From assembly GCF_002149035.1 (NCBI RefSeq), contig NZ_NGFP01000038.1, positions 1-44,803 on the forward strand: a stretch of 44,803 bases of DNA, read 5' to 3'. A program made the translations under genes and the position numbers. The first letter of the stretch is position 1; each line of letters begins with the position of its first letter. The notes below the pieces were generated by a model. That model worked only from the letters and a program-made list of their open reading frames with translations. It ran no database searches and was not told the origin of the DNA. Positions 1-44,803 of this stretch are shown in pieces. This stretch comes from Streptosporangium minutum (GTDB lineage: Bacteria > Actinomycetota > Actinomycetes > Streptosporangiales > Streptosporangiaceae).

Positions 1-42
1 GATGAACGGTGTCTGTCCACCCCCTGACAGACACCGTTCATC
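1..42. terminator. Perfect 17-bp hairpin at left edge
   Basis: Bases 1-17 (GATGAACGGTGTCTGTC) pair perfectly with bases 26-42 across an 8-nt loop. There is no long T-run, so it may be a bidirectional terminator of a gene outside the window and of the minus-strand genes that end at 332. The gene to its left is not visible. Confidence 0.6.
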
Positions 43-168
43 CCACCCAACCCCCACAGACGGAGTTGGCCTCGGGAAGACATGGCCTCCGCTGCTGTCA
101 GGGGCGGGGGAAGCACGGACAACGCGATGGTCGGCATCAGCGCAGCGAACCGAGAGGAAGCGGAAGCA

Positions 169-396
169 GTGACGGTCCTGCCAGCGGGCTACCGGCTCCT
201 CTGTGACGGCTGTTCCCACGGCTCGGTGCGCTGGACGTCGAACCCCCAGGGAATGTGGACGGGAGCCGAGTGCGCCGACTGCGGGACCTGGTGGCGGCTG
301 GACCTGATTCCGCCGGACGTCGCGGCTCGACTCACGGGGGGCATGCCTCCTCACGAGGAAGCGCGGCCGTCTGTAGTCGGTCGTAGGCACCCATGA
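169..396 (+). CDS. Small zinc-ribbon-like protein
   Basis: A 75-residue hypothetical protein with two CxxC knuckles (CDGC near residue 12, CADC near residue 36), the spacing of a small zinc ribbon. The GTG start at 169 is chosen because AGGAAG lies 8 nt upstream; an in-frame ATG at 127 is an alternative. Its 3' end overlaps the convergent kinase gene (332-928) by 65 nt, so one of the two ends may be misjudged. A comparable small double-CxxC protein (51 aa) lies directly upstream of the replication gene of the second element at 19667, so this may be another element-borne small protein. No function can be assigned. Confidence 0.5.
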   Translation: MTVLPAGYRLLCDGCSHGSVRWTSNPQGMWTGAECADCGTWWRLDLIPPDVAARLTGGMPPHEEARPSVVGRRHP

Positions 397-928
397 TCTC
401 CTCGGCTGCGGCGTCGGCACTGAGCTGGTCGGTATGGAGGCGCAGGTGAAAGAACCCCGCGTCGGTGTTGGCCTCCAGGTCGGCGAGGGTCTCGTCCCAT
501 GCGGTCAGGCGCTTGCCGGTGTCGGCGTCCCCGCGGCCTTGGGATCGTTGCTCGGTGACCTCGCGTGGGACCCAGAGCAGCACGCGAAGCCACCCGTCCG
601 GAACCTCGCCGATGAGCTGGCGCAGGTCGGCGATGTTGCCCATGTGCGTGACGGGCACGTAGCCGGCGGCGTGCCGGTCCTCGATCGCCTGGCGGTCGAT
701 CGCGTAGACGTTGCCGTACCGGTGAGTCTCGGCTACCAAACGACCCGCGTCTCTGAGCTTGGCCAAGTGCTCAGCCGTGACGAACTCATACCCGGCGGCC
801 CGGCCGGTGCCGACCTTGAGCTTGGGCAGCAATACGAACCGCGGATCCAGCCGGTGAAGCGCGGCAGTGACGGTGTCCTTGCCGCTGGCCGGCGGGCCGT
901 ACAAGACGATCCCCTGCAGACCGCTCAC
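332..928 (-). CDS. Guanylate-kinase-like P-loop protein
   Basis: A 198-residue protein starting with a nucleotide-binding loop (YGPPASGKDT, residues about 7-16). It then shows a guanylate-kinase-like layout: an R..GYEFV stretch, a LAETHRYGNVYA segment, and a later LWVPREVTEQR region. This suggests a nucleoside-monophosphate-kinase fold that would phosphorylate a small nucleotide or a related ligand; the real substrate is unknown. The GTG start at 928 overlaps the TGA of the upstream HTH/kinase gene in a GTGA junction, so the two are translationally coupled. Housekeeping gmk is normally elsewhere, so this is more likely an accessory kinase. Confidence 0.75.
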   Translation of the reverse strand: MSGLQGIVLYGPPASGKDTVTAALHRLDPRFVLLPKLKVGTGRAAGYEFVTAEHLAKLRDAGRLVAETHRYGNVYAIDRQAIEDRHAAGYVPVTHMGNIADLRQLIGEVPDGWLRVLLWVPREVTEQRSQGRGDADTGKRLTAWDETLADLEANTDAGFFHLRLHTDQLSADAAAEEIMGAYDRLQTAALPREEACPP

Positions 929-1962
929 GTCAGGATCCGCTTGAGCGCCTCGCGGGTCTGGTCGGCAAGGCTGATCGCCGAACCGAGCCGGTTGTCCACC
1001 GTGACATGTGCAGTGGGCGGACTGGCCTCGACCTGCAGACCCTCGGCGTACTGCTCCCAGTTGCCTAGCTTCCAGGCATCCCGGGCGGCGCCGCGGAACT
1101 CGATGTACTCCCGCATGGACTCGGGATCGCAGCGGACCCAGATCGCCGCGACGTCGATGCCCTTGGCCGCGCACCGGTTTTCCAGGCGGGTGAACCACGC
1201 CGCATCCTTCAGTTCCGCGATGAACGGGGCGGACAGGATGGTGGAGGTGCCGACGTTGAGGTTGTCCCACGCGGTCTCCATCAGGCACCGGTACTCCAGC
1301 GGCCGGACCTCTTTCAGGTACAGGTCGGTGTGGCGGTCGTTGGGGTCGCCACCGAGGGAGATGAGCAGCCGCTCGACGATGCAGCGGGTCAGGGAGTCCT
1401 TGTCCAGGAACGCCCAGCCGGTGATGTCGGACAGGAAGCGGGAGAACTCGGTCTTGCCGGATCCGGCGTATCCGCCGACCAGGACGAGGATGGGCTTGGG
1501 GCTGCCTCCGCCGTGGCGTCGGCGCCAGGCGTCGACCACCCGGCTACGAAGAAGCGCCTGCGGGGAGTCGCCGGACTCGATGCCGCCGACGGAGACCTTC
1601 GTGAACGCCTCCTCAATGACCTGGGCGGCGGCGTTGTCGGCTGCGGGATCAGCGGGCGCAGGCAGATCGGAAATCACGATTTCCGCTTTCTGTGATTCAC
1701 CGGGCAGAGGGGGACGAAAGCCTAGTTCGGGCTCAGTGGCCTCATAGAGCAGACAATAAGCGCGCCGGTAATGCGGGCCGGGGAACACGGTCCCCTGCTC
1801 GTGTCCCCAGAGCGTTTGGAAGTTGGCGGCCGGGACGCTCAGGCCGTGGCGGCCGGCTGCCTGGCGGAGTCGTTCGCCTGCGGCTTCGAGGGTGAGGCCG
1901 TGGGCTTCGCGGTGTTCCCGCAGGCGGGAGGGGGTCCAGCCGGGGCGCTGGGTCGTCTTCAT
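925..1962 (-). CDS. HTH (XRE-like) protein fused to P-loop kinase
   Basis: A 345-residue protein. The first ~75 residues (LREHREAHGLTLEAAGERL...) look like a Cro/C1-type helix-turn-helix. After a linker, a P-loop NTPase domain starts near residue 155 with GGYAGSGKTEFSRFL (Walker A), followed by FLDKDSLTR and ending near residue 330. The second half resembles AAA_33/zeta-like kinases, which phosphorylate small molecules. It is the first gene of a two-gene minus-strand operon with the guanylate-kinase-like gene. The promoter must lie in 1963-2156, where GCATGTG occurs twice 12 bp apart (2013-2019, 2025-2031) and could be an autoregulatory site. A toxin-antitoxin role is possible but not shown. 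Confidence 0.75.
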   Translation of the reverse strand: MKTTQRPGWTPSRLREHREAHGLTLEAAGERLRQAAGRHGLSVPAANFQTLWGHEQGTVFPGPHYRRAYCLLYEATEPELGFRPPLPGESQKAEIVISDLPAPADPAADNAAAQVIEEAFTKVSVGGIESGDSPQALLRSRVVDAWRRRHGGGSPKPILVLVGGYAGSGKTEFSRFLSDITGWAFLDKDSLTRCIVERLLISLGGDPNDRHTDLYLKEVRPLEYRCLMETAWDNLNVGTSTILSAPFIAELKDAAWFTRLENRCAAKGIDVAAIWVRCDPESMREYIEFRGAARDAWKLGNWEQYAEGLQVEASPPTAHVTVDNRLGSAISLADQTREALKRILT

Positions 1963-2156
1963 TGCATACCTTCGCCTTCACGCTTCGGGGACGGTGCGCG
2001 GTGTGCGGTCGTGCATGTGAAAACGCATGTGTAAATGGGCGTTGAGTGGAACTGAAGAAGCTTAACTAGATCGGCGTGATACCGGAAACCCCCAGCTCAC
2101 GGTGAACTTAGGCCATCCCGAAAGGCGAAACGCACCACAGAGCAAGGGAGAAACCG

Positions 2157-2303
2157 ATGAACGTCGACCCGCAGCGGATCATCTGGGAATTGGCCGCGAT
2201 CCGGGTGGAGCTGGACGAGTTGGCATGCCGGATCGGTGAGATCACTTCTGCTCTTCGAAGACTGCCGCCTCCACAGCGGCAAGCCGATCCCCCAGCTCCT
2301 TGA
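2157..2303 (+). CDS. Small hypothetical protein
   Basis: A 48-codon frame starting at ATG 2157 with AGGGAG 6-11 nt upstream. The product (starts MNVDPQRIIWELAAIRVEL) has an amphipathic helical N-terminal half and a proline-rich tail. Its 3' end overlaps the convergent GntR gene by 62 nt. It resembles the very small proteins that precede transfer genes in integrative elements, but I recognise no family. The start signal is the main support. Confidence 0.4.
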   Translation: MNVDPQRIIWELAAIRVELDELACRIGEITSALRRLPPPQRQADPPAP

Positions 2304-2610
2304 GGGACTGACGCATCTGGCCAAGCTGGTCGAGGATCTCGGCGGTCGCGTCGGATGCCTGTGACTCGGAAGGTTCGGCGGGGGCCTGACAGACGAACAC
2401 GCCCTTGCCCTGCTGGCCGATGACCACTCCCTCGGTGCGGAGCACGCTGATCGCGGCCTTGACCACGCTGGCGGAGACGTCGAAGCGCTCGCCCAGTTGG
2501 GCGATGGACGGCAGGGCCGTACCGGGCGCGAGTGAGCCGGCGCGGATCTGGGCGCGCAGCTCGTCGACGATCTGCAAGTAAGCCGGCCGGCCGGTCTTCT
2601 CCACCATCAT
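2242..2610 (-). CDS. GntR-family transcriptional regulator (AICE 1)
   Basis: A 122-residue winged-helix regulator. The GntR DNA-binding domain covers residues ~1-75 (YLQIVDELRAQIRAG, then the FDVSASVVKAAISVL recognition region and a wing ending GKGVFV). The remaining ~45 residues are a short coiled-coil-like tail (LDQLGQMRQSLKELGDRLAAVEAAV), so it is a YtrA-like or KorSA-like short GntR without a ligand domain. The start at 2610 has GGAGAG just upstream. It is divergent from the transfer/replication operon starting at 2749, the usual place for the repressor of an actinomycete integrative element. The palindrome at 2691-2713 is a candidate operator. Confidence 0.85.
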   Translation of the reverse strand: MMVEKTGRPAYLQIVDELRAQIRAGSLAPGTALPSIAQLGERFDVSASVVKAAISVLRTEGVVIGQQGKGVFVCQAPAEPSESQASDATAEILDQLGQMRQSLKELGDRLAAVEAAVFEEQK

Positions 2611-2683
2611 CTGCGCTCTCCTCGTCTCACCTCCAGTTGAGCACACCCAGGTAAAGAAACCAACCAAGTCGCCGAAGCACTCA

Positions 2684-2713
2684 TTGACAACATGGAATGC
2701 TAAGTGTTCCATG
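2684..2713 (+). promoter_or_regulatory. Promoter -35 and palindromic operator of AICE 1
   Basis: A consensus TTGACA (2684-2689) is followed by a perfect inverted repeat, CATGGAA (2691-2697) and TTCCATG (2707-2713), separated by 9 bp. It sits between the divergent GntR gene and the first gene of the transfer operon. It is a good candidate binding site for the adjacent GntR repressor. I cannot place a convincing -10 box. Confidence 0.5.
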
Positions 2714-2748
2714 TGTTCTAAGAATTCGATCGAGCAAAGGAAACGATC

Positions 2749-3087
2749 ATGCGCACCATCCCCATCCCCGTCGACGTCACCAAGCTCCAGATCACCTGCG
2801 TCAAGGCCGCCAAGCCCCGCCTGGTCAACAAGGACACCGGCGAGATCAAGCGCGACAAGGACGGCAACACCATGTACGAACTCACGCTCCTGTTCGAGGA
2901 CGAGTTCAACCGCATGGAACTGGTCAAGGTCAGCACCACGCCCGAACCGCGGGTCATCGCCGGCGAGGAAGTCGTCCCAGTCGGCCTGGTCGGCTACGTC
3001 TGGGAGCAGGGCGGCCGCTGGGGCATCTCCTACCGGGCGCAGTCCTTCGTCCCCGCCGGTTCCGCCGGAACGGGGGCGGACCTGTGA
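2749..3087 (+). CDS. SCO3933-like AICE regulatory protein
   Basis: A 112-residue protein (starts MRTIPIPVDVTKLQI; later VNKDTGEIKRDKDGNTMYEL and a C-terminal YVWEQGGRWGISYRA). It resembles the small SCO3933-type proteins found just upstream of the TraB/FtsK gene in many actinomycete integrative elements. A regulatory role is assigned to that family by annotation, and its biochemical activity is unclear. AAAGGAAA precedes ATG 2749. Its TGA overlaps the GTG of the translocase gene (GTGA), so they are coupled. It is the first gene of the rightward operon that ends with the integrase. Confidence 0.7.
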   Translation: MRTIPIPVDVTKLQITCVKAAKPRLVNKDTGEIKRDKDGNTMYELTLLFEDEFNRMELVKVSTTPEPRVIAGEEVVPVGLVGYVWEQGGRWGISYRAQSFVPAGSAGTGADL

Positions 3088-4457
3088 TCGACCTCGGCCA
3101 CCCCTTACTCAAGGTCCTCGCCATCCTCCTCGCGATGATCGTCTGGCGGCGCTGGGCTCCGGCCTCCTACTGGGCCCTGATCGTCTTCCCGCGCAAAGCC
3201 CTGTGGCTGCGCTGGACCTGGCGGCACGTGGCCTCCGGCTGCGGACTGACCAAGAAACGCCACCGCTGGTGGTTCACCACCGTCCCCGGCCTGGTCGCCT
3301 CGACCGGCGTCGTACAGGTCAAACGGCGCTTCCAACGGGTCGCGGTCGACACCAAACCCTGGATGGGCCTACCACGGCCGGTCCGGCACGGCTTCCGGAT
3401 CACCTTCCACCTCCTCGACGGACAGGTGCCCGACGACTACGCCAAGGTCTGCGAACGCCTCGCGCACGCCTGGCGGATCGAAGCGGTCCGGGTGGTCGGC
3501 TCCCGACCTGGCCGCGTCACTCTCCAGGGGATCACCCGCGACCCTTTGTCCCACGTCGCGCCCGCCGTCCCCCCGGCTGAACCTCGGGACGGCTGGCGGG
3601 CCGAAGATCTGCTCCGGCCGGTGGTCGGGGTGCTGGAGACCGGCGCGGCCTGGCGGATGGACCTGCGGCTCATCCCGCACTGGATGAACGCCGGCGCCAC
3701 CCAGTCCGGTAAGTCCAACCTGATCAACGCGCTCATCGTCGGCCTGGCCCCGCAACCGGTCGCCCTGGTCGGATTCGACCTCAAGGGCGGGGTGGAGCTG
3801 TCGGCCTACGCCGCCCGGCTGACCGCGCTGGCCACCACCCGCGCCGAGTGCCTTGACCTCCTGAGCGACCTGATCGCCGTGATGGGCGCCCGGATGCTCG
3901 CCTGCCGCCGCTACGGGGTGCGCGACATCTGGCAACTTCCCGACGCCGCCCGGCCCATTCCGGTCGTGGTCCTGGTCGACGAGCTGGCCGAACTGTTCCT
4001 CACCGCCGACAAGGCCGAAAAGGATCAGGTCACCCGTACGGCTACCGCCCTGCTGCGCATCGCCCAGCTCGGCCGCGCCTTCGGAATCCACCTGGTGCTG
4101 TCCGGTCAGCGGATCGGCTCCGACCTGGGCCCCGGCGTCACGGCGCTGCGTGCCCAGATCGGCGGGCGGGTCTGCCATCGGGTCAACGACCCCGAAACCG
4201 CGGTGATGACGCTGGGCGACCTCGACCCCGACGCCCTGGTCGCCGCCCGGTCCATCGCCCCGGAGTTGCCCGGCGTCGCCGTGATCACCGGCTCCGATGG
4301 CCGCTGGTATCGCGCCCGGTCCGGCTACGTCTCCACCACCGCCGCCGAACAAGCCGCCGGCACCTACGCCGACGTCACCCCCTCCTGGAACCAGGTCGCC
4401 GCCTCCGGCCTCGGCCACGAACTGCCCGGCGCCGACACCCCCGAACTCGCCGCCTGA
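3084..4457 (+). CDS. TraB/FtsK-type DNA translocase (AICE 1)
   Basis: A 457-residue FtsK/SpoIIIE-family ATPase. The N-terminus has a hydrophobic segment (LLKVLAILLAMIVW) and basic flanks. Walker A is GATQSGKSN near residue 210 and Walker B is VVVLVDELAEL near residue 295; a conserved LSGQR segment follows. In this family (TraB, TraSA) a hexameric pump moves double-stranded DNA between hyphae and replaces a type IV relaxase system. The GTG start is set by the GTGA overlap with the previous gene. The context of replication, Xis and Int genes downstream supports the conjugative role rather than cell division. Confidence 0.92.
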   Translation: MIDLGHPLLKVLAILLAMIVWRRWAPASYWALIVFPRKALWLRWTWRHVASGCGLTKKRHRWWFTTVPGLVASTGVVQVKRRFQRVAVDTKPWMGLPRPVRHGFRITFHLLDGQVPDDYAKVCERLAHAWRIEAVRVVGSRPGRVTLQGITRDPLSHVAPAVPPAEPRDGWRAEDLLRPVVGVLETGAAWRMDLRLIPHWMNAGATQSGKSNLINALIVGLAPQPVALVGFDLKGGVELSAYAARLTALATTRAECLDLLSDLIAVMGARMLACRRYGVRDIWQLPDAARPIPVVVLVDELAELFLTADKAEKDQVTRTATALLRIAQLGRAFGIHLVLSGQRIGSDLGPGVTALRAQIGGRVCHRVNDPETAVMTLGDLDPDALVAARSIAPELPGVAVITGSDGRWYRARSGYVSTTAAEQAAGTYADVTPSWNQVAASGLGHELPGADTPELAA

Positions 4458-4478
4458 GGTCCGGAAGGAGACCCGACC

Positions 4479-5180
4479 ATGACCACGACCGCACCCCGCC
4501 TGGCCGTACGGCTGGCCGACTCCGCACCGGTTCTCATCCTCGCGCTCATCGCCGGGGCAGGCAGCTTCACCCACATCCGCGACACTGCCACCGAACACGG
4601 ACAGAACGGCTGGATGGCCTGGGCCGTGGCCGTCTGCGTCGACCTCACCTGCGTCATGGCCGCCCGGGAACGGCAACGCGACAAGAAGAACGGCCGCCGG
4701 CGGGACGGCTGGATCTCCTGGCCCACCCTCGTCCTGGTCGGCGGAATCACCCTGTCCCTGGCCGCGAACCTCGCCCAGGCCGAACCCTCCGCCTGGGGCT
4801 GGATCACCGCCGCGACCCCGGCCGGCGCTTTCCTGATCGCGGTCTCCATGCTGGAGCGCCGCGCGACCGAACCCCGTCCCGAACCGTCCCCGGAGCTCGT
4901 CCCCGTTCCGGACGCCGTACCGGAGACCGTCCCCGAACCCGCCGCAGCCGTTCCACTGCCCGGCCTCGCCGTGCCCGGCCAGAACGGCACCGAGAACGGC
5001 CAGAACGACGCCGGTACGGATGATCCGCTCCTGGACTACGCCCGCCGCGTCGCCGACGAACACCACGCCCGGCACGGCAAACCGATCACCCGCGACCTGC
5101 TGCGTACCCGCCTGGGCGTGTCCAGCCAACTCGCCTCCGACCTGCTGCGCACCCTGCGCGACAGCCCCGAACCCGCCTGA
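4479..5180 (+). CDS. DUF2637 membrane protein (SpdB-like)
   Basis: A 233-residue protein. The first ~130 residues contain about four hydrophobic segments (APVLILALIAGAGSF, GWMAWAVAVCVDLTCVM, WPTLVLVGGITLSLAAN, AATPAGAFLIAVSML), matching DUF2637 proteins of mobile elements. A Pro/Glu-rich linker follows, then a C-terminal stretch (ITRDLLRTRLGVSSQLASDLLRTL) that looks like a helix-turn-helix. DUF2637/SpdB-type proteins are linked to intramycelial plasmid spread. GGAAGGAG lies upstream of ATG 4479, and the gene follows the translocase by 21 nt. The second element has no counterpart. Confidence 0.82.
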   Translation: MTTTAPRLAVRLADSAPVLILALIAGAGSFTHIRDTATEHGQNGWMAWAVAVCVDLTCVMAARERQRDKKNGRRRDGWISWPTLVLVGGITLSLAANLAQAEPSAWGWITAATPAGAFLIAVSMLERRATEPRPEPSPELVPVPDAVPETVPEPAAAVPLPGLAVPGQNGTENGQNDAGTDDPLLDYARRVADEHHARHGKPITRDLLRTRLGVSSQLASDLLRTLRDSPEPA

Positions 5181-5197
5181 GCCGAAGGAGAACCGCC

Positions 5198-5374
5198 ATG
5201 CGCATCCGCATCGACGGCACCTACGCCGAAATCGCCTACGCCGCCAACAAGATTCGCACGATCCTCCCCGTCGGCCAGATATCGCCGATCATGCCGCTCC
5301 ACGAACGGCCCCATACCTGGCGCGTGTTCATCAACACCGCGCTCAAGCGCGACACCGGGAGATGGATCACATGA
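5198..5374 (+). CDS. Small element protein
   Basis: A 58-residue protein (starts MRIRIDGTYAEIAYAANKI, with WRVFINTAL near the end). GAAGGAG is 8 nt upstream of ATG 5198. The stop overlaps the next small gene in an ATGA junction. The composition suggests a small folded alpha/beta protein. I recognise no family; its place between the DUF2637 gene and Rep is typical of small spread or accessory genes. Confidence 0.65.
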   Translation: MRIRIDGTYAEIAYAANKIRTILPVGQISPIMPLHERPHTWRVFINTALKRDTGRWIT

Positions 5375-5502
5375 CCGACGACCAGGACGCCCCGCTCGTC
5401 GACATCGTGCCCAAGCGCTGGCTGTGCTGCCACTGCGGCGGGACCGGCGTCGACAGCCACGGCCAGACCTGCCAGCACTGCGAGGGACTCGGCTTCTGCT
5501 GA
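5371..5502 (+). CDS. Small zinc-finger protein, DnaJ-type CxxCxGxG motifs
   Basis: A 43-residue protein with CCHCGGTGV and CQHCEGLGF, two CxxCxGxG knuckles like one half of the DnaJ cysteine-rich zinc domain. It is coupled by ATGA to the preceding gene. Proteins of this size with a DnaJ-like knuckle pair are common in actinomycete elements and have no established role. Zinc binding is inferred from the four cysteines. Confidence 0.7.
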   Translation: MTDDQDAPLVDIVPKRWLCCHCGGTGVDSHGQTCQHCEGLGFC

Positions 5503-5603
5503 GCCTCGGCGCCCCCGGCGTGACCACACATCCGCCAAGACGTCCGCCACGTCGGGGGCCATCCCGCACCGAACCTCGAAAGCCCGGAAGGGACCCACCC
5601 ATC

Positions 5604-6974
5604 ATGCCAAGCACCTACGCGGTAGCCGGACTCATCACCCGGCTCCACGACCCCCAATACGCCCGCTGGGCCTCCCAGATCCGCCGAACCGGCGGCTGCC
5701 GACAGCCCATCCACCTACGCGGCCACGTCCACCACGTCGACCCCGCCACCGGCGGGCGCCTCCACAGCTACACCACCGCCACCGAACCGGACGGCATCCT
5801 GCGCGTCCCCTGCAAGACCCGCCGCGCAACCCGCTGCCCGTCCTGCGCCGAGACCTACCGATCCGACACCTACCAACTCGTCCGCGCCGGCCTCGTCGGC
5901 GGCAAGGGCGTCCCGGACTCCGTCACCGCTCACCCGTGCCTGTTCGTCACCCTCACCGCGCCGTCCTTTGGGACCGTCCACACCCGGCGGGAGAAGAACG
6001 GCACTGTCCTGCCGTGTCACGCCCGGCGCGACGCGGCCACCTGCCCGCACGGTCGAGTAAGGTCCTGCACCACCCGGCACGGCGCCGACGAGGGATGCCT
6101 TGGTGAACCGCTGTGCCCGGACTGCTACGACTATGCGGGGTCGGTGCTGTTCAACGCCATGTCCCCGGAGCTGTGGCGGCGCTTCACCGAAGCCCTGCGC
6201 CGACGCGTCGCCAAGAACGCCGGGCTGACACAGCGAGAGCTCCGCGAACAGCTCACGATTTCCTTCGCCAAGGTTGCCGAGTACCAGCGGCGCGGCGTCG
6301 TCCACTTTCACGCGGTCATCCGCGTCGACGGCCCCGAAGGGCCGGCTACACCTCCACCGGCCTGGGCGACGGCTGACGCGCTGGCCGACGCCGTACAACA
6401 TGCCGCCTCGGCCGTGGCCGTCACCGTCCCGGCCGCCGGGGACGATCCCGCTCGGGTCCTGCGCTGGGGCGCTCAACTCGACGTCCGCGAGATCACCATG
6501 ACCGGTGACCTCACCGAACAAGCCGTCGCCGGCTACATCGCCAAGTACGCCACCAAGGCCGCCGAATGCGTCGGCACCCTGGATCGGCGCATCAATCCCC
6601 TCGACGACCTGGAAGCCTTCAACCTCCGCGATCACCCCCGGCGGCTCATCGCCGAATGCCTGCGCCTGGGCGCTCTCGACGAACTGGCCGACCTCCGGCT
6701 CATCCAGTGGGCTCACATGCTCGGCTTCCGCGGCCACTTCTCCACCAAGAGCCGCCGCTACTCCACCACCCTCGGCACCCTCCGCGCCGCTCGCACCGAA
6801 CACATGCGCGGGGAAGCGATCGCCACCGGTCGCCTGCCGCTCTTCGACGAGGACACCGTCCTCGTCGTCTCGCACTGGGAGTACGCCGGACAGGGCCACT
6901 CGGCCGGTGACGCCCTTTTGGTAAGTGCCCTTACCGGAAACCATTTCGCTGACTCGGGAGGCGTCCATGAGTAA
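5604..6974 (+). CDS. HUH-type replication initiator (AICE 1)
   Basis: A 456-residue replication initiator of the actinomycete plasmid/AICE type. A zinc-like motif RCPSCAETYRSDTYQLVRAG lies near residue 75. Rolling-circle motifs follow: FVTLTAPSFGTVH (motif 1), VVHFHAVIRVDG (HUH metal-binding motif) and YIAKYATKAAE (tyrosine motif). The family nicks the replication origin and starts rolling-circle copying of the excised circle. ATG 5604 is preceded by GGAAGGG. The 3' end overlaps xis by 8 nt, so Rep, Xis and Int are made from one message. Confidence 0.9.
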   Translation: MPSTYAVAGLITRLHDPQYARWASQIRRTGGCRQPIHLRGHVHHVDPATGGRLHSYTTATEPDGILRVPCKTRRATRCPSCAETYRSDTYQLVRAGLVGGKGVPDSVTAHPCLFVTLTAPSFGTVHTRREKNGTVLPCHARRDAATCPHGRVRSCTTRHGADEGCLGEPLCPDCYDYAGSVLFNAMSPELWRRFTEALRRRVAKNAGLTQRELREQLTISFAKVAEYQRRGVVHFHAVIRVDGPEGPATPPPAWATADALADAVQHAASAVAVTVPAAGDDPARVLRWGAQLDVREITMTGDLTEQAVAGYIAKYATKAAECVGTLDRRINPLDDLEAFNLRDHPRRLIAECLRLGALDELADLRLIQWAHMLGFRGHFSTKSRRYSTTLGTLRAARTEHMRGEAIATGRLPLFDEDTVLVVSHWEYAGQGHSAGDALLVSALTGNHFADSGGVHE

Positions 6975-7152
6975 TCCCGCGTTGCTCACCGTCCCGCAGG
7001 CCATGACCGTTCTCCAGGTCAGTCGGTGGACGCTCTACCAGCTCATCCGCTCCGGCGAACTCGACTCGATCGTGGTCGGCGTGCGCTGCCGTCGGATCCC
7101 CGAAACCGCCCTGAACGACTACGTGAACCGACTCTGTGGAAAGGCTGCCTGA
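6967..7152 (+). CDS. xis: Excisionase / MerR-like HTH (AICE 1)
   Basis: A 61-residue protein of the excisionase (HTH_17) family: LLTVPQAMTVLQVSRWTLYQLIRSGELDSIVVG is the winged-helix core, and RRIPETALNDYV is the usual end. It would bind the attachment arms and direct the integrase toward excision. It overlaps rep by 8 nt and its TGA overlaps the ATG of the integrase (TGATG), the standard rep-xis-int order of actinomycete elements. Confidence 0.9.
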   Translation: MSNPALLTVPQAMTVLQVSRWTLYQLIRSGELDSIVVGVRCRRIPETALNDYVNRLCGKAA

Positions 7153-8393
7153 TGGGCAAGCGCTCGAACGGTGAGGGCTCGGTCTTCCCGTACAAGGACG
7201 GTTGGGCCGGCTACGTCTGGGTCGTCACTCCCGAGGGGAAGAAGACCCGGAAATGGGCCTACGGCAAGACTCGTGAGGAGACCCATGAGAAGTGGCTCAA
7301 GCTCCACGAGCTGGCGAGCAAGGGACCGGTATCGACCAAGCACCCCACCCTCGCCGCGTACCTGACTCGCTGGCTCGCCGAGGTGATCAAACCCAACCGG
7401 GAGCCGACGACCTACGTAGCCTATGAGCCGCTGGTGCGGCTCTACATGATCCCCAGCCTCGGCAAGAAGCGGCTCGACAAGCTCACGGTCCGCGAGGTTC
7501 AGACGTGGCTGAACACGTTGGTCACGCTCTGCACCTGCTGTGACCAGAAGAAGGACCACCGGCGGACGGAAGCCAAACGGCGATGCTGCGCCATCGGAAA
7601 GTGCTGCAAGGGATATCCGTCCCGGAGCACGATCGCGGGCATCCGCCGAGTCCTGCGTTCCGCGCTCAGCACCGCCATCCGAGAAGAACTGATCCCCAAG
7701 AACGTCGCGGCGTTGACCACCCTGCCCAACCCAAGCAAGACCAAGAAGAAGCGCCAGCACGTGGCATGGGGCGTCGACGAGGCCCGGAAGTTCCTCGAAC
7801 ACCTGCGGGCGGAGGATGACCCGCTCTACGCGGCCTACGTGCTGATCCTCGTTCTGGGCCTGCGTCGGGGCGAGGTGCTCGGGCTCGCCTGGGACTGCGT
7901 CGACCTCGGTGGAGAACAAGTGTGGATCTCTCGACAGCTCAACCGTGTCAGGGGAGAGCTCCTCCACCGCGAGACGACCAAGACCGACGACTCCACCGCA
8001 TCGCTTCCGCTGCTCGGCCTGTGCATCACTGCGCTCAGACACCGCCAGCGAACTCAAGAGGAGGCCCGCAAGGCGGCCGGAGCGAAGTGGAAGGACTCCA
8101 ATCTCGTCTTCACCACGAGGAACGGCACGCCAATCGAGCCGCGCAATTTCAACCGATCGTTCGAGGTTCAATGCCGCAAAGCGGGTGTCCCGCGCATCCG
8201 GGTCCACGACACCCGGCACACCTGCGCCTCGCTCCTGGCTGCCCTCGACGTCCACCCTCGGGTGGCGATGCGCATCCTGCGGCACTCGCAGATCTCGATG
8301 ACCATGGATGTCTACACTCAGATTCCCTCCCCGGAAACGCGCAAGGCGCTCGACCGGCTCAATCAGAGCCTCGACGGTTCAAGCGAGATATAG
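7152..8393 (+). CDS. int: Tyrosine site-specific integrase (AICE 1)
   Basis: A 413-residue tyrosine recombinase. The N-terminal arm-binding region begins KRSNGEGSVFPYKDGW. A SAM-like core-binding domain follows and carries a cysteine-rich insert (CTCCDQKK ... RRCCAIGKCC, residues ~118-150) typical of some actinomycete integrases. The catalytic domain has Arg in GLRRGEVLGL, HxxR in HDTRHTCAS, His in RILRHSQ and the nucleophile Tyr in MDVYTQ. All catalytic residues are present. Unlike the second integrase (21680-22891), no tRNA segment follows within the next kilobase, so its attachment site is not resolved here. Confidence 0.93.
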   Translation: MGKRSNGEGSVFPYKDGWAGYVWVVTPEGKKTRKWAYGKTREETHEKWLKLHELASKGPVSTKHPTLAAYLTRWLAEVIKPNREPTTYVAYEPLVRLYMIPSLGKKRLDKLTVREVQTWLNTLVTLCTCCDQKKDHRRTEAKRRCCAIGKCCKGYPSRSTIAGIRRVLRSALSTAIREELIPKNVAALTTLPNPSKTKKKRQHVAWGVDEARKFLEHLRAEDDPLYAAYVLILVLGLRRGEVLGLAWDCVDLGGEQVWISRQLNRVRGELLHRETTKTDDSTASLPLLGLCITALRHRQRTQEEARKAAGAKWKDSNLVFTTRNGTPIEPRNFNRSFEVQCRKAGVPRIRVHDTRHTCASLLAALDVHPRVAMRILRHSQISMTMDVYTQIPSPETRKALDRLNQSLDGSSEI

Positions 8394-8409
8394 CTCCTCA
8401 TCCGTTGCC

Positions 8410-8448
8410 GCAAAATGCCCTTTGGGATCACCCCAAAGGGCATTTTGC
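8410..8448 (+). terminator. Terminator after AICE 1 integrase
   Basis: A perfect 17-bp stem, GCAAAATGCCCTTTGGG (8410-8426) and its complement (8432-8448), with a 5-nt loop, begins 17 nt after the integrase stop. It contains AAAA and TTTT on opposite sides, so it could work in both directions. It ends the rep-xis-int operon. Confidence 0.85.
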
Positions 8449-8593
8449 ACATGCAAGAGCTTTACTCGTAACCGAAAAGGCATATCGAACTAACCATCGC
8501 GACGATTTCACTCTTCGTTTTTTGTGATTTAAAAGAATAGGATTTCCGGCGAGCTGCTCAGTTCGCCTTCACACCGAACGTGATGGAGGGCGA

Positions 8594-9379
8594 ATGACGC
8601 ACCCTGCGAGTTGTGAGCGCGCCAAGCGGCATCAGTGCCGATGTTCCGACTGTGGCGGGGCGCAGCACGGTTGGCCTTACGGTGTCGCCTTGGCCCGCGA
8701 TCCCTCCCCGATCGGTCGCCAGGAGGCAAGAGACCGCAGCGACTCCGACTGGGCTAAGACCCAACCTCCCAGGGGACGACGAGAGCCGTCCCAGCGCAGA
8801 CAGGCAGCCGCCACCGACAGTGCAACAGTCGATCTCATTGACTGGCTGTCCGAAAATCCAAGCACCATCGAACACGTCCAGAAAGTCGGCGACCTCCTTA
8901 CCGGCTCCGTGATCAGCGAACTGGACAAGAGGTTCGGCGGCAGCAAGCCACGAGAAGCCAGAAGAAGCCTTACCAATCACTTCTGGTGCGATCTCCTCGT
9001 AGCCCTGTCCGAGGGTATTGAGGAGTTCTCGAAAGCCGTGGACCGAATACCCGAATACGTGACGGCGGCCATCATCAAATCTCGGAACGACGAGCGTTCC
9101 AGCCCTCTCTCCGAAGCGCTGGTTGCTCTTGCCGTGCAGACGGCGTGGGGCCCTATCAAGAGCATGGTCCATGCCGCCGGGGTCGAGGAGGTGCAACGGA
9201 CGTGTCGGATCCTCGCCGTCCTGATCTGCCCGGCTCCCGAAAATCACGCGGCGGTCCAGAACGGCGCCCTCCTTCCCCTGGCGAAGGAGGGGATGTTGGA
9301 GATCAGCAGAGAGCGGCTTGAGCAGGTCTTCCCCGCGGAGTGGGTTCGCCGTCTCCGGGGTGACCTCGGCGGTGCCTGA
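8594..9379 (+). CDS. Hypothetical protein with N-terminal Cys motif
   Basis: A 261-residue protein. The N-terminus (CERAKRHQCRCSDCGGAQHGW) has clustered Cys/His that could bind zinc and is reminiscent of uncharacterised actinomycete proteins. A basic linker and a helical domain (residues ~75-260, LIDWLSENPSTIEHVQKVGDLL onward) follow. GGAGG precedes ATG 8594. It lies between the AICE 1 integrase and the tRNA-Arg fragment at 9578, so it is either AICE 1 cargo or a gene at the original chromosomal junction. No function is assigned. Confidence 0.7.
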   Translation: MTHPASCERAKRHQCRCSDCGGAQHGWPYGVALARDPSPIGRQEARDRSDSDWAKTQPPRGRREPSQRRQAAATDSATVDLIDWLSENPSTIEHVQKVGDLLTGSVISELDKRFGGSKPREARRSLTNHFWCDLLVALSEGIEEFSKAVDRIPEYVTAAIIKSRNDERSSPLSEALVALAVQTAWGPIKSMVHAAGVEEVQRTCRILAVLICPAPENHAAVQNGALLPLAKEGMLEISRERLEQVFPAEWVRRLRGDLGGA

Positions 9380-9538
9380 GCAAGGTTGTCGGCTTCGGAG
9401 AGCCGGGGCTGGGGCGCTGGCCCTTGATGTTCGTCGTTCTCGCTCCGACCGCGCCGCCCCGGCCTTGACGCATGCTGTCCGCAGGAGATCGCCTGTGTGA
9501 GTCCGCGTTGCTGTACAACGCTGCTGTACGGACATGAA

Positions 9539-9571
9539 AAAGGCCCTCCGGGATGATCCCAGAGGGCCTTT
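9539..9571. terminator. Terminator flanking the displaced tRNA-Arg end
   Basis: Ten-bp arms AAAGGCCCTC (9539-9548) and GAGGGCCTTT (9562-9571) enclose a further CGGGA/TCCC pairing. It lies 6 nt before the 45-bp repeat, as expected for the original downstream terminator of the minus-strand tRNA-Arg gene before insertion of AICE 2. Matching hairpins flank both tRNA-Ser fragments near 42920 and 43860. Confidence 0.75.
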
Positions 9572-9577
9572 GACCTG

Positions 9578-9622
9578 CTGTGCGGCCGGAGGTACTCGAA
9601 ACCCCAACCTTCTGATCCGTAG
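9578..9622. repeat. attL: Left attachment site of AICE 2 (tRNA-Arg 3' fragment)
   Basis: These 45 bp are identical to 22950-22994, where they form the 3' part of the intact tRNA-Arg(ACG). The identity stops at the 5' edge of the anticodon loop, the usual crossover place for tRNA-targeting tyrosine integrases. Only 42 nt of tRNA remain here (discriminator to loop), so this copy is not a functional tRNA. Confidence 0.92.
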
Positions 9623-9726
9623 GTCCCCAAATGATGTCCGGGGATGTTCAGGCCAGTTCGCCGAGCAGGTCGCGAACGATCCGTCTGTTCGTATCAGTCC
9701 AGCTCGATCCAGGGGCGTGCGGCTTG

Positions 9727-9748
9727 GTGGCTCCCAAGTTGGCTCCCA
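9727..9748 (+). promoter_or_regulatory. Integrase arm-type direct repeats, left end of AICE 2
   Basis: GTGGCTCCCA (9727-9736) and TTGGCTCCCA (9739-9748) are spaced by 12 bp and lie 105 bp inside the left core site. The same pair with the same spacing occurs near the right core at 22847-22868. A further palindrome, GTTGG/CCAAC, is at 9751-9764. Matching sites on both arms are what integrase arm binding requires. Confidence 0.65.
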
Positions 9749-9764
9749 GAGTTGGAGTGCCAAC

Positions 9765-10021
9765 GGTTTTACAGCGGGCTGACGTTCCCGACTACATCAG
9801 ATGTCTGACCTCGGGATGCGGCTCTTACCTGTCCCCTATCAGGGAAGATCATCCCGCATATATCCCGCGAGGCAGAGCCAGCCACGATCGCCGCCGGAAC
9901 CGCAGATCTCTCGGGAGAGAGAGGGCCTTCCCCCTGCAGACGTCGGTTTGAACCTCGGATCGGCGGTAAACCGGGAAGACCTGGTAGCCACCTGCGGCAT
10001 CAGTGCACGCCGCCCTCGTGA
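9765..10021. other. Non-coding left end of AICE 2
   Basis: Apart from the arm-type repeats, the ~400 bp between the left core and the DUF6461-like gene holds no frame with convincing start signals. Short palindromic pieces (CTCTCGGGAGAGAG near 9911) are the only structure I see. It is probably the attP-side regulatory DNA. Confidence 0.4.
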
Positions 10022-10663
10022 TCACTGACTGATGGCGCCGACGAGTAGGGGCCCGTCGAGGATGCTGGGAGTGAACACCACGCCAGTGATCTTGGCCGCC
10101 AGCAAGAACGCACGCGAGATCCTGTTGGTGTACATGTCATCCCACGTCGCCTCCCATTCCTCTTCATCCAACTTCTCCGGAGGCAAGCCGGTTTCACGCA
10201 TGAGCTCGTTGATCCGGTCCGGGTCGCTGCCCCACCGCGTGCCCGGCAGGTGCGGCGTGAAGCTGGTGGCGACCTTGCCATCTACCGCGTACACGAAGCT
10301 GTCCTCCGCATAATCGTGCCGTCCCACGGCCACCACCTCGCATCCCCGAGACAGCCCGGTCAACGGCTCGGCCAGCACCGCCTGGAAGCCCCCCGGTTCG
10401 ACGGCCACGCCCCACTCACCGACCTGGACGACGCCGACATAGTCGTTGCCGGTCATCCCTGCCGACTCCCAGACCTTGACACGGAGTTCATGGAAGGTCT
10501 TCTCCCGCCCTGGGCGTCCGGCCCCGAAGCGGCGCAGCACCTCGGCAGGTTCGAGCCCACGAAAAAAGGACACGCAGAAAATCTCGCCAAGCAGATCCTC
10601 ACGGTCTCCTACTCCTGGCGAAGCTTCCAACCAACGGAACGGAACGAGGGGATCGGCCACCAC
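10022..10663 (-). CDS. DUF6461-like protein
   Basis: A 213-residue protein (FCVSFFRGLEPAEVLRRFG near residue 30, YVGVVQVGEWGVAVEPGGFQAVL near residue 75, SFVYAVDGKVATSFTPHLPGTRWG near residue 122). This pattern fits actinomycete DUF6461 proteins of unknown function. The ribosome-binding site is unusually strong (AAAGGAGGT), immediately before GTG codons at 10663 and 10660; the second has better spacing. It is transcribed leftward, away from the cargo pair at 11245-13293. It is accessory cargo of AICE 2. Confidence 0.7.
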   Translation of the reverse strand: MVADPLVPFRWLEASPGVGDREDLLGEIFCVSFFRGLEPAEVLRRFGAGRPGREKTFHELRVKVWESAGMTGNDYVGVVQVGEWGVAVEPGGFQAVLAEPLTGLSRGCEVVAVGRHDYAEDSFVYAVDGKVATSFTPHLPGTRWGSDPDRINELMRETGLPPEKLDEEEWEATWDDMYTNRISRAFLLAAKITGVVFTPSILDGPLLVGAISQ

Positions 10664-10679
10664 AACCTCCTTTGATGGT

Positions 10680-11208
10680 TTTACAAGGCGTCGCCCGTTC
10701 TACCGCTCAATGACCTCTGACCTGCGGTGCCGCCATGCGGCAGGCGATCTACTTCGGAGATTATTCCGCACACTTTTCGGATCATGGAGGACAGCATCTC
10801 GCCTGCTGGTTCATACCTCGGCATGGAGCTGGACCGCAACAATGCCGCTCGGTGAGCCGTGCTGAGGAACGAAGCACGGATCGTCGATCGCCCCCGGCAA
10901 TCTATGGCGCCCAGCCATGCTGTGGCGATCGTAGAGCTGCATCTGTGCGGCGGCGTGGCAACCCCGGCCGGAGCGTTCGGTCGGTACGGCGGGGCCGGCG
11001 TGCGGTGCCCGGCCCGGTGTCCCGCCGCCGTTCGGGACCGGCCCCCAGGCCGCACGCCCGGACGGCGGGCGGGCGGAGGGCCGGGGGTACGGCGGCGCGC
11101 CGCGCCGCCGCCTTGATACCCATAAGAACAATTCGGCAATCCATCGGCTACATGGTTTTTGCGTAGCCCGCTATGGAACAGCCGCCAGGGGTGTAACTCC
11201 CTAAAGGG
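10680..11208. other. Non-coding GC-rich gap with hairpin
   Basis: About 530 bp without a convincing gene. A very GC-rich tract (10960-11110) ends in a hairpin, GGCGGCGC (11091-11098) and GCGCCGCC (11102-11109). GC content then falls sharply at about 11,115, just before the AlbA_2-type gene, marking a compositional boundary. Confidence 0.5.
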
Positions 11209-11245
11209 GTGACATGCATAGAGGCGTTGGATCATACTGACGGCA
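11209..11245 (+). promoter_or_regulatory. Possible leaderless promoter of the cargo gene
   Basis: GTGACA (11209-11214) and CATACT (11233-11238) are separated by 18 bp; transcription would begin at about 11245, the ATG of the next gene. No ribosome-binding site precedes that ATG, so a leaderless message is plausible. The alternative is translation from GTG 11209, which overlaps the proposed -35. Confidence 0.4.
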
Positions 11246-12429
11246 TGGAAGTCAACGCATCCACAGGGGCCTCTTGGCGAGAGGCAATAATTCACCTGAC
11301 CACCCAAAGCGCAGCATTGTGGACAATGAATGACATTGAATTTGAAATGTCTAGCGATCAAGCACCAAGCATCTCTCTAGCAACACTCCGAAATGGAATT
11401 TTCGAATACCGAAGATTGCTTCCACCCATCGACCCATCCGGGAATCCAAATAAATCAGTCAACCGAGAGGTCAATTTATGCATTGACGACATGATGCCCC
11501 TCCCCTGGGAAGAGGGTCCGATGATTTTCGTTGACTTTACACTAGGCGACGAATTTGATTTCGACTTATCGGTAAGATCCAACAAAGAAATTCCCTTAAG
11601 GGTGGTCGCAAGTAGAGTCGAGTCCATATTGGAAGAGTACGGATGCCGACTGCGTCGCACCAAGAGCACAGAAGAACCCTACGGCATACGCATGAGCCAC
11701 GACCCTGGAAGTTACGTATGGACCGTGCAAGGGGTGTGCCCTTCGTCTGTCACCGTGTCTCAGATCTGTACCATTCGAAAAGAGTTGAATTATTCAACTT
11801 TCTTCTTTAATCAGTCCTTCACTGATCCTCGGACGGTGTACGAACTTGTTCGCACTGGCAGTATCGCACGGCTCCTAGGATTGGCAGAGAACGAATGGCT
11901 GGAAGTTAAGTCGTCACCGTACGAGATGAAGCGCGATAAACAGTGGCAATGCGAGCTTGCCGAAGATGTGGCGCGATTCGCCAACTCGGAATACGGAGGG
12001 ATTCTAATTTTAGGAATTCGCTCAGAGAAGGCTGAGGGTCGCGATGTTTTGCGAAAAATCACTCCACTTCCACTAGACGGGAAGAGAGTACAGAATTATC
12101 ATCAATCTCTGGACTCACACATTCACCCGCCAATAGAGCGCATAAAAATTGAGAGTATCAAGACGGAGGGCGGAGAGATCTTATGTATTCTCATCCCACC
12201 CCAACCAGAGGAGCGCAAGCCCTTTTTGGTGCAAGGAGGATTCGTGGATGGCAAGTATCAGCGCGGATTGATTTCAATCGTCCGTCGCAGGGGGGAGCAT
12301 TCGATACCTATTACCGCTAGGGAAATTCACGCAATGCTAGTTGCCGGTAGAGCACTTCTAAGAGCTGAAGGCAGAAGGGCTCCAAGTGCTGAAGAGTCTT
12401 CTCAAGCGCTGGGAGATGATGCTCTATAG
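11245..12429 (+). CDS. AlbA_2 (Schlafen-like) domain protein
   Basis: A 394-residue protein. Residues ~1-200 are an unrecognised N-terminal domain. From residue ~212 there is an AlbA_2/Schlafen-type domain: ENEWLEVKSSP (LEVK at 219-222), VARFANSEYGGILILGIRS (about 242-260) and a C-terminal ILIPPQPEERKPFLVQGGF strand pattern. Such domains bind or cut nucleic acid and occur in regulators and in phage-defence proteins. GC content is far lower than in neighbours (one 60-bp line at 11341 has 25 G/C) and rare TTA and ATA codons are used, so it was probably acquired recently. It is followed 123 bp later by the HEPN-like gene. In-frame GTG 11209 is an alternative start. Confidence 0.72.
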   Translation: MEVNASTGASWREAIIHLTTQSAALWTMNDIEFEMSSDQAPSISLATLRNGIFEYRRLLPPIDPSGNPNKSVNREVNLCIDDMMPLPWEEGPMIFVDFTLGDEFDFDLSVRSNKEIPLRVVASRVESILEEYGCRLRRTKSTEEPYGIRMSHDPGSYVWTVQGVCPSSVTVSQICTIRKELNYSTFFFNQSFTDPRTVYELVRTGSIARLLGLAENEWLEVKSSPYEMKRDKQWQCELAEDVARFANSEYGGILILGIRSEKAEGRDVLRKITPLPLDGKRVQNYHQSLDSHIHPPIERIKIESIKTEGGEILCILIPPQPEERKPFLVQGGFVDGKYQRGLISIVRRRGEHSIPITAREIHAMLVAGRALLRAEGRRAPSAEESSQALGDDAL

Positions 12430-12552
12430 GGGCTCCAGATTTAGGACATGCCCTAAGCGGTATCGGCATCGATCGAGGCCGAAGCGCCGAGTGAGATCTG
12501 ACACTTGCAAAAAAAGGTAGATTCTGTACGCTCAGTCCCTTAGATTGCTCCT

Positions 12553-13293
12553 ATGGATGATGATGAGGTGCTGCTTTCGGAACTGGCGGCACATAGAAGG
12601 CACACGCTTGAGCTAATCTTCCGATCCTACGTTGAAGACGGGTCAATCGAAGTTTCCGACAGAGCGCCTGAAGACATCATGGAAGATTTTCATGAGATCC
12701 TTCGCGGAATAGTGAGTGCATCCGAAGGGGAACGTACAGAGTTCTGGCCATCTTTCGATCATAGAGAAACGTTGCGGCAACGGGCTGCACAGGAAGCCGC
12801 CAACGGCGACGATCGCATCGCTATCACCTTGTATGCAACATGGGTAGAGCATTTTGTCAATGGCATGCTTTCTCAAGCATTCCAGCGTAAAGGCTACTCA
12901 ACTAAGTTCATCCTGCCTCTCTTAAGAGAGTTGCGGCTTCCCACTAAAGCCACAGTGCTGTGGGAGTTAGCAGGACTTCCCGCCCTCGATGAAGAGAATC
13001 TAAAGCTCTTAGACCATGCGATTAATCTTCGAAATGCCTTCGTTCACTACAAGTGGTCTCCCTCATCCGAAGTGGATTCAGACCGGGAGATTGGTCGCCT
13101 CAAGGGTGTTGTTGTAAGAATGAATGGCCTTGTGGCGGATTTCTCTGCGGTCGAATCTGCTGTTATCTGGCGCGGACGCGAAGAGGAAATACTCGGCTTC
13201 TACCATCGATCGATAGATGACCGCGAGGTCTCTGAAGGATTTGGAATGGATGTAGCAAACCAAACGATCAAGGAAGTGTTCGATTTTGAGTAG
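12553..13293 (+). CDS. HEPN-like protein (putative RNase)
   Basis: A 246-residue, mostly helical protein. Residues 160-165 are RNAFVH, within LLDHAINLRNAFVHYKW; this is the R-N-x3-H (Rx4H) signature of HEPN domains, many of which are metal-independent RNases in toxin and defence systems. The preceding helix (ITLYATWVEHFVNGML, about residues 92-107) fits the first HEPN helix. It shares the low GC of the AlbA_2-type gene upstream. A TAGATT box (12541-12546) ends 6 nt before the ATG and no ribosome-binding site is seen, so it may be leaderless. HEPN is called from the motif alone; no homologue is recognised. Confidence 0.6.
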   Translation: MDDDEVLLSELAAHRRHTLELIFRSYVEDGSIEVSDRAPEDIMEDFHEILRGIVSASEGERTEFWPSFDHRETLRQRAAQEAANGDDRIAITLYATWVEHFVNGMLSQAFQRKGYSTKFILPLLRELRLPTKATVLWELAGLPALDEENLKLLDHAINLRNAFVHYKWSPSSEVDSDREIGRLKGVVVRMNGLVADFSAVESAVIWRGREEEILGFYHRSIDDREVSEGFGMDVANQTIKEVFDFE

Positions 13294-13660
13294 TAGAAAA
13301 TGTTTTCCACTTGGCAGTCTAGATAAGGTGAATGCCAAACTATATCGAGGTTCATGTCACTGTTAAAGCATGGATAAGGTGAATCTCATCTGTTCGACAG
13401 TGGTGAGTCGGCGATTGTCTGCATGTGCTCGAATCGTTGCTCAGTCGAGACATGCCCTCATGGACCGGTAAGTAGAGGATGTCACCAAGTAGCTCTCTTG
13501 CTGCCTGATTGGACTGGGATGCAAGGACCTTCCCCACGGTGGCAAGGTACTGGAGCTCCCCAGGTCGACTCGCTACGCTAGGCCGATTCCAAGGCATAGC
13601 GTGCGTAGGTTACTGCTCATGCCCGTGTACGTCGGGGATGTTGGGCTGTAGCTTCGCTGT
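13294..13660. other. Non-coding gap between cargo and Nudix gene
   Basis: About 370 bp with no convincing gene. The 12-mer GATAAGGTGAAT occurs twice, 51 bp apart (13322-13333 and 13373-13384). GC content returns toward the element average after about 13,540. TAGCTT (13649-13654) is 6 nt before the Nudix start and may be a -10 box of a leaderless message. Confidence 0.4.
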
Positions 13661-14221
13661 GTGGCTACCAACGAGGAGCAGACGCGCTGGATCGTCCATG
13701 GCGAGCGGCTGATCTACGACAACGAGTGGATCCGCCTCGGGCTCGTGGACGTCGAGATCCCGGACGGGGAGCGGTTCGAGCATCACGCGGTTCATCTGGG
13801 TCGGGCGGCCATGACGGTGCTGGTCGACGATGAGAACCGCGTGCTGATGATGTGGCGGCATCGGTTCCTGTTCGACCGGTGGGGCTGGGAGCTGCCCGGC
13901 GGCCTGGTGGAAGTCGGAGAGGACCCGAAGAACACCGCTGCTCGTGAGGTGGAAGAGGAGACCGGCTATCGGCCCAAGGAGATGGAACACCTGATCACGT
14001 TCCAACCGATGGTGGGCATGGTCGACTCTGAACACCTGGTGTTCCTCGGCCGGGGTGCCGAACTGGTCGGTGAGCCGGTAGGTGAGGTGGAGGCCGATCG
14101 GCTGGAGTGGATTCCGATGGCCGAGATCCCGGACATGATCGCTCGGGGAGACGTCTGGAACTCCGGCGTGCTGGTCGGGCTCCTGTACGCGCGAGAGCGG
14201 CTTAACGGAGGCCGCGGGTAG
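13661..14221 (+). CDS. Nudix hydrolase (AICE-associated)
   Basis: A 186-residue Nudix hydrolase. The signature is complete: GGLVEVGEDPKNTAAREVEE continuing ETGY, residues ~83-106, with the metal-binding glutamates. ADP-ribose or another nucleoside-diphosphate derivative is the likely substrate type, but specificity is unknown. Nudix genes recur in the regulatory block of actinomycete integrative elements such as pSAM2. The GTG start at 13661 has no clear ribosome-binding site. Its stop overlaps the convergent HTH/TPR gene by 20 nt. Confidence 0.88.
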   Translation: MATNEEQTRWIVHGERLIYDNEWIRLGLVDVEIPDGERFEHHAVHLGRAAMTVLVDDENRVLMMWRHRFLFDRWGWELPGGLVEVGEDPKNTAAREVEEETGYRPKEMEHLITFQPMVGMVDSEHLVFLGRGAELVGEPVGEVEADRLEWIPMAEIPDMIARGDVWNSGVLVGLLYARERLNGGRG

Positions 14222-15419
14222 CCGCTCGGGTGAGTTCCTTGACGCGTCGCCCGTGCCGGCGAGAGCCGGTCATGGTGGCGAGTTGTCCAGCTCGGTAGAG
14301 ATGGGGCTGCGCGGCGTCCAACTCCCCCATGGCCAAGAAGGCGTGAGCCAGGTCGCACCTCAGCCCGGCCTCGGCGCGGTTATAGGTGCCGTCCATCCCC
14401 GTGAGAGCCGATTGGAGATCCTCGATGGTGTCGGGGTCGCCGAATCGGACGAGGCAGTTACCGCGCCAGCGGGCAAGGTGGTGGGTGTTAAGAGAGACGT
14501 ACGGCAAATGAGGGTCGGCGTCTCCCTCGGGGAGAAGCGTGGCGGCCTGGTCGAGGGCTGTGCGGCAGGTGGTCTCGTCGCCGAGTATGGCCGCGGTTTC
14601 CGCTTCGGCAGCGGCAAGCCAGGTCCGTAGATGGCCGGGGACACGGCGGTCATAGGTGGCGCGAACGTGCTGAAGTAGTTCTGTAGCCTCCGCCGGCCGT
14701 CCGAGGTCGGCCAGGACATAGGCCTGCTGGCCACATGCGTAGGCGAGTAGGGCGGAGTCCTCGGCTTCGCGAGCGGCGGAGATGGCGTTTTCGTGGTGGT
14801 CCCAAGCGTCTGACAGTGCGCAGGTGTCGATGGCCTGCCATCCGGCGAGAGCTGCGGTCTCCGACAGTACGTAGGCGAGTTGAGCGCGGATGCCTGGCCG
14901 GATGGCGTGCCGGTGGGCGCGTTCGATCTGGGCGATCTGGGCGCGCATCTTGTCGGCGATCGCTGCTGCGCCACGACGGCGGTCCAGTAGGCGCAGGTTG
15001 TTGGTATCGGTGGAAAGAATCATGACCGTGGTGGGGTCGATGACGGCCGCGGCTTCGATTCGGGCTGTCAGCTCGTCGGTCTGCTCCTGGTGGCTGTCGT
15101 CGTAGTCGCCGGTGGGAGATGCGATGTCGAGTGGGGCCAGGCCGAAGAGCATGCGGGCGTGGTCGGGCAGGCCAAGACCGGCGGCGATGCGTTCGTAGAC
15201 CTCCAGGTCGGTGACCTGGCGTTGTCCCCGGATGATCTGGCTGATGCGGCCCTGGGATATCCCGGTCGCCGTGCTGATGCGGACTTGGCTGGCGCCGTCG
15301 TACTTGACTGCGAGATTGAATAGCCCAGCTACGTCACGCTTTTGAAGGATTTCTCTGCTTTCATCGCGATCCCAGACCCATGCTGGAATCTCGATCGGAT
15401 TGAAAGCGTTCTTGTGCAT
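14202..15419 (-). CDS. HTH regulator with TPR-like C-terminal domain
   Basis: A 405-residue regulator. The HTH is at residues ~40-85 (ISTATGISQGRISQIIRGQRQVTDLEVYERIAAGLGLP), of XRE type. The rest (about 130-405) is alpha-helical with alanine-rich tetratricopeptide-like repeats (for example ALLAYACGQQAYVLADLGRPAEATELL), which may sense a peptide or partner. Such proteins accompany the Nudix gene in many AICEs. The gene is divergent from 15540. The shared intergenic region (15420-15539) contains the near-repeats TATATCTC and TATATCCG, possible -10 or operator elements. Confidence 0.82.
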   Translation of the reverse strand: MHKNAFNPIEIPAWVWDRDESREILQKRDVAGLFNLAVKYDGASQVRISTATGISQGRISQIIRGQRQVTDLEVYERIAAGLGLPDHARMLFGLAPLDIASPTGDYDDSHQEQTDELTARIEAAAVIDPTTVMILSTDTNNLRLLDRRRGAAAIADKMRAQIAQIERAHRHAIRPGIRAQLAYVLSETAALAGWQAIDTCALSDAWDHHENAISAAREAEDSALLAYACGQQAYVLADLGRPAEATELLQHVRATYDRRVPGHLRTWLAAAEAETAAILGDETTCRTALDQAATLLPEGDADPHLPYVSLNTHHLARWRGNCLVRFGDPDTIEDLQSALTGMDGTYNRAEAGLRCDLAHAFLAMGELDAAQPHLYRAGQLATMTGSRRHGRRVKELTRAATRGLR

Positions 15420-15539
15420 GCTGTCCTCCGGCGATCATTCCCCGAGGTGGTGCATCGCTACAAGCCAAAACTCTATATCTCTCGGTGGTATATCCGCGTG
15501 GGATAGGAGTCGAAAGTTATCCCGGACATCCTTTCCGGC

Positions 15540-15950
15540 ATGACAACACCAGTTAAGTGCACGGAGTGCGACGGGCGCGGCTGGAAGATCGTCACCCGTC
15601 GTGGATGCGTCGCCGCCATGGGCCTGCACATGGAACTGTCCGCGCGGGAGGACTGCCTCTACTGCGCCAGCCCGGAACAGGTTGTCGAGATGTTCGAGTG
15701 GGAGGTGTTCACCACCTCCGGCGGAACCGACGATCTCGGGCCGTGCGGGACCAGCTCGGGACAGGCACCGTCGATGGACGCGCTCCGTACGGCACTGCGC
15801 CAGATGGCACCGAACACCGGAGCCTGGGGGCGGATCACACACCGGGTCTACGACTTCGGCACGGTCCCCGACGACTGGTCACGGCAGGTGATCTTCCGGG
15901 CGACGGTAGATCCGGCCGGAGCGGTGCGCTTTACACGGACCCTTCCATGA
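15540..15950 (+). CDS. Hypothetical element protein with CxxC pairs
   Basis: A 136-residue protein with two cysteine pairs (CTECDGRGW near residue 8 and CLYC near residue 38), consistent with a small zinc site, followed by a soluble domain. ATG 15540 is chosen because it sets the ATGA overlap with the next gene at its end. It starts a short operon downstream of the divergent HTH/TPR promoter region. The family is not recognised. Confidence 0.65.
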   Translation: MTTPVKCTECDGRGWKIVTRRGCVAAMGLHMELSAREDCLYCASPEQVVEMFEWEVFTTSGGTDDLGPCGTSSGQAPSMDALRTALRQMAPNTGAWGRITHRVYDFGTVPDDWSRQVIFRATVDPAGAVRFTRTLP

Positions 15951-16249
15951 CGGGACAGACGGCCATACCGGGGGCACCGTGCCCGGCTTTCCATCTGCCG
16001 CCGATGAGGGATGGGCATCGGGCTCTGTCCTGGAATGAGACACGTCGGTTCGAGCGAATTCGCGTGACGGCCTGGACCTGCCATGAGCACCGGGTGACAT
16101 TTTACGAGTTCTGCGAAGCGGGCGGCCTGGCCTTTATCCAGCGAACGTTCAGCGACAAGAAGAAAAAGGTCGTTTCGCAGAGCGAGGCCTGGCCGCTTCG
16201 GGAAGCTCGCGCCGTGTGGATCGCGCTGCTGTCCGGAATGGTGAGATAG
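15947..16249 (+). CDS. Hypothetical element protein
   Basis: A 100-residue protein (WNETRRFERIRVTAWTCHEHRVTFYEFCEAGGLAFIQR and a basic SDKKKKVVSQSE stretch, then EARAVWIALLSGMVR). It is coupled by ATGA to the previous gene. Similar small proteins accompany the KorSA-like GntR gene in other actinomycete elements, but no function is known to me. Confidence 0.65.
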   Translation: MTGQTAIPGAPCPAFHLPPMRDGHRALSWNETRRFERIRVTAWTCHEHRVTFYEFCEAGGLAFIQRTFSDKKKKVVSQSEAWPLREARAVWIALLSGMVR

Positions 16250-16311
16250 CCGTTCAGGCTGCTGCTGGGGGTCCTGACAGGCTCCTGCCCAGCCGGTACT
16301 GTGCTTATGCA

Positions 16312-16320
16312 GACAAGTGG
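16312..16320 (+). promoter_or_regulatory. GntR half-site upstream of its own gene
   Basis: GACAAGTGG occurs 22 bp before the GntR start. The same motif is present at 17094-17103 and 17127-17136 in the next promoter, so this is a candidate autoregulation site for the GntR protein. Confidence 0.45.
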
Positions 16321-16341
16321 AAGAGTGATCGGGCGGTTGAC

Positions 16342-17058
16342 ATGAGCATGGACTTCGCTCCGCCGAAGTATGCCCAGGTGATGAAGGCTATTCAGCAGCG
16401 GATCGAGGCTGGTGAGTACGCCCCTGGTGACATGCTGCCGTCCGAGACGCAGCTTGTCCGCGAGTTCGCCGTGGGCCGCACGACCGTGGTCCGAGCGTTG
16501 CAGACACTCGCCATGCAGGGCTGGATTGAGCGGGAGCACGGGCGTGGCTCGTTCGTGAAGGGCCGGCCTGACAGTCCACCGGATCGCGTCCGGCCAGGCC
16601 TGGCAGTAACCGAGCAGGCCGAGGGCGCCGAGAGCGTGACCGAGGTTGAGCGCGTTGCGGCTCCTCGTCACATCGCCCGTCTTCTGGGCGTCGCGGAGCG
16701 GACCCCCGTGATCGCTCGTCGACGGGTGGCCAAGCAAGGTGGCCGACCCTCTGCGGTGGAGACGCTGTGGTTCCCGTTGGAAATCGCGCTCGGCACCGAC
16801 GTGGACAAGCCCGAACCGCTCCGGCATGGAGTCCGTCAGCACCTCCAGGCGGTCAAGCACCTGCGATTCGATCACGTCACGGAGCGGCTGACCGCGCGTA
16901 ACCCCACCAAGGAAGAGGCTGAGTTGCTCGGCTCCCCCAAGCCCGTTCTCGGGGTGCTGGCCACCGTGCATGACGCCGCGGGGTCCGTGCTCCTGGTGAT
17001 GAGTGCCGCTCTCCCCGGTGACCTGCATGAACTCCAGGATGTCTACCAGGTGAGCTAA
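16342..17058 (+). CDS. GntR/UTRA regulator (KorSA-like, AICE 2)
   Basis: A 238-residue regulator. The GntR winged helix covers residues ~8-75 (YAQVMKAIQQRIEAGEYAPG, VGRTTVVRALQTLAMQGWIEREHGRGSFV). A UTRA-type ligand domain covers ~95-238, ending LLVMSAALPGDLHELQDVYQ. In pSAM2 the GntR protein KorSA represses the activator of replication and transfer; the gene order here (GntR then Pra-like gene) is the same. The nearby GACAAGTGG sites support autoregulation and control of the next promoter. ATG 16342 has only a weak ribosome-binding site; ATG 16348 is an alternative. Confidence 0.87.
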   Translation: MSMDFAPPKYAQVMKAIQQRIEAGEYAPGDMLPSETQLVREFAVGRTTVVRALQTLAMQGWIEREHGRGSFVKGRPDSPPDRVRPGLAVTEQAEGAESVTEVERVAAPRHIARLLGVAERTPVIARRRVAKQGGRPSAVETLWFPLEIALGTDVDKPEPLRHGVRQHLQAVKHLRFDHVTERLTARNPTKEEAELLGSPKPVLGVLATVHDAAGSVLLVMSAALPGDLHELQDVYQVS

Positions 17059-17083
17059 TCCTTCTCCCACCCGTTCCGCTCAA

Positions 17084-17136
17084 CCACTTGTGCGGACGAG
17101 TGGAAGAAGCTATCTTCAACTCAGTCGGACAAGTGG
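17084..17136 (+). promoter_or_regulatory. Promoter with overlapping GntR operators
   Basis: TTGTGC (17088-17093) and TATCTT (17111-17116), spaced by 17 bp, form a good promoter for the Pra-like operon. A palindrome, CCACTTGT (17084-17091) and ACGAGTGG (17096-17103), covers the -35 box, and a third GGACAAGTGG lies at 17127-17136, 33 bp (about three helical turns) from the first direct copy. This arrangement suits repression by the GntR protein encoded just upstream. Confidence 0.6.
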
Positions 17137-17178
17137 ACAACCGAACGTCGGGCTGTCCTCAGTGAAAGGAAGCATGAC

Positions 17179-17619
17179 ATGGCCATCCAAGGCCCCATCC
17201 CCATCAGCTTCGACCAGGTCTTCCCGCACGGCTGCTACATCGTCGGTGAGGTCGAGCAGGTCAAGGACTTCGACGCCTCGACCAACGGGCGGACCGTCTA
17301 CGCCAAGGACAAGACCACCGGGGAACCGGTGTGGCAGGTCGCGGTCATGGACGCCGACCCGACCGTCAAGGCCGGACAGAAGACGGTGGCGGTCAAGATC
17401 CTGTCCACGGTGCAGCCGGTCCCTCCGGCCTCGCTGCCGGGCCTGCCGTTCGTGCCGGTCGAGTTCGAGGCCATGACCGTCACGCCGTACGTCGGCCAGA
17501 ACACCGGCCGACTGGCCTGGTCCATCCGGGCACGGGCCATGCGCGCTCCCCGTACCGCTGCCGCTCCGGCTCCCGTCAAGAACGCCACCGCTGCGGCCAC
17601 CAAGGAGGTCGCGGCATGA
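17179..17619 (+). CDS. Pra-like replication/excision activator
   Basis: A 146-residue protein (GPIPISFDQVFPHGCYIVGEV at the start, TGEPVWQVAVMDADPTVKAG in the middle, LPGLPFVPVEFEAMTVTPYV near residue 95). This matches the family annotated as plasmid replication, integration and excision activators, the type of Pra in pSAM2. Such a protein would switch on rep, xis and int. GAAAGGAAG precedes ATG 17179. It is first in the operon whose promoter carries the GntR sites. Confidence 0.78.
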   Translation: MAIQGPIPISFDQVFPHGCYIVGEVEQVKDFDASTNGRTVYAKDKTTGEPVWQVAVMDADPTVKAGQKTVAVKILSTVQPVPPASLPGLPFVPVEFEAMTVTPYVGQNTGRLAWSIRARAMRAPRTAAAPAPVKNATAAATKEVAA

Positions 17620-17936
17620 GCACCCCCAAGCCCTACACCTACGTCACGGCCGTTCTGCGCAACGGTGAGATCCGCCTCGACGTCGCCTTCAGCACCCCAG
17701 AGATCGGCGTGCTGGCCGCGGTGACCGACAACAAGCGGCCGTTCCTGGACCTGGCCACCCCTGAGGCCCAGGTATCGGTCTCAACCACCGGCGGCGGGCC
17801 GGTCACCGAGCAGGACGTGACCCTCGCCCGCGAGATCTTCAACGCCGCCGCGCGCTACCTGACCGACTGCGAGCGGCTGCACGCCGAACAGGCGGCCGGT
17901 CCCACCCTGCCGGGCCTGGATGAGATCCCGGCCTGA
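17616..17936 (+). CDS. Hypothetical AICE protein
   Basis: A 106-residue protein (starts MSTPKPYTYVTAVLRNGEIRL, with LAREIFNAAARYLTDCERL near residue 70). It is coupled by ATGA to the Pra-like gene, so the two are likely made together. I do not recognise the family; small conserved proteins sit at this place in many actinomycete elements. Confidence 0.65.
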   Translation: MSTPKPYTYVTAVLRNGEIRLDVAFSTPEIGVLAAVTDNKRPFLDLATPEAQVSVSTTGGGPVTEQDVTLAREIFNAAARYLTDCERLHAEQAAGPTLPGLDEIPA

Positions 17937-18021
17937 GAGGTAAGCGGGGCCGCTGGAAGGTGCAACTTCCGGCGGCCCCTCGGTTCTCCCCAGATGCGAA
18001 TCAAGAGAGGGCTCAAGCCTA

Positions 18022-19476
18022 ATGTTCAAAAAACTGCCTGGGGACGAGGCGCAACAGCTCGTCTCCACCACCCCGGACACCGCCGTAGTGTTCCGCCCGG
18101 CCGTGCTCCGTACCCCGGCAATCGTCACTCTTGTCATCTTCGTCTGGCGGCTGCTGGCCAGCCTGGTGCGGCTGGTGTGGCGGCACCCGATCGCCTCGGC
18201 CGTCGTCACCGCCCCTTGCATCCTGGCCTGGCTGTACGGCTGGCAGTACGGTCTCGGCCTCGTCGCCCTGGTGCTCGTCGGCCTCACCTCCTGGGCACTG
18301 CTCGGCCGCATCTCCTTCAATCGCTGGATCGGCTGGCAACTGCTGGCCTTCTGGCGGCTGGTATGGGTGTACCGGCGGCACTGGCAACCGGTAATGATCA
18401 TTTCCGGATTGGGGCGGCACCTACGGGGCCGGGACTACTTACCCCGCCTGGTCTCCATCCGGTGCACCTCGTGGGCCGATCTGGTCACGGTGAAGATGCT
18501 GCACGGCCAAGCGGTCAAGGACTGGTCCGATCGCACTGAACATCTGGCGCATGGGTTCGGGTCGCGTTCCTGCCGGGTCTCCGTCGCTCGGGCTGGCCGG
18601 TTGCTGCTCGTCTTCCCCCGGCACGATCCCCTCGCCACACCTCTGCCTGCTCTGCCGATCCCGGAGACCGCGTCAGTCGGGCCGGTGGAGATCGGCACGT
18701 GTGAGGACGGCACGCCGTGGCGGCTGAAGGTGCACGGCACGCATGTCCTGGTCGCCGGGGCCACCGGGGCGGGCAAGGGGTCGGTCATCTGGTCGACCGT
18801 CCGCGGCCTGCTGCCCGCCGTCCGCGCGGGCCTGGTCGAGATCTGGGCGCTGGATCCCAAGCGGATGGAACTGTCCTTCGGCCGGGACCTGTTCGGCGAC
18901 CGCTACGCCGCAAGCCCCGCCGGCTGCGCCGACCTGCTGGAAGCGGCGGTCGCAGTGATGCAGGAGCGGGCCGACCGGTTCGCCGGACTCCAGCGCAACC
19001 ACACCCCCACCGTCGAGGACCCCTTCGTCCTGGTCGTGGTCGACGAGGTGGCGTTCCTGACCGCCTACCAGTCCGACAAGGGTCTCAAGCTCCGTATCTC
19101 CGCCGCCCTGGCCACGCTCACCACGCAGGGCCGGGCGGTCGGGGTCGGTGTCCTGGCGGCTCTGCAGGACCCACGGAAAGACGTGCTGAACATCCGCAAC
19201 CTGTTCCCCGACAAGATCGCGCTCCGGCTGGACGAGTCCGAGCAGGTCGACATGGTCCTCGGCGACGGCGCCCGGGATCGCGGCGCGCTGGCCGATCACA
19301 TCTCACCGATCCCCGAGCAGGGCGCGGGCGTCGCCTATGTGCGGCTGGAGTGCTCGCCTGATCCGATCCGGGTCCGCGCCGCCTACGTCTGCGACGCCGA
19401 CATCCATGCCATGGCCGCCGGCTTCACCTCCGGCTCGGACACCGCGCCGCTGCCCGTGGTGGAGGTGACCCGATGA
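18022..19476 (+). CDS. TraB/FtsK-type DNA translocase (AICE 2)
   Basis: A 484-residue FtsK/SpoIIIE-family protein. Two to three membrane segments lie in residues ~30-115 (TPAIVTLVIFVWRLLASLV, AVVTAPCILAWLYGWQYGLGLVALVLVGL). Walker A is GATGAGKGS near residue 250, with Gly-Ser after the lysine in place of the usual Ser/Thr; Walker B is FVLVVVDEVAFL near residue 335. It is the conjugative DNA pump of the element. It is clearly different in sequence from the AICE 1 translocase. It is coupled by ATGA to the next small gene. Confidence 0.92.
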   Translation: MFKKLPGDEAQQLVSTTPDTAVVFRPAVLRTPAIVTLVIFVWRLLASLVRLVWRHPIASAVVTAPCILAWLYGWQYGLGLVALVLVGLTSWALLGRISFNRWIGWQLLAFWRLVWVYRRHWQPVMIISGLGRHLRGRDYLPRLVSIRCTSWADLVTVKMLHGQAVKDWSDRTEHLAHGFGSRSCRVSVARAGRLLLVFPRHDPLATPLPALPIPETASVGPVEIGTCEDGTPWRLKVHGTHVLVAGATGAGKGSVIWSTVRGLLPAVRAGLVEIWALDPKRMELSFGRDLFGDRYAASPAGCADLLEAAVAVMQERADRFAGLQRNHTPTVEDPFVLVVVDEVAFLTAYQSDKGLKLRISAALATLTTQGRAVGVGVLAALQDPRKDVLNIRNLFPDKIALRLDESEQVDMVLGDGARDRGALADHISPIPEQGAGVAYVRLECSPDPIRVRAAYVCDADIHAMAAGFTSGSDTAPLPVVEVTR

Positions 19477-19670
19477 GGATCTGCTTCTACGGCACCGACG
19501 AGGAGATCACCCGGCTGTGTGAACGGCCCGTGCTGGCCCTCCTGGGACCGCGCCATGCTCAGCCCGTCCTGGCCTTCGAGCTGTTCAACGCCCGGATCAC
19601 CACCGACCCCTACGGCTCGCTGTTCCGCCTGGCGGCCGATCTGACCGAGATGGAGGGGGAGCGGCCGTGA
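19473..19670 (+). CDS. Small element protein
   Basis: A 65-residue protein (starts MRICFYGTDEEITRLCERPVL). It overlaps the translocase stop (ATGA) and is overlapped by the next gene (GTGA), so it belongs to one tightly coupled transfer-replication message. No family is recognised. Confidence 0.65.
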   Translation: MRICFYGTDEEITRLCERPVLALLGPRHAQPVLAFELFNARITTDPYGSLFRLAADLTEMEGERP

Positions 19671-19822
19671 CTGAGCTGGCTCACATCCTCGACGGGCTGC
19701 GCTGCGCGGCCTGCCACGCGGTCAACACGCTCTGGCTGGACCTGATCCGCGGCCTGGTCGAGTGCCGAGAGTGCGGCCAAGGCGCACTCATCGACCCCGA
19801 CGACGAATGGGAGGACGCATGA
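19667..19822 (+). CDS. Small double-CxxC zinc-ribbon protein
   Basis: A 51-residue protein with CAAC (residues 13-16) and CREC (residues 33-36), spaced as in a zinc ribbon, and an acidic C-terminus (DPDDEWEDA). The GTG start overlaps the previous stop; its own stop overlaps the ATG of rep (ATGA). Position suggests a helper of transfer or replication, but this is inference. Confidence 0.65.
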   Translation: MTELAHILDGLRCAACHAVNTLWLDLIRGLVECRECGQGALIDPDDEWEDA

Positions 19823-21492
19823 CCAACCCGACCGGCCGCGCCCTCTCCCGCGCCGAACGCCAGGCCATGCCGGTAGCTCTGGACGTCGCGGTGGAGATCG
19901 CCAAGCACAACGGGGTGTGCATCCGGCCCGTCGTCCTGCGGCGGCTGGACACCCACACCAGCACCACCGAGGACGTCAACGTGCCCTGCGGGGCCACGAT
20001 GGAGGCCAAATGCCCGCCGTGTGCCAAGCGCAACCGCTACCTGCGGATGGCCCAGTGCCGGGAAGGGTGGCACCTGGAGGCCGAACCGTCGGTCGCTCCG
20101 GATGAGCCGAATGAGGAACAGCGCTGGCTGGTGGAGTTCCGCGCCGACATGCAGGCCCAGCGCGATGCCGCCGAACAGGCCGGCGACGACACCACCGATC
20201 TCGACGCGGTACTCACCGGACTGGATGAGGAGATCAACGCTGCGGGGATGCGGGGCAACCTGCTCGGCCGTACCGCCGCCAAGCGCAACCGCTCGACCCG
20301 GCGGCGCCAGGATGCCCCCGACCTGCCCAAGCGAGTCCGGCAGAACACCACGCTCGGGCGGACCTTCACCGGCTCGGACGGGGCCACCTACCGACCGTCG
20401 CTGTTCATCACCCTGACGCTTCCTTCCTACGGGAAGATCCGGGCGGGTCAAGGCGTGCCGGTCGATCCGGACGCCTACGACTACCCTCGCGCCGCTCGGG
20501 ACGCCCTGCACTTCTCCAAGCTGGTGGACCGGTTCGTGCAGAACCTGCGCCGGGTGGCGGGCTATGACGTGCAGTACTTCTCCTCCGTCGAACCGCAAAA
20601 ACGGCTCGCCCCGCACCTGCACATGGCCGTGCGGGGCACCATGCCACGCGCGGAGATCAAGGCCATCGCGGCGGCGACCTATCACCAGGTGTGGTGGCCG
20701 TCCGTCGACGAGGTCAAGTTCGACAGCGATCACCTGCCGGTGTGGACGCCGCGGGCCGACCTTCCGGACGGAGAAACTTACTCAGACGGTCAGGACGGCG
20801 ACTACCTCGACCCGGTTACCGGAGAACTCCTGCCGACCTGGCGGGAGGCACTCGACCGGCTCGACGCCGACGAGGACGCCGAACCGCTGCATGTGGTCCG
20901 CTTCGGCCCCCAAATCGACGTGCAAGGCGTCCTGTCCGGAACCCCGGATGCCGACCAGTGCATCCGCTACCTGAGCAAGTACCTGACCAAGAGCCTCGGC
21001 GACACCCTCGACGCCGACAACCCGGCCCAGCGCGCGCATGCCGCCCGGATGACCGAAGCACTCCGCTACGAACCCTGCTCTCCGGCCTGCCCGAACTGGC
21101 TGCGCTACGGGGTCCAGCCCAAGGGCGCCAAGGCGGGCATGGCTCCGGGCCGGTGCCGGGGCAAGGCGCACAAGCCCGAACACCTCGGCTACGCGGGCCG
21201 CCGCGTCCTGGTCTCGCGCAAGTGGTCGAACAAGACCCTGGCCGAGCATAAACGCGACCGCCGCACCTGGGTCATGGAAGCCCTCGGCCTGGCGTCCGAC
21301 GAGCCCGCCGACCCGCACCGCTACGTATGGAAACCCGTCCCGGCCGGCGACGACACCATCCCGTCCCTCGCTCTGCGGCTGCTGCGCATGGTCGCCGAAC
21401 GCCAACGCTGGCGAGCAACCCTGCTGGCTCTCCAAGAGAAAGCCACCGACCAACCCACAACAAATCTTTCGGCAATGAGGGAGGCGGCATGA
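19819..21492 (+). CDS. RepSA-like HUH replication initiator (AICE 2)
   Basis: A 557-residue replication initiator. An N-terminal zinc-like motif (CGATMEAKCPPCAKRNRYLRM, residues ~57-77) precedes rolling-circle motifs: LFITLTLPSYGKIR (motif 1), APHLHMAVRG (HUH motif) and YLSKYLTKS (tyrosine motif). This is the layout of the RepSA-type initiators used by pSAM2-like elements. A second cysteine cluster (CSPACPNWLRYG) is near residue 420. The N-terminal extension makes it about 100 residues longer than the AICE 1 Rep, and the two are only distantly alike. It is coupled to xis by ATGA. Confidence 0.9.
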   Translation: MTNPTGRALSRAERQAMPVALDVAVEIAKHNGVCIRPVVLRRLDTHTSTTEDVNVPCGATMEAKCPPCAKRNRYLRMAQCREGWHLEAEPSVAPDEPNEEQRWLVEFRADMQAQRDAAEQAGDDTTDLDAVLTGLDEEINAAGMRGNLLGRTAAKRNRSTRRRQDAPDLPKRVRQNTTLGRTFTGSDGATYRPSLFITLTLPSYGKIRAGQGVPVDPDAYDYPRAARDALHFSKLVDRFVQNLRRVAGYDVQYFSSVEPQKRLAPHLHMAVRGTMPRAEIKAIAAATYHQVWWPSVDEVKFDSDHLPVWTPRADLPDGETYSDGQDGDYLDPVTGELLPTWREALDRLDADEDAEPLHVVRFGPQIDVQGVLSGTPDADQCIRYLSKYLTKSLGDTLDADNPAQRAHAARMTEALRYEPCSPACPNWLRYGVQPKGAKAGMAPGRCRGKAHKPEHLGYAGRRVLVSRKWSNKTLAEHKRDRRTWVMEALGLASDEPADPHRYVWKPVPAGDDTIPSLALRLLRMVAERQRWRATLLALQEKATDQPTTNLSAMREAA

Positions 21493-21683
21493 CAGATGAC
21501 ATCGATCCCTTGCTTCTCCGGCCCGAGAAGGCCGCGGAGCTTCTCAGCGTCGGCCGGACCACGGTCTACGCGCTGATGCGATCGGGCGCTCTCCGCTCGG
21601 TCCGTGTCGGCACCCTTCGCAGAATTCCCCCGACCGCGCTCGCCGAGTACGTCGCACACCTGGAAGAGGAGCAAGCAGCATGA
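21489..21683 (+). CDS. xis: Excisionase (AICE 2)
   Basis: A 64-residue HTH_17-type excisionase: LLRPEKAAELLSVGRTTVYALMRSGALRSVRVG is the winged-helix core, and RRIPPTALAEYVAHL is the usual end. ATGA overlaps on both sides join it to rep and int. It would bend the attachment arms during excision of AICE 2. Confidence 0.92.
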   Translation: MTDDIDPLLLRPEKAAELLSVGRTTVYALMRSGALRSVRVGTLRRIPPTALAEYVAHLEEEQAA

Positions 21684-22891
21684 GCACCAAGAAGCGCGGC
21701 CACAACGAAGACTCGATCTACAAGGACGGCGATCGGTGGCGCGGGGCCATCTCCATCGGATACGGGCCGAACGGAGAGCGTGTCCGCAAGAAGGTCTCCG
21801 GCAAGACCCGGCCCGAGGTCGTCGAGAAAATCCGGAAGATCCGCGAGGGCCTCGCCAAGGGTCTTCCGGTCCCCGACGACAAGATCACCGTAGGTGCGTT
21901 CCTCGACCGCTGGCTGTCCACGCTTCCCGGCCACATCGCGGACTCGACCTTGGACGACTACGAGGACACCGTACGGCTCCACCTCAAGCCGGGACTCGGG
22001 CGGCACAAGCTCACCGCGCTGACCGTCGCCCACGTCGATGCCCTCTGGCAGGCCAAGCGGGAGAAGTACAAGCCCAACAGCGTCCGGATCATGCGGGCCG
22101 TGCTCCGCAAGGCTCTCGGGCAGGCTGAGCGTGAGGGCCTGGTGGCGCGGAACGTCGCGGCGCTGTCCATGCCTCCCCGGCTCAACACCGACGAGGGCCG
22201 GACACTCACGGTCGACCAGTCGCACAAGCTCCTGGACTCGGTCGCAGAGCATCGGATGGGCGTGCTCGTCCTGCTATCGCTCGTCTTCGGGCTCCGCCGC
22301 GGTGAGGCGCTCGGGCTGATGTGGAGCGGCTTCGACCCGGAAGCCCGGACCCTGCGCGTGACGCACGCGGTGAAGCGAGTCAAGAACCGCGGCACCGACA
22401 CCGAACGGAAGACCAAGCTCGTGATCGCCGAACTCAAGACCAGGAAGTCACGCCGCACGCTCTGCCTGACGCCCCAACTGGTCGACGCGCTGAAACGGCA
22501 CAAGAGCGCGCACAACAAGGAACGTCTTCACGCCGGACAGGACTGGACCGAGCACGGGCTGATCTTCCCCACATCTTTCGGCAACCCGTCCGACCCGGAC
22601 ACCTTCTCTCACCTGTTCTCAAAGCTGACGCAGAAGGCCGGCCTCGGCCACTGGCACCCGCACGAACTGCGCCACTCCGGGGCCTCGCTGATGCTCGCCC
22701 AGGGCACGCCGCTGCACGTGGTCTCCGACGTCCTCGGGCACGCGAGCATCGCGATCACCAAGGATGTCTACGGGCATCTGATGGAGGGCGACAAGCGCGC
22801 GGCGACGGAGGCAATTTCGGGGGCCCTGCTGGGCAGACTCGCACCTTTGGCTCCCAGGTTGGCTCCCACCGACACCGAAGAGATCGGTTGA
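21680..22891 (+). CDS. int: Tyrosine integrase (AICE 2)
   Basis: A 403-residue tyrosine recombinase. The N-terminal arm-binding domain begins KRGHNEDSIYKDGDRWRG. The catalytic domain has Arg in GLRRGEALGL, HxxR in HPHELRHSGAS, His in VLGHASIAI and the nucleophile Tyr in KDVYGH. Its end (APLAPRLAPTD) is encoded by the arm-type repeats at 22847-22868, so the gene end and the recombination site overlap. It lies 62 nt from the right core site in tRNA-Arg(ACG), which identifies its target. Confidence 0.94.
   Translation: MSTKKRGHNEDSIYKDGDRWRGAISIGYGPNGERVRKKVSGKTRPEVVEKIRKIREGLAKGLPVPDDKITVGAFLDRWLSTLPGHIADSTLDDYEDTVRLHLKPGLGRHKLTALTVAHVDALWQAKREKYKPNSVRIMRAVLRKALGQAEREGLVARNVAALSMPPRLNTDEGRTLTVDQSHKLLDSVAEHRMGVLVLLSLVFGLRRGEALGLMWSGFDPEARTLRVTHAVKRVKNRGTDTERKTKLVIAELKTRKSRRTLCLTPQLVDALKRHKSAHNKERLHAGQDWTEHGLIFPTSFGNPSDPDTFSHLFSKLTQKAGLGHWHPHELRHSGASLMLAQGTPLHVVSDVLGHASIAITKDVYGHLMEGDKRAATEAISGALLGRLAPLAPRLAPTDTEEIG
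22847..22868 (+). promoter_or_regulatory. Integrase arm-type direct repeats, right end of AICE 2
   Basis: TTGGCTCCCA occurs at 22847-22856 and again at 22859-22868 (12-bp period), 82 bp before the right core site and inside the last codons of int. The same pair is found at the left end (9727-9748), in the same orientation, so a circular attP would carry one pair on each arm. Confidence 0.65.
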
Positions 22892-22905
22892 GCACCAAAA
22901 GAAGA

Positions 22906-22942
22906 AAGGCCCCTGAGCAGATAATCCCTGCTCAGGGGCCTT
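22906..22942. terminator. Terminator between integrase and tRNA-Arg
   Basis: A 15-bp stem, AAGGCCCCTGAGCAG (22906-22920) and its complement (22928-22942), with TTCTT after it. It ends int on the plus strand and, read from the other strand, can end the tRNA-Arg transcript. The element therefore brings a replacement terminator for the tRNA it invades. Confidence 0.85.
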
Positions 22943-22949
22943 CTTGCAT

Positions 22950-22994
22950 CTGTGCGGCCGGAGGTACTCGAAACCCCAACCTTCTGATCCGTAG
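22950..22994. repeat. attR: Right attachment site of AICE 2, within tRNA-Arg
   Basis: These 45 bp are identical to 9578-9622. They run from just outside the tRNA 3' end to the 5' edge of the anticodon loop, so insertion rebuilds a complete tRNA gene here. Confidence 0.92.
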
Positions 22995-23025
22995 TCAGAT
23001 GCTCTATCCATTGAGCTACGGCCGC
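22953..23025 (-). tRNA. tRNA-Arg(ACG)
   Basis: A 73-nt tRNA. The acceptor stem GCGGCCG pairs perfectly with CGGCCGC; TAGCTCAATGG forms the D-arm start; the anticodon loop is CTACGGA (anticodon ACG) on a TCTGA/TCAGA stem; the T-arm contains GGTTTCGAGTACC. The discriminator is A and CCA is not encoded. Its 3' half is provided by the right attachment repeat of AICE 2. Confidence 0.95.
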
Positions 23026-23512
23026 TCGCTGCGTAAGTAATCATAGCGGGTCTTGAGCCATGCCTCGAACCACTTAACGGACGCGTCTCTGACGGGCTCG
23101 TTGGTCTCCGCGTTCTCCGGGGTAGATGGGCGGGCGTCCCCTGCTGACGGGATCGAGGGATCGGGGTGATCACGCAGGTGGGGCGGGGTCGGCTTGGAGG
23201 ATCAAGGGAAGCATTCCCGGGAAGCGGGTCTCTGTCTCAGCCAGGCGGAGGTCGGGGCGGCGAAAGCCGCTTTCCGGGGTGACGCGGAGGGATCGGCCTC
23301 GTGGAGGACCTTCACGTGTGGGCCTCACCGGTCACGCCGTGAACCGCAGACCGCAGACCGCAGACCACAGATCGCAGACAGGTCGGCGGGTTCGGGGGGT
23401 TCGGCTCGAACGTGTCTGGGCTCTGGAGGTTCACGTCGGCCGCGCGGGCCCGTTCACAGGGCGGGACATGGCTGAGGCCGCTCTGCACGGACCGGGAGGA
23501 ACCAGGGTTCTC

Positions 23513-23674
23513 TGCATACCGCACGGGTGATGCGCGCATACCGTACGGGTCGTCTGCATGCCGTACGGGTGATCTGCCCATACCGCACAGGTCTTCTGCA
23601 TGCCGTACGGGTGATCTGCCCATACCGCACGGGTGATCTGCATGCTGTACGTGTCCTCTGCATACCGCACGGGC
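23513..23674. repeat. Eight-copy array of CCG(T/C)ACGG motifs
   Basis: Eight copies of a roughly 21-bp unit (TCTGCATRCCGYACGGGTGA-like). The cores start at 23519, 23541, 23561, 23583, 23603, 23625, 23645 and 23665, giving spacings of 22, 20, 22, 20, 22, 20 and 20 bp. Two successive units form a 42-bp higher-order repeat. CCGTACGG is itself a palindrome. The spacing is close to two DNA turns, placing all sites on one face. Confidence 0.8.
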
Positions 23675-23702
23675 AGGTTATGCAGATGGTCCCCCTCTCC
23701 CC

Positions 23703-23757
23703 GGACTACACGATCTCTTCCTGGACTACACGATCCAGCTCCCTGGACTACACGATC
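23703..23757. repeat. Three-copy GGACTACACGATC array
   Basis: GGACTACACGATC occurs exactly at 23703-23715, 23723-23735 and 23745-23757; spacings are again 20 and 22 bp. It directly follows the eight-copy array but uses a different motif, and lies 40 bp from the convergent membrane-protein gene end at 23797. Confidence 0.8.
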
Positions 23758-23796
23758 CAGGCGGACCTCAAGCGCGTGGGGTGCCGGTGGAGGAGG

Positions 23797-24387
23797 TCAT
23801 GCGCTGGAGTCGCTGGTGACCTTCTCGCCGCCGTCCCGATCGCCGGGGGCCTCCTTCGGAGACTTCTTCGGGAACAGGGTGTAGCTCACCGGCCAGAGCA
23901 CCGCGATCAGCGGGATCTTGAGCAGGCTGCCCATGAAGGCGGTCAGAGCGGCCGTCCGTGAGGGGTCGTCGACGAGGCGGATCAGGCCGAACAGCAGGAC
24001 GCAGGTGATGCCGTACGCGACGACGATGCGGATCCACACGCCCCATTCGTAGCGGGCCCTGGCCATGCCGCCGGCCGGAGGTTTCCACGGTGCGGGGCCT
24101 CCGGCGAAGCGGTGGGCGAACGTGGCGTCGGCCCATTTGACGGTCCGGTGGCCGAAGACGATCGAGTAGCCGAGGTAGGCGGCGGCCAGGCCGTGGTGCC
24201 AGGCCGCCTGCGCCCCGCCGCGCATGTCGATGACGGCGGCGGTGAGCAGGACCACGTCGAGCAGCGGCACCGAGATCAGCAGAGCCGTGCTGAGCCGCCG
24301 CATGCCCCAGAGGTAGCGCGAGGCGAGCCCCAGTCCGAGGAGGACCCAGAATCCAATCTCGCAACCGATGATAATCGCCAGAATCAT
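23797..24387 (-). CDS. Integral membrane protein, unknown function
   Basis: A 196-residue protein with four or five membrane segments (ILAIIIGCEIGFWVLLGLGLA, ALLISVPLLDVVLLTAAVI, HHGLAAAYLGYSIVFG, IVVAYGITCVLLFGLIRL, LLKIPLIAVLWPVSYTLF) and a charged C-terminal tail (KKSPKEAPGDRDGGEK). I use ATG 24387 because the protein begins at once with a membrane helix; ATG 24423 would add 12 residues. It is divergent from the sensor kinase gene. The family is not recognised with confidence. Confidence 0.75.
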   Translation of the reverse strand: MILAIIIGCEIGFWVLLGLGLASRYLWGMRRLSTALLISVPLLDVVLLTAAVIDMRGGAQAAWHHGLAAAYLGYSIVFGHRTVKWADATFAHRFAGGPAPWKPPAGGMARARYEWGVWIRIVVAYGITCVLLFGLIRLVDDPSRTAALTAFMGSLLKIPLIAVLWPVSYTLFPKKSPKEAPGDRDGGEKVTSDSSA

Positions 24388-24521
24388 GATCCCAGGATCG
24401 CCGGACACCCCACGGCCGGGCATCGTCGGGGGTGATGAACCGGCCTACATCCTTGTGTGTACGAGGTGTGTACGGCGGCCCATTCCCCAGCCGGAGCAAT
24501 CGCCCTGCCAGGGATGATGGG

Positions 24522-25661
24522 ATGGAGGGCATGAGACGGGACGACACGTTGTGGGCCGTGGCGTGCTTCGCCGGCGGCCTCGTCCTGCTGGCCGCCGGCG
24601 CCTATCTGCATCGGGCGACGCCCGCCTACCTGCTCGCCGTACCGCTGCTGGTCAGCTGCCTGGGCGTCGCGGTACGGCGGAGCTCGCCGATGGCCGCCCT
24701 CTGGCTGGGCCTCGTCGCCATCGTCGCGGACTGCTTCCTGGGTCCGTCCATGGGCACGATCCTGGTCTTCACCGACAACATCTACGCGGCCGTCCGGTAC
24801 GGCCCGGCCAGGCTGAGCAAGTGGATGCTCGGCATCACCTCGGTCTTCGCCGTCGTCGGCGGGACGGCCGCCGGGTTCGTCTTCCGGGATCTGAGCCTCC
24901 TCGCCGTGGCCGTCGTCCAGCTCGGCCTGATCGGGGTCACCCCGGTCTTCACTGGAATGATCATGAAACAGCTCCACGACCGGGCCGAGTCCGAGCGGTC
25001 CAGGGCCGAGCAGGTCGCGCGGCTGGCGGAGCTGGACCGGCAGGCGGCGGTGGACTCCGAGCGGGCCAGGATGGCCAGGGAACTGCACGACATGATCGCC
25101 AACCACTTCAGCGCGATCGCCATCCAGTCCACGGCCGTGCTCTCCCGTAAGGACCTGACCGCCGAGGCCGTACGGAACGTCCTGGAGTCCATCCGGGAGA
25201 ACAGCGTCCAGGGCATGGCCGAGATGCGCACCATGATCGGGCTGCTCCGGCAGGACGGCGAGGAGACCGAGGCCACCCGGCGGCGGGTGGCCGATGCGGA
25301 GGATCTGGCGGATCGGGCGCGGGAGGCGGGGCTGGAGGTGCGGTTCCGCGTGGACGGTGACACCCGGGATCTGCCCGCCTCGGTGGACCTCGCCGGATAC
25401 CGGATCGTCCAGGAGTCGCTGACCAACGCGCTCAAGCACGGCGGGAAGATCGTCGACCTGGTGATCGGCTACCGGCCCGGCCTGCTTACGCTGACCGTGG
25501 ACAACCCGGTCAACGGCGCCGGGCGGGCACTTCCCGGCGCGGGCGCGGGGCTCGTCGGCATGCGGGAACGGGTCGCCCTCGTCGGCGGCTCCATCGAGGC
25601 CGGCCCACACAACGACGGCTGGCGTGTCCGCGCCGAGCTACCCACCGGGGAGATCTCATGA
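24522..25661 (+). CDS. Sensor histidine kinase, DesK/NarX type
   Basis: A 379-residue kinase. About four to five membrane segments fill residues ~10-150. A coiled-coil linker (ESERSRAEQVARLAELDRQA) leads to the HisKA_3 motif RMARELHDMIANHFSAIA (His near residue 190). The ATPase domain has ESLTNALKHG (N-box) and GAGLVGMRERVALVGG (G-box). It would phosphorylate the response regulator encoded directly downstream (ATGA overlap). The signal is unknown. ATG 24522 is preceded by an AGGGA site. Confidence 0.9.
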   Translation: MEGMRRDDTLWAVACFAGGLVLLAAGAYLHRATPAYLLAVPLLVSCLGVAVRRSSPMAALWLGLVAIVADCFLGPSMGTILVFTDNIYAAVRYGPARLSKWMLGITSVFAVVGGTAAGFVFRDLSLLAVAVVQLGLIGVTPVFTGMIMKQLHDRAESERSRAEQVARLAELDRQAAVDSERARMARELHDMIANHFSAIAIQSTAVLSRKDLTAEAVRNVLESIRENSVQGMAEMRTMIGLLRQDGEETEATRRRVADAEDLADRAREAGLEVRFRVDGDTRDLPASVDLAGYRIVQESLTNALKHGGKIVDLVIGYRPGLLTLTVDNPVNGAGRALPGAGAGLVGMRERVALVGGSIEAGPHNDGWRVRAELPTGEIS

Positions 25662-26299
25662 CCATCCGAGTCCTCGTCGCCGACGATCACGCGGCGGTCC
25701 GCGCCGGGATCGTCCTCATCCTCGAAGGCCAGGAGGACATCGAGGTCGTCGGCCAGGCCTCGGACGGGGAGCAGGCCGTCTCCATGGCCCTCGGACTACG
25801 GCCCGACGTGGTGCTGATGGACATCCGGATGCCGAAACTGGACGGGATCTCCGCGACGCGCGAGCTGAGCGGGATCACCGACGTCCTGATCCTGACCACG
25901 TTCGACATCGACGAATACATCTTCGGGGCGCTGCGGGCGGGGGCCGCCGGGTTCCTGCTCAAGAACACCGACGCCGACGCGCTGGTGGACGCGGTGCGGG
26001 TGGTGGCCCGGGGGGACGGGCTCATCTCACCGTCGGTCACCCGGCGGCTGATCTCGGCCTTCGGCACGGCCGTCCCGGAGCGCAGGCCGCAGGAGGTGGG
26101 CGGCCTGACTCCGCGCGAGCGGGAGGTGCTGGCCTGCATAGGGCGGGGCATGTCGAACGCGGAGATCTCCGTCGAGCTGGACATGGCGGAGGCGACCACG
26201 AAGACCCATGTCAGCCGGTTGCTGAACAAGCTGGGCCTCCGCAGCCGCGTCCAGGCGGCGATCCTGGCTCAGGAGCTCTCCTCGGGGACCGGGACGTAG
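25658..26299 (+). CDS. NarL/FixJ-family response regulator
   Basis: A 213-residue regulator. The receiver domain has acidic pocket ADD (residues 8-10), phospho-acceptor D55 in LMDIRMP, LTT near residue 84 and the conserved Lys in LLKN. The C-terminal LuxR-type HTH is LTPREREVLACIGRGMSNAE followed by TTKTHVSRLLNKL. It pairs with the kinase upstream through an ATGA overlap. Its 3' end overlaps the convergent MaoC-like gene by 31 nt. Targets are not visible here. Confidence 0.93.
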   Translation: MTIRVLVADDHAAVRAGIVLILEGQEDIEVVGQASDGEQAVSMALGLRPDVVLMDIRMPKLDGISATRELSGITDVLILTTFDIDEYIFGALRAGAAGFLLKNTDADALVDAVRVVARGDGLISPSVTRRLISAFGTAVPERRPQEVGGLTPREREVLACIGRGMSNAEISVELDMAEATTKTHVSRLLNKLGLRSRVQAAILAQELSSGTGT

Positions 26300-26739
26300 A
26301 GGGAGAGGGTCTCCGCGATGCAGGACGGCCTCTTCTGGCCTTCGACCTCGATGGTCAGGCGCATGTTCGACAGGTAGCCCGAGGGGGTTCCCTTGACGTC
26401 GACGATCTCCGCGCCCGCCCGGATCAGCGCGCCGACCGGGACCGGCGCGGGGAAACGGACCTTGTTGAGCCCGTAGTTGATCCCCATGGCCAGACCGTCC
26501 ACCCGGACCAGCTCCGTCATGAACGACGGCAGCAGCGACAGGCTCAGGTAGCCGTGGGCGATGGTCCCCCCGAACGGGCCTTCCTTCGCCTTCTCGGCGT
26601 CCACGTGGATCCACTGGTGGTCGTCGGTCGCGTCGGCGAACAAGTTAACCCGTTCCTGGGTGATCTGACGCCATTCGGTGTAGCCGAGATGCTCGCCGAC
26701 GGCCGCCTTGAACTCCCTGACATTGTTGAAGATCCTCAT
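26269..26739 (-). CDS. MaoC-like dehydratase (hot-dog fold)
   Basis: A 156-residue MaoC/(R)-specific enoyl-CoA hydratase-like protein. The hydratase motif is visible as FADATDDHQWIHVD (catalytic Asp and His, residues ~34-47), followed by GGTIAHGYLSLSLL. It would hydrate trans-2-enoyl-CoA or a related acyl-CoA thioester in the cytoplasm. It stands alone, between the response regulator and the sigma-linked membrane protein. Confidence 0.9.
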   Translation of the reverse strand: MRIFNNVREFKAAVGEHLGYTEWRQITQERVNLFADATDDHQWIHVDAEKAKEGPFGGTIAHGYLSLSLLPSFMTELVRVDGLAMGINYGLNKVRFPAPVPVGALIRAGAEIVDVKGTPSGYLSNMRLTIEVEGQKRPSCIAETLSLYVPVPEESS

Positions 26740-26749
26740 ACCTGAAACT

Positions 26750-28213
26750 TTATTCCGTCGGGGGGACGGCGAGAAGGTTCACCACCGTCAGCTCCTTGCC
26801 GCCGCCTTCCGTGGTCGTCGTGCACGACGTGACCTTCCCCGTGGGGACGGGCTCTCCCGGCGGGTGGGGGACGGAAGTGGCGTCGACCTTCCTGCACTTC
26901 TCCACCTGCCGCTGCCCCTCGTCCCAGTAGAGGATCGACGTGGGCGAAGAGGAGGTGCCGGTTCCGTAGCTCCCTCCACCGGACGGGTCCCGCCTGCCGA
27001 TTCCGGCCGCGGTCCCGGTGGCCGGGTCGTACACCGCGGCCAGGGGCGCCTGCGCGTCCTCGATCTCCTCGCCCCGCGCGTCCCGGCCCACGACCCCGGA
27101 GATCTGGAAGAATCCAAACCCGCGGGCGAGGGAGCGCTCCCCACCCCAGAGGCTCAGGTCCGGCGGGCTCTTGCGGTCCGAACCGTCCACCCGCTGCACC
27201 ACGCTCGCGTCGTTCTCCTGGTCCTTCTCCTTCCCGAAGCACCAGACCGGACCGCAGCGGAGTCCCTGGACACCGGCCGGGACGTTCACCTCGGCCGCCT
27301 GCCCCGTCTCCAGGTTGACCACCTTGGTCTGGTTCTTCTGCTCGGCCTCGCCCCCTCCCTCCTTGGCGACGTCGGTCGCCCACGGCCAGGACATCAGGTG
27401 GAGGCCGTCCGTCCCGGCGATCTTCTCCGGGGAGCCTCCGGCCAGGGGCATGCGGTAGATCCCCCCGCCGGCCGCCGACCAGACGACGGAGTCCGCGGTG
27501 ACGCCGATCCGCTCCACCTCGGAGAGGTCTCCGGTGACCTGCCCGACCTGCTTCGCCGTGCCGCCGGCCCGGGGCACCACCCAGAAGTCGGCCCATTTGT
27601 CGGAGTTGTTGGGAGTCTCACCCCACCACGCGACGTACTCCGCCCCTGCTTCGACGTCCTGCACGAAATAGCCCTTGACCCCCTCGGGGGTAGGCATGTC
27701 GGCGAGCACGGTGCTCGTGCCGGCCGCCGTGTCGTAGACCTCCAGCCGGCCGGCCTTCTCGAAGGAGGACTCGGCGACCAGCAGCAGCTCGGTGGCGCTC
27801 AGCCCGGTCACCGGCCGGTATCTCCAGCCGTCCGCGGCCTTCACCGGGATCTTGGTCACCGCCGCGGGCCACACCTCGGCCGCGGGCCGTATCGCGACCC
27901 TGCGAGGCTCCGCGGCCTCGGTCGGCCCGGCCGAAGCCGTGGCCGTGGCCGTGGCCGTGGCCGTGGCCGTGGCCGCCGAGAGGGTCTGTCCTTCTCCGCC
28001 CCCGCTGGAGAAGAATCCCCTGGCCACCGCCGTACCGCCGCCGATCACCGCGACCACCCCGGCGACCGCGAGCGCGGACTGCACCCGCCTGCGCGTGCGC
28101 CGCCCGCGCCGCCGCTGAACCGCCGCGAGCAGGTCGCCCACCGGTGGAGGCGCGGCGTCGGCCGCCCCGGTCAGCGTGCGGGCCAGCTCCGCCTCGCTCC
28201 TGTCGTACGTCAT
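26750..28213 (-). CDS. Membrane-anchored protein coupled to sigma factor
   Basis: A 487-residue protein. A cytoplasmic basic N-terminus (RRRGRRTRRR) is followed by one membrane helix (ALAVAGVVAVIGGGTAVARG, residues ~47-66) and a large extracytoplasmic part with beta-propeller-like repeats (YRMPLAGGSPEKI, AVYDPATGTAAG). It is coupled by ATGA to the SigE-type sigma gene, so it is a likely regulator or partner of that sigma. Residues ~80-93 are an Ala-Thr run encoded by GGCCGT hexamers at 27936-27976, a length-variable tract that keeps the frame. Confidence 0.78.
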   Translation of the reverse strand: MTYDRSEAELARTLTGAADAAPPPVGDLLAAVQRRRGRRTRRRVQSALAVAGVVAVIGGGTAVARGFFSSGGGEGQTLSAATATATATATATASAGPTEAAEPRRVAIRPAAEVWPAAVTKIPVKAADGWRYRPVTGLSATELLLVAESSFEKAGRLEVYDTAAGTSTVLADMPTPEGVKGYFVQDVEAGAEYVAWWGETPNNSDKWADFWVVPRAGGTAKQVGQVTGDLSEVERIGVTADSVVWSAAGGGIYRMPLAGGSPEKIAGTDGLHLMSWPWATDVAKEGGGEAEQKNQTKVVNLETGQAAEVNVPAGVQGLRCGPVWCFGKEKDQENDASVVQRVDGSDRKSPPDLSLWGGERSLARGFGFFQISGVVGRDARGEEIEDAQAPLAAVYDPATGTAAGIGRRDPSGGGSYGTGTSSSPTSILYWDEGQRQVEKCRKVDATSVPHPPGEPVPTGKVTSCTTTTEGGGKELTVVNLLAVPPTE

Positions 28214-28749
28214 CCCACTCGCCCCGTTTCAAGATCGGTAACCCGGATTCTGAGCTTGTCCAGCGCACGGGCCGCCTGGCTGCGCACCGTGCCCCGCGAT
28301 ACGCCGAGGAGCTCGGCGATCTCCTGGTCCGACAGGTCCTCGTAGTAGCGCAGGACCAGCACGGCCCGCTGTTTGGGCGGCAGCCCCTCCAGCTCCTTCC
28401 ACAGGCCGACGTCGCCGTCGAGGCGATCGTCGGTGTAGGTCACCTCGGGAACCGCCGCGACCAGCCGTTCCCTGCGCAATCGCCGCCAGCGACTGACGTG
28501 CAGGCGAGCCATGGTCGTGCGGACGTATCCCTCCGGATCATCTTTTTTCCGGATCCTGGACCATGCGTCCCCAAGGCGCATCAGCGCCTCCTGCGTCAGG
28601 TCGGCCGCGTCCTCGGCGTTACCGGTGAGGACGTAGCCGTACCGGTACAGCGCGTTCCCCCGCGCGGCGACGAAATCTGTGAACTCCACACCCCAAGGAC
28701 GCGGGGGACCCCCGTTCTGTTGCATCCCACTCTTCACGGTCTTGGCCAT
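28210..28749 (-). CDS. SigE-type ECF RNA polymerase sigma factor
   Basis: A 179-residue ECF sigma. Region 2 has LYRYGYVLTGNAEDAADLTQ (residues ~35-54) and YVRTTMARLHVSRWRR; region 4 has LPPKQRAVLVLRYYEDLSDQ followed by EIAELLGVSRGTVRSQAARAL. This is the actinobacterial SigE-family subtype. It is coupled to the downstream membrane protein, the usual sigma/regulator pair. The ~245-bp gap upstream is AT-rich for this genome and likely holds its promoter. Confidence 0.92.
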   Translation of the reverse strand: MAKTVKSGMQQNGGPPRPWGVEFTDFVAARGNALYRYGYVLTGNAEDAADLTQEALMRLGDAWSRIRKKDDPEGYVRTTMARLHVSRWRRLRRERLVAAVPEVTYTDDRLDGDVGLWKELEGLPPKQRAVLVLRYYEDLSDQEIAELLGVSRGTVRSQAARALDKLRIRVTDLETGRVG

Positions 28750-28994
28750 GCACCCTCATCGCAAATTAATTCCGGCTAATTCGAGGATTCGGACCGAAGT
28801 CATAATCCGGCCTGGAAAGCGGAGCGCCGGAAACGGCGAATGAGAACACTTTCCCCTCGCCGCGGCACCCATTTAACCTCCGTTAACCGAATTGATGTGC
28901 CGCCGCGCCCGCCGATGGGTATCTCCGGGCTGTCACCGCCATGGTGATTTCATATGAGCCCGATTCACCGGAACCACTGACGATACGGAACGAA

Positions 28995-29687
28995 ATGACT
29001 TCTAACGGCACCAGGAGTGCTCTGTCCCTGCAGCCCGGCAGGCGGGTCCGGGCGTGGACCGTCGCAACGGCGGTAATCAGCGCGTTTCTGGCCGGATCAC
29101 ACCAGGCGCCGGCCGGAGCCGCCGCGGATAAGTCGTCCACCAGCTCCCTTTACTCGATCTCCCACAGTAACGGGACGACCCTGATCGGCCATTTCAGCGG
29201 TTCTTCCGGGAATTCGACGTTCCTCACGCCGGGGGGCTGCAAAAACGCGTACGGCAAGCAGTCCAAATGTCTGCGTGGCCCACAGGGACCGCAGGGCATT
29301 CAGGGAGCCCGGGGACCCCAGGGACCTCCAGGACTGCCGGGTCCGCAGGGTCCGCAGGGTCCGCAGGGCTCCAGTGCGAGCCTCGCCACGGCATTCCAGG
29401 GCAGCCTCACGTTCATCGGAGCCGCGAGGAGCAACGGGGCGACGCTGATCCGGGACCCGCGAACGGCGCCCCGGTGGGTCGACATCTCATCGCTGGCGAA
29501 CTATCCGGGCAGCGTGGTCGCCGTCTCCCTGGCGAGTATGGGCAACGACGTCCATGTCACGGTGCGGAGCGCGATCGGCGAGATCGCTCACACACGGTGC
29601 GCCGTCCAGCCCACCCCCGGCACGCCCGGGAACCCCGCATGGCCGGGGAACTGCACCGCCTTCGTCAACCTGACCCCACCGAACTGA
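28995..29687 (+). CDS. Secreted collagen-like protein
   Basis: A 230-residue protein. A signal peptide is likely (RRVRAWTVATAVISAFLAGS then an APAGAAAD cleavage region). A collagen-like core at residues ~96-127 has ten consecutive G-x-y triplets (GPQ, GIQ, GAR, GPP, GLP types). It is flanked by a domain with two Cys (GGCKNAYGKQSKC) and a C-terminal beta-rich domain ending in a second Cys pair. Likely exported and trimeric through the collagen core, at the cell surface. ATG 28995 has GGAA upstream; ATG 28941 is a less likely start. Confidence 0.8.
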   Translation: MTSNGTRSALSLQPGRRVRAWTVATAVISAFLAGSHQAPAGAAADKSSTSSLYSISHSNGTTLIGHFSGSSGNSTFLTPGGCKNAYGKQSKCLRGPQGPQGIQGARGPQGPPGLPGPQGPQGPQGSSASLATAFQGSLTFIGAARSNGATLIRDPRTAPRWVDISSLANYPGSVVAVSLASMGNDVHVTVRSAIGEIAHTRCAVQPTPGTPGNPAWPGNCTAFVNLTPPN

Positions 29688-29717
29688 GCACCGCCGGAAC
29701 GCGCACCCGTTCCGGGG

Positions 29718-30101
29718 TCAGGGAGACATCGCGGCGTGGTCGGATCCGCTGCGCAGAACGCAGAACTCGTTGCCTTCGGGGTCAGCGAGGACGGCCCAGC
29801 CTGAGCCGTCGGGCTTCCGATGGTCGGCGACCAAGGTCGCGCCGAGGCCCAGCAACCGCTCGACCTCCTCCTCACGCGAGGTCTCCGGACGCAGGCACAG
29901 GTGGATCCGGTTCTTGGTCGTCTTCGCCTCCGGCACCTGGTTGAAGTACAGCAGCGGGCCCTCCGGCAGCATCACTCGGACCTCGGGGTCACCCGGTCCG
30001 TCCTCCGGGCTCAGGGGGCTGCCGGTCACTCCGCTCCAGAACCGGGCCAGCCCATAGGCGTCCGCACAATCGATCGCCACGTTCTGCAGTACCGAGACCA
30101 T
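29718..30101 (-). CDS. VOC-family (glyoxalase-like) protein
   Basis: A 127-residue vicinal-oxygen-chelate protein. It shows the paired beta-alpha-beta pattern (VLQNVAIDCADAYGLARFWSGVTG and RIHLCLRPETSREEEVERL) and the terminal VLADPEGNEFCVL typical of glyoxalase/bleomycin-resistance-like proteins. The substrate is not predictable. It is transcribed alone. Confidence 0.88.
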   Translation of the reverse strand: MVSVLQNVAIDCADAYGLARFWSGVTGSPLSPEDGPGDPEVRVMLPEGPLLYFNQVPEAKTTKNRIHLCLRPETSREEEVERLLGLGATLVADHRKPDGSGWAVLADPEGNEFCVLRSGSDHAAMSP

Positions 30102-30371
30102 GAGCAGGAGCCTGCCTGAGCGCCGCCCCGCCCGCCATCGGTTTTCGGCCCAGCCCCGGTTCCACTCCCGGGAACCCGCGTGTCAGCGAGTGCGGCCGCA
30201 GGTCCGCCGGGCTTTCACGGCCGGTCGGACCGGCGGCGGCCCGGGGGCCGCCGGCACGCCGCGTGGAATGCCGCCAGAAGATCGCAGACGTGCTGAGCGC
30301 GCACGTGAAGACCGAGCGGGCAGGCGCCGGGATTGGACTCTCCCCGCGGGGCAGGCCCCATGCTGAAGGGC

Positions 30372-31151
30372 ATGGACGGAGATCTGCTGCCGATCGGGCA
30401 GTTCGCCAGGCTCGGCCGGCTCAGCGTCAAGCAGCTACGCCGTTACGACGAGCTGGGGCTGCTGGTACCCGCCTACGTGGACGAGCAGACCGGCTACCGC
30501 TACTACCGGCCGGCGCAGGCGCGCGAGGCCCTGTCGATCGGGTTGCTCCGCTCTCTGGACGTGCCGCTCGCGGTCATCGGTCACGTCCTGTCGGGCGCCA
30601 CGGGCGTCCTCGCGGGGGTGCGCGACGACCTGGAGGCGGAACTGGCCAGGCGGCGTCGGACCATCAGGGCACTGGAACGGGTGATGGCCGAGGGACTCCC
30701 ATCGGCACAGATCCGCCTCGTCACCGAACCGGCGCGCAGAGTCGCGATCGTCAGGGAGAGTGCAGCGGGGCCGCAGGATATCGGCCGCGCCACGTCCGCG
30801 GCCGTCGCCCGGTTGACGTCCAGCGCGTCCGGTCTCCTCCCCGTGCAGCTGATCGGGCTGTTCCCGATCGATATGGGCGAGCCGGTTCCGATCGGCGTCG
30901 CCCTGGTCACCGGCGAGCCGGTGTCAGGGGCCGAGCTGGACGTACTGCCAGGCGGTGTCTTCGCCTGCGCCACCCACATCGGCCCCTACGACCAGATCTC
31001 GCTTACCGCCCACGCCCTGCTGAGCTGGTGCGCGGAGCACGGCCATCCCGCACACGGTCCGATCCGTGAGGTGTACGTGTCGGATCCCGCCACCACGGCA
31101 CCCGAGCAGTTCGTCACCCACCTGATGATTCCCCTGGAGGAGCAGTCATGA
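30372..31151 (+). CDS. MerR regulator with GyrI-like effector domain
   Basis: A 259-residue BmrR-type regulator. The MerR HTH is at residues ~6-75 (PIGQFARLGRLSVKQLRRYDELGLLVPAYV, GYRYYRPAQ). A coiled-coil dimer helix follows, and a GyrI/AraC-E ligand domain fills ~110-259 (GGVFACATHIGPYDQI, PIREVYVSDP). Such proteins sense small amphipathic molecules. It is coupled by ATGA to a second GyrI-like gene. ATG 30372 has GAAGGG upstream; ATG 30360 is an alternative. Confidence 0.9.
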   Translation: MDGDLLPIGQFARLGRLSVKQLRRYDELGLLVPAYVDEQTGYRYYRPAQAREALSIGLLRSLDVPLAVIGHVLSGATGVLAGVRDDLEAELARRRRTIRALERVMAEGLPSAQIRLVTEPARRVAIVRESAAGPQDIGRATSAAVARLTSSASGLLPVQLIGLFPIDMGEPVPIGVALVTGEPVSGAELDVLPGGVFACATHIGPYDQISLTAHALLSWCAEHGHPAHGPIREVYVSDPATTAPEQFVTHLMIPLEEQS

Positions 31152-31660
31152 CCCCACGACTTTCCGGCCACGGCCCTGTCACCTGCCTGAACGTCACCGG
31201 GTGCGGTGAGCCCGGCGGCGCCGAACACATCTCGGCGATCCAGGCCCTCCACGCGGTCGCCGCCGCGATGAACGTCCCGGTGGGTCCGTTGGAGGGCCGC
31301 TGGTGGGTGGAGGACGAGCAGCCGTGGACAGAGGTGCCGCGCGACCGGTGGCGCTGGCATCTGCTGCTGTCGCTGCCCGGCGCGCCGGAGCCGGGAGCGG
31401 CCGACGCCGCCAGGGAGACGGCGCGCGTCTCCGGTGCGGCGGTCGACCGGGTACAGGTGGTCACCTTCACCGAGGGGCAGTGCGTGGAGCTGCTGCACGA
31501 AGGCCCCTACAGCGAGGAGCACGTGTCGCTGAAGGTGATGGACGACTTCATGGCCGCCCACGGCCTTGTCCGCAATGGCCTGCATCACGAGGTGTATCTG
31601 TCGGACTTCGACGACCCGGCCCCGCGCACCCTTCTCAGACAACCCGTAGCGCCTGCCTGA
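31148..31660 (+). CDS. GyrI-like small-molecule-binding protein
   Basis: A 170-residue stand-alone GyrI-like domain protein (CVELLHEGPYSEEHVSLKVM near residue 115, LHHEVYLSDFDDPAPRTLLR at the end), without an HTH. It is coupled to the MerR regulator. Together they suggest a ligand-binding pair for drug sensing or sequestration. No transporter is adjacent. Confidence 0.82.
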   Translation: MTPRLSGHGPVTCLNVTGCGEPGGAEHISAIQALHAVAAAMNVPVGPLEGRWWVEDEQPWTEVPRDRWRWHLLLSLPGAPEPGAADAARETARVSGAAVDRVQVVTFTEGQCVELLHEGPYSEEHVSLKVMDDFMAAHGLVRNGLHHEVYLSDFDDPAPRTLLRQPVAPA

Positions 31661-32031
31661 GGTACCGGCCGGCGGCACATCCGCGGGAGCGGGCCGTACC
31701 CGGCCCTCCGCTCGCGGCGCAGCCGTACCGTGGGGATGTCTCCGTCCGCGTCCCGCCCTCAGTTGATCATCTGGTCGATGCTTCCGGCCGGGGCCGCTCG
31801 ATGTGCGGGGAGCGCGCCGGGCTCCTCCCACGCCTTGGCGGGACCCGTGTGCCGTGCGGACGCCCCGTCCGCACGGCGCGTCGCGTGCGGTTCAGGCCCA
31901 CCCGGTACGGCGTTCGCCGGGTCGGCCGCATCCGGCCGGGATGACAGCTCGGACGTGGGCTCCTGCCCTCTCAGTGGCGGAGGGAGATCACCGTCATCGG
32001 GGGACCTTCATCCCGTCAAGCCACCCGGAAC
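31661..32031. other. Non-coding gap with strong hairpin
   Basis: About 370 bp without a convincing gene. A perfect 11-bp stem, GCCGTGCGGAC (31851-31861) and its complement (31867-31877), could end the MerR/GyrI operon or the convergent WXG100-like gene. Confidence 0.5.
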
Positions 32032-32379
32032 TCAACCTTCGGGGCCCTCTGCGGTCTCGTACGCTTTGGCGCCGTTCACGAGCCCGTCCCTGACCCCGTC
32101 AAGATAGTCGATATGGGACCTGAACAGGTCGAATATCGCCTCTTTCTGCGCGGGGAAGGTTTTGGCGAGCTCCGCGCCGTACTGGTCGCCGCCCAGGGGG
32201 TTGCCCTCCGCCGCGAAGAGGGCCTGCAACTCGTCGCGTACCGCCGCCACGTACTCGGCCCTCTCCCGGACGTCCTGCGCGCCGGAACGCATCCCGGCCC
32301 AGTTGGCGTAGTAGCCGCCGGCCCCCTTCAGTCCCAACGCTTTCCCCTTCCTCAGGAACACCGAAGATGGTGTCACCAT
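32032..32379 (-). CDS. WXG100-like helical protein
   Basis: A 115-residue protein. The C-terminal half (NPLGGDQYGAELAKTFPAQK, then IDYLDGVRDGLVNGAKAYE) matches the helical pattern of actinobacterial WXG100/ESX-secretion-associated proteins, where G.D.YG..... .P is common. No secretion genes are nearby. ATG 32379 is chosen because coding character starts there, although the ribosome-binding site is weak; a later start is possible. Confidence 0.55.
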   Translation of the reverse strand: MVTPSSVFLRKGKALGLKGAGGYYANWAGMRSGAQDVRERAEYVAAVRDELQALFAAEGNPLGGDQYGAELAKTFPAQKEAIFDLFRSHIDYLDGVRDGLVNGAKAYETAEGPEG

Positions 32380-32446
32380 GCATGGCTTTCTTGCATCCCG
32401 CGATGAGGAAATCGGGGACTCCACGAGCGGCGGGGGCGATGTGCAC

Positions 32447-32500
32447 CTCGAAGCCCTCGAAGCCCTGAAAGCCCTGGAAGCCCTGGAAGCCCTCGAAGCG
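32447..32500. repeat. Six-copy 9-bp tandem repeat
   Basis: Six units of CT(C/G)GAAGCC (32447, 32456, 32465, 32474, 32483, 32492). It lies upstream of the WXG100-like gene start. If translated it would give Ala-Leu-Glu or Phe-Glu-Gly repeats, but no start signals support that. Confidence 0.75.
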
Positions 32501-32583
32501 CGCGGCAGGCGAGCCCGCAGGCGGCGGGCTCTCCAAGGCCCCGGAACAGGGCCTCCGCCCTGCCTCCAGTCGCGGCGCCGGCG

Positions 32584-32700
32584 CCTTTCGTCGTTCACCC
32601 GATTCTGTCGGGTAGAAGGCAAGGATGCATGACAGCCGGAAAACAGGTCCGTGGCCGGAACCGACAGGGGGAACGACCTGCTGCGGGTGAGCAGGCCTTC
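32584..32700. repeat. Dispersed ~115-bp repeat, copy 1
   Basis: Aligns almost without gaps to 44353-44475. Shared blocks include CCTTTCG, ACCCGATTC, GCATG(A/G)CAGCCGG, GGAACCGA, and GGGTGAGCAGG. At the other copy the block is the leader of a small membrane-protein gene on the minus strand. Here no such gene follows, so this copy is an orphan leader. Confidence 0.6.
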
Positions 32701-32828
32701 CTGGCCCCGCGAAACCATGGGTCATGAGGTGTCGCCGATGCGCATCTGCTGCGGTACGCGGTGGTTCCGAAATACCGGAGAAACGGGCCACACCCCACAG
32801 GGATGCGTGTGCGACACGTGACCGGCAG

Positions 32829-33341
32829 TCAGTAGTAGCCCTTCTCGCCGTCGAGCAGCTCCCGGATGGCGTCCACGTGACCGGCGTGCCGGGCGGTCTC
32901 CTCGACCATGTGGATCACCATCCACCGCAGGGTCGCGGCAGCGGCACGGAAGTCCGGGTGCCGGCCCACGTCATCCAGCGAATGGGCCGCGATGATCTCG
33001 TTCGACACCGCACACTGCCGGTCGTAGTCCTCAAGGAGCTGGGCGAGCGGGATGCCTTCGACCATCATGTCGGCGTCCTCTTGCTCACCCTCGAATTGCG
33101 GACCCTCGGCCGGACGCCCCAGGAAGAGGACCTCGAACCAGCAATGCTCGGTCCAACGCAGGTGGGAGACGACACCCGCCATCGTCATGAGGGGTGAGGC
33201 CGGAAGAACGGACCGGCGGGCGTCCGCGTCGGACAGCCCTTCGCATTTCCAGTGAATGATCGAGCGCTGCATGTCGAGCCAGCCGACGAGCTGGGTCCGC
33301 TCGTCGGCCACGTAGGGAGGGCGATCACGGGGAGGGGTCAT
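32829..33341 (-). CDS. DinB/DUF664-family protein
   Basis: A 170-residue four-helix-bundle protein. The metal-site residues typical of the DinB family are visible: VVSHLRWTEHCWFEVL (His near residue 59), and near the C-terminus MVIHMVEETARHAGHVDAIRELLDG with the paired His. Members are metal-dependent, often thiol-transferase-like. The start at 33341 gives the full-length family fit. Stands alone next to the TetR gene. Confidence 0.88.
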   Translation of the reverse strand: MTPPRDRPPYVADERTQLVGWLDMQRSIIHWKCEGLSDADARRSVLPASPLMTMAGVVSHLRWTEHCWFEVLFLGRPAEGPQFEGEQEDADMMVEGIPLAQLLEDYDRQCAVSNEIIAAHSLDDVGRHPDFRAAAATLRWMVIHMVEETARHAGHVDAIRELLDGEKGYY

Positions 33342-33402
33342 GAGCGCCGACGTTACTTCAGTCGAGGTGACATCACACGGTATTTTCGGCCGGGACGGGC
33401 GG

Positions 33403-34047
33403 TCATGATCGCCCGTCTGTGGAACAGAGCTGGGCGTTCAGCGTCTGGGTGACCCACTGCTCCCAGCGCTCCCGGCGCCAGCCCCGCTCCTGCACGAACA
33501 GCAGGTACAGCTCGGGGCTGAGCAGGCCGTACAGCAGGTCGGCGGTGTATTCGACCGGGATGTCCGTACGGGCCCCGGGCTTGGTGACGAGCGCCGCGGC
33601 GGCCCGCTCCTGGACGGCGAAACGCGGGTCTTCGTCCTGCGGCCACAGTGCGGAGATCTCGGGATCGCTCGCCGCCGCGGCCTCCAGCACCTTGAGGATC
33701 GGCGCCACCCGCGCCAGGACCGCGGTCGTGCCGGCGATGTAGGCGCGCAGCATGTCCTGGGCCGTGCCGGCGGCCAGCGCTGCGACATACCACGGCCGGT
33801 CCATCGTGGCCACCGGCTCGTCGTCGCCCGCGATCGTGACGTCGACCAGCTCCTTCAGCAGGGCGCGCTTGTTGCCGAAGACGAAGTAGATCGTCTGCAC
33901 CGCGACGCCCGCCTTGTCGGCCACGTCTTGCAGGTTCGTCGCGCCGTATCCGTCCCGCACGAACAGCTCCAGTGCCGCCGCCAGGATGCGCCGGCGCGTC
34001 TCCTGCGCCTTCTGGGCTCGTTTGTTCGGTCGCTTGACATCGCTCAT
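33403..34047 (-). CDS. TetR-family regulator
   Basis: A 214-residue regulator with an HTH at residues ~18-62 (TRRRILAAALELFVRDGYGA, LQDVADKAGVAVQTIYFVFG, NKRALL). The C-terminal ligand domain is not specific to any known ligand. It is divergent from the monooxygenase-like gene at 34108; the 60-bp gap contains inverted TCTAG/CTAGA repeats (34062-34080) and CTCTAGAG (34087-34094), likely its operators. Confidence 0.9.
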   Translation of the reverse strand: MSDVKRPNKRAQKAQETRRRILAAALELFVRDGYGATNLQDVADKAGVAVQTIYFVFGNKRALLKELVDVTIAGDDEPVATMDRPWYVAALAAGTAQDMLRAYIAGTTAVLARVAPILKVLEAAAASDPEISALWPQDEDPRFAVQERAAAALVTKPGARTDIPVEYTADLLYGLLSPELYLLFVQERGWRRERWEQWVTQTLNAQLCSTDGRS

Positions 34048-34061
34048 GGTTAGAGTCTATC

Positions 34062-34094
34062 TCTAGATTCAGTTCCTAGAAGTCAACTCTAGAG
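34062..34094. promoter_or_regulatory. Putative TetR operators
   Basis: TCTAG (34062-34066) and CTAGA (34076-34080) form an inverted repeat, and CTCTAGAG (34087-34094) is a palindrome. They sit between the divergent TetR and monooxygenase-like genes in an AT-rich spacer. Binding is inferred from position. Confidence 0.45.
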
Positions 34095-34107
34095 AAGAGA
34101 TCTAGCT

Positions 34108-34398
34108 GTGTCGCTCATCAGCATCACCCGCTTCCACGCGAACCCCGCCGACGCCGAGCAGGTCCAGGACAGGCACGCCGCCCTGGTCACCGAGATCAGA
34201 GCCACGCTGCCCGGCCTCACCGAGGCCCGCCTCGGCCGGCTCGACGACGAGACCTGGGTCGGCATCTGGCGCTGGGATTCGGCCGCCAGCCTGCAGGCGG
34301 CCCGCCAGGCAGCGCCAGGAACCGCCGCGGCCACCGAGGCGTTCGCGCTGGTCCGCGACGTCACCGCGGAGGACGTCGAGGTCCTGGCCGAGCTCTGA
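34108..34398 (+). CDS. Antibiotic-biosynthesis-monooxygenase-like (ABM) protein
   Basis: A 96-residue dimeric alpha/beta-barrel-type protein (ISITRFHANPADAEQVQDRH, then ETWVGIWRWDSAASLQAARQA). The pattern fits small ABM/EthD-like proteins. The GTG start at 34108 follows GAAGAG. It is probably repressed by the divergent TetR protein and may be the first gene of the operon continuing into the damaged ABC transporter. Confidence 0.7.
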   Translation: MSLISITRFHANPADAEQVQDRHAALVTEIRATLPGLTEARLGRLDDETWVGIWRWDSAASLQAARQAAPGTAAATEAFALVRDVTAEDVEVLAEL

Positions 34399-34451
34399 CT
34401 GCCCGTCCCGGCCCCGGCGCCCGGGGCCGGGTTCCCCATCGAGGAGATGAC

Positions 34452-35444
34452 ACGATCGAGATCGAAGCGCTGACGAAGGTGTACGGCTCGGCGCAGGTCC
34501 GGGCGGTCGACGAGGTGTCACTGCACATCCCCGCCGGAACGGTCTTCGGTTTCCTGGGACCCAACGGCGCCGGCAAGACCACCACGATCAAGATGCTGGC
34601 CGGCCTGCTGACCCCCACCTCGGGCCACGTCCGGTTGGGCGGCTTCGACGCGGCCCGGCAGCGTCCGGCCGCGATGGCGCAGTTCGGGGCCGTACTGGAG
34701 GGTTCGCGCAACGTCTACTGGAGCCTGTCGGCCTGGCAGAACCTGATGTACTACCTGCTCATCGTGCTGTTCATGGGGCGCGGGCAGCTGCGTGCGGACC
34801 TGCTGCTGCCGGTGCTGCTCGGCATGGTGGCGCTGACCTTCATCCATGAGCAGGTCAACCGGGTGTTCTGGAGCTATCTGGGTGACATCCAGTCCGGGGT
34901 GCTGGAACAGACCTACCTGACCCCGCTGCCGTCGGCCGCGAGCATCCTCGGCCGCCAGGGCGCCGCCGTGATCTCGGCTCTGCCCACCGCGCTGGCCGTC
35001 CTGGCCACCGGCGCCACCGCCGTCACCGTCCAGGGCGGGCAGGTGCCCTTCGACATGCAGGTGATCGTGCCGCTGGCCGCCATCGCGGTGGGCACCTGCG
35101 GGCTGGCCCTGATCCTCTCCGGCCTGACCTTGGTGTTCAAGCGCATCGAGATCATCACGCAGCTGTCGGTGGCCGTCTACGCGATCGCCGGCGGCACTCT
35201 GGTCCCGCTGGCCGCCATGCCCGATGCGATCGCTCTCATCAGCCGGCTGGTCGTTCCCATCGCACCCGGCATCGAGGCGATGCGCGACATCCTGCTCGGC
35301 GGGCACTCCCTGTTCGCGTTGCCGACCGGCTGGGGTGTCGGCTGGCTGCTGGCCCAGCCGCTGCTCATCGCGGCCGCCGGGGTGGTCGCCTTCAACCGGC
35401 TCGAACGCCTGGCCAGGCACCGCGGCACCCTCGGCCGCTACTAG
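34452..35444 (+). pseudogene. Truncated ABC ATPase fused in frame to ABC-2 permease
   Basis: The frame begins ... IEIEALTKVYGSAQVRAVDE, with Walker A GPNGAGKTTT near residue 36 and the Q-loop AVLEGSRNVYWSLSAWQN. It then jumps directly into a permease (LLIVLFMGRGQLRADLLLPV onward, about 230 residues with six hydrophobic segments). The ABC signature LSGGQ, Walker B and switch histidine are absent. The expected ATG before IEIEAL reads ACG (34452-34454), 6 nt after GAGGAG; the first standard in-frame start is GTG 34479. The pattern suggests an in-frame deletion joining two genes, that is, a non-functional or drastically altered transporter. Confidence 0.72.
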
Positions 35445-35467
35445 CAACCACCGGGAGAGCGACTGAC

Positions 35468-35639
35468 GTGAACGTGTTCCTGTGGGTCCTGCAGGCCGTC
35501 CTGGCCACCGTCTTCGGCCTGGCCGGGGTCATGGCGTTCCACCCAGCCCGAGGAGCCGTCAGCCGTCGCCGTCAATGCGGTACTGCTCGCACCGGCCGCT
35601 GTCATCGCCTGGGGCCGCTTCGGCCCTTACGTCTTCTGA
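35468..35639 (+). pseudogene. DoxX-family gene remnant
   Basis: The start (GTG 35468, MNVFLWVLQAVLATVFGLAG) matches the first helix of DoxX-like membrane proteins. After about 24 codons the frame is lost, and another frame encodes VAVNAVLLAPAAVIAWGRFG then PYVF and a stop at 35639, the typical end of the same family. The middle helices (about 60-70 residues) are missing. It is an internal deletion with a frame change, next to the fused ABC gene. Confidence 0.68.
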
Positions 35640-35838
35640 CCCTCCATCCCGCTTTCGCGGTCGTGAACGCCTCGGGGCGGGTCGTCAGCTCAGGCGGGAG
35701 GGAGCCGCCGATGTGGACCACGGCGTCCGAGGACATCGGTCACTGCTCAAGCCTGCGACCGATATGACATACCCCGACCCGAACATCCCGCCAAACAGCG
35801 CGACACCCTCAACCGCCGCGGCAAACCTGGAGATCACC

Positions 35839-36309
35839 ATGACAGCGCACAGCGTGTCCCTGCGACCAGTCGGCCAGGTCGTGGGCGGTCGGAGCGAGAT
35901 GTTCGAAGACGACTGGCACGACATTCGAGCCGTGATCCGGCTGGACGGCGAATCCTTCACCGCCTCGGCGGTGCTCGGCCTGGAGCACTTCTCCCACCTG
36001 GAGGTCGTCTTCCTCTTCGACCGGATCAACCCGGCCACCGTGCACAGTCAGCCCCGTCCGCCGAGGGGGAACCCGAGCGCGGCGCCCGTGGGGGTTTTCG
36101 CCCACCGCGGGCCCTACCGGCCCAACCGCCTTGGTGTCTCCCGCTGCCGGCTGCTCGCCGTGGACGGCCTGGACCTGCACGTCGCTGACCTGGACGCGCT
36201 GTCAGGCACACCGATCCTGGACATCAAGCCCTACCTGGTCGAGTTCGGCCCCCGCCATCCGGTCATTCAGCCAACCTGGGCCACCGAACTCATGAGCGGC
36301 TATTACTGA
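35839..36309 (+). CDS. trmO: TrmO/TsaA-like tRNA methyltransferase
   Basis: A 156-residue protein with the TsaA/TrmO fold: DDWHDIRAVIRLD, LEHFSHLEVVFLFDRI, GVFAHRGPYRPNRLGVSRCRL and the signature LSGTPILDIKPYL. TrmO methylates N6 of t6A37 in some tRNAs. At about 156 residues it is the short form, without the C-terminal extension of E. coli TrmO. ATG 35839 follows TGGAG. Other short TsaA-like proteins have uncertain substrates, so the activity is inferred. Confidence 0.8.
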   Translation: MTAHSVSLRPVGQVVGGRSEMFEDDWHDIRAVIRLDGESFTASAVLGLEHFSHLEVVFLFDRINPATVHSQPRPPRGNPSAAPVGVFAHRGPYRPNRLGVSRCRLLAVDGLDLHVADLDALSGTPILDIKPYLVEFGPRHPVIQPTWATELMSGYY

Positions 36310-36571
36310 GGGCTCCACCCGACGGCTGCTCCAGAGCGCCCGGCCGCGCAACCTCGGCAGTGCCGCTGAACGGCAGGCGCTTGGCGGCGTCCAGTCGCAC
36401 CTCGCCGTAGAAGATGACGCTGTTGGCGCCGTTGGAGGACTCCACCACGTCGAGCCACTCCTGGATCACCCGCTGCAGTACTTGTATGGTGTCGGCGCCT
36501 TCCACGCACGCCCCCCGCGACGTGCCGCCATGGTTACGGACCGAACCATGGCGGCGTCCCACGGGCATCGG
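36310..36571 (-). other. Possible gene remnant between trmO and reductase
   Basis: On the minus strand about 70 codons (around 36500 to 36290) look coding (DTIQVLQRVIQEWLDVVESS, GANSVIFYGEVRLDAAKRLP), but the upstream part is not protein-like and no ribosome-binding site is visible. It overlaps the trmO end. It may be the tail of a lost gene; the family is not recognised. Confidence 0.25.
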
Positions 36572-37117
36572 TCAGCCGGCGTCCGGCACGTAGGTCAGGT
36601 TGAGCACGCCGGTCTGGAATGTTTCGGACTTCACCAGCTTCAACGGGTGGGTCGGGGTGTCCTCGAACAGCCGCCGGCCATGCCCGACGGCGATCGGGTG
36701 GACGAGCAGGTTCAGCTCGTCGAGGAGCCCGTTGGCGAGAAGCCACCGCACGGTCGTCGCGGAGCCGGACATCTGGATGTCGCCGTCGGTCTGCTCCTTG
36801 ATCTCGCGCAGTCTGGCCACGACGTCACCGGAGACGACGGTGGTGTTGTTCCAGTCCGCCTTCTCCAGGGTGTTCGACACGACGTACTTCTGGGCATTGT
36901 TGATGAACTTGGCGAAGTCTTCGTCCATGTCCGCCGTCGGCCAGTACGCCGACCACTCCTCGTACAGCTTGCGGCCCATCAGGAACGCCGCCGCGTTCTG
37001 CACGCCCGCCTCGACTGCGGCGCCCATCTCGTCGTTGAAATACGGGAAATGCCACTGGTCCGGTGACTCGGTCACGCCGTCCAGCGAGATGAAGAAGTTG
37101 GAGACGATCTTAGCCAT
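36572..37117 (-). CDS. RibD/DHFR-family reductase
   Basis: A 181-residue dihydrofolate-reductase-like (RibD C-terminal) protein: FFISLDGVTESPDQWHFPYF at the start, LMGRKLYEEWSAYW, KYVVSNTLEKADWNNTTVV, and DIQMSGSATTVRWLL with LLDELNLLVHPIAVGHGRRLF. Members reduce pyrimidine or pterin-like substrates with NADPH; the substrate here is unknown. GGAGC lies before ATG 37117. It is probably monocistronic. Confidence 0.9.
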   Translation of the reverse strand: MAKIVSNFFISLDGVTESPDQWHFPYFNDEMGAAVEAGVQNAAAFLMGRKLYEEWSAYWPTADMDEDFAKFINNAQKYVVSNTLEKADWNNTTVVSGDVVARLREIKEQTDGDIQMSGSATTVRWLLANGLLDELNLLVHPIAVGHGRRLFEDTPTHPLKLVKSETFQTGVLNLTYVPDAG

Positions 37118-37427
37118 TGCTCTGCTCCTTTTTCGTTGGGGTTACGAGGAGTGGCCCACGATCACGGCCCGGTCCGACCGGTTTCCTCACGACGACCTCC
37201 TCGGTCAGTACCGACAGCGGGGGAGGAGCGAGCCGGTCGGCGTGCTCCGCGTCGCATCCGACTCCAGCGCTCCGAACCGGCACCCGTCGTGCGTACGACG
37301 GGCTCCGGGCCGGCACCCGTCGTGCGTACGACGGCCGCGCGGCACCGTGTCCTGGGTGCCGATGCCGGCCGCGAGACCCTCCACCATGACGATGGCCGCG
37401 ACTGGGAGGCTAGGTGGGAACAAGTGT
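37118..37427. other. Non-coding gap with twin palindromes
   Basis: About 310 bp between the reductase start and the AraC gene end. It contains two 25-bp direct repeats (37277-37301 and 37310-37334), each with a perfect palindrome, described separately. No gene is seen. Confidence 0.5.
37284..37334. promoter_or_regulatory. Twin palindromic operators
   Basis: CCGTCGT-GCGT-ACGACGG occurs at 37284-37301 and again at 37317-37334, 33 bp apart (three helical turns), each with perfect 7-bp arms. The site is 170-220 bp upstream of the reductase gene. It is a strong dyad operator; the cognate regulator is not identified. Confidence 0.6.
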
Positions 37428-38129
37428 TCAGGTCTTGTACAGAAGCGACAGCGGCTCCAACGGATCCCGATCGCTCAACTGCGTGGCGGTCCGCCCGATA
37501 TAACGGGTCAGCGACCGTGCCAGGTGCGGTTGGTCGAAGTATCCGAGCCGGTGGGTCACGTCGCGGGCCGGCACGCCCTCCAGGATCAGGACCGCCGCCT
37601 GCCTGGCACGATCGATCTGCCGGATGGCACCGCGAGTAAGTCCGGTCACCGCCACGAAGCGCCGCTGGACGGTGCGGTCGGACACGTCCGGCGACGCGCC
37701 GCGGAGCGCCGCGGCAACGATCGGGTCGCACTCCAGAACCCCCTCGCGCACCATCCGCCGTACGAACACCTCGGCATTGTCATAGCCGGGAAGGCGCCAG
37801 GCGGAACCCTTCAGCCAGAACGATCCGCGCGTCGCGTCGGGGATCTCCGCGGAACCGTCGACGAGCCGGCTGATCGGAAGATGGGGCATCGAAGTGCCGA
37901 GTGCGAAGCTGATCCCGAAGAACGTGGCGTCTTCGGGAACGGGGGCCGGACTCGCCCTCGACCCCGGCCCTTGAACAGCGGCGCTGACCTGACCACGGTG
38001 CTCCCAGAAGACCAGATCCCAATGGGCTGTCGCAATCGACGTCATCCGGTCGACGTCATGGCTGCTGCTCCGCCACACCCGCTCGATGTACGGCGAATCG
38101 GACGGCCGGCTTTCGACCTCCAGGCCCAT
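37428..38129 (-). CDS. AraC-family regulator
   Basis: A 233-residue regulator with a C-terminal double HTH (TVQRRFVAVTGLTRGAIRQI, RARQAAVLILEGVPARDVTH, LGYFDQPHLARSLTRYIG) and an N-terminal sensing domain (MTSIATAHWDLVFWEHRGQV). ATG 38129 is chosen because AGGGGGA precedes it by about 9 nt; ATG 38138 is possible. Upstream lies a perfect 31-bp tandem duplication (38206-38267), a plausible autoregulatory site. Confidence 0.88.
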   Translation of the reverse strand: MGLEVESRPSDSPYIERVWRSSSHDVDRMTSIATAHWDLVFWEHRGQVSAAVQGPGSRASPAPVPEDATFFGISFALGTSMPHLPISRLVDGSAEIPDATRGSFWLKGSAWRLPGYDNAEVFVRRMVREGVLECDPIVAAALRGASPDVSDRTVQRRFVAVTGLTRGAIRQIDRARQAAVLILEGVPARDVTHRLGYFDQPHLARSLTRYIGRTATQLSDRDPLEPLSLLYKT

Positions 38130-38205
38130 CCGGGTCATTCCCCCTCGCCCCATTGGCGCTATTGGCGGCACTGAGCAGGAAGTGTGGCACGGGACCCGGT
38201 AAAAC

Positions 38206-38267
38206 GTCGTGTCATCTGGTGAGCGGCGGCGAATGAGTCGTGTCATCTGGTGAGCGGCGGCGAATGA
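38206..38267. repeat. 31-bp perfect tandem duplication
   Basis: Bases 38206-38236 and 38237-38267 are identical (start GTCGTGTCATCTGGTGAGCG). It lies 75-140 bp upstream of the AraC start, where AraC-type proteins often bind direct repeats. Confidence 0.85.
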
Positions 38268-38479
38268 GAGGGGCGGCGCCGGCGGCGAAGGAGCCGAAAC
38301 AGTCGTGATCGTCGACCTCCCGGCCTGCCCGACGACACCACCGACCCACACCGCTGCATCTGGCGGCCGATCCCCGCTGGGACGCCCCCGCACGGCGGCC
38401 CGGATCGCATCCCCGATCACCCCGCAGGTGACGAAAACTCCCCGGAGGCGGTCCCCGTACCTGGGGTAGCGTGCCCGCC

Positions 38480-39184
38480 ATGACCGACTTCATCTCTCTC
38501 CCCTTCTACGACCTGTTCCACGAGAACGGGCACATACCGGGGGTCCGTGCGAAACTTCCCCCGCTTCTGGCCGGGGTACGGCGGAGCATCCTGGAGATCG
38601 GTGCGGGAACCGGCCTGATCACCACGTCGCTGGCCGACTGGACACCGGCCGAGATCTTCGCGCTGGAGCCCTCGCCCGGTATGCGCGGGATGTTGCTGTC
38701 CCGGCTGAGCACGCGCCCGGAGCTGCTGCGGCGCGTGACCGTGCTTCCCTGTGACGCGCTGAACGTCGATCTGGATGAGCCGGTTGAAGCCATGGTGATG
38801 ATCAATGTGATGTACGCCCTGGAGCCGGACTACCGCAAGCGGCTCTGGCCGGTGCTGGCGGCCCAGCTGGAACCTGGCGGCCTGCTGGTCTTCACCTGGC
38901 GCGATGGCGGCCCCCCGGCGCCGCATCATCTCCAGGAGTTGGAGTCGCGGCAGGTAGGCCGCCATACCTACACGGTCCTGTCGGAGGTCATCGAGTCGAG
39001 CGAAGAGGCGGCCAAGGTCCGCTACCTCTATCGGATCACCGAGGACGACAAGGTGATCAGCGAGGAGGAGATCGTCGGCTCCGCCTACCGTCCCGTGTGG
39101 AAGACGATCGAAGGGGAGCTCGTCAGGGCGGGTTTCGTCCAGGTCGACGCGCCCGAAGGCTTTCTCGCCTGGCGGCTCGCCTGA
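38480..39184 (+). CDS. SAM-dependent methyltransferase
   Basis: A 234-residue class I methyltransferase. Motif I is ILEIGAGTGLITTSL (residues ~37-51), an acidic post-strand residue is in FALEPSPGM, and motif LEPGGLLVFTWRDGG is near residue 135. The substrate is unknown. No ribosome-binding site is seen; TAGCGT ends 7 nt before ATG 38480, so a leaderless message is likely. Confidence 0.85.
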   Translation: MTDFISLPFYDLFHENGHIPGVRAKLPPLLAGVRRSILEIGAGTGLITTSLADWTPAEIFALEPSPGMRGMLLSRLSTRPELLRRVTVLPCDALNVDLDEPVEAMVMINVMYALEPDYRKRLWPVLAAQLEPGGLLVFTWRDGGPPAPHHLQELESRQVGRHTYTVLSEVIESSEEAAKVRYLYRITEDDKVISEEEIVGSAYRPVWKTIEGELVRAGFVQVDAPEGFLAWRLA

Positions 39185-39285
39185 GGTCAGGCGCAAGGGG
39201 AGCCGCTGCCGCTCCCTCCTGCGGGGGAGGCGCCTCCCCCGCTTTCGGGAGTGATGCCCGGTGTGCGGCCTCTACGGTCGCAGTC

Positions 39286-39738
39286 ATGGTTGATTCTGAT
39301 CGTCCACGCCGCTGGCCGGCGTACGCGGTGGCGGTGCTGTTCCTCGGTTACGCCGCGGGGAAGGCCGTCTTCGCCCTGCAGGCCCGGCTCGGGTTCCCGG
39401 GCGGCCCGCCCGTGACGGCCGCCGAGACCGGAAGCTACTTCATGGACGCGGCCACCGCACAGTGGCTCGCGACCGCGTCCGGCGTATTGGGGGCGTGCGT
39501 CGTCATCGCCACGGTCACCGCGCTGGGGCACAGAGTGCCGAGAACGTTGATGCTGCTGGTACTGGCCGGGATGCTGCTGGCCGTCGGCGGCGGCGCGGGC
39601 ATCATGGTCGTGGACGGGTTCGTCGGTATCGGCGTGGGCTGGCAGTGGTACCACGGAGTCCTCGGAATCCTCGTGATCGGGCTGTTCCTGGAGACGGTCC
39701 GGTCCTACGCGGCGGCGACGCGACGTGTCACGAGCTGA
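39286..39738 (+). CDS. Small membrane protein, four helices
   Basis: A 150-residue protein with about four membrane segments (YAVAVLFLGYAAGKAVFAL, ATASGVLGACVVIATVTAL, LMLLVLAGMLLAVGGGAGIM, WYHGVLGILVIGLFLETV). TACGGT ends 7 nt before ATG 39286, again suggesting a leaderless start. It overlaps the next, similar-looking membrane protein by 14 nt. Function unknown. Confidence 0.75.
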   Translation: MVDSDRPRRWPAYAVAVLFLGYAAGKAVFALQARLGFPGGPPVTAAETGSYFMDAATAQWLATASGVLGACVVIATVTALGHRVPRTLMLLVLAGMLLAVGGGAGIMVVDGFVGIGVGWQWYHGVLGILVIGLFLETVRSYAAATRRVTS

Positions 39739-40234
39739 TCGGGCGCGGTTGGGCGCGTACGGGGCGGCGGCGTGCGCCGCGGCCTATGGATCGATGAAGC
39801 TCGCCCAGGCGTTGGGGGCCAACGCGCTGGCCGACAAGGACCCACTACCCCCGGAGCTGCGCGAACGGCTGCTCGCACGTGATCCCTTGTTCGTGGCGAG
39901 CCACTGGTTGCTGGCCGGTGCCGCGGTGGTCGGTGTCATCGTCGCGCTGGCCACCGTACGGCCCTGGGGAGCGGCCGTCCCACGCCGGCTGCTGCTCGTG
40001 ATCCCCTGGACACTGGGAATCTTCATGATCGCCCGATCGATCGGGGTGGTGGGGTTCGGCTTCGTCGGCGACACGCTGCTGCTGACCGGAGTCCACCCGC
40101 CACCGGCCGAGCACGCCGCGCTGGCCCGCGACCTGGCGCGCTGGGATCTGCTGCTGTGGTCGCCGTTCTTCCTGCTCTGGGGTACGTGCTGGACGATGGC
40201 GGGATGGCGACTGGGCAGGCGCGGCGAGAAGTAG
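39725..40234 (+). CDS. Membrane protein, DUF3995-like
   Basis: A 169-residue protein with about four membrane segments (GAYGAAACAAAYGSMKLAQA, SHWLLAGAAVVGVIVALATV, LLLVIPWTLGIFMIARSIGV, LLLWSPFFLLWGTCWTMAGW) and an Arg/Glu-rich loop. The layout resembles DUF3995-type proteins, with low certainty. GTG 39725 lies inside the end of the previous gene, so the two are coupled. Confidence 0.7.
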   Translation: MSRADRARLGAYGAAACAAAYGSMKLAQALGANALADKDPLPPELRERLLARDPLFVASHWLLAGAAVVGVIVALATVRPWGAAVPRRLLLVIPWTLGIFMIARSIGVVGFGFVGDTLLLTGVHPPPAEHAALARDLARWDLLLWSPFFLLWGTCWTMAGWRLGRRGEK

Positions 40235-40259
40235 CACCGCCGGCCCTGCCTGTCCCGAT

Positions 40260-40343
40260 CAGTCCCACCTGGGCCGACCTGCGCGACCGGTCTCCCTGGA
40301 ACCGCATGCTACGGCGGTGAACCGTGACCCGGAACCGCAACCC
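40260..40343. repeat. Diverged copy of the tRNA-Ser-associated arm repeat
   Basis: About 84 bp resembling 43029-43100 and 43968-44039: CAGTCCCACCTGG, a middle CTGGAAC block, ACGGCGGT, and AACCGTGACCC/AACCGCAACCC (13-bp spacing). No tRNA-Ser fragment precedes it. It may be the relic of an older integration end. Confidence 0.5.
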
Positions 40344-40464
40344 GATGATCAGTCACAGCCACCGGCTGTGGATCGGGTGGGCCGGCCCGGCCGGTACAGG
40401 TAGTCGATCCCGCCCATGGTGATCGTGTCAGTCGTCCCTGAGAACACGATCGGGTGGCTGCGGC

Positions 40465-41664
40465 TCATGAACCGGTCGTCCTGCTCCTGCCCGAGACGCC
40501 GGCGACGGCCGCGCCGACCACGGCGAGCGCCGCTCCCACCCACATCACCGCGGAGATCGACACGCCGTCCACGACCCGGCCGCCGGCGAACGAGCCGAGC
40601 GCGATGGAGACGTTGAAGGCGCTGACGTAGAGCGCCGTACCCATTTCGCCGCCGCCCGACCGCATGATCCAGAGCTGCAGGGTCACCCCCACGCCGCCGT
40701 AGCCCAGGCCCCACACCACGAGCATGATCAGGGGCAGGTCGATCAGGGGCAGTGCCGCCGTGGAGAGTGCCATGAGCACGGCCAGCGTGACCAGGACCGG
40801 CTTGGGGTTCCTGGCCGCCCATGCGCCTGCCACGAAGTTGCCGGCCACGCCCGCGGCGCCGTACAGGAGGAGGGCGGCGCTGACGAGGGCGGGACCGGCG
40901 TGGGAGACCTGCTCCAGGAACGGCCGGACGTAGGTGTAGGCCGCGAAGTGGCCGGACACGATCAGGACGGTCAGGACGAGGACGACCTTGAGCGGGCCGG
41001 AGAGCCACGTGAGCCGCCCCTGTGACGCGAGGGCCGGGGCCTTGTGCAGCGACGGCTCGGACGCGCGGGCTCGGGGTTCGCCGGGTAGCGGCGGCAGGGT
41101 GGTGGCCAGCAGCGCGAGCAGGACCAGGGCCAGCACCCCCATGGCGACGAACGCGGTCCGCCACCCCGCGAACGACGAGATGAACGTCGCTGCGGGCACC
41201 CCCAGTACCGACGCCACCGATACCCCGGCCAAGATGATCGACGTGGCTCGCCCGACGGCCCCTTCGGGCACCAGTCGCGGGCCGAGGCCGGCCGCGAAGG
41301 CCCAGAATCCGCCGATGCTCACCCCGGTCAGCACCCGGGCGGCCAGCATGACGGGGTAGTTCGGCGCGAACGCGCCCGCCAGGTTGGCCACCGCCAGCAG
41401 CGCCATCAGCCCCAGCAGCATGACGCGCCGGTCGAGCCGTCGGGTGGTGATCGCCAGCACGGGCGCGGAGACGGCAGCGACCAGTCCGGGTGCCGACATC
41501 ATCAGCCCGGCCGTCCCTTCGGAGACGCCGAGGGTGGCGGCGATCGAGGTCAGCAGGCCAACGGGCAGCATCTCGCTGGTCACGATGGTGAAGGTGCCCA
41601 TCGCGACCGAGGACACGGCGAGCCAGCGCGCTCGGGTGGTGACGGAAACATCGGTCATGGTCAT
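40465..41664 (-). CDS. MFS transporter, sugar/drug efflux (DHA1-like)
   Basis: A 399-residue major-facilitator protein with 12 predicted helices. Motif-like segments are ITTRRLDRRVMLLGLMALLA (loop 2-3), ARVLTGVSIGGFWAFAAGLG (helix 4) and a proline/glycine helix 5 (GVPAATFISSFAGWRTAF). It resembles AraJ-type sugar-efflux proteins and would export a small molecule with proton antiport. Start ATG 41664 (MTMTDVS). It is divergent from the LysR gene at 41756, the likely regulator. Confidence 0.9.
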   Translation of the reverse strand: MTMTDVSVTTRARWLAVSSVAMGTFTIVTSEMLPVGLLTSIAATLGVSEGTAGLMMSAPGLVAAVSAPVLAITTRRLDRRVMLLGLMALLAVANLAGAFAPNYPVMLAARVLTGVSIGGFWAFAAGLGPRLVPEGAVGRATSIILAGVSVASVLGVPAATFISSFAGWRTAFVAMGVLALVLLALLATTLPPLPGEPRARASEPSLHKAPALASQGRLTWLSGPLKVVLVLTVLIVSGHFAAYTYVRPFLEQVSHAGPALVSAALLLYGAAGVAGNFVAGAWAARNPKPVLVTLAVLMALSTAALPLIDLPLIMLVVWGLGYGGVGVTLQLWIMRSGGGEMGTALYVSAFNVSIALGSFAGGRVVDGVSISAVMWVGAALAVVGAAVAGVSGRSRTTGS

Positions 41665-41755
41665 GCCAGCCAGCCTTCTGCCGGCCACCAGCGGGAACAA
41701 TGGCGAAGGTCGAAGGCTTGGTTTAGGTGGACTAAGCAATCGGATGGGGGCGGAG

Positions 41756-42658
41756 ATGGAGTTCAGGGAGCTGGAGTGCTTCGTCGTACTCAGCGAGGAG
41801 CTGCACTTCGCGCGTACGGCCGAACGCCTCTACCTGTCACCTGGCCGGGTGAGCCAGCTCATGCGCTCGCTGGAGACCAGGGTCGGCGGCCGGCTCTTCC
41901 ACCGGACCAGCAGGCGCGTGCGCCTCACGCCCCTGGGTGAACGTTTCCTGGCCGACCTGCGCCCCTCCTACGACGGCCTCGCGAACGCGGTCAGCCGGGC
42001 CAAGGCGGCCGCCCGCGAGGTGACAGGCGTGATCAGGCTCGGCTTCCTGGCCACGCCCACGGACGTCGTCATCGGCAGCGTGCGTGCCTTCGAGCGCCGG
42101 TACCCGGGATGCGAGGCGGAGCTGGTGGAGATCCCGCTCTCCGACCCCTTCGGCAAGTTGCGGGCCGGGCAGGTGGACATCGCGTTCACACTGCTCCCGC
42201 TGGACGAGCCCGATCTGGCGACGGGTGAAGAGCTGAACCGGGTCTCGTACCAGCTCGGCGTCTCCTCTCGCCACCCGTTGGCCGCCCGTGCGAGCATCGG
42301 CGCGGAGGAGCTGGCCGGCGTGTCCCTGATCGGCCTGGACGGCCCGGCTCCGCGCACGTGGCGCGAGCGTGTGGCACCGTCCATGACCCCTTCCGGCCGT
42401 CCTATTCCCCTGGCCGGCACGGTGGCCACCAGCCAGGAGGGCATGACGCAGGTGGCGCTCAACCGGGGCGGCATGTTGTTCTGCACCCCCACGGCGGCTC
42501 ACCACGGACGCCCGGACGTCACCTTCGTCCCCGTCACGGGGTTGCCTCCCTCGATCCTCGGCCTGGCTTGGGTGAAGGCGGCGGAGACAGCGGCGATCCG
42601 GGCATTCAACGAGACGGCCGTCGGGCACGCGCTCGGGGCAGCGGTCCTGGTGGCGTAA
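41756..42658 (+). CDS. LysR-family regulator
   Basis: A 300-residue LysR regulator. The HTH is at residues ~1-60 (ELECFVVLSEELHFARTAER, LYLSPGRVSQLMRSLETRVG). The effector domain starts near residue 90 (IRLGFLATPTDVVIGSVRAF). GGGGCGG precedes ATG 41756; ATG 41744 is an alternative. Divergent orientation 91 bp from the MFS gene is the classic LysR arrangement and suggests control of that exporter. Confidence 0.92.
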   Translation: MEFRELECFVVLSEELHFARTAERLYLSPGRVSQLMRSLETRVGGRLFHRTSRRVRLTPLGERFLADLRPSYDGLANAVSRAKAAAREVTGVIRLGFLATPTDVVIGSVRAFERRYPGCEAELVEIPLSDPFGKLRAGQVDIAFTLLPLDEPDLATGEELNRVSYQLGVSSRHPLAARASIGAEELAGVSLIGLDGPAPRTWRERVAPSMTPSGRPIPLAGTVATSQEGMTQVALNRGGMLFCTPTAAHHGRPDVTFVPVTGLPPSILGLAWVKAAETAAIRAFNETAVGHALGAAVLVA

Positions 42659-42661
42659 GAC

Positions 42662-42970
42662 ATGACGGGCGACAAAATCCCAGAGACCGCTGTGGAAGTT
42701 ATCGCCGAGGACGTTGACCCGCGTGACTACGGCTCGGCCCGCTGGGGCGGGGCCTTCCGCAAGGCGGCTATGAAGGCAGCTGAGCGGTTCCAACTTGGCG
42801 AGCCTCCCGTGCGGAGGCCCATCAGTGGTGTTCCTGGCGTGAGCGAGGAGTCCACGCGTGCCACCGGGCGACGGGTGGCAACTGCGACCCCGGCAGTGCC
42901 CAGGCAGCAGAAAGGCCTCTCCCGAGATTCTGGGAGAGGGCCTCTGACCTGCGGAGGCTCGGGGATTTGA
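42662..42970 (+). CDS. Hypothetical protein running into tRNA-Ser fragment
   Basis: Up to 102 residues starting 3 nt after the LysR stop (starts MTGDKIPETAVEVIAEDVDP, with SARWGGAFRKAAMKAAERFQ). The first ~55 residues look like a real small element-type protein. The last ~25 residues are encoded by the terminator hairpin and the tRNA-Ser fragment, so the original end was probably replaced by recombination at the attachment site. Confidence 0.4.
   Translation: MTGDKIPETAVEVIAEDVDPRDYGSARWGGAFRKAAMKAAERFQLGEPPVRRPISGVPGVSEESTRATGRRVATATPAVPRQQKGLSRDSGRGPLTCGGSGI
42880..42890 (+). promoter_or_regulatory. Possible right-arm integrase site
   Basis: AACTGCGACCC differs by one base from the AACTGCAACCC arm-type repeats at 44029-44051. 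It lies 62 bp before the first tRNA-Ser fragment, the distance expected for the right arm of an element ending there. Confidence 0.35.
42914..42941. terminator. Terminator beside tRNA-Ser fragment 1
   Basis: A stem CCTCTCCC (42916-42923) and GGGAGAGG (42932-42939), extended by GG/CC, with an 8-nt loop. It lies 10 bp before the tRNA-Ser fragment and is nearly identical to the hairpin at 43854-43881. Confidence 0.7.
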
Positions 42971-43007
42971 ACCCCGGACGGGCTGTGGACCCAAACCGCA
43001 TCAGCAG
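42952..43007. repeat. tRNA-Ser(GCT) 3' fragment, copy 1 (attachment site)
   Basis: On the minus strand: CTGCTGA (anticodon loop, GCT), TGCGG stem, long variable arm, T-arm CCGGGGTTCAAATCCCCG, and acceptor AGCCTCC with G discriminator. Identity to a tRNA stops at the 5' edge of the anticodon loop, so it is not a functional tRNA but an integration footprint. The intact tRNA-Ser gene is not in the window. Confidence 0.85.
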
Positions 43008-43266
43008 CTCGGGCCACCACCGTTCAGGACAGTCCCACCTGGACCAACGCCCGCCGGCGATCCTTCTGGAACGAGCTGGTACGGCGGTCAGCTGCAACCC
43101 TGGAACCTCGGTGGTCCGGGGCTGAGACATCCGATGGTCGGGGCGTGTCAAGTCAGTCCGGAGTGATCGCCCCCACGACCCGAGTAACCGCTTCCTCGGC
43201 GGCATCGTTCCCCGCGTGTACGTCATGAGCCCTTGATGTTCCCGTCGGCTCAGGAAGACTGGCGTC
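43008..43266. other. Left arm of the mini-island, non-coding
   Basis: Contains 43022-43100, nearly identical to 43961-44039, ending in CAGCTGCAACCC (arm-type motif with a degenerate second copy). The rest up to 43266 has no gene. AGGAAG at about 43253 is the ribosome-binding site of the SepF-like gene. Confidence 0.55.
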
Positions 43267-43776
43267 GTGATACTTGAGACAGTGCGTCCCCGCGACTACA
43301 ACGACGTCCGACACGTGGGGCACTACTTCCGCGAAGGCATTCCGGTCGTAATGGATCTCACGGCGGTGGCGGACGACGAGGCGAGACAGTTCGTGGACTT
43401 CGCTGCGGGCCTTACCTGCGGGCGACGTGGCGATATGGAGCGCCTGAGCCCCAAGGTCTTCCTGCTGATCCCCTCGGTACTGGCCAAGCCGGGCACCATA
43501 ACGGGCATCGTCAAAAAATTGCGCCCACGCGACTACAGTGAGGCGCTGTATGTGGGGCACTACTTCCGCAAGGGTCTTCCGGTCGTAATGGATCTCACGG
43601 CGGTGGCGGACGACGAGGCGAGACAGTTCGTGGACTTCGCTGCGGGCCTCATCTGCGGGCGACGTGGCGATATGGAGCGCCTGAGCCCCAAGGTCTTCCT
43701 GTTGATCCCCTCAGGGTCGACCAAGCCGAATGCAGCCGCGATCAAGGCTGAAGCGCCCCCATCGGAATCTTCTTGA
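43267..43776 (+). CDS. Tandem SepF-domain protein
   Basis: A 169-residue protein made of two SepF domains. Each has RPRDYN/S...VGHYFR.G(I/L)PVVMDLT followed by DDEARQFVDFAAGL, then GRRGDMERLSPKVFLLIPS. SepF is a membrane-tethering partner of FtsZ that works as a dimer and polymer. The usual N-terminal amphipathic membrane helix is missing, and the domains are nearly identical at the DNA level (43291-43475 and 43528-43712, offset 237 bp). GTG 43267 has AGGAAG 9 nt upstream. Function could be that of a covalent SepF dimer, or it may be a dominant-negative form. Confidence 0.82.
   Translation: MILETVRPRDYNDVRHVGHYFREGIPVVMDLTAVADDEARQFVDFAAGLTCGRRGDMERLSPKVFLLIPSVLAKPGTITGIVKKLRPRDYSEALYVGHYFRKGLPVVMDLTAVADDEARQFVDFAAGLICGRRGDMERLSPKVFLLIPSGSTKPNAAAIKAEAPPSESS
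43291..43712. repeat. Direct repeat of two 185-bp SepF coding units
   Basis: Unit 1 is 43291-43475 and unit 2 is 43528-43712. Long stretches are base-for-base identical (for example the 60 or so bases coding PVVMDLTAVADDEARQFVDF), so the duplication is recent. Confidence 0.9.
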
Positions 43777-43853
43777 TCTTGGGTTGGTGAGGGTGGGCCG
43801 TACGAAGACGATGAGCCCCCGTTGCAACTACGACGCCTTCAGAGATCAAAAAG

Positions 43854-43881
43854 GCCCTCTCCCAAGGTTCTGGGAGAGGGC
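43854..43881. terminator. Terminator beside tRNA-Ser fragment 2
   Basis: A perfect 10-bp stem, GCCCTCTCCC (43854-43863) and GGGAGAGGGC (43872-43881), with an A-run before it. It ends the SepF-like gene, and on the minus strand corresponds to the natural terminator of the tRNA-Ser gene. Confidence 0.8.
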
Positions 43882-43891
43882 TTCTGACCTG

Positions 43892-43946
43892 CGGAGGCTC
43901 GGGGATTTGAACCCCGGATGGCTGTAGACCCAAACCGCATCAGCAG
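43892..43946. repeat. tRNA-Ser(GCT) 3' fragment, copy 2 (attachment site)
   Basis: Same structure as copy 1 but with one base fewer and a few changes in the variable arm. Identity again stops at the anticodon loop. It is the left end of a further element or island extending to the right of the window. Confidence 0.85.
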
Positions 43947-44028
43947 ATCGGGGCATGCCAGTTCAGGACAGTCCCACCTGGACCAACGCCCGTCGGCGAT
44001 CCTTCTGGAATGGCCTGGTACAGCGGTG

Positions 44029-44051
44029 AACTGCAACCCAAACTGCAACCC
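44029..44051 (+). promoter_or_regulatory. Arm-type direct repeats after tRNA-Ser fragment 2
   Basis: AACTGCAACCC occurs at 44029-44039 and 44041-44051, a 12-bp period, 83 bp inside the core. The spacing and position match the AICE 2 arm repeats, although the sequence differs, so a different integrase is expected. Confidence 0.6.
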
Positions 44052-44112
44052 CGTACAGGGTCTTCACCCTGCCTTCGGTCGCTGCGTCCTCCGGCATTCA
44101 CATGTGCGGATG

Positions 44113-44346
44113 TCACTCAGCCGGCTGGCGTTGCCTTTTCCCGATCTTTCGCACCAACCGCACGACGAAGGCCACGAGTCCCAGCAGGAAGAGCAGGCCG
44201 ATGAGTGTCATGGGTCGGCCGCTCAGCACGTTCGCCAGCCACGGCAGGTCGAACAGCGCGGATATTCCGAAGATCACACCGAATCCGACTAACCCTAAGA
44301 CCGCCGTGAAGGCGGACCCTATAGCTGCTTCCCGCAGGCGGCTCAT
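44113..44346 (-). CDS. Small two-helix membrane protein
   Basis: A 77-residue protein with two membrane segments (FTAVLGLVGFGVIFGISALF and MTLIGLLFLLGLVAFVVRLV) and a basic C-terminus (RKIGKRQRQPAE). GAAAGG lies 7 nt before ATG 44346. The leader region upstream (44353-44475) is the dispersed repeat also found at 32584-32700. Function unknown. Confidence 0.68.
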   Translation of the reverse strand: MSRLREAAIGSAFTAVLGLVGFGVIFGISALFDLPWLANVLSGRPMTLIGLLFLLGLVAFVVRLVRKIGKRQRQPAE

Positions 44347-44352
44347 CCGGTA

Positions 44353-44475
44353 CCTTTCGCCGTTTAACCCGATTCCGTCTGGTAACCGGGACGGGCGCAT
44401 GGCAGCCGGTAAGCAGGTTCGTGGTCGGAACCGAACGGGAGTAACGACCCATGCGGGGTGAGCAGGGCGCCAATG
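44353..44475. repeat. Dispersed ~115-bp repeat, copy 2 (leader of small membrane gene)
   Basis: Aligns with 32584-32700 over its whole length with about one indel. On the minus strand it runs up to the ribosome-binding site of the gene at 44113-44346, so it is probably a conserved promoter or 5' leader. Confidence 0.6.
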
Positions 44476-44803
44476 GCCGGCGAACCGCTGAAGTACAGCA
44501 CGCGCTATGCGACGACTCGAACTCCTGACATTCTGCTTGCAAAGACGGATGCCGATCTTGCTCCATCTGCGAAGACGCAGCTCACGGCACTGATCGCGTT
44601 CCCCGTGACTCCCCGCTGCTCCCCCCGTTGCCCGCCCCGTCGGGCACGCGACGGGCACGGCGGTACTCTCGTTGAGGCGGTCTCCGGCATTGCGCCGCGC
44701 CTCCCCGCATGGGTACGGCTTGCCGTAGGCGATCGGGCACGACGCCGGGGACGCTGGACAGCACCGGAGGCCGTCACCACACCATGAATCTTTTTCCTCC
44801 GGC
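44476..44803. other. Right edge without recognisable gene
   Basis: About 330 bp to the window end. Frames exist on both strands but none has family features or start signals that I trust. A gene may begin or end beyond the window. Confidence 0.4.

Follow-up and report, generated by a model that had tools for sequence, protein, structure and literature searches.

A double-SepF protein without a membrane helix in Streptosporangium minutum and related actinomycetes

SepF is a membrane anchor of FtsZ; it is essential in Corynebacterium glutamicum and acts as a dimer. Extra copies occur in Streptomyces: the Sfl genes, which we take to be the SepF2/3 genes of this genus, are the subject of a study whose title reportedly states that SflA and SflB prevent ectopic FtsZ and DivIVA localisation. 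In the accessible parts of two papers, the function of the SepF-like proteins of Streptomyces is described as unknown (PMC8748795, PMC7968930). C. glutamicum SepF is among the closest points of comparison for the protein described here. According to the available parts of PMC7118173, each FtsZ pocket is formed by both protomers of the SepF dimer, helices alpha1 and alpha2 take part in dimerisation, and a K125/F131 double mutant has no detectable FtsZ binding. The SepF core devoid of membrane helix and linker binds and bundles FtsZ and loses mid-cell and membrane targeting (same source).

The gene analysed here lies in a stretch of 44,803 nucleotides of S. minutum (the window). This stretch forms the beginning of contig C312 (positions 1-44803), which has 48,415 bases; the genome comprises 548 contigs. 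Its parts and surroundings are listed in Table 1. Genomes are labelled G000 (S. minutum), G006 (S. carneum), G175 (Actinomadura sp. DC4) and G717 (A. roseirufa); other genomes carry a label only.

Table 1. Features of the double-SepF locus (positions in the window)
Feature	Position	Strand	Evidence
Att-like repeat 1: element arm, core TGCTGATGCGGTTTGG, tRNA-Ser(GCT) 3' half, terminator-like hairpin	42908..43100	-	
Promoter-like TTGATG-N16-AAGACT-N6 before the GTG start	43233..43266	+	Conservation across loci
Double-SepF gene, 169 aa, GTG start, stop 43774-43776	43267..43776	+	ORF list, Pfam, dN/dS
N-terminal SepF domain, aa 4-70; carries R59, F65	43276..43476	+	Pfam, PDB alignment
N-domain segment 1, 18 codons, ETVRPRDYNDVRHVGHYF; N-specific across genera	43276..43329	+	Site counts, tree
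Linker; end resembles own leader plus putative former start codon	43477..43512	+	Offset comparison, moderate
C-terminal SepF domain, aa 83-149; carries R138, F144	43513..43713	+	PDB alignment
C-domain segment 1, KKLRPRDYSEALYVGHYF; C-specific, like stand-alone short SepF family	43513..43566	+	Site counts, tree
C-terminal tail; aa 151-169 with pLDDT below 50	43714..43773	+	AlphaFold model
Att-like repeat 2, composition as repeat 1	43847..44039	-	

Two SepF domains in one chain

The first-pass annotation, made from the sequence, had read the gene as two SepF domains in one chain that lacks the usual membrane-binding helix. Both parts of this reading were confirmed. PF04472 (SepF) matched two stretches of the protein with 132.7 bits (cut-off 27; E 5e-39). 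Each domain has 67 residues, and at the nucleotide level two units of 209 nt, 237 nt apart, are 89% identical. A predicted structure unlike SepF had been named in advance as an argument against the assignment. However, both halves have the SepF fold: compared with the FtsZ-bound core of C. glutamicum SepF (PDB 6SCP, 6SAT, 6SCQ, 6SCS), one aligns at 1.0 A (70 residues) and the other at 1.2 A (72 residues). The AlphaFold model of the whole protein has a mean pLDDT of 80.6 and a pTM of 0.68; no helix is modelled after residue 148, where the pLDDT of the tail is below 50. The pocket positions are conserved in both domains. R59/F65 and R138/F144 align with the FtsZ-contact residues K125/F131 of C. 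glutamicum SepF, the position of K125 being occupied by Arg as in the canonical SepF of the host (by eye).

The first SepF core starts at residue 4 with no membrane helix ahead of it, and the open frame of 179 aa is only 10 residues longer than the protein. The double protein thus lacks the N-terminal amphipathic membrane helix that characterises SepF. In the comparison with the host's own SepF, which had been proposed as a check, the canonical protein (C501) and a SepF2-like protein (C284) both showed a helix-like amphipathic N terminus by eye, unlike the double protein. Between S. minutum and S. carneum, dN/dS of the double gene is 0.06 over 155 codons; purifying selection acts on it. The protein derives from SepF and may work in a SepF-like manner, without being a canonical SepF anchor itself.

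The element upstream of the start codon recurs at third-SepF loci, i. e. those of SepF genes besides the canonical and SepF2 types (e. g. L005-L018). In the 34 loci that could be parsed out of 37 tried, TTGA[TC] was found in 22 and AGACT in 29. Both boxes were present in 20 loci, in every one of them 23 nt apart (TTGA[TC]-N18-AGACT, just upstream of the start). Two loci (L011, L070) have the first box alone, nine the second alone, and three neither. Shuffles of the same upstream stretches gave 1.4 and 0.3 loci on average and at most 7 and 3. These loci are related, and shared descent adds to the conservation. The element could act as a leaderless promoter; alternatively, it could be a ribosome site that has a conserved -35 box.

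Distribution and age of the double gene

A third SepF is present in 14 of the 16 genomes of the genus (absent in G005 and G012). Within the family, matches to the double protein with an E value no higher than 1e-22 occur in 60 of 250 genomes; among the matches listed, five span the two halves, and each of the rest spans roughly a single half. The single genes that were parsed, here called type B, are short, start at the core and have no membrane helix. In the order, 8 of 345 genomes matched at E 1e-34. Two of these (G004, G015) have a single domain and six the double form: G000 and G006 in Streptosporangium, G184, G162 and G175 in one other genus, and G717 in a third. A search for other tandem SepF proteins had been called for in the first-pass annotation. 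In a phylum sample of 128 genomes (listing read by eye), the 127 others show no case of two adjacent SepF domains, and with the double protein as query in 396 genomes only the window's own genome was found at E 1e-24. These order and phylum counts cover close relatives; divergent tandems and those worse than 1e-34 could lie outside. A tandem, double or duplicated SepF was not found described in the literature searched, outside of which most subscription papers lie, nor was SepF together with Streptosporangium.

Each domain has two segments that vary in different ways between species. The first 18 codons (segment 1) are specific for the position in the protein. The N domain reads E-T-V-R-P-R in five genes and E-R-L-R-P-R in G162, its first helix carrying V-R in each of the six genes, whereas the C domain has [AV]-L in place of V-R and in all six tandems resembles type B. 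The remaining 49 codons (segment 2) agree for the most part between the two domains of one species and vary from species to species. In the 15 pairs of the six genes, which are not independent of each other, and with a segment border picked after viewing the sequences, segment 1 has 4-9 positional versus 0-1 concerted nucleotide sites per species pair and segment 2 has 0-3 versus 8-21.

Trees were built from 54 nt (segment 1) and 147 nt (segment 2), leaving out the type B genes of G182 and G220, which have a one-residue insertion. In the segment 1 tree all six N starts group together with the two single genes (support 89), and the C starts are placed near type B. In the segment 2 tree the halves group by species in G006 (98), G000 (97, together with the single gene of G004), G717 (96) and G162 (84). 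Those of G184 and G175 are not grouped by species, and the tandem group also includes a stand-alone gene, that of G190 (support 81). Segment 1 being positional and segment 2 species-wise, these results indicate concerted evolution of the halves by gene conversion or unequal crossing-over. The border between the segments could reflect the ends of conversion tracts.

Within segment 2, dS between the N and C halves is 0.15 in G000 and 0.085 in G006. Between these two species the double gene has a dS of 0.43, close to the values of the canonical sepF core (0.39) and SepF2 (0.41); the second copy of G001 could not be parsed and is not part of the type B and dS comparisons. Taken with the site counts and trees, these values mean that the fusion predates the split of S. 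minutum and S. carneum and that the similarity of the halves has been maintained. In the genus g52 the double gene is 81-85% identical at the nucleotide level, compared with 96-97% for the canonical sepF core. The duplication had been called recent in the first-pass annotation. This is ruled out by an architecture common to three genera and by the N- and C-specific domain starts, together with the dS values and the trees. The presence of the double gene in three genera may be due to descent with loss or to transfer.

The single genes of G004 and G015 fit into this picture. G004 has a gene of 90 residues which starts with VILETVRPRDY like an N domain and continues with SEALYVGQYF like a C domain, and the single gene of G015 combines an N-domain-like start with a C-type tail. 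By their composition, both look like tandems that collapsed through recombination between the halves, at different points.

The linker holds a possible trace of the fusion. At its end, the putative former start codon is GTC in S. minutum and GTG in G175, G184 and G162. When the 19 nt before the second domain were compared with the gene's own leader, offsets within the coding sequence that were as good or better, the site itself included, numbered 1/488, 7/503, 6/449, 10/476, 2/488 and 4/464; some other offset beats the linker site in four of the six genes. This fits moderately well with a head-to-tail duplication that included the leader, the second start codon being retained as an internal valine.

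Possible roles of the double protein

Our preferred interpretation, to which we give an even chance, is that the protein is a soluble, pre-paired SepF pseudo-dimer from an anchorless short family, which would bind two FtsZ tails and tune Z-ring assembly. It is based on the retained pocket positions and on the FtsZ binding of the anchorless C. glutamicum core (available parts of PMC7118173). The ancestor would have been a short SepF-like gene without membrane helix, as found in many Streptosporangiaceae. Head-to-tail duplication and in-frame fusion would have taken place before or near the split of the carrier genera. Thereafter repeated gene conversion or unequal crossing-over would have kept the last three quarters of the domains alike, and the first strand and helix would have stayed different. 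The two domains would pair within one chain and present two FtsZ-tail pockets; the intramolecular dimer put forward in the first-pass annotation is plausible in this sense. By cross-linking or sequestering FtsZ tails in the cytoplasm they could then tune the placement of the Z-ring, as perhaps the SepF-like proteins of Streptomyces do.

The part exempt from homogenisation comprises the first strand and the first helix, and therefore an asymmetric interface is possible. The protein could be an obligate, asymmetric, membrane-free SepF dimer in which the different first helices form a heterotypic interface and are for this reason spared from conversion. We regard this more specific proposal as tentative, with the balance leaning against it. 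If it were true, cross-linking of FtsZ tails would be separated from membrane tethering.

That single-domain versions persist in two relatives speaks against a need for two domains. The second domain might be functionally neutral. In this view unequal crossing-over would switch an ordinary gene of the short SepF-like kind back and forth between one copy and two, and the two-domain state would have no special role. The N-like start and C-like end of the one-domain versions in G004 and G015 fit with this, as do the half-length matches listed for other members of the family. However, both domains keep the pocket residues as well as their N- and C-specific starts across three genera, and the low dN/dS between S. 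minutum and S. carneum likewise disagrees with neutrality. We consider this explanation unlikely, though it is the strongest of the alternatives.

Alternatively, the target could be the other SepF proteins of the host instead of FtsZ, the double protein pairing with or capping assemblies of SepF or SepF2. The core that makes SepF-SepF contacts is retained. Moreover, a SepF mutant unable to bind FtsZ still contacts endogenous SepF and causes extra rings, as stated in the accessible parts of PMC7118173. Yet the conservation of the pocket positions suggests that FtsZ binding has been kept, which makes a purely SepF-directed role rather improbable.

As a natural anchorless single-chain SepF, the protein could be used directly to examine how dimeric SepF affects FtsZ beyond tethering it, and whether anchorless paralogues restrain septation in hyphae. 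In addition, its gene provides a small bacterial example of concerted evolution within a single protein, from which one segment is spared.

The tRNA-Ser surroundings and described systems

The gene had been placed in a 940-bp tRNA-Ser island and interpreted as a division factor carried by a mobile unit. The island stands as far as its flanks are concerned. The two att-like repeats are 940 bp apart, and both contain the 16-bp core and the 3' half only of tRNA-Ser(GCT); ARAGORN called no tRNA in them. The intact tRNA-Ser(GCT) is at C525:33849-33939, near the contig end. With at most one mismatch the core occurs at nine places in the genome, a count that covers the intact tRNA and both sites in the window (reversed control: 0). 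Matches to the 3' part only, away from the intact tRNA, were counted from the listing in 11 of the 16 genus genomes. In G007, five such matches share a strand and lie within 52 kb of each other; in G006 and G009 the identity is no more than 77-78%. By analogy, tRNA-Ser(GCT) would be an accretion hotspot in Streptosporangium that resembles the accretion of actinomycete elements. The accreted integrative elements (AICE and remnants) described in the available parts of PMC9513070 are similar in having serial direct repeats and tRNA 3' halves, at the S. minutum locus those of tRNA-Ser(GCT). In contrast to them, the S. minutum segment has 0.94 kb, a single gene and no integrase; among the ORFs of 43100-43850 only the SepF gene passed a composition-based gene picker.

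The mobile character of the island is much less apparent. In neither S. carneum nor G004 does the SepF gene adjoin the intact tRNA-Ser, even if a stray core lies about 3 kb from the gene in G004. The gene is therefore not tied to the island but sits in plastic regions. No near relative was found in the plasmid, phage and viral collections, which argues against phage or plasmid transfer. The plasmid matches comprised seven records, each with less than 60% identity; in four the matched place is annotated as SepF. Matches below 60% were also obtained for seven phage records, none of them annotated, and the two highest, both from faecal samples, reached 46-48%. None was confirmed among viral contigs by a pattern search that detects close relatives only.

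A conserved gene neighbourhood was rejected. tblastn of the called genes showed scattered sharing only: three or four genes, named by eye as murB, MaoC-type and rpmG, between G015 and G175, two downstream genes between G006 and G004, and one gene about 5.5 kb off between G162 and G184. The tblastx matches between nearly all regions were without order, i. e. noise. Rfam searches of the flanks gave no hit above a family's own threshold.

It seems very improbable that the gene is cargo of a mobile tRNA-Ser element that hampers host septation or mating to the element's benefit. Its position between two tRNA-Ser(GCT) 3'-half repeats at an accretion hotspot would suit such cargo, and so would a tyrosine-recombinase gene 3.2 kb past repeat 2 (contig 47258-48049, beyond the window). 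However, the best Pfam stretch of this gene covers only positions 87-169 of a 172-position profile, the 0.94-kb segment itself has no integrase, and the situation in G006 and G004 and the lack of near plasmid, phage or viral relatives also weigh against cargo. The proposed interference with host division or mating was not supported. An assembly duplication, which a genome in 548 contigs with near-identical halves might suggest and about which a worry had been raised earlier, is practically out of the question, as the architecture recurs in separately assembled records (S. carneum, Actinomadura sp. DC4, A. roseirufa) and 11% of the 209 bases are not the same in the two halves.

Further observations concern the same surroundings. 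On the S. minutum contigs C512, C525, C536 and C312 the tRNA-Ser(GCT) core occurs with a common element arm at several places. Window positions 43927-44451, about 530 nt by repeat 2, recur at 88% identity in C512 and contain a minus-strand ORF resembling a small membrane protein. A complete tyrosine-recombinase gene (PF00589, PF14659; window 21680-22891, plus strand) ends 60 nt from tRNA-Arg(ACG) (22952-23025, minus strand), so that the window probably contains a second integrated element. The type B genes G010:C13:17929-18213 and G013:C1:9758690-9758941 are about 12.5 and 19 kb from intact tRNA-Ser(GCT), nearer than expected for a genome of about 9 Mb.

With C. glutamicum SepF (6SCP, 6SAT, 6SCQ, 6SCS) the double protein shares the fold and the FtsZ-contact positions, with K replaced by R. 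It differs from it in having two cores per chain, no N-terminal membrane helix or linker and no modelled C-terminal helix. The SepF paralogues of Streptomyces are likewise extra SepF copies in hyphal actinobacteria, but the third paralogues compared here are single-domain proteins with a long N-terminal extension and no tandem. Three loci from genomes of the same class, taken for Streptomyces (L139, L141, L142), have a third paralogue with a frame of 139-145 residues and no evident membrane helix by eye; thus anchorless SepF-like proteins occur beyond the Streptosporangiaceae. L140, the sole one of the four fetched loci (three genomes) in the tree, falls outside the third-paralogue group. The short stand-alone type B genes of the Streptosporangiaceae, which have a single domain and no fusion, belong to the same family as the double gene and share its start position and its upstream element.
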